Part shown: piece by piece, positions 1 through 33,192 of the stretch
Position numbering within the stretch: position 1 is the stretch's first letter
How the letters are laid out: each line of letters opens with the position of its first letter
Origin: Clostridium sp. Marseille-P2415
GTDB lineage: Bacteria; Bacillota; Clostridia; Lachnospirales; Lachnospiraceae
Direction of reading: 5' to 3'
DNA: 33,192 nt
Assembly: GCF_900155545.1 (NCBI RefSeq)
Contig: NZ_LT732526.1
Span: forward strand, 3,072,931-3,106,122
Notes under the pieces: model-generated
What the model was told of the DNA's origin: nothing
Database searches by the model: none
Seen by the model: the letters and a program-made list of their open reading frames with translations, nothing else
Position numbers and translations under genes: made by a program

Positions 1-731
1 GCGATCACCACAATCCATGTGGCCCACCGGTCCGCAATGCCCACGATTCTGGCCCTTCCTGCATCCGCAGACCGGACGAGCCGGATCATTCTCTGTATGG
101 AGCTGTCTTCCCCGGCCTTTGTGGCTTCCATGTCAAAGGAACCAAATTGATTGACCGTGCCGCTGGATACTTCATCTCCCGCGCTTTTATCAACCGGCAG
201 GGATTCCCCTGTCATAACGGCCTGATTGATGGAGGTCTGCCCGGACTTTATGATACCGTCTGCCGGAACCGTCTCTCCTGGGAGCACCCGAATGAAATCG
301 CCTGCTTTTATCTGTTCCGCCGGTACGATCTCTTCCCTCATTCCGACGATCTTCCGCGCCGTACGGGGCGTAAGATGGACCAGCTTTTCGATCCCGGCTC
401 TTGCTTTCTGAACCGTTAGATCCTCCAGCAAAGCGCCAAGCTGCATGATAAAGGCCACCTCGCCGGCCGCAAAATGTTCTCCGATCAAAATGGAAGCAAT
501 GAGAGCAATGGAGACTAAAACATCTGCCTTAATATCAAACTCCGTGACCAGACCGATGACCGCTTCCAGAATGATGGGAATGCCGCACAGGAGAATTGCA
601 GCCCAGGCAGCGTCAAAAGGGAGGGGTACCAGATCAAATATGCTGATTATCAGTGCAGCAGCAGAAACAGCCAGACAGGCGATATCTTTTCTGGTTCCGC
701 CCCATTCCAAAAGTTCTTCTAATTTTTTCAT
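1..731 (-). CDS. Heavy-metal (copper-type) P1B ATPase, N-terminal part
   Basis: Integral-membrane P1B-type ATPase that would export metal ions at the expense of ATP. The gene runs off the left edge, leaving about 243 N-terminal residues. The visible part begins MKKLEELLEW, has no N-terminal CxxC metal-binding domain, and contains several hydrophobic segments followed by the actuator domain with the invariant TGES loop (encoded near 220-235). The phosphorylation site, CPC-type motif and ATP-binding domain lie outside the window, so the metal cannot be read from the protein. Copper is inferred from the CsoR-like operators covering its promoter and from the adjacent csoR. The start ATG is preceded by GAGGAGGATAAT. 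Zn/Cd/Co export is the main alternative. Confidence 0.9.
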   Translation of the reverse strand, partial: MKKLEELLEWGGTRKDIACLAVSAAALIISIFDLVPLPFDAAWAAILLCGIPIILEAVIGLVTEFDIKADVLVSIALIASILIGEHFAAGEVAFIMQLGALLEDLTVQKARAGIEKLVHLTPRTARKIVGMREEIVPAEQIKAGDFIRVLPGETVPADGIIKSGQTSINQAVMTGESLPVDKSAGDEVSSGTVNQFGSFDMEATKAGEDSSIQRMIRLVRSADAGRARIVGIADRWATWIVVI

Positions 732-750
732 ATTATCCTCCTCGTCATTT

Positions 751-768
751 TATACCTATAGGGGTATA
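751..768. promoter_or_regulatory. CsoR-like operator 2 (ATPase leader)
   Basis: The 18-mer TATACCTATAGGGGTATA differs from operator 1 by only two central bases. It lies 33 bp (about three helical turns) downstream, between the predicted transcription start and the ATPase ATG. A double operator suggests cooperative or tighter repression of the exporter than of csoR itself. Confidence 0.7.
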
Positions 769-781
769 TGTATATTTCTAA

Positions 782-810
782 ATATACCAATAGGGGTATA
801 GGTTGTCAAG
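782..810 (-). promoter_or_regulatory. Sigma-A promoter of the P-type ATPase
   Basis: Read on the minus strand: TTGACA at 810-805, a 17-bp spacer, and TATATT at 787-782. One CsoR-like operator (784-801) fills the spacer and the -10 box, so repressor binding should exclude RNA polymerase. Confidence 0.75.
784..801. promoter_or_regulatory. CsoR-like operator 1 (ATPase promoter)
   Basis: The 18-mer TATACCAATAGGGGTATA is a pseudo-palindrome with the TAC...GGGTA pattern typical of CsoR-family sites. It overlaps the -10 box and spacer of the ATPase promoter. Confidence 0.75.
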
Positions 811-813
811 AAG

Positions 814-855
814 TAAAAAAAAGAAAGCCGGCTGTTATATGTACAGCCCGGCTTC
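814..855 (-). terminator. Rho-independent terminator of csoR
   Basis: On the minus strand AAGCCGGGCTGT (855-844) pairs, with one bulged base, with ACAGCCGGCTT (836-826) and is followed by a run of eight T (823-816). It lies just after the csoR stop and upstream of the ATPase promoter, so the two genes are separate transcription units. Confidence 0.8.
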
Positions 856-865
856 CAGCCTGGAA

Positions 866-1141
866 TTAAGTCATATTGGCAAATCGTTCCACTGCTTTGG
901 TAAAACTCTCAATGGTCTTTTCCGCATCCCCGTGCTCAATTCCGTCCCTGACACAATGATTGATATGGCCTTCCAGAACAACCTGTCCTGCTTTGTGCAG
1001 CGCAGACTTGGCAGCATTGATCTGGGCCAGGACATCTTCACAGGGAACATCTTCATCTACCATGCGGTCGATTGCCTGTACCTGTCCGATGATTTTTTTT
1101 AAACGCCGATGCAGATTATCGGCATCCATACATTTTTTCAC
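866..1141 (-). CDS. csoR: CsoR-type copper-sensing repressor
   Basis: Small (91 aa) all-helical DNA-binding metal sensor of the CsoR/RcnR/FrmR family. Cu(I) binding releases it from DNA. The family's metal ligands are visible as C34, H59 and C63 with the 25- and 4-residue spacing of true CsoR proteins, favouring Cu(I) over the His-rich Ni/Co sensor RcnR or the sulfide sensor CstR. The start is GTG at 1141 (GGAGGTGTAAT upstream); the in-frame ATG four codons later has no ribosome site. It has its own promoter with an operator, so it is probably autoregulated, and it neighbours the exporter it should control. Confidence in family is high; the metal is inferred from the ligands. Confidence 0.92.
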   Translation of the reverse strand: MKKCMDADNLHRRLKKIIGQVQAIDRMVDEDVPCEDVLAQINAAKSALHKAGQVVLEGHINHCVRDGIEHGDAEKTIESFTKAVERFANMT

Positions 1142-1154
1142 ATTACACCTCCAA

Positions 1155-1170
1155 ATACCATAAGGGGTAT
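1155..1170. promoter_or_regulatory. CsoR-like operator 3 (csoR leader)
   Basis: ATACCATAAGGGGTAT matches the two operators at the ATPase promoter. It sits between the -10 box of the csoR promoter and the GTG start, as expected for autorepression. Confidence 0.7.
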
Positions 1171-1176
1171 GTGTAT

Positions 1177-1205
1177 ATTATCGTTCAAAATCATCTGCTT
1201 GTCAA
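1177..1205 (-). promoter_or_regulatory. Sigma-A promoter of csoR
   Basis: Minus strand: TTGACA at 1205-1200, 17-bp spacer, GATAAT at 1182-1177, close to consensus. The downstream operator at 1155-1170 would overlap the transcription start. Confidence 0.7.
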
Positions 1206-1221
1206 TACTCTCCGGGCCGGC

Positions 1222-1446
1222 TCACAAGGATTGTGATACCTTGATCCCTTCCGCAGCTTCACTTCCAATGGCCACACGTTTCTCCTTTATTCCAATGATC
1301 ACACTCCCGAGGCACTTGTTAATGACGCGGACGGTGCTGCCCTCTTCTATCTGACAGCTTTGCATGGCTGACTTAGTCTGCGGGTCACACGTCAGCCATT
1401 GAATGGTGCAGGTTTCTCCGGTTTTAACGTTCATTAAGGATTGCAT
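1222..1446 (-). CDS. FeoA-domain protein, no FeoB partner here
   Basis: A 74-residue SH3-like FeoA-domain protein. In the family, FeoA is a small cytoplasmic accessory to the ferrous-iron transporter FeoB. Typical features are an early Leu-x-x-x-x-x-Gly stretch, a central GSTVRVINK strand and a late IGIKEKRVAIGSEAA segment resembling the family's G-x-x-x-ALG-x-x-x-A ending. It contains three cysteines (C13, C20, C31) plus C45, more than most FeoA proteins. The ATG is preceded by GGAGG. No feoB is adjacent; csoR follows 80 bases downstream with its own promoter. A role in metal regulation is only an inference from the neighbours. Confidence 0.7.
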   Translation of the reverse strand: MQSLMNVKTGETCTIQWLTCDPQTKSAMQSCQIEEGSTVRVINKCLGSVIIGIKEKRVAIGSEAAEGIKVSQSL

Positions 1447-1534
1447 GGATGTCCTCCGTATTCATTTCCCACTGTTTTACTTCTGTTTCCGAAGTTATTT
1501 TACCCGGTTTCCGGAATGGAATGCATCACCTTTA

Positions 1535-3037
1535 TCAACATTCGAACCTTTTTCTGATAAAATAATCCCCATAATTTTGGCCGCTGTGCCCGACCAATAT
1601 GGTATCTGATGCTTTAAACCCCGCCTCAACCAGAGCCTTTCTGCGTTCTTCTGCGATCTGCGGTGCCTTTGTTGCAATACAAGTGCACTCAAAATCATCG
1701 TAAGCAGATTCCAGAATAAGATGAATCAATGATAAAAATACAGGTTCTTTCTCATAATCACTTCGGATATCCATGCGTAAAAGTGCAACATTATGAAACG
1801 CATCCCTGGGTTCTCCTGTTGACTTATCAATGGCTTCCCGGCGGAAATTTTCAACTGTTCCGATGATTCTGCCTGTCTTTTTATCTACAATGGACCACCG
1901 GACAAATTCCCTCTTCTGATAAGCTTTCTGATAGTATTCCAGCTCATTTCGCATCTGCTCCATGGTATCAAAAAAACAGGGCTGAGAAAAATTATCAATA
2001 TTAAACCGCTTCTGTGCCTCTTTATCGCTGTAAACCTTTAATAGCTCCTCTGCATCTTCCACCCGCACCGGACGGAGCAAAAACTCCTGATTTTCATAAC
2101 TGCGCCAATCCTCATAGATGCTGTTCCGGCGCCTGTATCTCTTCCTGATATTCTGTAACAATTGCAGAAAATCGTTCTGATACTCCACCGGCTCTATGAT
2201 CTTCACATGAGCGCCAAAACTCAGCAGCCAGCTGAATAAGGATTCCTTATCCGACCATCTGATTTCCATTTGAAGTGTCCCATCCTCCAGTTCTTCAAAA
2301 CCGTTGATACCAAATTCCTCAATCAGTCTCCATTTCATCTTCCCATCAAAGAGAGCCGTTACCCTTGCTCCGTTTGCCTGAAATATCCGGTACGGACTCA
2401 TACTGAATTCAGGAACCGTCCTTTCCTCCCGGTCCTCTGATGTACACTTAAGCTCCTCCATACGGTTTAATTTAAACAAACGGAAATCATTCCGCAGCAG
2501 ACAATATCCCCAAACATACCAGGAAGACCATTGAAATATCAGCAAATACGGCTCAATATTCCGGACACTCTCTCCTGTCGGGGAATAATAGTGGAACTCT
2601 ATGCGCTTTTTCACATCGATTGCATTCTGGATTAATTCGATCTTGGGAGCCAGCGAAGCCTTATACCAGGATGAAAGATTAATGAGCACATGCTGGTTGG
2701 ATGGAAGGATATCCGGACATCCTACGGAAAGCTTATCCATAAGGAGCTGATACCGGTTGCTGCCGGATACACTGTCAAGACTCCGCAGCCCCGATAAAAT
2801 GGCCTGCATTTCTGATGAAGTTAATAATGTTTTATCCATTTTATATCCTTCGATGATGGATATCCCGCCATGCTTTCCCTGAACCGTTACAATTGGTATT
2901 CCGGCTTTGCACAAATCCTCTACATCCCTGTTTATGGTTCTCCGGGATACTTCAAATTTCTCAGCCAAATACGGCGCTGTTACCTTCTCCTGCTGCAGCA
3001 GTATGGACAGGATGCCTATATGTCTGTCTATCTTCAA
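1535..3037 (-). CDS. WYL-domain HTH regulator fused to a GNAT acetyltransferase domain
   Basis: 500-aa cytoplasmic protein in two parts. Residues 1-60 form a DeoR-like winged HTH (EKFEVSRRTINRDVEDL). Roughly 140-310 is a WYL domain of the YafY family (IEFHYYSPTGESVRNIEPYLLIFQWSSWYVWGYC is split across the core strands), a ligand-sensing module in transcription regulators. From about 335 to the end is a RimJ/RimL-like GNAT fold (FLLRPVRVEDAEELLKVYSD, then RWSIVDKKTGRIIGTVENF). WYL regulators normally end near 310 residues, so this is a regulator-enzyme fusion. The start is TTG at 3037 after a GGGGGG tract. The fusion is continuous, with no stop or frameshift between domains. Substrate and target genes are unknown. 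Confidence 0.85.
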   Translation of the reverse strand: MKIDRHIGILSILLQQEKVTAPYLAEKFEVSRRTINRDVEDLCKAGIPIVTVQGKHGGISIIEGYKMDKTLLTSSEMQAILSGLRSLDSVSGSNRYQLLMDKLSVGCPDILPSNQHVLINLSSWYKASLAPKIELIQNAIDVKKRIEFHYYSPTGESVRNIEPYLLIFQWSSWYVWGYCLLRNDFRLFKLNRMEELKCTSEDREERTVPEFSMSPYRIFQANGARVTALFDGKMKWRLIEEFGINGFEELEDGTLQMEIRWSDKESLFSWLLSFGAHVKIIEPVEYQNDFLQLLQNIRKRYRRRNSIYEDWRSYENQEFLLRPVRVEDAEELLKVYSDKEAQKRFNIDNFSQPCFFDTMEQMRNELEYYQKAYQKREFVRWSIVDKKTGRIIGTVENFRREAIDKSTGEPRDAFHNVALLRMDIRSDYEKEPVFLSLIHLILESAYDDFECTCIATKAPQIAEERRKALVEAGFKASDTILVGHSGQNYGDYFIRKRFEC

Positions 3038-3061
3038 GCTTTTCCCCCCTTTTCCGGATTC

Positions 3062-3097
3062 ATTATAGCATTATAAACACGTCATGTATATGTCATG
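3062..3097 (-). promoter_or_regulatory. Extended -10 promoter and direct repeats before the WYL gene
   Basis: Minus strand TGCTATAAT (3070-3062) is an extended -10 box. Where a -35 box is expected there are two direct GTCATG hexamers (plus strand 3081-3086 and 3092-3097), spaced 11 bp, one helical turn. They may be an activator or autoregulator site; this is inference from position. Confidence 0.5.
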
Positions 3098-3135
3098 TTA
3101 TATAAATCAGATGAAAAAACAGAGCTTTCGGCAAA

Positions 3136-4305
3136 TTATGTAAGACCTTGTAAAACCGGACCGGAAGAACTGACAGCGAATGACGGGACTCCCATATTTA
3201 AATTGTACATATCATTGAACTTTTCAATGGCTGCTTTTTTCTGCTCCATGAGAGAATGTGCGTAAACGTTAAGTGTAATGGATACGCTGGAATGGCCTAA
3301 TATTTCGCTTATGGTTTTAATATCCACCCCCAGCTCCAGCGCACGGGTTGCAAATGTATGACGGATGGCATGAAATTTCCGGTCCTGCACGTGGGCATCT
3401 TTTAATATTTTTTTATAAAGCTTCTGAAAACACCGTGGGTCAAAGGGCGAATCACCGCATGTAAATATATAGCGGTTTTGATTTACATAGCAGAGTCCGC
3501 TTTCCTCCGATATGTTTAACAAAAACTTGGGAAGCGGTATTTTCCTTAAAGACTTACGGCTTTTCGGAGCGCCTACAAACAGTGCTGTTTTGTTTTCCCC
3601 CTCTTCAAAATGTTTTATCCGGGAAACAGTCTTTGTGATGGACAGGGTACCGGTTTCCATATCAATATCGCTCCATTTCAGGGCGCACAATTCTCCGAGC
3701 CGGATACCGGTATAGAAGCACAGAATTATTCCGATCGCCCGTTTATCCTTTGAATTCATTGCCGCATGCTCGATGAGCCGCTGTTCTTTCATGGAAAAAA
3801 CCTGCACTTCCTTATCTTCCGGCTTTGGAAATTTGACCAGCTCAATGATAGAAAAACATTCCGGAGAACTCTTAAAGATCTCTTTTAACGCTATTTTGAA
3901 AATTGTGAGATTCTTTTTCTTTGATGACTCCGCAAGAGCGGTATTCTCTCGTATGGCTTTTACAAAACTCAGGACAGACGCCTCATTGATCTGTCTGTTC
4001 CGGTCCTGTTCAAAAAATGGGATCACATACTTATCCATACAGCGGTAATAGCTTTCATAGGTGGAGGGCTTCACCCGAAGCGAAACATCCTCCAGCCATG
4101 ATTCAAACAAATTGACGGTATCCTTCGTATCGCCAGATCGCTTCTCCTTATTTGTTTTATGATTTTCCTGATAATTCTTCATTTTTTCTTTTACGCCTTT
4201 ATAGGTTCTGGAATAGAAATACCGGTACTTTCCATCCTGCTTTAAGCTTCTTCCTTCCCAGCGCCCGTCTTTGCGTTTGTAAATATTTTCTCCTCTGCGT
4301 GGCAT
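3136..4305 (-). CDS. Tyrosine site-specific integrase (phage/ICE type), orphan
   Basis: 389-aa tyrosine recombinase. Residues 8-45 are an Arm-site DNA-binding strand region (KRKDGRWEGRS), about 65-160 the SAM-like core-binding domain, and about 170-360 the catalytic domain. The full catalytic set is visible: R202 (TGIRLGEL), K248 region (APKSRKSLRK), H312 and R315 (HAIRH), H338 (LGHSS) and nucleophile Y348 (NVYAH), so it looks active. ATG has AAAGGAG upstream. No excisionase, relaxase, phage genes or tRNA lie beside it, so it is either a remnant or acts on local sites. It resembles integrases of Tn916-like elements in domain plan, but no cargo is evident. Confidence 0.9.
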   Translation of the reverse strand: MPRRGENIYKRKDGRWEGRSLKQDGKYRYFYSRTYKGVKEKMKNYQENHKTNKEKRSGDTKDTVNLFESWLEDVSLRVKPSTYESYYRCMDKYVIPFFEQDRNRQINEASVLSFVKAIRENTALAESSKKKNLTIFKIALKEIFKSSPECFSIIELVKFPKPEDKEVQVFSMKEQRLIEHAAMNSKDKRAIGIILCFYTGIRLGELCALKWSDIDMETGTLSITKTVSRIKHFEEGENKTALFVGAPKSRKSLRKIPLPKFLLNISEESGLCYVNQNRYIFTCGDSPFDPRCFQKLYKKILKDAHVQDRKFHAIRHTFATRALELGVDIKTISEILGHSSVSITLNVYAHSLMEQKKAAIEKFNDMYNLNMGVPSFAVSSSGPVLQGLT

Positions 4306-4387
4306 TAAAAAAACTCCTTTACTTATAATATTTTATTATATGACGTTTCTGATGATGGAGAATCTTCCAAATACTACCAATTTTGCC

Positions 4388-4416
4388 ATATATGTGTCAT
4401 TTTACCTCACATATAT
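4388..4416. repeat. Inverted repeat upstream of the integrase
   Basis: ATATATGTG (4388-4396) and its exact complement CACATATAT (4408-4416) are separated by 11 bases. The repeat lies next to a possible -10 box (GATAAT, minus strand), so it could be an operator controlling integrase expression. No T-run follows, so it is not a terminator. Confidence 0.5.
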
Positions 4417-4512
4417 TATCACTTTTGTATTAATTTTTTTAATTTTTTCATGATATTAGACAAATAGAATACGGTGGATATACAATTTGCCCGTCGAAAT
4501 AGATAGCAATGG

Positions 4513-4539
4513 AAAAGCGCAGTACCAAATATACTGCGC
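4513..4539 (-). terminator. Terminator of the two-component/ABC operon
   Basis: GCGCAGTA (4517-4524) and TACTGCGC (4532-4539) form a perfect 8-bp stem with a 7-base loop. Read on the minus strand, it is followed by TTTT and lies about 75 bases after the permease stop. Confidence 0.7.
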
Positions 4540-4612
4540 CAGCCTTACATGATCTGAAAAGAATGTACTTACGAGATTTATTTTTAAAGGGACTCAAAAG
4601 GTATCGTATCTG

Positions 4613-6931
4613 TTATCCTGCGTTCACAACATGAACAATGCTCATTTTTTCAATTTTCTTTGTTGGTGAAATCACCGCAATAAAGGTAGTCATGACTGCC
4701 GCTAAAATTGTAACAATCAAAATAACAAATGGCGGCTGCCAAAGTTCTCCCCAGTTTGACGTCACCGTTATTGTAAAAAAGAATTTATGCAATAGTAAGC
4801 CAAATGAACTTCCCACAAGGCATCCTGCCGCGGTATAGGAAGCAGCTTCGGCTATCACCATCTTTTTTAGCTGACTCATAGACATACCGACTGCGCGCAT
4901 TACCCCATAATTACCCATCCGGTTAGAAACACTGGAGTTTACTGTGTTCAATATATTGATAAACGCTACCAATGCGATTACAAATATAAATCCGTATACA
5001 AATACGGCCATTGTGTAATAAGCTGTGCGGGTTTCCTGATTGACTTGCTGTTTATCAAGCAGCCGCATTTCCGGTGGTATAATGCTTCTTACCTGCGCGG
5101 AAACATCTTCTTTCACCTGCATGTCTATAATTGTGTAATCCTTAATCCCGGTCAGTCCGGTAAATCTGGCCTCTGAGCATATCAATATCCATTCAGAGTC
5201 TTTCGCGTCAAAGGGCATATGGGAGAGAATTCCCGCGATGCGAAGCTCATAAGGTCTGCCGGATATATCAAGGGTAATGGTATCTCCGATTTTCCAGCGG
5301 GATTTTCCTGCTTTATCATAGCCAACCAACACTCCACCATCGTTTCGCACGCTCTCCAGCTCCCCGTCAATCAGCATTTTTTCTGCCCAATGAAGCTGCG
5401 GCTCGTCATAGGACACCAGTGTAACAGTACCCTCCTGTCCCTTGCTGCCTGCCGGAATATTACTGCAAAACATTCTGCCGTACAGCTGTTTGATATTGGG
5501 AAGCGCCCTGATTTTCTCCATAACCGAGCGGTCAATTGCAGAGGAGCTGTCAGCCCCCATAACCGTAATGTCCGGCGCATATGGCTTCAGAGGGTTTGCG
5601 GCATGTTCCATAAAATCAATTAGTACCGTAAAGCTCAAAAATAAAATAATACTAAGCGCAAAGGAACCGGCGGTCAATGCCATATTCTTCTTATTGGAAA
5701 AGGCATGATGAAATCCCATAGAAGTATCTACATGAAATTTTGTATTTACAGCCTTGCTTATCCGCTGGTTACCGGTCTGATTCATATTTCCGGTAACAGC
5801 CGCCTGCGGGGATACCTGCGCCGCTTTTTTTGCGGGTGTTCCGGACGCAAGCATCACTACTAAAAATCCTATTGCTGAGCCTGCCCCAATGCCGGGCCAG
5901 CTGATTTGAAACAGAGGCATTTCAGGGAGAACAAACCGTAAGTCAAACGCATTCAGGACGAATACTGCCCCCCACATAATGAGGCAGCCTGCAAGCAGCC
6001 CTATGGGAATCCCCTTTAGGCTGTACTGCAGACCCTCCAGCCGGATATAGCGCTTAATCTGCCGTTTGGACGCGCCCAGACAGCGAAGGAGGCCAAAGAA
6101 CTGCGTCCGCTCCAAAACACTCATATTGAAACTCCCGGCAATCATAAAAACGCCGGACATGGTGACGAGAACAAACAGGATGCCTGCGGTAAGGTAAAGC
6201 TGCCACATAACACTGTCGTCGCTTTGCCCCATAAGGCCCAAAAGAATTTTATTCGGAGAAACCTGCCGGTCACTGAGGCCATACTCCGCTTTTATTTCCG
6301 AAAGCGCCCTTCTGATGTTCACGCCTTTATCAAACTGAATGTAGTAGTATTCAGCATATTGCTTCGAGCCAATAGCACGCATTCCATCAATTGTAAGAAA
6401 CAATCCATGGGCATCATTTCCGGCCAACGCGGAAAAGTCTCCATATACGCCGGTTATACGGTATTGCCTTGTCTGTCCATTGGCAAATGGCACTTCTATT
6501 GTATCTCCTATGGAGAGTCCGAATTGTTCCAAAGCCTGTTTATCAAGCAATGCTTCATGCTCTGTTGATGGGTATTTCCCCTCCAGCACCACCAGGTTCA
6601 TTTGTCCGGCAAGCTCCTGTCCGCTGCCCTGTACTATAAGTTCTTTGCCCTGATAGGTTGTATCCTCCACCACACCTACCCAATCAGAGACTTTTACATC
6701 ACTTCGGCCGCCAATTTGTTCTGCAACGCTATCCGTTATGCCCTTAATAATGGCGTGAAAATTCCCCTGCCGATGGATGTACGCATTGATTTGTGCCTTT
6801 ATACTCATATCAGCCATGCCAAAGATGGCCGTCACCAGCATGACCGATATGGCAATACAAATGATGGTAAGCCGGTTTTTCTTCTTGTGTACTTTTGCAT
6901 ATTCAAAAACAAGCCCAAGATAACTTTTCAT
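4613..6931 (-). CDS. FtsX/MacB-type ABC transporter permease
   Basis: 772-aa inner-membrane permease made of two repeated units, each one membrane helix, a large extracytoplasmic domain and three more helices (helices near 19-38, 255-280, 305-330 and 345-365, then 418-440, 655-680, 705-730 and 740-765). Extracytoplasmic domains lie around 40-250 and 440-650. This plan is that of the type VII (MacB/FtsX) superfamily, which uses ATP to move the outer domains mechanically rather than to pass substrate through a pore. The start overlaps the ATPase stop by 4 bases (ATGA), with AGGAGG in the preceding gene. With the regulator and kinase upstream, a role in antimicrobial-peptide resistance or envelope stress is likely but not proven. 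Confidence 0.9.
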   Translation of the reverse strand: MKSYLGLVFEYAKVHKKKNRLTIICIAISVMLVTAIFGMADMSIKAQINAYIHRQGNFHAIIKGITDSVAEQIGGRSDVKVSDWVGVVEDTTYQGKELIVQGSGQELAGQMNLVVLEGKYPSTEHEALLDKQALEQFGLSIGDTIEVPFANGQTRQYRITGVYGDFSALAGNDAHGLFLTIDGMRAIGSKQYAEYYYIQFDKGVNIRRALSEIKAEYGLSDRQVSPNKILLGLMGQSDDSVMWQLYLTAGILFVLVTMSGVFMIAGSFNMSVLERTQFFGLLRCLGASKRQIKRYIRLEGLQYSLKGIPIGLLAGCLIMWGAVFVLNAFDLRFVLPEMPLFQISWPGIGAGSAIGFLVVMLASGTPAKKAAQVSPQAAVTGNMNQTGNQRISKAVNTKFHVDTSMGFHHAFSNKKNMALTAGSFALSIILFLSFTVLIDFMEHAANPLKPYAPDITVMGADSSSAIDRSVMEKIRALPNIKQLYGRMFCSNIPAGSKGQEGTVTLVSYDEPQLHWAEKMLIDGELESVRNDGGVLVGYDKAGKSRWKIGDTITLDISGRPYELRIAGILSHMPFDAKDSEWILICSEARFTGLTGIKDYTIIDMQVKEDVSAQVRSIIPPEMRLLDKQQVNQETRTAYYTMAVFVYGFIFVIALVAFINILNTVNSSVSNRMGNYGVMRAVGMSMSQLKKMVIAEAASYTAAGCLVGSSFGLLLHKFFFTITVTSNWGELWQPPFVILIVTILAAVMTTFIAVISPTKKIEKMSIVHVVNAG

Positions 6932-7611
6932 TCGGCATATCCTCCTAAATCTGTGAGAACACCGTCTGACACTTGAAGCACACGGTCTGCCGCAGAAGCA
7001 AGGCCCCGGTTATGGGTAATCATGATGATTGTCTGCTGATAGCGTTTAGACGCCGTTTTTAAAAGCGAAATAACCTCACTGCTGTTCTGGCTGTCCAGAT
7101 TTCCAGTCGGTTCGTCTGCAAGAATCAGCATAGGACGGGTAATTAAAGCACGTCCTATCGCTACACGCTGCTGCTGACCGCCGGACAATTGGCGGGGCAG
7201 GTGATTTCGCCTGTCTTTTAAAGACAGCACGGTAAGAATTTCTTCCACATAAGCCTGATTGGGCTTCTTGTAGTCGAGCAAAACAGGAAATGTAATGTTT
7301 TGTTCCACATTAAGTTCCGGTATCAGGTTAAACGCCTGAAAAATAAAGCCGATATTTCTTCGGCGGAAGATAGTAAGTTTTTCATCTTTCATGCTGAATA
7401 TATCGTTGCCGTCAATCAGCACCTTACCGGAATCAGGGGTATCCAGTGCCCCTATCATATTAAGCAGCGTACTTTTCCCGGAACCGGATTCCCCGACAAT
7501 GGCAGCAAATTCCCCTTTTGGAATCGAAAAGTTTACATTTTTTAATGCGCTAACTGCGGCTTCACCTGTACCATAGGTTTTGTTAATGGCATTTACCTCT
7601 AATAAATTCAT
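6928..7611 (-). CDS. ABC transporter ATP-binding protein (MacB/LolD family)
   Basis: 227-aa cytoplasmic ATPase energising the overlapping permease. Walker [10 protein letters not shown] is at 40-48, the signature LSGGQQQRV near 142-150, and Walker B with its catalytic Glu in [12 protein letters not shown] near 161-172. The length and the [10 protein letters not shown] extension are typical of the LolD/MacB/SalX group. It lies 65 bases after the kinase gene and overlaps the permease start, so the two subunits are translationally coupled. Confidence 0.95.
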
Positions 7612-7676
7612 GTTTTATCACACCCTTCTATAAAGGCAGGGTAACACTTATGCCTTACTGTCCCATGAATTTCCGC

Positions 7677-8714
7677 TTACATTTTAGTAATGTTAAGAAA
7701 ACTCAAAACAAATATACTTCCTTTCCCCAAAGTACTATCCACCGTAATATTACCGTCATGTGCTTCTACGATTGCTTTTGCCAGCGGCAGCCCAAGGCCA
7801 ATCCCCTGCGTATCTTTAGAAAAACGGCTGCGGTAAAATCTCTTAAAAACATGGTGTATATCTTCCGGATGTATGCCGCTGCCGTTGTCCTTTATGGTTA
7901 TCCGCGTGACAGCCGGAAACATTTTCCACTCTATTATGATTTGGCTGCCGGTGTCCGTATGGTCAAGTGCATTTTTCACAATGTTGCTAATGGCTTCTGT
8001 TATCCAATCTCTGTCACAATAAAGCAGCGTATCATCAGGCCCTGACAAGGTAATGATTTTCTTCTCCTTACCAGCACGATATTCAAAATGCTGATATATG
8101 CCGTTTATCATATCCGAAATGTTTTCAGGCGCTTTTTTTATGATGATAGACCCTGCATCTAACTTTGTAATTTTCAAAAGGTTTTGAACAAGCATTTCGA
8201 TCCTTTCAATTTCTTTTTCTGACTTTGCTGCAAATTCCTGCATGGCGGCTATATCTTCTGTTTCGTCCTGAGAAAGTCCGTTGTAGATCGTGAGGGCTGC
8301 AAGAGGTGTCTTTAGCTGATGAGAAATATCAGAGATCGTACCTTTTAAAAACTCTTTTACTTTCTGTTCCTTTACCACATGAGCATTGAGTGCCGTAGCT
8401 AATGTATTTACTGCATGAAACAGCTTATACAGACTGCCTTCCTTGTCACAGTCAATGCGGATATCTGTATTTCCTGAAAGATATAAATTGATTTGACAGA
8501 TAGCTTCTTCCATAATCCGATTTTGCTTTCTGAAATAAAGGAAGCAAGCTCCTAATATGCACAACGCAGCGAGCAGGGACAGTATAAGCAGAGAAAGGTT
8601 CCATGTTTCGTAAGACAGCCGCGTAATTAACTGAAACAAAAGAATAAAGCAGCCCAATATGCAAGATAATGCAGCAAAAAAATTCTTAATATCCTTATTG
8701 GTAAAAATCTTCAT
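7677..8714 (-). CDS. Sensor histidine kinase, intramembrane-sensing type
   Basis: 345-aa membrane kinase. Two helices (about 13-31 and 39-60) are joined by a loop of only about seven residues, so there is no extracellular sensor domain. Such kinases usually read the state of a partner ABC transporter. A short linker leads to the HisKA helix with phospho-acceptor H132 (ISHQLKTPL) and a HATPase domain with N box (ISNIVKNALDHT), G1 (DNGSGI) and G2 (GIGLGLPLA). The ATG has AGGTGG upstream; the response regulator stop is 9 bases before it. The architecture matches kinases paired with Bce- and VraFG-like resistance transporters. Confidence 0.93.
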   Translation of the reverse strand: MKIFTNKDIKNFFAALSCILGCFILLFQLITRLSYETWNLSLLILSLLAALCILGACFLYFRKQNRIMEEAICQINLYLSGNTDIRIDCDKEGSLYKLFHAVNTLATALNAHVVKEQKVKEFLKGTISDISHQLKTPLAALTIYNGLSQDETEDIAAMQEFAAKSEKEIERIEMLVQNLLKITKLDAGSIIIKKAPENISDMINGIYQHFEYRAGKEKKIITLSGPDDTLLYCDRDWITEAISNIVKNALDHTDTGSQIIIEWKMFPAVTRITIKDNGSGIHPEDIHHVFKRFYRSRFSKDTQGIGLGLPLAKAIVEAHDGNITVDSTLGKGSIFVLSFLNITKM

Positions 8715-8723
8715 CGGGCCACC

Positions 8724-9410
8724 TCAATTCAATACATTCCATTTGTATCCCATGCCCCGGACAGTCAGCAGCATTTGCGGATCACCCGGACTGTTTTCTA
8801 TCTTCATTCTCAATCTGCGAATATATACTGCCAATGTATTATCGTCCACATAGTTCCCTTCTCCGTCCCATAGCTTATCCAGAATTTTTTCTTTGGAAAG
8901 TATGATGTTGGGATTTTGCATGAACAGACAAAGCAATCGATATTCCGCTGCGGTTAAATCCAAAAGCTGCCCATCTTTATAGACTTGTCCTTGCAGCAAT
9001 AAAACTTTTATTCCGTTGGATATGATTTCTGTATCTGCCGTTCCAAAGTTCTTTGCTCTCCGAAGTAAAGCGTTAATTCTTGATACGAGGACCCCTAATT
9101 TAAATGGCTTGGTAATATAATCATCGCCGCCAATATCAAGCCCTGTAACTATATTCATTTCTTCCTCTGATGCAGTTAAAAAGATAATCGGAACTTTAGA
9201 TACCTGACGTACTTTTTGACATACCTCAAAGCCGGAACCGTCTGGCAAAGATACGTCCAGAATCAATAAATCGTACTTACCATCTCTCCAAATGATATTG
9301 GCTTCTTTTACAGTTCGGGCAATATCTGATTCAAAGCCCTGCCTTTTTAGTAAATAGGAAAGCCCATCAATCAGGCTTAAATCATCTTCAAGAAGTAATA
9401 TTCTATTCAC
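8724..9410 (-). CDS. OmpR/PhoB-family response regulator
   Basis: 228-aa response regulator. The receiver domain has acidic pair D9/D10, phospho-acceptor D52 (ILDVSLPDG), T79 and K101; the C-terminal winged helix carries the recognition region (NTLAVYIRRLRMKIE). The start is taken as GTG at 9410, giving MNRILLLEDD, because AGGAGGGAAAAA lies directly before it. An in-frame ATG eight codons upstream (9434) lacks a ribosome site and would place that AGGAGG inside the coding region. It is first in an operon with the kinase and the ABC transporter, which are its probable partner and target. Confidence 0.93.
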   Translation of the reverse strand: MNRILLLEDDLSLIDGLSYLLKRQGFESDIARTVKEANIIWRDGKYDLLILDVSLPDGSGFEVCQKVRQVSKVPIIFLTASEEEMNIVTGLDIGGDDYITKPFKLGVLVSRINALLRRAKNFGTADTEIISNGIKVLLLQGQVYKDGQLLDLTAAEYRLLCLFMQNPNIILSKEKILDKLWDGEGNYVDDNTLAVYIRRLRMKIENSPGDPQMLLTVRGMGYKWNVLN

Positions 9411-9489
9411 TTTTTCCCTCCTTTTCACGTCCATCTTCAGGCTTTTCTACGTCACACGGAACAAGCCATAGGTTTGATTCGCTATATAG

Positions 9490-9906
9490 TCATTTAATTC
9501 TCAGGTTATTATGCCTGCGGAGCATTCCGCACTTATTTTCCGGCAGATATTCAAAACCATGTTTATGATACAGGATATCGGCCGGATGATTGGCGATCAG
9601 GCAGATGTAACTGTCCTCGAAGGTATTTTCTTCAAAATAACGGTCGATTTCCTCCATGATCCGCTCGGCGTACCCCTTTCGGCGGTAGGCTTCATCTACC
9701 ATGATATCACTTACCACATATGTGATCCCCCCATCTCCAACGATTCTTCCAAATCCGATCAAGGCGCCTTCTTCATACAGCGATACCGTGAACAAAGAAT
9801 GCCGGAGGGCGATCCGGCTTCTCATCAAATCCTTGTTTCCCATACCGGAACGCAGCCGGAGGCTTACATAATCTTCTGCGGATGGTTTTTCATAGGTAAC
9901 TCTCAT
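9490..9906 (-). CDS. GNAT-family N-acetyltransferase
   Basis: 138-aa single-domain acetyltransferase using acetyl-CoA. Motif A with the CoA pyrophosphate loop is visible (DIMVDEAYRRKGYAERIM, where RRKGYA fits the Q/R-x-x-G-x-G/A pattern), preceded by the LIGFGRIVGDGG strand. The ending DILYHKHGFEYLPENKCGMLRR is typical of small soluble GNATs acting on small molecules. The substrate cannot be read from sequence. The ATG follows GGGAGAACGGAA. It stands 88 bases after the VOC gene and 79 bases before the response regulator, with no clear terminator in between. Confidence 0.85.
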   Translation of the reverse strand: MRVTYEKPSAEDYVSLRLRSGMGNKDLMRSRIALRHSLFTVSLYEEGALIGFGRIVGDGGITYVVSDIMVDEAYRRKGYAERIMEEIDRYFEENTFEDSYICLIANHPADILYHKHGFEYLPENKCGMLRRHNNLRIK

Positions 9907-9994
9907 TTCCGTTCTCCCCTTTCCCTAAAATTCACAACCCAGACAGATGAGTGTGTCAAAAGCATAGCTTCAGTGAAGCAGCTTCGGGTTTTTG

Positions 9995-10441
9995 TCATGT
10001 CCAGCTCTGCAATTCCAGTATGTTCCCCTCTATATCTGTGGCATAGACAAATGTTGCCTTGCGTCCATCTTCATAATCTGCGTGAACCAACTCACCGACC
10101 GTACTGCCGCCATTTGCAAGCACCTTTTTAAGCGTTTCTTCCACATCATCAACTTCAAATGCCAGATGAGCGATGCCGTATGCGTTAATGCGGTGTTCCA
10201 TTTCACCGTTCATTTGATTGTAAGAGAAAATTTCAAGCGTAGGATGATCTTTGTCATATCCAGGCATCACCAGATGTTCTCCGACAATATGGGCATTCGG
10301 GATTCCTGTCAGCTTATCAAGCCAATCCCCCTGTAAGTTTCTCTGTTCTCCAATACTTTGACACCCAAGTACCTCTTTATAAAAGCGGATCATATTTTCA
10401 TAGTCTTTTGCAATGATATTGGTGTGTACATAACGGGTCAT
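9995..10441 (-). CDS. VOC (glyoxalase/bleomycin-resistance/dioxygenase) family protein
   Basis: 148-aa metal-dependent fold of two beta-alpha-beta-beta-beta modules: the first around RYVHTNIIAKDYENMIRFYK, the second around GIAHLAFEVDDVEETLKKVL, ending DIEGNILELQSW. Probable metal ligands are the early His (HTNII), the mid-chain Glu (TLEIFSY), the His of IAHLAF and the final Glu (ILELQ), as in lactoylglutathione lyase relatives. The start is the ATG at 10441, which has GAAGGA seven bases upstream; a further in-frame ATG at 10462 would put that site inside the gene. The reaction is unknown. It follows the MocR gene by 83 bases. Confidence 0.85.
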   Translation of the reverse strand: MTRYVHTNIIAKDYENMIRFYKEVLGCQSIGEQRNLQGDWLDKLTGIPNAHIVGEHLVMPGYDKDHPTLEIFSYNQMNGEMEHRINAYGIAHLAFEVDDVEETLKKVLANGGSTVGELVHADYEDGRKATFVYATDIEGNILELQSWT

Positions 10442-10524
10442 ACTTTTTCCTTCTTTCTGCAATATATTTTTAATCCTGCTCTATTTATAGCAGGACTTTT
10501 CCTGGAATTCAATATCCAGTGCTC

Positions 10525-11850
10525 TCAGGTAAAAAACATTTCTTCTTTGATTCGTCTTACTGCTCTTTCAAGCTCTTCATCCGTGCAGTTGCATACGCAC
10601 AGACGGATGCCCTCCGGAACGGAGAAGCCGTCCAGGCAGCCGCTCTTTATACTGCTTACCAGTATCTTGTCCTTTAAAAGCCTGTTCACTATTTTATCGG
10701 CCGAATTTGTTCCAGTTTCTATAAAGGCATAAATGCCGGCCGGCGGGATATGGTACCTGACTTCATGCCCGAACGTCCGCTCGCAAGCCTTTTTTAATAC
10801 TTTCATCTTGTTTTTATAGAATTTCCTGGTTCTGACCACGTGGATCGGATACATGCTGCTTTTTAAATAGATTTCCAGGGCCCCCTGGGTCAGGACCGGT
10901 GTATTTAAATCAATGCTCTGCTTATAGGTCATGAACTCTTTTTTCAGTGCTTCCGGCAAGATTGCCAATCCCAGGCGCAGTCCGGGCAGCAATGTCTTGG
11001 AAAAGCTCCGTATATAAACGGTACGTTCTTTCTCTCCCATTGCATACAGGGAATCCGCCTTTTCATCCGGCTCTAAATCTGCCAGATAATCATCCTCCAC
11101 AATATAAACTCCGTAGCGGCAGGCCAGCCGTATGATTTCCTGTTTTTGTTTATAATGATAGCTGAATCCGGTAGGGTTCTGAAATCTTGGCATGGTATAA
11201 AAGAATTTTACATCACCGGTCTGAAACACTGCTTCCAGTTCCTTTAAGTCAATTCCATCGCTCGTCCTGCTCACACCTGTCACCGGCACTTTGCTGCAGT
11301 TCAGCGCCTTTAGCATGACAGAATAAGTCGGCTGTTCAACAACGACGATTCTGCCGTTTCCCGGAAACGGCATGGCAGCCAGAATATATAACGCCTGCTG
11401 GGCGCCATTGGTAATAAATATATCCTGCTGCCTGGTAAAAATCTGAAAATTCATCAGATGCTTCACCAGGACTGCCCTTAATTCCTCCATTCCCTGGGGT
11501 GGCGCATATTCCAGGAGCTTATTTTTATAAATGGTTATGGATTTATCCATGCAATGATAAAAATCTTTATAGGGATTAATACAATCCGGGGGGCGAACCG
11601 TATTTAAGTCAATCCCGCCCCTTGCATGATCCGCCTTTATGATCGATTTTACCACATAATAGCCGCTTTTCGGCACGGAGTAAATAAGATGCTCCTCCTC
11701 CAGAAGCTTATATGCCTTTATTATGGTATCCGGATTATAACCGGTCTCCTTCGCACAGGACTGAATGGAAGGCAGTTTTTCACCTGGTTTCATCCTTCCC
11801 TCAAGGATTCCCTCTCTGATGGAACCGGCAACTTTATTATATTTATACAT
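10525..11850 (-). CDS. MocR-type GntR regulator with aminotransferase domain
   Basis: 441-aa PLP-dependent transcription regulator. Residues 1-68 are a GntR winged HTH (KLPSIQSCAKETGYNPDTIIKAYKLLEEE), and from about 80 on there is a fold-type I aminotransferase domain with cofactor lysine K285 (RSFSKTLLPGLRLG), the PTGFSYH loop (around 226) and VEDDYLADLE (251-260) holding the Asp that contacts the PLP nitrogen. In this family the domain usually senses PLP or an amine rather than acting as an enzyme. It is divergent from the decarboxylase gene across 146 bases containing a perfect 28-bp palindrome, its likely operator. That neighbour is the most probable target. Confidence 0.92.
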   Translation of the reverse strand: MYKYNKVAGSIREGILEGRMKPGEKLPSIQSCAKETGYNPDTIIKAYKLLEEEHLIYSVPKSGYYVVKSIIKADHARGGIDLNTVRPPDCINPYKDFYHCMDKSITIYKNKLLEYAPPQGMEELRAVLVKHLMNFQIFTRQQDIFITNGAQQALYILAAMPFPGNGRIVVVEQPTYSVMLKALNCSKVPVTGVSRTSDGIDLKELEAVFQTGDVKFFYTMPRFQNPTGFSYHYKQKQEIIRLACRYGVYIVEDDYLADLEPDEKADSLYAMGEKERTVYIRSFSKTLLPGLRLGLAILPEALKKEFMTYKQSIDLNTPVLTQGALEIYLKSSMYPIHVVRTRKFYKNKMKVLKKACERTFGHEVRYHIPPAGIYAFIETGTNSADKIVNRLLKDKILVSSIKSGCLDGFSVPEGIRLCVCNCTDEELERAVRRIKEEMFFT

Positions 11851-11871
11851 AATCCGTCCTTTCCTGCTTTC

Positions 11872-11899
11872 CGTCCATCTGTACCGGTACAGATGGACG
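11872..11899. promoter_or_regulatory. Perfect 28-bp palindrome between MocR and decarboxylase genes
   Basis: The left arm CGTCCATCTGTACC (11872-11885) is immediately followed by its exact complement (11886-11899), with no loop. There is no T-run, and the flanking genes point away, so it is an operator rather than a terminator. Two extra CGTCC copies occur at 11855-11859 and 11919-11923. MocR regulators commonly need repeated half-sites, so these may add contacts. Confidence 0.7.
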
Positions 11900-11996
11900 A
11901 TTTGATTCTTGTTTTTTTCGTCCGGTTTCTTTAAGATTACGGTAGAACTTCAGTAATTGCAGTATACCAAAAATGAATAAAGGAGAGAATATTTTT

Positions 11997-13250
11997 ATGA
12001 AAAAATTTCCGTTAAGCTTTCAAGAATTAAAACAGGTGACAGCCGAACACCCCACCCCTTTTTATCTTTACGATGAAAAAGCCATTCGGGAGAATATACA
12101 CCGTTTACATAAAGCTTTTTCATGGAACCCGGGCTTCCGGGAATATTTTGCGGTTAAGTCCACACCAAATCCAGAGATACTTCAAATATTGAAAGAGGAG
12201 AACTGCGGTGCGGAATGCGCCTCAGAGACAGAACTTATTCTGGCTGATTCCTGTTCTTTTTACGGAGAAGAGATCATGTTTACCTCCAACGGAACTTCTT
12301 CTGAGGAATTTATTAAGGCAAGAAAGCTGAATGCCATGATCAATCTGGATGACTTTTCCCACATTGATTATTTAAAGGATTGCGCCGGAATTCCGGAGCT
12401 GGTCTGCCTCCGCTTCAATCCCGGCGGAACCGTTAAATACCAGGGGAAGGCGATCTTAAATTATGATGATTATAAATTTGGATTTACGAAAGAACAGCTG
12501 ATAGAAGGGATTCATTATTTAAAAAGCATGGGGATCAAACGCTTCGGCCTCCATAGCCAGTTTGGATGCCATAGAACCGAGACGGATTATTTCGGGGAAA
12601 ATGCCCGCCGTCTATTTGAACAGGCGGTTGATATCCACAACAAAACAGGGGTAAAGTTTGAATTCATTAACCTGGCCGGGGGCCTGGGAATTCCTTACAG
12701 GGAAGACGCTTGCTGCGCTGATGTGGAAGCAGTGGGCCAGGCGATAAGAAATGCCTATGAGGATGTATTAGGCACAGCCGGCCTGACTCCGGTCCCTTTG
12801 TATATTGAATTCGGCATTTTCATGACCGGCCCGTACGGTTACTTTATATCCTCCGTACGCCATGTCAAAAAAAATAAGAAAACCTTTCTGGGACTGGATG
12901 CTTCCACCAACAGCTTTATGAGCCCTTCCAGATATACGGATTACCACCACATAACCGTTGCAGGCAAGGAGAATGAAGACTGTAACGAAGCCTATGACAT
13001 TACCGGAGCATTATGCGAGAACAGGGACCGTTTTGCCACAGACAGATATCTGCCTCATTTGGATCCAGGCGATATACTGATATTTCACGATGCAGGAGCG
13101 TATACCTATTCCCACTCCAACAATTTTAACGGAAAGCTGCGCCCTGCCGAGCTGCTTCTTTTAAAGGATGGTTCCGTACGTCAGATACGCCGGCCGGAAG
13201 AACCAAAGGACTACTTTTCTACTCTGGATTTCCCTATTAAATATGAATAA
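11997..13250 (+). CDS. Diaminopimelate-decarboxylase-like PLP enzyme (fold type III)
   Basis: 417-aa alanine-racemase-fold decarboxylase related to LysA. The PLP lysine is K54 (YFAVKSTPN), the glycine loop is AGGLGI (about 227-232), the active-site Cys is C340 in ALCENRDRF, and the tail motif GAYTYSHSNNFNGKLRPAEL matches LysA. It departs from canonical LysA where EPGR is expected: here the sequence is IEFGIFMTGPYG, lacking the Arg, and the HIGSQ motif is replaced by HSQFGCH. Its substrate may therefore not be diaminopimelate. The start is the ATG at 11997, which has AAAGGAGAG at correct spacing; the ATG at 11973 precedes that site. It is divergent from a MocR regulator, suggesting induction by an amino acid or amine. 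Confidence 0.82.
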   Translation: MKKFPLSFQELKQVTAEHPTPFYLYDEKAIRENIHRLHKAFSWNPGFREYFAVKSTPNPEILQILKEENCGAECASETELILADSCSFYGEEIMFTSNGTSSEEFIKARKLNAMINLDDFSHIDYLKDCAGIPELVCLRFNPGGTVKYQGKAILNYDDYKFGFTKEQLIEGIHYLKSMGIKRFGLHSQFGCHRTETDYFGENARRLFEQAVDIHNKTGVKFEFINLAGGLGIPYREDACCADVEAVGQAIRNAYEDVLGTAGLTPVPLYIEFGIFMTGPYGYFISSVRHVKKNKKTFLGLDASTNSFMSPSRYTDYHHITVAGKENEDCNEAYDITGALCENRDRFATDRYLPHLDPGDILIFHDAGAYTYSHSNNFNGKLRPAELLLLKDGSVRQIRRPEEPKDYFSTLDFPIKYE

Positions 13251-13258
13251 ATCCTGTT

Positions 13259-14233
13259 TTAGTACTCCACCTTCCACATATACCTTCTCGTGGTCAGGGG
13301 ATGCTGCCTGGTCTCCGCCAATGCACGGTTGTAGACATCGTATACGTTATTGAATAATGAATGGTTAAAATAAGAGACGACGGAGGCATCAATGGTGGAA
13401 AGGCCTAAGTCCTTTGCATCCAGCACTTCGATTCTCCTCGCATATTTTTTTAAAAAGGCCAGAGCTCTCTCATCCAGTTCTCTGGTCGGGCCTTCACTGA
13501 TCTGGATCATGAATGGAGATTCGGCATCTGTAATTTCAAATGGACCATGGAAAAATTCTCCGGTATGAATGCTGGAAGAATTGATCCACTGCATTTCCAT
13601 AAATATACAGATGCTTTCCATATAGGCCGCGCCATAGCCGGCGCCGCTGCCCAAGGTATAGATCACCTTGTCATCTTTATATTCTTCCGCAAAAGCTCTG
13701 GCACGCTTTTCTGCATGCCTGCGGGCGTGTTTCACGATTCCGTCGATGCGGGACACTCCATCCCGGAACTTATCATAATTTTCATAGCCCTCTGTCTGAT
13801 TGAGCAGTTCCACTGCAGCCATCAGCCCGACGATCGTCTTCTCCCCTGCCATATCCTTCTCCTCACCAAAGGTATAGGAAACCACATAATCCGATACGTT
13901 TGTGATCGGTGAATCCGGAGACCAGGTAAGCGCAATGACCGTGGCCCCTGCTTTATGGGCATGGTCTGCGGCTTTTACGGTCTCCGGAGTGTTTCCCCTG
14001 TGGGATGCTGTGATGACAACTGAGTTTTTACCTAAAACCTTCGGCGTATTGTGTACGAATTCATTGCTGTTATACCAGCCGGTGCGTATAGATGCTGACT
14101 CTGTCTCCAGAAAGATTTTAGCCGGATAAAATGCGCCTAAGGAGCCGCCGCAACCGACGAAATAAACCTCCCGGATTCCTCCGGCCTCCTTCTTCTTTTC
14201 CATGATTTCAGCTACGATTTCTTTCACAGTCAT
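13259..14233 (-). CDS. SIS-domain sugar-phosphate deglycase (FrlB-like), copy A
   Basis: 324-aa cytoplasmic protein with two SIS (sugar isomerase) subdomains. The first holds VGCGGSLGAFYPAK (27-40) and the phosphate loop TASHRGNTPETV; the second holds SSSIHTGEFFHGPFEI, the GlmS-like G-E-x-x-H-G-P segment. Relatives such as FrlB and GfrF split fructoselysine- or glucoselysine-type Amadori 6-phosphates, or are aminosugar isomerases. GGAGG precedes the ATG. It is head-to-head with a clear paralogue (14403-15371) sharing the ends MTVKEIVA and HPLTxRRYMWKxEY. No sugar kinase or PTS gene lies beside it, so the substrate is unproven. It is convergent with the decarboxylase gene, 8 bases apart. Confidence 0.85.
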   Translation of the reverse strand: MTVKEIVAEIMEKKKEAGGIREVYFVGCGGSLGAFYPAKIFLETESASIRTGWYNSNEFVHNTPKVLGKNSVVITASHRGNTPETVKAADHAHKAGATVIALTWSPDSPITNVSDYVVSYTFGEEKDMAGEKTIVGLMAAVELLNQTEGYENYDKFRDGVSRIDGIVKHARRHAEKRARAFAEEYKDDKVIYTLGSGAGYGAAYMESICIFMEMQWINSSSIHTGEFFHGPFEITDAESPFMIQISEGPTRELDERALAFLKKYARRIEVLDAKDLGLSTIDASVVSYFNHSLFNNVYDVYNRALAETRQHPLTTRRYMWKVEY

Positions 14234-14274
14234 GATGTTATCCTCCGTTTTCTGATTGATATTTTATATAATGT

Positions 14275-14302
14275 ATTATAACATCATAAATACATTTTTC
14301 AA
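14275..14302 (-). promoter_or_regulatory. Promoter of SIS copy A with embedded operator
   Basis: Minus strand TTGAAA (14302-14297), 16-bp spacer, TATAAT (14280-14275). An imperfect palindrome TTATGATGTTATAA (minus strand 14289-14276) straddles the -10 box and spacer, closely matching the operator in the opposite promoter. Confidence 0.65.
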
Positions 14303-14332
14303 GCATTACCTCTAATTTATTTCATATATTCG

Positions 14333-14361
14333 TTGACACTTGTTATATGATGTCATATAAT
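14333..14361 (+). promoter_or_regulatory. Consensus sigma-A promoter of SIS copy B
   Basis: TTGACA (14333-14338), exactly 17 bp, TATAAT (14356-14361): a perfect match to the sigma-A consensus. Such a strong promoter would normally need repression, and the operator at 14343-14360 lies in its spacer. Confidence 0.85.
14343..14360. promoter_or_regulatory. Palindromic operator in SIS copy B promoter
   Basis: TTATATGA, two bases (TG), then the exact complement TCATATAA. It fills the spacer and most of the -10 box. The shared core TATGATGTYATA also occurs in the divergent promoter, implying one regulator for both genes. The regulator is not adjacent. Confidence 0.65.
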
Positions 14362-14402
14362 GTATCTATAAATTTGTAAAATACCATTGGAGGTAACAGA
14401 TT

Positions 14403-15371
14403 ATGACAGTCAAAGAAATTGTCGCTTCGGTCAAGGCGGAACATCCGGACATCACTTCCGTATACTTTGTGGGTTGTGGTGCTTCCATGTCAGAATTGTT
14501 TCCTGGCAAATATTTTCTGGAGGCAAATTCCAGAAGACTCCGTACGGGCATCTACACAGCAAATGAATTTAACTACTCCACTCCTGTCTCCGCAGATGAA
14601 TCTGCAATCGTGGTAACCTGCTCCTTAAGCGGAACAACCCCGGAAACAGTCGCTGCCTCAAAAAAAGCCATGGAACTGGGTGCGGCGGTCATTTCGGTCA
14701 CTCATATTGACGGTTCCCCGCTCGCTTTGGCTTCCCATTATCAGATCATACACGGCTTCGAAGAGAATTACGCCGCTAAGATGGAAAAGATGACAAACGT
14801 CCTTGCTCTCGCCGCAGAAATTCTGAATACATATGAAGGATATGCCCATTACAATGCTTTGCAGGATGGTTTATCAAAAATCTATGACCTGATAGAAACC
14901 GCCGTTTCATCCAGCCTGCCCGCTGCAAGGACATTTGCTGAGAACTATAAAGACATGCCAATTTTATATGTCATGAGCTCCGGGGCTTCCCAGATGGTTT
15001 CCTACTCCTTTTCAAGCTTCCTCATGATGGAGATGCAGTGGATCAACTCAAGTTCCTTCCACGATGGGGAATTCTTCCACGGACCTTTTGAAATGGTTGA
15101 TAAGGATGTTCCTTATCTTCTGCTGATGAATGACGGCCCCACCCGGCCCATGGATTCCAGAGCGCTCACCTTCTTACAGCGTTTTGACGCAAAAGTAACG
15201 GTTCTGGATGCAAAGGACTTCGGCTTAAGCTCCCACATCGACAAATCCGTAGCGGAATACTTCAATCCCATGCTCATCTGCGGAGTGCTGCGGATCTACG
15301 CGGAGCAGCTGGCTATTGAACGTAATCACCCTCTTACTAAAAGAAGATATATGTGGAAACTCGAATATTAA
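14403..15371 (+). CDS. SIS-domain sugar-phosphate deglycase (FrlB-like), copy B
   Basis: 322-aa paralogue of copy A with the same two SIS subdomains: VGCGASMSELFPGK (24-37), the phosphate loop TCSLSGTTPETV, and SSSFHDGEFFHGPFEM in the second half. It shares start and end sequences with copy A, but the middle has diverged widely (for example SASQMVSYSFSSF-type residues where A has AGYGAAYMESICI), so the pair may handle different sugar-amine phosphates, as GfrE and GfrF do in Salmonella, or form a heteromer. GGAGG lies 9 bases before ATG. It has a consensus promoter with an operator and ends at a strong hairpin terminator. Confidence 0.85.
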   Translation: MTVKEIVASVKAEHPDITSVYFVGCGASMSELFPGKYFLEANSRRLRTGIYTANEFNYSTPVSADESAIVVTCSLSGTTPETVAASKKAMELGAAVISVTHIDGSPLALASHYQIIHGFEENYAAKMEKMTNVLALAAEILNTYEGYAHYNALQDGLSKIYDLIETAVSSSLPAARTFAENYKDMPILYVMSSGASQMVSYSFSSFLMMEMQWINSSSFHDGEFFHGPFEMVDKDVPYLLLMNDGPTRPMDSRALTFLQRFDAKVTVLDAKDFGLSSHIDKSVAEYFNPMLICGVLRIYAEQLAIERNHPLTKRRYMWKLEY

Positions 15372-15376
15372 ACCGA

Positions 15377-15456
15377 AAAAAACCCCTATAAAACATGCAG
15401 CTAAAAGAGTAACTATTTCCCCGCTTTTAGCCTTGTCTGTTTTATAGGGGTTTTTT
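15377..15456. terminator. Nested bidirectional terminator
   Basis: A perfect 19-bp outer stem joins 15377-15395 and 15438-15456, with six A at one end and six T at the other, so it can work on both strands. A second perfect 8-bp stem, GCTAAAAG (15400-15407) with CTTTTAGC (15424-15431), lies in its loop. It separates SIS copy B from the convergent end of the Tad operon. Confidence 0.88.
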
Positions 15457-15504
15457 ATCCGTGGGGAGAAATGTCTCATTCCATCTGCATCATTGGCTGG
15501 TCAG

Positions 15505-18273
15505 TTACCAAATCCCGCCGCGGATCTTATAAGTGTTATAAAAGGTTGTGTCAGAGGGATATAACACGGTAGTGACTAAATTTCCCGTACCATCATCCTC
15601 TACCTGAACGGTTACCGTTATCACACTGCTGTCATAGGTCATATGCTTGATGGGACTGGCAGGCTTTATTTCCCGGATCTGATAGGTATGCTCCCCCGGT
15701 TCATCGTAGGATACAAGAAAGCTGACGGTGCCATCCGCCCTGTTTTCAGACTTTTCAACGTCCCCGGTCTCCATATCCTTGAGCTCAAATTCAAACATGC
15801 CGGACGTGAGCTGCATTCCGGTCAGAACCTTTTTAAGTTCAATGGTTGCTGATTCCGGCGAATATTTAAAAACATTTTTAAATACCTGGTCCGGCCAGTA
15901 GGAAACCTCGGCCTGGAGCTTTCCGCTGCGGTCCGTCACAAGGACTTTCGCTGTGATGGTTTTTAAATCATATGTAATATTCGGATTGGCGGGAACGGGC
16001 ACCGACTCCCGGATCAAATACGTGTAAGTTCCTTCTTTCGTAAACGTTAGCGGAGAAAAATGAATTTTTCCGGAACCGTTATTGGAGGCGATCTCTACGC
16101 TCTCATTGGTACCGGTAAGCAGACGGAACTGGAACATTCCATTCTCCAGGGTACTTCCCAAAAGCTCTTTATTGGCATCCAGACTGACGGATACCGGCTG
16201 CGGCTCGTAGCGGTTGACAAAGGTTCCATCCGACGGATAATGGACCTCGGTTTTCAGTTCTTCCCCTGATCTTGTGACTTCTACCTCTACCGGAATCGTC
16301 TTTGTGTCATAAACCATACCCGGCATCTGCTCCTGCGGAATGATCTCCTTTACATGAAAGAGAACAACTCCCGGTTTGCAGAAATCAACCGCCGGAAACG
16401 TAATATTGCCATCCGCATCGTTGAACGCTGTGGCAATCGGAATCTCTTCTCCCTCTAATACCCGGCTGATTTCAAACTGAAAACTGCCGGCTTCCAGTGT
16501 CTTTCCTGTCAAAAGCTTTTTTAAGCGGATCTCAGCCTGGACTGCATTCGGTTCAACGACCTGAACCGCCGGCTTGTTGTATGTATGCTCAGCTGTTCCG
16601 CTATTGCCGTATGAATACGTAAGCTCCGCTTCTGAATTGGAGTAAAATCCGGGCATTCCCGAGCTGGTACTGTTACCTGGATAATCCGTACCGGGATCCC
16701 CTGTATGGGGATAGCTTTCGTTTAAGTCATAGTAATCCAGGGCTTTATCGCTGGAACGTACATTAAATGAAACTGTATACCGGCTGTCCGGTATTGTGCC
16801 ATTTAACAGTTTTACTTTTATCCCTGCACTTTCGGAACTTATGGTATAATCGCTGCCGGCTGCCAGATATACGGGCTGTTCGCTGCCGGTCTGGCGCATC
16901 ACCTTTAAATCTCCCATATAATCGACATACTCGGAAAGCTGATCCCTTATTGTCACATCGTAAAGCGAATTGCTGAGCTGAGATATAAACCGGTCAAATG
17001 CATTGTTGATCTGATCCGCACTCGCGGCCTGGACCATATATTTTTCAATATTTGTACCTACCATCTGGGTAACGGTCTGCAGAGTCGATGCCCCTCCGGA
17101 ATTGCTTCCCATAAAAATCGAATAGAACCGGTCAACCCCCTTCATCTGGGTTGCCGCATCAAGAGCATAAACAGTTCCTACCTCTGTATAAACGGAATAG
17201 CCCAATGCCTGTGCGGCCGGCGTTGCCGCCGTAGGCTGTCCATCGGTAAGAAAAAATACCACCTGCTCGGCCCCCGGTGAGGAAAGCCCTGCAATCTGCT
17301 CAGACGCATTCCTCATAGCCTGATAATAATTCGTTCCGCCTTCCGTTCCGCCCGGAAGGGCCAGGGACCCTATGGTCTGCAGCAGACTGTTCTTATCTGT
17401 GCTTCCTGAAACGACAACATGGGAATTCGTTCCGAAGGTAATAATGGAAAAACGGTTATTGGGATTTTCCGCAAGCAGCGATACCGCATTGTACACGGTC
17501 TTCTTCATGACATCAAACCTTGTTCCGCCTCCAAATGATTCTTCCATGGAATTGCTGACGTCCATAATAAAAATAATATCCGATTTCCTTGATTCTTCCT
17601 CCTTCTGGGTGGTTAGATCCAGATAAAGCCGGTAATCATTCACCCCATGGGCAGATGTATCCGGATTCTCAGTACCGTCGCCCAGATAATCAATTACTTT
17701 TTTATAATCCGGCGCCGGCGCTTCTTTGGGCGGAGCCTCATCAATGTCTGGATTATACTTAAAATGCAGGGTGACTCTGGCTTCGGCGGCATTATTTCCA
17801 ATGGAGATCCAGTTATAGGAAGGGGTAGCGTATGGATCGCCAGCGTTCCCGCTTCCGCTGTAGGTATAGGCGCTCACGTTTTCGCCGTATTCCACATATG
17901 CAAGGCTTAAATGGGAATCGGTATACCCATTGGCCCCAAACCAGACCGTATTGCAGTTAGTGCCTGAAGATTTTCCGGCAAACGTAAGCGTTGTGCTGAC
18001 GCCGTTCTTCACAGGAAACACTGCTGTTTCATATCCGGAAGGGTAATTTGCCGGATAGTTATTGGACTTTGACATTAAGTATATCCGTTTTGCATCATAT
18101 CTGGAATTAAGCTGTGCAACCTGCTCCGGATAATCAGCCACATTATCAATCACAGTAGTTACATAAACCGTCAACGGCCTGACAGAAGCTGCCAAAGCCT
18201 CTGATGGATTAAATAGCAGGCCCAAAAGCGCCATAAGCATGACCGGCAGCCCTTTTCTTATTATTTTAATCAT
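15505..18273 (-). CDS. Secreted VWA protein with three Spy0128 pilin-type domains
   Basis: 922-aa exported protein, last in the Tad operon. A signal peptide (1-30, cleavage after ALA-type AA) is followed by an N-terminal region of unknown fold, a VWA domain at about 230-440 with MIDAS residues D238, S240 and S242 (DVSNS), and three Spy0128 repeats at about 578-690, 693-801 and 806-915. Each repeat has Lys near an LLTG/LTG motif, a Glu (VKEI, IRES, IREI) and a terminal Asn (FVNRY, FKNVF, FYNTY), the set that makes intramolecular isopeptide bonds. There is no LPXTG signal or C-terminal helix. The start is ATG 18273 with GGAGGT upstream; an upstream GTG overlaps that site. It is probably a pilus-associated adhesin. 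Confidence 0.85.
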   Translation of the reverse strand: MIKIIRKGLPVMLMALLGLLFNPSEALAASVRPLTVYVTTVIDNVADYPEQVAQLNSRYDAKRIYLMSKSNNYPANYPSGYETAVFPVKNGVSTTLTFAGKSSGTNCNTVWFGANGYTDSHLSLAYVEYGENVSAYTYSGSGNAGDPYATPSYNWISIGNNAAEARVTLHFKYNPDIDEAPPKEAPAPDYKKVIDYLGDGTENPDTSAHGVNDYRLYLDLTTQKEEESRKSDIIFIMDVSNSMEESFGGGTRFDVMKKTVYNAVSLLAENPNNRFSIITFGTNSHVVVSGSTDKNSLLQTIGSLALPGGTEGGTNYYQAMRNASEQIAGLSSPGAEQVVFFLTDGQPTAATPAAQALGYSVYTEVGTVYALDAATQMKGVDRFYSIFMGSNSGGASTLQTVTQMVGTNIEKYMVQAASADQINNAFDRFISQLSNSLYDVTIRDQLSEYVDYMGDLKVMRQTGSEQPVYLAAGSDYTISSESAGIKVKLLNGTIPDSRYTVSFNVRSSDKALDYYDLNESYPHTGDPGTDYPGNSTSSGMPGFYSNSEAELTYSYGNSGTAEHTYNKPAVQVVEPNAVQAEIRLKKLLTGKTLEAGSFQFEISRVLEGEEIPIATAFNDADGNITFPAVDFCKPGVVLFHVKEIIPQEQMPGMVYDTKTIPVEVEVTRSGEELKTEVHYPSDGTFVNRYEPQPVSVSLDANKELLGSTLENGMFQFRLLTGTNESVEIASNNGSGKIHFSPLTFTKEGTYTYLIRESVPVPANPNITYDLKTITAKVLVTDRSGKLQAEVSYWPDQVFKNVFKYSPESATIELKKVLTGMQLTSGMFEFELKDMETGDVEKSENRADGTVSFLVSYDEPGEHTYQIREIKPASPIKHMTYDSSVITVTVQVEDDGTGNLVTTVLYPSDTTFYNTYKIRGGIW

Positions 18274-18291
18274 TACTCTTACCTCCACACA

Positions 18292-19545
18292 CTACTCCCC
18301 TGACCGATCCTTCAGCTTCCCCAGCCATTCTGCCAAAAAACCTTCCGGATCCGTTACTTTGCCTGAGAATATCAAATCCAATTCCTCCGCGCATATCTTT
18401 CTTTCTTCCTGAGGCATGGTTTGAAAAAAGGAAAAATACACTTCCTTTTTCCCGCTTAACGAATCATATGCCTGCCTGATTTCCTCATCATCCGGCTCAA
18501 CACCTCTCACAGCCGGAAGCATTCCAAACTCTGCTGAAAATGCCTGCTGATTCTTTGGGGTAAGGAAATAGGAAAGGAAACGTTTTGCTTCCTTCGCTGC
18601 TTTTCCCTTTTTGGCTGCCCCGAACATATGATTTGCCTTCCACACTCCTGCATCCGTATAATCCTCTCCCGGCAGCATGAACCAGCCAAAGGAAGAAGGC
18701 ATACGCTCCTTTAATACGGCAATGTCCTCGGTTGTGCCGCAGATCATGGCGTATTTGTTCTGTGCAAAATTTTCTAACAGAGCCTGGTGTCCTTTCACAC
18801 AGAATTCCTTATCTAAGGACAATTCCATTGCAATTCCAATCAGGTCATAATAGCCGGTATTTTTGTCCAGCAGCTTTTTAAAATTCCGTTTCTCCTTCTC
18901 CCCGCCATCCAGCCTCTTTCCGTTAGCCAGTACCCCGGCTGCAAAATCAAAAGCATCAAACATGCCCTCCTCTGTTAAGGACATGGCGAACGGCTGGCAG
19001 GAGGACTGTCTTAATATTGCACAATTTGTCACAAAATCTGAAAGTGTTTCAGGAACCACCAGCTGATTCTGTTCATAAATATCTTTATTATAAAAAATCA
19101 CCGGAAGACTGCCGGCTGCAGGAAGGGCAAAGGCCGTCTCTTTCTCCGGTCCGTTTATAAGCAGCTCCTCTTTGCTGTCAGCAGGGAAGAGGTCAGCATA
19201 GGTCAGCGCCTCAAGCTTTCCGCTGCTTATAAATTGATCCAGGCTTTCCGGAGGAATGGCAAAAACATCCGCAGCCTGTCCTTCTGCAGCTGCCTTAAGC
19301 CACTCCTCTGTATAAGCTTCATAGGGAACCAACCTGATTTTAATTTTCACTCCGTCATGCTCCCTTGCATAATCCGATGCGATTTTCTCATAGAATTCCT
19401 GATGCCCGGTATCCCAATGCCAAAATGTGAGTGTACAATCCCTGACTGGATCCTTTTTAAAAATAAAACCGATTTTTTTGCATGCAGTGAGAACACAAGC
19501 CGCTGCAAGCAGAAAAACGGCTACTGAAAAAACCTTCTTCTGCAT
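18292..19545 (-). CDS. Orphan family-1 extracellular solute-binding lipoprotein
   Basis: 417-aa lipoprotein with a signal peptide ending in lipobox LTAC (Cys about residue 22), then a family-1 ABC solute-binding fold (TLTFWHWDTGHQEFYEKIASDYAREH; VFAIPPESLDQFISSGKLEAL; LPVIFYNKDIYEQNQL). Such proteins normally deliver sugars to ABC permeases, but no permease or ATPase lies near. It sits between two Tad pilus genes with gaps of 24 and 18 bases, so it is co-transcribed with them. The start is ATG 19545 after GAGGTGA; a GTG three codons earlier overlaps that site. It may bind a glycan for adhesion or sensing; this is inference. Confidence 0.85.
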   Translation of the reverse strand: MQKKVFSVAVFLLAAACVLTACKKIGFIFKKDPVRDCTLTFWHWDTGHQEFYEKIASDYAREHDGVKIKIRLVPYEAYTEEWLKAAAEGQAADVFAIPPESLDQFISSGKLEALTYADLFPADSKEELLINGPEKETAFALPAAGSLPVIFYNKDIYEQNQLVVPETLSDFVTNCAILRQSSCQPFAMSLTEEGMFDAFDFAAGVLANGKRLDGGEKEKRNFKKLLDKNTGYYDLIGIAMELSLDKEFCVKGHQALLENFAQNKYAMICGTTEDIAVLKERMPSSFGWFMLPGEDYTDAGVWKANHMFGAAKKGKAAKEAKRFLSYFLTPKNQQAFSAEFGMLPAVRGVEPDDEEIRQAYDSLSGKKEVYFSFFQTMPQEERKICAEELDLIFSGKVTDPEGFLAEWLGKLKDRSGE

Positions 19546-19569
19546 TCCTGTCACCTCATATTTTATCCA

Positions 19570-20139
19570 CTACCAATCAGCGGGCATATCTGCACTGTCA
19601 TAATCGCAGCTCCCATCAGGCCGGCTGGTATAAGAACCATTGTAGCCGGAAACCGGGGAAGAGGGATGCCATATGACGTCCGAAAGCCCTTCTCCGTACG
19701 TTTCCCCTCCGTCAAAATAAACGGTAATGGTAGTCGTGTCAGCTCCAAAAATCCTTAAAAATGTATAGGAGTATTCTTCGCTGAGCTGTGTACGTATCTT
19801 ATAATACCGGTAATTGGATTCCGGGGTATCTTCTTTAAAATACACCTTAACCGTACCATCAAAATGATTCCTTCTCATTACGTCTTCTATCATGTTAAAA
19901 CTGTCCTGCCCCGGATTATCGGAATAACGGATTGAATCCTGGAAAGTAAACCGGTCTTCCTTTACAAGCTGGCATAAATTCATCAGCGCATTGCGCTTTA
20001 AATAAATGAGCCCCAGATCCATTGATATCCCGACAAAAAAAATCAGGACAGTCAGGCTTCCGGCGAAAAGCAGCAGAATGTTTCCATTTTCCCGGCTGAA
20101 ACAGGCAAGCTTCTTGATCCACCTGGCTTTTATGTTCAT
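19570..20139 (-). CDS. TadG-N-like pilus assembly protein (short)
   Basis: 189-aa protein with a basic leader, then ENGNILLLFAGSLTVLIFFVGISMDLG (about 17-43), which matches the N-terminal helix of the TadG family, and an extracytoplasmic tail ending in an Asp/Ser-rich segment. Full TadG proteins carry a VWA domain after this helix; here that domain is missing, and a separate VWA protein is encoded two genes downstream, suggesting the TadG functions are split. It is predicted to be membrane-anchored, a minor pilus component. The ATG follows AAAGGAGGAAAGC, 28 bases after the previous stop. Confidence 0.75.
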   Translation of the reverse strand: MNIKARWIKKLACFSRENGNILLLFAGSLTVLIFFVGISMDLGLIYLKRNALMNLCQLVKEDRFTFQDSIRYSDNPGQDSFNMIEDVMRRNHFDGTVKVYFKEDTPESNYRYYKIRTQLSEEYSYTFLRIFGADTTTITVYFDGGETYGEGLSDVIWHPSSPVSGYNGSYTSRPDGSCDYDSADMPADW

Positions 20140-20167
20140 GCTTTCCTCCTTTTTCTGTTATCCAAGA

Positions 20168-20716
20168 CTACTCAGATCTGTGCTGGGTGGCTACGATCCG
20201 GCTGCAGCTTAACTTTTTTTCTTTTGTTACTCTGGATCCGAACACCTGCCGCCCTAAAAAGGTAAGAGGGTATATATCATAGGACAGGGTGGCGTCTAAA
20301 TCCATATAGCGGGTCCGGCTGGTGGCAGTTACGGTGTCAGCCGATGTCCTGCCTGGCACCAAAAAGGTTTCTTCCTCGTTGTACATCACTGCCTGTGCAT
20401 TGCTGACTGTTAAATTCTCCGGTATAAATCCCCAAAAGCTGGCTTCTTTTATTCTTTCCACCAAAGGATCCGACACCGTACTTCCATTGTAAACAGCACT
20501 GGCCGGGCAGGACTCCAGCGGATCCGAATCCCCAAGATCAGACGCCTGGATCGTCCAGCTGGAATACTGATAGCTCTGATCGAAAACAGTCTGCTGGTAT
20601 GTCATCCAGCCTGCTTCGATTATAAAAAGAATGATCGTAATAAAAATAGGGAAGACCAGCGCGAATTCCACCATTCCCTGACCCTTGTCCTGTTTCAAAG
20701 CCAAAAACCATTTCAT
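20168..20716 (-). CDS. TadE-like pseudopilin 2
   Basis: 182-aa type IVb pseudopilin. The leader MKWFLALKQDKG is followed by the predicted cleavage G12/Q13 and a +5 Glu (QGMVEFAL), then a 20-residue hydrophobic helix (FALVFPIFITIILFIIEAGW) and an extracytoplasmic domain with two Cys (SCPAS and LSCSR) that could form a disulfide. TadE proteins are minor pilins required for Flp pilus biogenesis. The start is ATG 20716 with GGAGG six bases upstream; the in-frame ATG at 20722 abuts the ribosome site. It is 22 bases after the first TadE-like gene. Confidence 0.85.
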   Translation of the reverse strand: MKWFLALKQDKGQGMVEFALVFPIFITIILFIIEAGWMTYQQTVFDQSYQYSSWTIQASDLGDSDPLESCPASAVYNGSTVSDPLVERIKEASFWGFIPENLTVSNAQAVMYNEEETFLVPGRTSADTVTATSRTRYMDLDATLSYDIYPLTFLGRQVFGSRVTKEKKLSCSRIVATQHRSE

Positions 20717-20738
20717 AAACATCCTCCGCCTGTCTGCT

Positions 20739-21290
20739 CTATGGAGTATTGCCGCTGATATAAATATTACGGGAATAAACAGGTGTTTTCACTTCATACG
20801 TATTCCCGAGAAATAACGTTCCCCAAAAGGTTACTGCTGACCGTTCATAGGAAAGCTGCAGCTGTACCTCTGTATACTGATAACTGCCGGGGCGCGCTTC
20901 AAACTGGCTCCCAAAATCAGACGGATCGGCTAAATCACTGGAGTAAACGTAATAGCTGTAATCGTTCTTATTACTGCTTCCCGCGTTCAGTTCCTTAATA
21001 TTGACCATCCCCGGATCCAGCCGTTCCGTGAAATTCTGTGAGATTACCTGCATCACCTTATTACTCACCGTTCCTGAGGAAATATCAGAATAATCCAAAC
21101 GGCTTATGCATTCGCTGGCAGCACTGCTTAACGTCATCTGCGTATTCATGTAGAGAAAGAAATCCACAGGAAGAGTAAGGAGCAGCACTAAAACAGGAAG
21201 GATCAGGGCAAATTCCAAGACTGACTGCCCGCTTTCATCCTTACCGTTTAAGTCAGCCAATGTTCTTAACCTCCTTCGTCTTTTCGGCAT
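20739..21290 (-). CDS. TadE-like pseudopilin 1
   Basis: 183-aa pseudopilin. A basic leader (PKRRRRLR) leads to the predicted prepilin cleavage G21/Q22 with Glu at +5 (QSVLEFALIL), a hydrophobic helix to about residue 48, then an extracytoplasmic beta-rich domain. The ATG at 21290 has GGAG close upstream and gives a 38-base overlap with the coiled-coil gene. An alternative TTG at 21260 has AGGAGG nine bases upstream, overlaps the same gene's stop by 8 bases, and would give 173 aa. Both leave the cleavage motif intact. The processing enzyme would be the A24 peptidase at the head of this operon. Confidence 0.83.
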   Translation of the reverse strand: MPKRRRRLRTLADLNGKDESGQSVLEFALILPVLVLLLTLPVDFFLYMNTQMTLSSAASECISRLDYSDISSGTVSNKVMQVISQNFTERLDPGMVNIKELNAGSSNKNDYSYYVYSSDLADPSDFGSQFEARPGSYQYTEVQLQLSYERSAVTFWGTLFLGNTYEVKTPVYSRNIYISGNTP

Positions 21291-22812
21291 ATTCTCCTTC
21301 CATCACAGAGAACAATCCCCTGGCTTTTTGCATGGCTTTGTCACAGGTATACAGCTCCGGATCAGAAGACTCCCTTTCCGGGCCCTGGGAAGGCTGCTTT
21401 TCCGGCAATGCTGCCCGTTTTTCCCGTTCCACGGGTAAAGAAACTTTTTTCTGCTGTTCCATTCCTTTTTCCAGCTGCATATTTTTGGATTTCAGCTCCT
21501 CGATCTGGTTCAGCAAGCCTCTCTGGATGTCCAGCAGTTCCACATTCTGAAGCTTCAGCGTCGCCTGTTCCCCGATCACTTTTTTAAGGGTATCCCGTTC
21601 CTGGGTCGTACGCTCCATGTAAAGGTTCATGCTCTCAGACTGGGTTTCCATCTGTTCAACAATCATCTGAATCGTTTCCTTCAGGGAATCTATGGTATCT
21701 TTTAACTTTTGATTTTCCTGACGCGTTAATATGGCCCCCTGCTCCTGCTCTTGGTAATGCTTCAAAAGCATATCCTTTTCTTCGATCTGCTGATCCTGCT
21801 TTTTTATCAGGGATGTGTTTTCCTCATAATTCTTATATAAAACATCAACCTTTTCTTCCAGCTCCTTTTTATAATTCTCCTGATCTTCATACTGCTTCTT
21901 AAGGGCATCAAGCTTCTTCTCCCATTTTTCCTTTTCAGCCGTCAAAGCCTGCTGCTCCAGCTTTTCTCTTTCAGCTGCCAAAGCCTGCTGTTCCAGTTTT
22001 TCCTTTTCAGCCGTCAGGATCTGCTGTTCCAGTTTTTCTCTTTCAACGATCAAAGCCTGCTGCTCCCATTTTCCCCTTTCAGCCAGCAGGGCCTGCTGCT
22101 CCCGCTCTTCTTTCCGGGCCTCGCGTTCCTGCTCTAAGGCCATGGCGTTTTCTTCTATTTTCGCAAGAAGCTTTTCATATTTTTGCTCAGCCTCTTCCTT
22201 CTGCCGCAGCAATTCTTCCATTTCCTGATGGGGAAGACCCAGGGAAACCTTTATTACGGATTCCTCCATGTCCTTCATTTTTGCCTGCAGCGCTCCATAG
22301 GCCTGCTGATATTTTGATAACTGCTCATTGAGCCGGGAAATATCATGTTCTTTTCTGGAAATCTCTTCTTCATACTGCTCTTTCTGCTGCAGCATCTCTT
22401 CGTAGCCGGAACCCTGGTTCTCCCATTCTTCTAATTTTTCTGCTGTCAGCCTCGCCTCCTGCTTCGCCCTTTCCTTTTGCGCGATCGCATCGGAAAGCTT
22501 TTCCTCTGCTGTGTTTAACTGCTCCCGAAGCACCTGGCATTCCTGGGTCACACTGACTTTTTCAGCAGTCAGCTCACGGATCTGCTGCTCCAGCTGCATC
22601 TTTATCAGCATCAGATTATTTCTCATTTCCATTGCATATTCTTCCACGCTCTTTTTGGTATACCCTCCGACAACAGTCGTCTGGAGCTTTGCAGCAAGCT
22701 CGGTCTGTATGTTCTTGCCCGTAAGCCCCTCCATGCCGTCAGGAAGCATGCCCCCCATCTGTCCGGCGTTTCCCGGTTCCTGTCTGAAATCATTTACCTG
22801 ATTGTAATTCAT
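21253..22812 (-). CDS. Long coiled-coil protein with DivIVA-like N-terminus and tandem repeats
   Basis: 519-aa soluble protein, no signal peptide or membrane helix. Residues 46-65 (TTVVGGYTKKSVEEYA) resemble the N-terminal DivIVA/GpsB motif that targets proteins to curved membrane or division sites. From about 65 to 450 it is almost continuous coiled coil rich in Glu, Lys and Gln. Residues about 233-293 are five 12-residue repeats of the type LTAEREKLEQQA, encoded by 36-bp DNA repeats. A Pro/Ser-rich linker follows near 465-485. It lies inside the Tad operon, 1 base after the DUF192 gene. A role as cytoplasmic scaffold or polar organiser of the pilus machine is my inference; no characterised Tad protein looks like it. 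Confidence 0.8.
   Translation of the reverse strand: MNYNQVNDFRQEPGNAGQMGGMLPDGMEGLTGKNIQTELAAKLQTTVVGGYTKKSVEEYAMEMRNNLMLIKMQLEQQIRELTAEKVSVTQECQVLREQLNTAEEKLSDAIAQKERAKQEARLTAEKLEEWENQGSGYEEMLQQKEQYEEEISRKEHDISRLNEQLSKYQQAYGALQAKMKDMEESVIKVSLGLPHQEMEELLRQKEEAEQKYEKLLAKIEENAMALEQEREARKEEREQQALLAERGKWEQQALIVEREKLEQQILTAEKEKLEQQALAAEREKLEQQALTAEKEKWEKKLDALKKQYEDQENYKKELEEKVDVLYKNYEENTSLIKKQDQQIEEKDMLLKHYQEQEQGAILTRQENQKLKDTIDSLKETIQMIVEQMETQSESMNLYMERTTQERDTLKKVIGEQATLKLQNVELLDIQRGLLNQIEELKSKNMQLEKGMEQQKKVSLPVEREKRAALPEKQPSQGPERESSDPELYTCDKAMQKARGLFSVMEGEYAEKTKEVKNIG
21933..22112. repeat. 36-bp tandem repeat inside the coiled-coil gene
   Basis: Five units start at 21933, 21969, 22005, 22041 and 22077 with an exact 36-bp period, each beginning TTTCA on the plus strand. 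The units differ at several positions. The period is a multiple of three, so copy-number change would lengthen or shorten the protein by 12 residues without frameshift. Confidence 0.85.
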
Positions 22813-22813
22813 A

Positions 22814-23164
22814 TTAAAGCCTCCTTTCTTCTACAAAACTGATAACCAGTTGTTTCCCGACCTTAAGCTTTCTTGCAGCACCTTTATTTAATTCCAATAT
22901 TTTTCCGGCTCCTTTTACAAAGCTCCCGATCCGCCAGGGATAAACCGTTTCCTTTTTTATCACCGTATTATCCCGGTCCAGATATACCACATCGATGGGA
23001 AAACGCATGAACCATGTATGGATGCCGGAGCAGGGATCTAAGAGCAGGGCATTGCCCAGGGGCAGCCCAGAACGGAACATCAGCCCCAGCAGCCTTTTTA
23101 AAAAGGTATCGGCAACTTCCGCCTCCGTCTCGAAACCATTTTCCCCTTCTACAAGAACAGTCAT
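22814..23164 (-). CDS. DUF192 family protein
   Basis: 116-aa DUF192 (COG1430) protein. The family core is recognisable: LLGLMFRSGLPLGNALLLDPC, then HTWFMRFPIDVVYLD, then the KGAGKILELNKGAA segment before the final strand. Many family members are secreted, but this one begins MTVLVEGENG with no signal peptide. The biochemical function of the family is not established. It starts 2 bases after the TadC stop, with GGAGG upstream, and ends 1 base before the coiled-coil gene, so it belongs to the Tad operon. Confidence 0.85.
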   Translation of the reverse strand: MTVLVEGENGFETEAEVADTFLKRLLGLMFRSGLPLGNALLLDPCSGIHTWFMRFPIDVVYLDRDNTVIKKETVYPWRIGSFVKGAGKILELNKGAARKLKVGKQLVISFVEERRL

Positions 23165-23166
23165 AA

Positions 23167-24084
23167 TTACATACCTCCAAACATTTCCATAATTGACATG
23201 ACAGCAGGTCCCATAAGTACAATAAAGATGACCGGAAAAATAAAGAGCACCATGGGAAGCAGGATTTTAACAGACAATTTCTGCGCCTTTTCCTCTACAT
23301 TCTGTTTATGGGTCTGCCGGATGGTGGACGCCTGAATGGACAAAATATTCTGCATGGAGGCACCCATTTCATCGGCCTGGATGACGGCAGTGACAAATGT
23401 CCGTATCTCCATATTTTCACACCGGTCTGCCAATCCGTTCAGAGCCTCCTTCCGCCGGCGTCCGAGAGCGATTTCCCGCTGGGTAACATCCAGCTCATCC
23501 ATCAGGGCCCCCTTAAATTTCCCTACCACATAACTCAGGGCCTGGTCAAAGCCCAGTCCTGCCGAAACACTGACACTTAGTAAATCCATCATCTCCGGCA
23601 GCTGATGATATATTTCCGCTTTCCGTTTTTTTATTTTGCTTTTTAAGTGAAAGCGGCTTAACACCACTCCGGCATAGAGCCCCAGAACACCATAAAGAAC
23701 AGCCCGGATAAACCCTCCCGCCCTTCCGTAAATAACGCCGAAACCAATGCATACTGCAGTAAAAAGGGCTACCGCCGCACTGTAGTTCTGGGATTTCATA
23801 TGAATGCCGGCCTGTCGAAGCTGCTGCTCCATTCTCTCCAGGGCTGCCGGATTTTTAGGCGCAAATACGGAAAATACGGTAAGGAGGCGGTTAAAAACCG
23901 GTTTCATGATGCGGTCCATGATCGGAACATCCAGTTCTCCTGTTTCTTCCTTCCGTTTTCCTAAGTCTTCCACAGATTTTAAGCGTTCATTTAAAGCAAG
24001 CGCTTTTGAAAAAACGACGGAAAGACATAGGTCCATAAAAAAATAAGTAAAAGCTGCGCCGGCTATGGCTGTCAGAAATATCAT
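23167..24084 (-). CDS. tadC: TadC, inner-membrane platform protein
   Basis: 305-aa type II secretion F-domain protein. Membrane helices lie near 1-20, 108-145 and 270-300, and the T2SSF domain spans about 155-285 (LPEMMDLLSVSVSAGLGFDQAL, then EIALGRRRKEALNGLADRC and FVTAVIQADEMGASMQNIL). With TadB it forms the membrane platform on which the TadA motor assembles Flp pilin. AGGAGAAGAAAAG precedes the ATG. It follows TadB after 35 bases; order and size fit TadC of clostridial Tad systems. Confidence 0.92.
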   Translation of the reverse strand: MIFLTAIAGAAFTYFFMDLCLSVVFSKALALNERLKSVEDLGKRKEETGELDVPIMDRIMKPVFNRLLTVFSVFAPKNPAALERMEQQLRQAGIHMKSQNYSAAVALFTAVCIGFGVIYGRAGGFIRAVLYGVLGLYAGVVLSRFHLKSKIKKRKAEIYHQLPEMMDLLSVSVSAGLGFDQALSYVVGKFKGALMDELDVTQREIALGRRRKEALNGLADRCENMEIRTFVTAVIQADEMGASMQNILSIQASTIRQTHKQNVEEKAQKLSVKILLPMVLFIFPVIFIVLMGPAVMSIMEMFGGM

Positions 24085-24119
24085 CTTTTCTTCTCCTGTT
24101 TCAATCTCTCATGGGATTA

Positions 24120-25055
24120 TCAAAATTTAATATTTACGATTTTGTTTATCATTAAGAAGCCCAGAATCTCCATTACCCCGCCAAGCAGCAGCAGGAGGCG
24201 TCCCGGCAGAGACGTAAACAGCGGCGAAATATATCCCGGATTGATGAACGAAAGAGCTAAAAGCAGCAAAACCGGAAGCACTCCGATCACCTGGCCGGAA
24301 ATCCTTCCCTGAGCGGTAAGTGTCTTTATGGAGCGCTTGATTGCCAGCCTGTCCCGGATGGTCTGGGAAATGATATCCAGTATTTCCGCCAGATTTCCGC
24401 CTACCCTCTGCTGTATGACGACAGCTGTGGTGAGCAGCTTTAAATCATCGCTTTTCATCCTCTCTGCCACAATCAGAAAAGAATACTCAAGTTCCGCCCC
24501 CAGTTTAAGCTCCCTGACAATCGTGTTCAGTTCACTGCCAATGGGATCAGCTAAATCCCCGGAAACATTCTCAAGTGCCTGCTCAAAGGAAAAACCGGCT
24601 CTTAACCCATTGGAAAGCACCATCAGCGCATCCCCTAACTGAGCCTCAAATAAGCCGCGCTGTTTTCCAGCCGCTATTTTCAAAAAGAAAGGGGGGACAA
24701 CAAGTCCTATGAGGAAAAGCCCTATACACTGGATCAAATCCGGGGCAAATGCAAATAAAAGCATGGCCGGTGCAAAAATAAAAAGGAACCAGATCATGAC
24801 AAACTCCTCCGGACGCAGCTTTATTCCGGATAAGCTGACTTCTTCCTTCATCTTTTTTGAAATATGTATGAAACGCAAAAGCTGTCTGTCCTTTTTTTCT
24901 TCTCCGTAAACCGATACCGCTGTTTCTTTTTTCACCTGGTTTAAATCACTTAACCGGTGTTCGATCTGCAGCTGCTTTTTTAATAAAAACTCCAGAATTA
25001 ATTCAATGGCACAATAGCAGAATACCGCCGCAGAAGCCAGACAAACCATCTTCAT
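24120..25055 (-). CDS. tadB: TadB, inner-membrane platform protein
   Basis: 311-aa type II secretion F-domain protein with N-terminal helix 1-20, a pair of helices near 90-130, and C-terminal helices near 255-305. The F domain (about 140-265) shows LGDALMVLSNGLRAGFSFEQAL and LTTAVVIQQRVGGNLAEIL, the usual conserved segments. It is paired with TadC to make the pilus platform. The ATG is 2 bases after the TadA stop and has AGGAGGTAAAA upstream, indicating translational coupling to the motor gene. Confidence 0.92.
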   Translation of the reverse strand: MKMVCLASAAVFCYCAIELILEFLLKKQLQIEHRLSDLNQVKKETAVSVYGEEKKDRQLLRFIHISKKMKEEVSLSGIKLRPEEFVMIWFLFIFAPAMLLFAFAPDLIQCIGLFLIGLVVPPFFLKIAAGKQRGLFEAQLGDALMVLSNGLRAGFSFEQALENVSGDLADPIGSELNTIVRELKLGAELEYSFLIVAERMKSDDLKLLTTAVVIQQRVGGNLAEILDIISQTIRDRLAIKRSIKTLTAQGRISGQVIGVLPVLLLLALSFINPGYISPLFTSLPGRLLLLLGGVMEILGFLMINKIVNIKF

Positions 25056-25057
25056 TT

Positions 25058-26416
25058 TTACCTCCTTTCCGGAAGAAACCAGTCATCCCTGCAATAGCCT
25101 CCATTATCTCTTATCTTATCAAGGATCTTCGGATGAATTCCCGTTGGTTCAAACTTCCCTGCTATTTTTCCGTTCCCATCCGTACCGCTCTGGCGGTAAC
25201 TGAAAATATCCTGCATGGTCACGGTATCGCCTTCCATTCCTACCACTTCCGATATATTGACGATTTTTCTGCTTCCATCCCGGAAACGGGACTGATGCAC
25301 GATCAAGTCAATGGCAGAGGTGATCTGCTCTCTTATCGCTTTTGCGGGCAATTCCATTCCTGACATCAAAACCATTGTTTCCAGACGCGATATAACATCT
25401 CTGGAAGAATTCGCGTGCACCGTGGTCAGGGAACCGTCATGACCTGTATTCATGGCCTGAAGCATATCCAGAGTCTCTCCGGAACGGACCTCTCCTACAA
25501 TGATCCGGTCCGGACGCATTCTCAATGCATTCTTCACCAGATCCCGGATTGAAACAATGCCTTTTCCTTCTATGTTGCTCGGCCGCCCCTCCAGGGTCAC
25601 CACATGATCCTGTTTTAACTGGAGCTCGGCCGCATCCTCTATGGTCACGATTCTTTCGCTGTCGGGAATATACCCTGATAATACATTGAGCAGCGTGGTT
25701 TTTCCCGAACCGGTTCCCCCGGAAACGATCACATTGCAGCGGCCCTTTACAGCTGCCTCCAGAAAAGCGGCCATCGGGGAAGATAAGGAGCCGTATCCGA
25801 TTAAGTCTCCGATCTGGAGCGGCGTGGAAGAAAATTTTCTGATCGTGATGGAAGGACCTTTTAAAGCAATCGGCGGAATAACGGCATTTACACGGGAGCC
25901 GTCCGCCAGACGGGCATCCACCATAGGAGTAGCTTCATCACAGCGCCTGCCCACAGAGGAAACGATCCGGTTGATCACCTTTAACACATGGGCGTCATCC
26001 CGGAAGCTGGTGGCTGTCCGCTCCAGCCTGCCTCCCCGCTCGATGTAGATCTGCCTTGCGCTGTTCACCATGATTTCAGAAATGGAATCATCCCGCAAAA
26101 GCGGCTCTAAGGGGCCCAGTCCCATGACATCATCAAATATTTCCTGAGCAAGCTTTGATTCCTCCAGACGGGTTAAGCTCTCCTCCTGCCTGGCAATGGC
26201 CTGATGGATGATTTCCATAACATCAATGAACTTCCCATTGGTACCATCCGAAAAACGGTCATTGTATTCCCGTATTACCTCCTGGTGAACCACCTGCTTT
26301 AATTTGTCATAATTTTTATCCGTTCTGATTCCCGGCTCAGCGTTGGGAACACTGAATGCCTTTGAAACGGAATGATCTGTTTCCTTTGGCTGTCCCAGGC
26401 GAGAAACCCACTCCAT
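25058..26416 (-). CDS. tadA: TadA/CpaF pilus assembly ATPase
   Basis: 452-aa secretion ATPase of the VirB11/CpaF family, the motor for Flp pilus extension (and possibly retraction). The N-terminal domain at about 85-200 includes the LGPLEPLLRDDSISEIMVN segment, Walker A GGTGSGKTT is at 233-241, the Asp box is VTIEDAAELQL, Walker B is DRIIVGEVRSGE (303-314) and the His box is TGHDGSLTTVHANS (324-337). All catalytic elements are intact. It begins 3 bases after the TadZ stop and is 2 bases from TadB, in the core of the operon. The GGAG ribosome site is rather distant (about 12 bases). Confidence 0.96.
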   Translation of the reverse strand: MEWVSRLGQPKETDHSVSKAFSVPNAEPGIRTDKNYDKLKQVVHQEVIREYNDRFSDGTNGKFIDVMEIIHQAIARQEESLTRLEESKLAQEIFDDVMGLGPLEPLLRDDSISEIMVNSARQIYIERGGRLERTATSFRDDAHVLKVINRIVSSVGRRCDEATPMVDARLADGSRVNAVIPPIALKGPSITIRKFSSTPLQIGDLIGYGSLSSPMAAFLEAAVKGRCNVIVSGGTGSGKTTLLNVLSGYIPDSERIVTIEDAAELQLKQDHVVTLEGRPSNIEGKGIVSIRDLVKNALRMRPDRIIVGEVRSGETLDMLQAMNTGHDGSLTTVHANSSRDVISRLETMVLMSGMELPAKAIREQITSAIDLIVHQSRFRDGSRKIVNISEVVGMEGDTVTMQDIFSYRQSGTDGNGKIAGKFEPTGIHPKILDKIRDNGGYCRDDWFLPERR

Positions 26417-26419
26417 GGC

Positions 26420-27616
26420 TTACCCTGTCTCCTTTCCTCTTTGAAGGAATGATATCCGTTTCTTTTTCCTGCTTTTTACAATTCTGGAACCTGCGCTCAT
26501 CCCTTCAAGCTGTTCTGCTATATTGGAAATTTCTTTACAGATTTTACTTTTCGGATATACCAATACAAGAGGCTGGCCCTGATTTGCTGCTGTTACCGCT
26601 GATCTCTCATCGCAGGGAATCGCTCCCCACACCGGCATGCCCAGCACACGGGAAACATCGTTGTTTGTAATTTCATTTCCATAACTTTTTCCAATAATCA
26701 GTTTGATCTTCTGTTTATCCGTCAGCTCTGCCAGCACCTGCAGGCTTTTTTTCGCATTCTGCAGCGCAGGTACATCTTTTCCCGTTACAAATAATATAGC
26801 GGATGCACAGTCAATACAGGATGCCGATGTATCATCAAACCCGGAGACCGTATCAACAATGACATAGTCATAATAAACCCTCAATGCCGCTATTATGCTC
26901 TCGATCTGCCTGGCAGTAATGGAGACCCCATATTCCGGGCTGTGGGGATTGGGCAGGAAGTTGACTCCGGAAAGATGAAGAGACAAGAACTGTCTTATGG
27001 TATCCACATTGGGATTGCTCTGTTCCTGTATAAGTTCCAGGATCGTATTTCTCGGATTCATACCCAGCAGGATTCCTACGTCACCTGACTGAAGGTCAAA
27101 ATCCAGGATGACCACCTTATTGTTTTTCTGAGCCAGCTTAATTGCCGTATTTACAGCCAGAGTGGTCTTTCCCACCCCATCCTTCGGGCCGAAAATCATG
27201 ATCACCTTTGATTTGGAAGATTTGACTCCTGTATTCTCCAGTGCCAGGATGCGGTTTGATTCATTGCTGTAGATCCCCTTTAATTCCGCAATCAGATTGA
27301 TGGGTTCCATGTTTTCAGGCAGGATGTAGTGGACTCCGGACTGCAGAATTTTATACATCAGTTCGCTGTCTTCCAGATCAGACAGCACGATCGGAACAGA
27401 GCGTGGGCGCAGCAGATAAATCTGCTGGCAGGACCTGAGAGCCATGGGGGAGGTATCCGTAATAAGGATCAGATCCGGCAAAGTCCGGTTTATCTCATTT
27501 AACACCTGATTCTCATCCACCACATATCCGACAACGGTGATCTCTTCGTCTTTTAACTGCGTTTTGATCTGTGAACATTTCTCCGGTATTCCCAGGAGAA
27601 GAATTTTTATTTTCAC
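26420..27616 (-). CDS. tadZ: TadZ/CpaE-like localisation ATPase
   Basis: 398-aa MinD/ParA-type protein. Residues 1-115 form a receiver-like domain (atypical: D53/D54-type phosphosite not clearly conserved), and about 135-370 the ATPase domain with deviant Walker A GPKDGVGKTT (143-152), switch I DFDLQSGDVG and Walker B-like YDYVIVDTVSG. The C-terminus is basic (KSRKKKR). TadZ proteins place the Tad machine, often at a cell pole. The start is GTG at 27616 with AAAGGGG eight bases upstream. It is between cpaB and tadA as in many Gram-positive Tad loci. Confidence 0.9.
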   Translation of the reverse strand: MKIKILLLGIPEKCSQIKTQLKDEEITVVGYVVDENQVLNEINRTLPDLILITDTSPMALRSCQQIYLLRPRSVPIVLSDLEDSELMYKILQSGVHYILPENMEPINLIAELKGIYSNESNRILALENTGVKSSKSKVIMIFGPKDGVGKTTLAVNTAIKLAQKNNKVVILDFDLQSGDVGILLGMNPRNTILELIQEQSNPNVDTIRQFLSLHLSGVNFLPNPHSPEYGVSITARQIESIIAALRVYYDYVIVDTVSGFDDTSASCIDCASAILFVTGKDVPALQNAKKSLQVLAELTDKQKIKLIIGKSYGNEITNNDVSRVLGMPVWGAIPCDERSAVTAANQGQPLVLVYPKSKICKEISNIAEQLEGMSAGSRIVKSRKKKRISFLQRGKETG

Positions 27617-27643
27617 AAACTGATTCCCCTTTCCCGAAGAAAA

Positions 27644-28462
27644 CTAATTTCCTTCATAATTCTTAAGTACAGATCCACGGGGGTCGTTAGCAACGCCGTT
27701 GTCCTCCTGCGGCCTGAGTACCAGCTGTATTTTCCCATCCCCGCTCTTCATAAGGGCGATCTGCGCTGCCTGGGAAGGAGTCACTTCCAATGTAACGCTT
27801 TCGTATTCCTTATTGTTATAGCTCTTTGTACCGTCAAAGAAAAAAGAGCTTCCAAGTGCTGCGACCTTAACATTCTGCAGCGCAATGACGGAGAATTCAT
27901 TCCCTAAAGAATCATTCACAACCTGGGCATTTGCGGGATTCTGAGGCCCCATAATCCTCTCCATGGTCAATCCTGCCGGAATCTTTTCTTCGCTTCCGGA
28001 TACTGATGAATCCAAAGTTCCTGTAAAAATCACATCTACAAAGTTTCCCACTCTGAGATTATTGGAAACCCCCTGTTCTAAATCCACCGCTATGGACACC
28101 GCCCGATTTCCTTCCTCAAGCCTTGAAGCAAGCCCCAGAACTTCAGCTTTATCTTCTACAAGCCTCCGGTCTGTCAACACTTCCTCCCGATAGATATTTG
28201 ATACACATACCTTTCCGATCACTTCCTCCGGCTTTCTGTAATAACCCTTCATTTCTCCATCAACCAGTACCTTTTTCAGCTTTATCATATCCTTGGTCAG
28301 TGTTGTGTAGGGATCGATATCCTGTGCCGCAACGACTACTTCGATTTTCTGGCCTGCACCCGACGTTTTGGACTGATTGCTTTCTCTCACTGCAAGTACC
28401 CGGTATCCGGCTATGAACACGAGGAATGCAACTGCCAATGCGATCAAACGAATTTTCTTCAC
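27644..28462 (-). CDS. CpaB/RcpC-like pilus assembly protein (SAF domain)
   Basis: 272-aa membrane-anchored extracytoplasmic protein. A single N-terminal helix (about 5-24, LIALAVAFLVFIAGYRVLAV) is followed by a SAF domain (about 40-105: VVVAAQDIDPYTTLTKDMIK, then YREEVLTDRRL) and an RcpC-like domain with AVSIAVDLEQGVSNNLRVGNFVDVIFTG and VTLEVTPSQAAQIALM. The start is taken as GTG 28462, with GGGAGGAG upstream; an ATG 84 bases earlier would add a non-hydrophobic extension before the helix. In Gram-negatives CpaB works with the outer-membrane secretin; here, without an outer membrane, it may guide the pilus through the wall. Confidence 0.88.
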   Translation of the reverse strand: MKKIRLIALAVAFLVFIAGYRVLAVRESNQSKTSGAGQKIEVVVAAQDIDPYTTLTKDMIKLKKVLVDGEMKGYYRKPEEVIGKVCVSNIYREEVLTDRRLVEDKAEVLGLASRLEEGNRAVSIAVDLEQGVSNNLRVGNFVDVIFTGTLDSSVSGSEEKIPAGLTMERIMGPQNPANAQVVNDSLGNEFSVIALQNVKVAALGSSFFFDGTKSYNNKEYESVTLEVTPSQAAQIALMKSGDGKIQLVLRPQEDNGVANDPRGSVLKNYEGN

Positions 28463-28567
28463 CTTAAACTCCTCCCTTGTATTTTGGCTTATGCCACAAA
28501 ATTTATATAAAAAATCAGATTTATCCTCCGATATTATTTGATCCATACCTTGTAAATTTTACAATTC

Positions 28568-28610
28568 AAGACGAGGCTCGCAGATGTTTTCTGAACATTC
28601 GCCTCGTCTT
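28568..28610 (-). terminator. Hairpin between flp pilin and cpaB (attenuator or processing site)
   Basis: AAGACGAGGC (28601-28610 on the minus strand) pairs perfectly with GCCTCGTCTT (28568-28577), with further 5-bp pairing (ATGTT/AACAT) inside. The T-run after it is weak, so it may only partly stop transcription, or protect the upstream pilin mRNA. Confidence 0.6.
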
Positions 28611-28646
28611 TCTATAAGCAACAGCCGGTTTGATTTCTTTTATTAC

Positions 28647-28817
28647 TTATTTACCTGGCATTGCACTATTAATGCTTTCAAATGTACCCTGAACCTTACC
28701 GCCAAGTGCCTGTAATACGGCAATAACCACAACAGCGATCAGTGCGAGAATCAATCCATATTCAACCATTCCCTGTCCGCTTTCCTCAGAAACAAATTTA
28801 TTCCAAAGCTTCTTCAT
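28647..28817 (-). CDS. flp: Flp-type major pilin
   Basis: 56-aa type IVb prepilin: leader MKKLWNKFVSEESG, predicted cleavage G14/Q15, Glu at +5 and Tyr at +6 (QGMVEYGLI), a 20-residue hydrophobic helix, and a short C-terminal tail (GGKVQGTFESINSAMPGK). This matches Flp pilins, polymerised by TadA/B/C after cleavage by the A24 peptidase. The start is ATG 28817 with GAGGTGA upstream; an in-frame ATG 22 codons earlier would add an acidic stretch unlike any Flp leader. Gaps of 122 bases before and 184 bases after, with a hairpin, fit higher expression of the major subunit. Confidence 0.93.
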   Translation of the reverse strand: MKKLWNKFVSEESGQGMVEYGLILALIAVVVIAVLQALGGKVQGTFESINSAMPGK

Positions 28818-28939
28818 ATCTTTCACCTCACCTTCTTCTGTATATTTAGAATCAGCATAAAGCTTCACTATGCCGGATTCCATGTTTCATCTTAAAGTTT
28901 TTATACGTTTACAATCAAACCGGCTGGTTACTCCAAACA

Positions 28940-29101
28940 TTACGGAAACGCAGGTATCAGAACGGTCCGGATCAGATCATAGACCTTGACCACAGCCCCT
29001 GACATGTTTCCAAAGGCGATTGCGGCTACTATTACAACTGCTGCAAACAGAACTGCAGATTCAACCATAGCCTGCCCCTTTTCAGATTTTAAACTTCTCA
29101 T
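28940..29101 (-). CDS. Short second pilin-like protein
   Basis: 53-aa open reading frame with a good ribosome site (GAGGAAAAT) 12 bases after the peptidase stop. The leader MRSLKSEKG ends at the predicted prepilin cleavage G9/Q10 with +5 Glu (QAMVES), followed by a hydrophobic helix (AVLFAAVVIVAAIAFG) and a tail ending IRTVLIPAFP. The +6 Tyr of Flp is replaced by Ser. It is smaller than TadE proteins and differs from the 56-aa Flp, so it may be a minor pilin or initiation subunit. It is easily missed for its size; confidence rests on the intact cleavage motif, ribosome site and operon position. Confidence 0.82.
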   Translation of the reverse strand: MRSLKSEKGQAMVESAVLFAAVVIVAAIAFGNMSGAVVKVYDLIRTVLIPAFP

Positions 29102-29113
29102 ATTTTCCTCATT

Positions 29114-29767
29114 TTAAAGAATCAATGCGATCAGAAAGCCTGCCATAATGTGTCCGCACATCGGGAAGGTACTGTCACGGGCCAGAAAACCGCATTTCAT
29201 GCCGGCCAGGCAGTAAATTCCAATGGCTCCGGCCATGCCGGTCAGAAAGTAAAAAACTCCAGGCCAGCCAACCGTTATGGCAATAATCATCGCTAGCTTA
29301 ATGTCTCCCATTCCGACTCCGGGTGTCCCCTTCCTGACAAAGGTAAATAAAATTGTCATGCCGAAAACAGCGATAACAATAAGCAAAGCCCCGGCCGAGC
29401 CCCAAAGCGCTCTAGGGCCTCCGAGATAGATCCGGTAGCAAAGGCCCGCCGCCAATATTACCCACAGCATTTCATTGGCAATGATCCTTATAAACGCATC
29501 CACACAGATGCCAAAAACTGCAATGTTGCTAATGATCATCACAAACAGAGCCCGGTCAAACGGCAGTAAAAAGCCTGACATTCCCGTGATGCCTGCAGTA
29601 AAAAGCATGCTTAAGCCTCTCCAGCGAAAATTTGGCCTTCTCCGCGGCATCGGGTATCCTTTCCGGTTACTTTTATATCTGGCAAAAGAATGCGATAAAT
29701 CCGGTATAAAATAACCAACCAAGCCACTCATGCCGGTTAATACGGCATTTCCCAAAATTCCATTCAT
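29114..29767 (-). CDS. tadV: A24 prepilin peptidase (TadV/CpaA-like)
   Basis: 217-aa multi-pass membrane aspartic peptidase that should cut the leaders of Flp, the second pilin and the TadE proteins. The two catalytic Asp are visible as D90 (ICVDAFIRIIANE) and D155 in GVGMGDIKLA. About six hydrophobic segments are present; the N-terminal cysteine/methylation domain of PilD is absent, as is usual for TadV. An extra basic loop (SNRKGYPMPRRRPNFRWR, 33-50) follows the first helix. It is the first gene of the Tad operon, only 67 bases from the left inverted repeat of the putative invertible promoter. Confidence 0.9.
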   Translation of the reverse strand: MNGILGNAVLTGMSGLVGYFIPDLSHSFARYKSNRKGYPMPRRRPNFRWRGLSMLFTAGITGMSGFLLPFDRALFVMIISNIAVFGICVDAFIRIIANEMLWVILAAGLCYRIYLGGPRALWGSAGALLIVIAVFGMTILFTFVRKGTPGVGMGDIKLAMIIAITVGWPGVFYFLTGMAGAIGIYCLAGMKCGFLARDSTFPMCGHIMAGFLIALIL

Positions 29768-29834
29768 TTTCTCCCCTCATGCCTTTCATTTCATATGGCT
29801 GTTCTGCCTGTTAAAAGAACCTTTTTACAACTGG

Positions 29835-29868
29835 TTACAACAGAATACCTCTTTTGTTGTAAAAACAT
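29835..29868. repeat. Left inverted repeat / recombination site of the pilus switch
   Basis: 34-bp repeat whose reverse complement matches 30056-30089 at 33 of 34 positions. It contains a 28-bp site: arm TTACAACAGAA (29835-29845), core TACCTC (29846-29851), arm TTTTGTTGTAA (29852-29862). The arms are 10/11 mirror images, as in dif- or lox-like sites of tyrosine recombinases. A further TTACAAC at 29825-29831, 10 bp outward, may be an accessory binding site. Confidence 0.88.
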
Positions 29869-30055
29869 TAAAATTTAACAGAGAAATGTCCTTCCCAGAA
29901 AAAAAGAAGGACATTACAAATAGGCCGGAAGATTTTTCACAAATCCGGCCTGCTTGCAATATCCAAAAATAATAAATTTGTATATTTAAAACTTTTTTTT
30001 CAAAAAAATGTAGACTTTATAAAAAATATGTAGTATATTATGAAATAGATTCGAC
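29869..30055. promoter_or_regulatory. Putative invertible promoter segment of the Tad operon
   Basis: 187 AT-rich bases between the two inverted repeats, no gene. It holds hairpins AATGTCCTTC/GAAGGACATT (29885-29915) and AGGCCGGA/TCCGGCCT (29922-29951) on the operon-proximal side, and a sigma-A-like promoter (30011-30039) pointing right, away from the pilus genes. Inversion between the repeats would turn this promoter toward tadV, with a leader of about 110 bases. As sequenced, the hairpins lie between the recombinase and the operon and could block read-through. Confidence 0.75.
30011..30039 (+). promoter_or_regulatory. Candidate phase-variable promoter
   Basis: TAGACT (30011-30016), exactly 17 bp, TATATT (30034-30039). 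In this orientation it reads antisense into the recombinase gene; after inversion it would read into tadV. The -35 box matches consensus at only four of six bases. Confidence 0.5.
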
Positions 30056-30089
30056 ATGTTTTTACAACAAAAGAGGTATTCCGTTGTAA
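30056..30089. repeat. Right inverted repeat / recombination site of the pilus switch
   Basis: Inverted copy of 29835-29868. The 28-bp site is 30062-30089: arm TTACAACAAAA, core GAGGTA (the complement of TACCTC), arm TTCCGTTGTAA. The single difference between copies lies in the outer arm, not in the core, so strand exchange would be permitted. The site overlaps the last ten codons and stop of the recombinase gene. Confidence 0.88.
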
Positions 30090-30949
30090 TGTATGACTAA
30101 TAAATCTAATTTCTCTAATATTTTTAAATGCGCATGTCCGCTTTCTCTGGTATAAATACGGGTAGTATTCACATCACTGTGTCCCAATATATCTGCAAGC
30201 CTCGATAGATCCTTCTCCATCATGTAGAACGTTCTGGCAAACAAATGTCGAAGGTTATGAGGAAAGATCTTTTCTTCTGCAACCCCGGCCAAACCGCCCA
30301 GTGCTTTCATCTCGCGCCAGATATTGCTTCTGTCAAGCGCCTTACCGTTCCGGGTTACAAATATCATACCGGACATAATATTCCGTTCCTTTGCGTATTT
30401 TTTCAATAAATCACATAATTGACCGGTCAGAAAAACAGAACGGATCCTTCCCTTGCATTCAACTTCTGCCATACCATTCCTTACCGCTTCAACAGTAATA
30501 AACGGCAGCTCGGAAACGCGGATTCCGCTGGAGCAGATCGTCTGTAAGATCAATACCAGGCGTTCATTTTTGTTTTCTTTTGCCGCTCTGACCAGCATTT
30601 TATACTCTTCCTTGGAGAGCTCCTTTTGCTCCGCACAAAACACATTGCAGCTGATCTTAAAAAATTTTACCGTGCAATCCAGCCAGCCATTGTACTTAAA
30701 AAATCCATTGACTGCAGCTAATGCACCATTCGCCGTTACCGGTGAAAACTTTTTGCGCAGCGCGGCTTTCCATAAAATTACCGACTCTTTGCTTATGCTC
30801 TTTCCTTCAAGATACAGTCTGAATTGTTCCAGATAATACCGGTATTTTTGAATGGTCACCTGGCTCTTTTCCTGGCAGTACAGCCATTTGCAGTATTCTT
30901 CTATTGCATATTCTGTTATCGTTCTTACTGAATTATGATTTTTTTTCAT
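30062..30949 (-). CDS. Tyrosine recombinase, likely the DNA invertase of the pilus switch
   Basis: 295-aa XerC/D-like recombinase with an N-terminal core-binding domain (about 10-105) and a catalytic domain with all active-site residues: R144 (SSGIRVSEL), K166 (ECKGRIR), H231 and R234 (HNLRH), H257 (LGHSDVNTT) and nucleophile Y266 (RIYT). It lacks the Arm-binding domain of integrases, as in the invertases FimB/FimE and RecV. The start is ATG 30949 with GGAGGAAAAA upstream; an ATG four codons earlier overlaps that site. Its stop codon begins the right recombination site. Upstream, 30950-31201 is AT-rich with a TATAAT (minus strand) near 31036 and no other gene. The target is inferred from position. 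Confidence 0.9.
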   Translation of the reverse strand: MKKNHNSVRTITEYAIEEYCKWLYCQEKSQVTIQKYRYYLEQFRLYLEGKSISKESVILWKAALRKKFSPVTANGALAAVNGFFKYNGWLDCTVKFFKISCNVFCAEQKELSKEEYKMLVRAAKENKNERLVLILQTICSSGIRVSELPFITVEAVRNGMAEVECKGRIRSVFLTGQLCDLLKKYAKERNIMSGMIFVTRNGKALDRSNIWREMKALGGLAGVAEEKIFPHNLRHLFARTFYMMEKDLSRLADILGHSDVNTTRIYTRESGHAHLKILEKLDLLVIHYNGIPLLL

Positions 30950-31201
30950 TTTTTCCTCCATATTCTCCTATTGGCCAAATGCCAGATTTAAAAAAGCTGA
31001 CATATATATTATCGGAATAGCTTATCACATTATACAATAATTAAGCCACTTTGATGATTCAGGCAGCCAATTGCTCCGGCTTTACAGAGGAAAAAATGAT
31101 TTCCAGTTTTTTTATTTTATTGTAAGTTTTATCCTTAAATTATTTTTGCATAGTAAAAATGACGAAAAATCAAGAAAATAAAGTTCTATTTTGAAAGTTT
31201 A

Positions 31202-32059
31202 TTAACCAATGATATTTAGATTTTTTAAGGATAAGTCGAGAATCGGCGCGGAGTGGGTCAATGCCCCGCAGGAAATATAATCCACCCCGATTTCCATCAG
31301 CTCTGCAATCCGTTCCTCCGTTACATTGCCTGAGCATTCTGTCTCCGCTTTATTCCCGATCAGTTCTACCGCCCGGCGCATGTTTGCGGCGTCCATATTA
31401 TCCAGCATGATGATATCGGCACCTGCTTCCAGAGCTTCTTTTACCATTTCCAGATTTTCCACCTCAACCTCAATTTTACGGACGAAAGGAGCATATTCTC
31501 TGGCTGACCGGACCGCATTTTTCACTCCTCCTGCTGCCGCGATATGATTATCCTTTAGAAGAATTCCATCGGAAAGGTTATAGCGGTGATTATATCCCCC
31601 GCCTGCTTTTACTGCATATTTTTCAAAAATCCTCATATTCGGAGTGGTTTTCCGGGTATCCAGCAATTTCGTCTTGCTGCCTTTGAGTCTGTCAGAAATC
31701 CTGTGGGTATAAGTAGCGATTCCGCTCATTCTCTGCAGATAATTTAATGCGGTTCTCTCTCCGGATAACAGCGCCCTCGCATCTGCCGTAAGCTCTGCAA
31801 GAAGTTCTCCTTTTGAAACCTGATCCCCATCCGAAGCATAAGCCTGCATGGTGGCAGACGGGTCCAGGAGAAGGAACACACGGTAAAATATGTCCAGCCC
31901 TGCTATCACTCCATCCTGCTTACATAAAAGTTCCACACGCCCGGTTTTCTTATCGTGAAGTATGGCATTGGTCGTGACATCTTCACTGGTTATATCTTCC
32001 CGCAATGCCTGCAATAATAAATCATCCACATTTAAACTGAAGGTTATTTGGTTGTTCAT
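31202..32059 (-). CDS. nadC: Nicotinate-nucleotide pyrophosphorylase (quinolinate phosphoribosyltransferase)
   Basis: 285-aa cytoplasmic enzyme converting quinolinate and PRPP to nicotinate mononucleotide, CO2 and pyrophosphate in de novo NAD synthesis. Conserved segments are EDITSEDVTTNAI near the N-terminus, LSGERTALNYLQRMSGIAT (about 98-116), DTRKTTPNMR (133-142), KYAVKAGGGYNHR, LLKDNHI (167-173), EVEVENLEM, DIIMLDNM and the late DYISCGALTHSAP. Length is normal for the family. The start overlaps the end of nadB by 38 bases, so the genes are co-transcribed and coupled. Confidence 0.97.
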   Translation of the reverse strand: MNNQITFSLNVDDLLLQALREDITSEDVTTNAILHDKKTGRVELLCKQDGVIAGLDIFYRVFLLLDPSATMQAYASDGDQVSKGELLAELTADARALLSGERTALNYLQRMSGIATYTHRISDRLKGSKTKLLDTRKTTPNMRIFEKYAVKAGGGYNHRYNLSDGILLKDNHIAAAGGVKNAVRSAREYAPFVRKIEVEVENLEMVKEALEAGADIIMLDNMDAANMRRAVELIGNKAETECSGNVTEERIAELMEIGVDYISCGALTHSAPILDLSLKNLNIIG

Positions 32060-33192
32060 TCCGGTCAGTCCTTTCTATTTCCTTTAATACGGTTTCTCTG
32101 TTCTTCTTTTGTATCTGCTCATAATTCTCATACCCGGATAAATTGATCATGGACGGTATCCATTCGTTCTTTTCATAAGTGGCCGTAATATGCGCTGCCG
32201 CTTCCTTCGCAAATACCAGACTTTCCAGCAGGGAATTGCTGGCCAGGCGGTTTGCACCGTGCACTCCGTTGCAGCTTGTTTCCCCTACCGCATACAGATG
32301 CTCCATGGAGGTTTTACTTTGTAAATCTACCGCAATGCCTCCCATGAAATAGTGCTGGGCCGGCGTAACGGGAATGCATTCCCTGGTCATATCGATCCCT
32401 TCTTCCAGACAGCGTTCATAGATATTCGGAAATCGTTTTCTTATCCTGTCACTGCCTAAATGTACGGCGGAAAGCCATACATGGCTGCTCCCCTCCTCCT
32501 TCATCTGCTGAAGGATTTTCTGCGTCAGAACATCTCTTGGCAGCAGTTCGTCAACGAAGCGCTCCTTTTCCGCATTAAGAAGATAAGCACCCTCCCCCCT
32601 CACAGATTCTGAAATCAGGAACCGCCTTCCGGGCTTTGAAGAATAAAGCGTAGTCGGATGAATCTGGATATAATTGATATTCTGAACAGGAATTGCATAC
32701 CGGGCCGCCAATGCCAGGGAATCCCCGGTCAGGTGAGGATAATTGGTAGAATTCTTAAATAAGCCGCCTATTCCGCCGGTAGCGAGTACCGTATAGTCAG
32801 CATCCAGCCTCGCAATCCCCCCATCCCCTGACCGGATAATGACTCCGCCACAGCGGTTTTGACTGCAGATCAGGTCAATCATTTCCGTATACTCCATGAC
32901 CGTAATGTTCTTTTTCCTTTTTACCTGCTTAAGCAGCTTACTCGTGATCTCCTGCCCTGTTAAGTCTTTGTGATATACGATTCTCGCAAAGGAATGAGCG
33001 CCTTCTTTGGTGTAACGTAATTTTCCGTCCTTTGTTTCAAATTCTACCCCCAGTGAGATCAAATCTTTAATAATCTCCGGTGATTTCTGTATCATCTGCC
33101 GGACGGATGCCCGGTTATTCTCATAATGTCCGGCCCTCATGGTATCTTCAAAGAAGCTGTTATAATCCTCTTCATTCTTTAAGACACAGATC
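32022..33192 (-). CDS. nadB: L-aspartate oxidase, N-terminus outside the window
   Basis: FAD enzyme oxidising L-aspartate to iminoaspartate, the first step of de novo NAD synthesis; NadA and then NadC follow. The reading frame is open to the right edge (the first visible residues ICVLKNEEDYNSFFEDTMRAGHYEN include the family's DTM-x-AGH region), so about 389 residues are present and the FAD dinucleotide motif near the N-terminus is missing. Visible motifs: LATGGIGGLFKNSTN, IQIHPTTLY, RGEGAYLLN, VGETSCNGVHGANRLASNSLLE. It ends soon after the flavoprotein core, a short form without the long C-terminal helical domain of the E. coli enzyme. Confidence 0.95.
   Translation of the reverse strand, partial: ICVLKNEEDYNSFFEDTMRAGHYENNRASVRQMIQKSPEIIKDLISLGVEFETKDGKLRYTKEGAHSFARIVYHKDLTGQEITSKLLKQVKRKKNITVMEYTEMIDLICSQNRCGGVIIRSGDGGIARLDADYTVLATGGIGGLFKNSTNYPHLTGDSLALAARYAIPVQNINYIQIHPTTLYSSKPGRRFLISESVRGEGAYLLNAEKERFVDELLPRDVLTQKILQQMKEEGSSHVWLSAVHLGSDRIRKRFPNIYERCLEEGIDMTRECIPVTPAQHYFMGGIAVDLQSKTSMEHLYAVGETSCNGVHGANRLASNSLLESLVFAKEAAAHITATYEKNEWIPSMINLSGYENYEQIQKKNRETVLKEIERTDRNEQPNNLQFKCG

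Follow-up and report, generated by a model that had tools for sequence, protein, structure and literature searches.

A predicted invertible promoter cassette upstream of the Tad pilus operon of Clostridium sp. Marseille-P2415

In Clostridium sp. Marseille-P2415, a short non-coding segment bounded by two inverted recombination sites separates a Tad pilus operon from the gene for a tyrosine recombinase, and this locus very probably represents an invertible promoter cassette that switches the operon. The window referred to below is the whole stretch of DNA that was analysed, 33,192 nucleotides of contig NZ_LT732526.1. The features that can be read directly are the sites and their cores, the gene order, a conserved promoter-like block, a covarying terminator stem and the pairing of cores across the recombinase family; from these we infer inversion at Tad, the role of the recombinase, the activity of the promoter and the effect on pilus expression. 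An invertible promoter, as proposed in the original prediction, remains the best reading of the locus: the sites and their core, the promoter-like block and the terminator are all conserved in eight genomes, and the exact site is confined, within the genus, to genomes with Tad genes. The recombinase family adds to this reading, in that matching core pairs and both orientations occur, and for Tad itself the switch is a prediction. Tad pili are organelles for attachment and biofilm formation in many bacteria. If the reading is correct, whether a single cell of these species carries pili would be a matter of chance, and the pilus would go unnoticed in cultures in which most cells are OFF.

The switch region and its neighbouring genes

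The two repeats lie between tadV and the recombinase gene, both of which are transcribed leftwards, and the tad-side repeat is 67 bp from the start of tadV (Table 1). The original prediction had placed two 34-bp inverted repeats, agreeing at 33 of 34 positions, around 187 bp of AT-rich DNA, and the same coordinates were recovered here: the 34-nt repeats are complementary at 33/34 positions with a spacing of 187 nt, and the GC content of the inner segment is 26.2%, as compared to 45% for the window. The inverted repeats exceed chance, as the longest inverted pair in 28500-31500 is 27 nt (at most one mismatch allowed), whereas the maximum in 200 dinucleotide shuffles is 17. Also predicted was a 28-bp site made up of 11-bp mirror-image arms and an asymmetric 6-bp core. 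On re-reading by eye the site takes the form TTACAACAGAA-TACCTC-TTTTGTTGTAA, with mirror symmetry of the arms at 10/11 positions on the tad side and 9/11 on the recombinase side. The sole mismatch between the repeats falls in the outer arm, which reads CAACAG on the tad side and CAACGG on the recombinase side; this difference is identical in seven of the eight Tad loci compared, with CAACGA on the tad side of the eighth (L079). Inverted repeats, an identical asymmetric core and a short non-coding segment between them, 187 to 204 bp long across the eight Tad loci, together make up the arrangement of an inverton.

Table 1. Features of the predicted switch region and the Tad operon (positions in the window)
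Feature	Position	Strand	Remarks
Two TadE-like proteins	20168..21290	-	first (20739-21290) by Pfam, second by eye
tadB + tadC (T2SSF)	23167..25055	-	Pfam
tadA ATPase	25058..26416	-	Pfam
cpaE/tadZ-like ATPase	26420..27616	-	general ATPase Pfam models
cpaB/rcpC	27644..28546	-	Pfam
flp, major pilin	28647..28883	-	by eye from GQGMVEYGLILALIAVV
Small pilin-like ORF	28940..29101	-	by eye
tadV, prepilin peptidase (type IV leader peptidase)	29114..29767	-	first gene of Tad operon; Pfam
tad-side inverted repeat	29835..29868	.	holds 28-bp recombination site 29835-29862, core TACCTC
Predicted invertible segment	29869..30055	.	187 bp, 26% GC
Second, overlapping terminator-like hairpin	29885..29915	-	clear only in the window, by eye
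Predicted intrinsic terminator	29909..29964	-	20-bp stem, then U-rich tract (about 29895-29908); between recombinase and tadV in window orientation
Promoter-like site TAGACT-17-TATATT	30011..30039	+	faces away from tadV in the window
Recombinase-side inverted repeat	30056..30089	.	holds 28-bp site 30062-30089; also codes for the C-terminal 9 residues and stop of the recombinase
Xer-like tyrosine recombinase, predicted invertase	30062..30961	-	299 aa; profile matches

The adjoining recombinase gene, likewise part of the original prediction, is an open frame with a match to Phage_integrase (1.1e-24), and its activity is predicted from sequence. The putative catalytic R, K, HxxR, H and Y residues can be read by eye from known motifs, and the NCBIfam 'tyrosine-type DNA invertase' models match the protein weakly (best 9e-7). 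The 3' end of the gene lies inside the right repeat, such that its final codons are the recombination site, an arrangement that is a new part of the system. In a single relative, L081 (also listed as L095), the recombinase end and the tadA frame are both interrupted, reflecting either a real strain change or a sequencing error.

Within the segment, the scan found a single promoter-like site, which matches the consensus at 9/12 positions and has a weak -35; the promoter block, TAATATACTACATA on the reverse strand, is invariant in all eight Tad loci aligned. With general promoter frequencies, the window scores 7.7 versus 6.8 +/- 1.6 for shuffles, and the scan yielded 2 sites versus a shuffle average of 4.9. 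Because the site faces away from tadV, the window would show the OFF form.

For the predicted terminator, folding of the stem gives -34.6 kcal/mol (z -5.6) in the window, -44.8 (z -10.0) in L092 and -37.9 (z -6.0) in L091. In an alignment of eight rows, 92.3% of the cells are paired and both sides have changed in 6 of 21 pairs, while 2 of the 21 fail in most rows. None of 500 shuffles reaches as high on four of five measures of covariation, and 9 of 500 do so on the fifth, in a test that used the window's own fold plus one hand-added pair on related rows, both of which favour the structure. Promoter and terminator would form one cassette, by which the window would be OFF twice over, with both effects reversed after inversion. 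A search of 28400-31300 for known RNAs or riboswitches gave zero Rfam matches up to E = 1. A second 36-nt match of the segment, which is found in most genomes of the genus and in the source genome sits before a gene resembling plsX (by eye), was dropped as a merely similar promoter-like stretch.

In the proposed mechanism, the adjacent recombinase would bind the two inverted 28-bp sites, and strand exchange within the identical 6-bp cores would invert the segment. In the deduced ON form, the promoter would read across the tad-side site into tadV, giving a leader of about 110 nt, with the terminator positioned behind the promoter. In the OFF form, to which the window and seven other readable loci would belong, the promoter would read across the other site into the recombinase gene in the antisense direction, and the terminator between the recombinase gene and tadV would halt read-through.

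The genes downstream of the segment encode a prepilin peptidase, Flp, CpaB, CpaE, TadA, TadB, TadC and TadE in one cluster, as is typical of a Tad/Flp locus; the Tad genes were identified by Pfam with the exception of Flp, which was recognised by eye, and CpaE was assigned via general ATPase models. The true start of flp is probably an internal ATG giving MKKLWNKF. Complementary stretches of 14 nt (28622-28635 and 28913-28926) bracket flp and are predicted to form a long-range RNA stem of ~20 bp, which is present in seven of the eight Tad loci (absent from L079) and shows two compensatory changes in L075; through such a stem, the flp transcript may be stabilised or excised. A hairpin between flp and cpaB (28569-28611) may be an attenuator, through which flp could be produced in surplus. 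Further downstream, 15505-18288 encodes a 927-aa protein with a VWA domain and three Spy0128-like isopeptide stretches, in which no sorting signal was seen by eye, and which is a possible pilus-borne adhesin.

The Tad locus across the genus

In the genus, where the fetched loci that carry names come from Lacrimispora and from two bins labelled Hungatella sp., CpaB is found at E <= 1e-20 in nine of 25 genomes, and the exact recombination site is present in these same nine Tad genomes and in none of the other 16. The recombinase (at least 74% identity) and both sites are found in eight of the nine, as is the gene order recombinase-site-segment-site-tadV-cpaB-cpaE-tadA-tadB-tadC, with the tadA frame interrupted in L081. 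The exact site occurs exactly twice in seven of the nine genomes, five times in the source genome (G000), where contigs overlap, and once in G020. In five genomes that have no Tad genes (G005, G008, G013, G014 and G022), a recombinase of 63-65% identity is accompanied by a comparable pair of sites ahead of another operon; thus, the system is not specific to Tad.

The original prediction had proposed comparing related genomes for the opposite orientation: all eight readable genomes carry the promoter at the recombinase side and none shows the opposite orientation at Tad, each species being represented by one assembly that gives the majority form only. In G020, tadV, cpaB and cpaE (by eye) lie on a contig of 3051 bases that breaks off at the inner boundary of the repeat, as placed from L078. 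This is where two orientations would part, and the contig end is only a hint, because the recombinase side of the break was not found in the G020 assembly. The scaffold of the source genome (G000:C9:3102611-3113524) holds the switch region three times, one of them partial, in overlapping stretches parted by N runs, and the end of the window coincides with one N-run gap. The three copies are read as an assembly effect, and all of them carry the promoter at the same side.

The recombinase family in Clostridia

A sample of 397 genomes from the taxonomic family contains 80 with members of the recombinase family (E <= 1e-40), as judged from the best 5 matches per genome, and at least 79 named loci were fetched. 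By a loose rule, a repeat pair follows the recombinase in 85 of 99 loci, 10 of the 99 being second copies; the 14 loci that have no repeat pair include ten truncated by the end of the contig (within 430 bases) and four that are not cut (L107, L121, L132 and L162). The pairing of cores was scanned in 89 loci, leaving out the 10 second copies of the same genomes, with a motif in which the core is free. Exactly two sites were found in 50 of these loci, and the cores are exact reverse complements in 49 of the 50, the remaining locus (L161) having two direct copies. As many as 39 different cores occur, and permutation gives a mean of 1.8 and a maximum of 8 complementary pairs in 50. Cores are identical within loci and different between loci, as strand exchange requires. 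The other 39 loci have fewer or more than two motif sites, and include the Tad loci, in which one arm differs from the motif.

The family is a large one in Clostridia, with paired inverted sites ahead of many surface operons, and the downstream genes vary. Eight of 10 downstream proteins matched Pfam models (peptidase S55, choline-binding repeat, sugar transferase, GBS104-like/VWA, histidine kinase, glycine-rich domain, SpaA and SLH) and three of 7 matched NCBIfam models (streptococcal pilin repeat, collagen-like adhesin and signal peptidase), in a scan that covers a small share of the loci and in which some of the proteins come from the second or third gene downstream of the sites. In a tree from which recombinases with stops or shorter than 255 aa were left out, the Tad recombinases form one clade (100/100), and the next supported set (99/90) adds the recombinases of Hungatella hathewayi, Enterocloster and their relatives, whose targets are different. 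CpaB is present in three of the 397 sampled genomes, the source genome included; in the CpaB-positive G228, none of the best 5 recombinase matches is near CpaB, and in G323 there is no match at E <= 1e-40. Two loci, with 52% and 21% identity, lie in viral contigs. The source genome also has a second switch of the same family (G000:C9:1619151-1619975, L179), located before an operon that by eye is exopolysaccharide- or capsule-like; L179 and its relatives L180 and L181 are all called OFF.

With respect to layout, the recombinase gene runs into the site in 41 of 105 loci, and elsewhere a gap follows the recombinase stop. A terminator-like hairpin facing the promoter is found in this gap in 22/105 loci, by a loose rule that has no shuffle control, and might protect the recombinase from antisense RNA.

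Orientation was judged by scoring outward promoters at both segment ends with general promoter frequencies. The 105 segments scored leave out 14 second-copy loci and 6 new loci that have no repeat pair, and retain near-identical loci of different bins (e.g. L149 and L150). Under a lenient rule, the promoter faces the recombinase in 76 segments and the target in 14, with 15 undecided; under a stricter rule, the numbers are 60, 11 and 34. For the Tad loci, the lenient rule gives four OFF and four undecided, and the strict rule leaves all eight undecided on account of the weak -35. Such calls are noisy, as evidenced by L080, which is called ON yet aligns like loci called OFF, and alignment is the firmer guide. 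Nearly all aligned segment pairs run the same way, and six listed pairs are inverted, representing three independent cases (L127/L139, L164/L168, and L167 versus its kin). Opposite orientation extends over 155 columns in L127/L139 (70%), 87 columns in L164/L168 (84%) and 55 columns in L204/L206 (80%), the last two loci being in one genome; L127/L139 and L204/L206 are sister recombinases in the tree.

Of 79 named loci, 14 have a contig end within 450 bases on the downstream side of the recombinase, as against 3 with one on the upstream side (p 0.013), and seven of the 14 downstream ends fall at a site (p 0.003, taking the background to be 16%). A mixture of both orientations in the sequenced DNA would give such contig ends, and so may other assembly causes. 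Antisense feedback was considered as the cause of the OFF bias and found to be unsupported: by the lenient calls, ON forms number 5/41 where the recombinase runs into the site, 3/22 where there is a shielding hairpin, and 6/42 in the rest. The wider family provides about 100 candidate switches with identifiable sites, in which matching cores allow a recombinase to be assigned to the operon that it would control.

Alternative explanations and comparison with known systems

A broader proposal, which we consider possible although doubtful, is that of a self-contained, transplantable Clostridia flip cassette, consisting of recombinase, two sites with a locus-specific core, promoter and terminator, that would have been passed between surface operons and here to Tad. 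The last codons of the recombinase gene being its own site, the OFF promoter would run antisense through the gene, so that the OFF form could hold itself by silencing the recombinase, while the ON form would free the recombinase to flip back. Somewhat less likely still is a former switch that is locked OFF in the clade, with Tad silent or driven from elsewhere and the repeats lingering, one of them as recombinase coding sequence. The single orientation of 8/8 genomes, the coding nature of the recombinase-side repeat, and the interrupted recombinase end and tadA frame of L081 would all be expected of such a relic. It sits less well with the non-coding tad-side repeat, which keeps its core exactly in all eight loci, with the conservation of the promoter-like block and terminator, with Tad proteins that are 61-96% identical in local matches, and with the G020 contig that stops at the repeat.

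Two further explanations would dispense with switching of Tad. The conserved promoter could act as a static regulator that makes RNA against the 3' end of the recombinase gene; the promoter-like site does face the recombinase, and in seven of the eight Tad loci (L081 having an interrupted frame) there is no room for a terminator between them. This is very unlikely, as it does not account for a pair of inverted sites whose cores match, for the terminator ahead of tadV or for the family loci in the other orientation, and the hairpins that would shield the recombinase in 22/105 family loci (loose rule, no shuffle control) also argue against it. It is also very unlikely, finally, that the sites serve to integrate a mobile element or to bind a repressor, with inversion incidental. 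The recombinase is Xer-like, as are many integrases, but the sites are inverted rather than direct, their asymmetric cores are identical, only a short segment lies between them, and seven of nine Tad genomes have the exact site exactly twice. The invertible promoter cassette is the reading that we carry forward in the comparisons below.

The kind of mechanism is already known, namely flippable promoters before surface operons with adjacent tyrosine recombinases; the new parts are Tad as the target, the promoter-plus-terminator cassette and the site-ending recombinase. In E. coli, fimS is an invertible promoter before a pilus operon with the recombinase genes (FimB/FimE) nearby, and differs from the Tad locus in the kind of pilus and in the use of two recombinases. 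In Bacteroides, the site-specific recombinases Mpi and Tsr flip promoters before surface loci. The scattered switches on which Mpi acts number at least 13 and share a 10-bp core consensus, whereas in the family described here each locus has its own recombinase and the cores vary between loci. The original prediction knew of no well-described case of inversion at Tad pili, and no report of DNA-inversion control of Tad pili was found in the literature searched either, most subscription papers lying outside it. The inverton tables of Jiang et al. 2019 may list some of these loci. In the main texts of the inverton surveys PMC5903667, PMC11892184 and PMC10939037, the words 'Tad', 'Flp' and 'pilus' are absent, and the first of these surveys reports small inversions in Clostridia (PMC5903667).

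Expression of Tad genes that differs between phase variants is described for Vibrio vulnificus, where RNA of the tad-2 genes is lower in translucent than in opaque colony variants (PMC11287873). The likeness to the Tad locus lies in this difference between variants; the phase variation is that of the capsule, and the words 'invert' and 'recombinase' are absent from the text (PMC11287873).

The closest comparison within Clostridia is with the cwpV and flagellar switches of C. difficile, on which RecV acts and which are described as segments of 195 and 154 bp with 21-bp inverted repeats (PMC2784873, PMC5386303). These resemble the Tad locus in being short segments between inverted repeats with surface targets. 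For cwpV, genomic DNA is reported to be 96% OFF (PMC2784873), and thus an OFF bias at Tad is compatible with a working switch; an intrinsic terminator has also been proposed for the OFF form of cwpV (PMC2784873, PMC5386303). As described in the same sources, the cwpV and flagellar repeats have no recognizable identity to each other, the targets are a cell-wall protein and flagella, the recV gene is not near cwpV, the promoter is outside the switch, and control is exerted after initiation. In the Tad locus, by contrast, the recombinase gene is adjacent and the predicted promoter is inside the segment, such that the locus is set apart from RecV-type switches by its layout rather than by RecV sequence.
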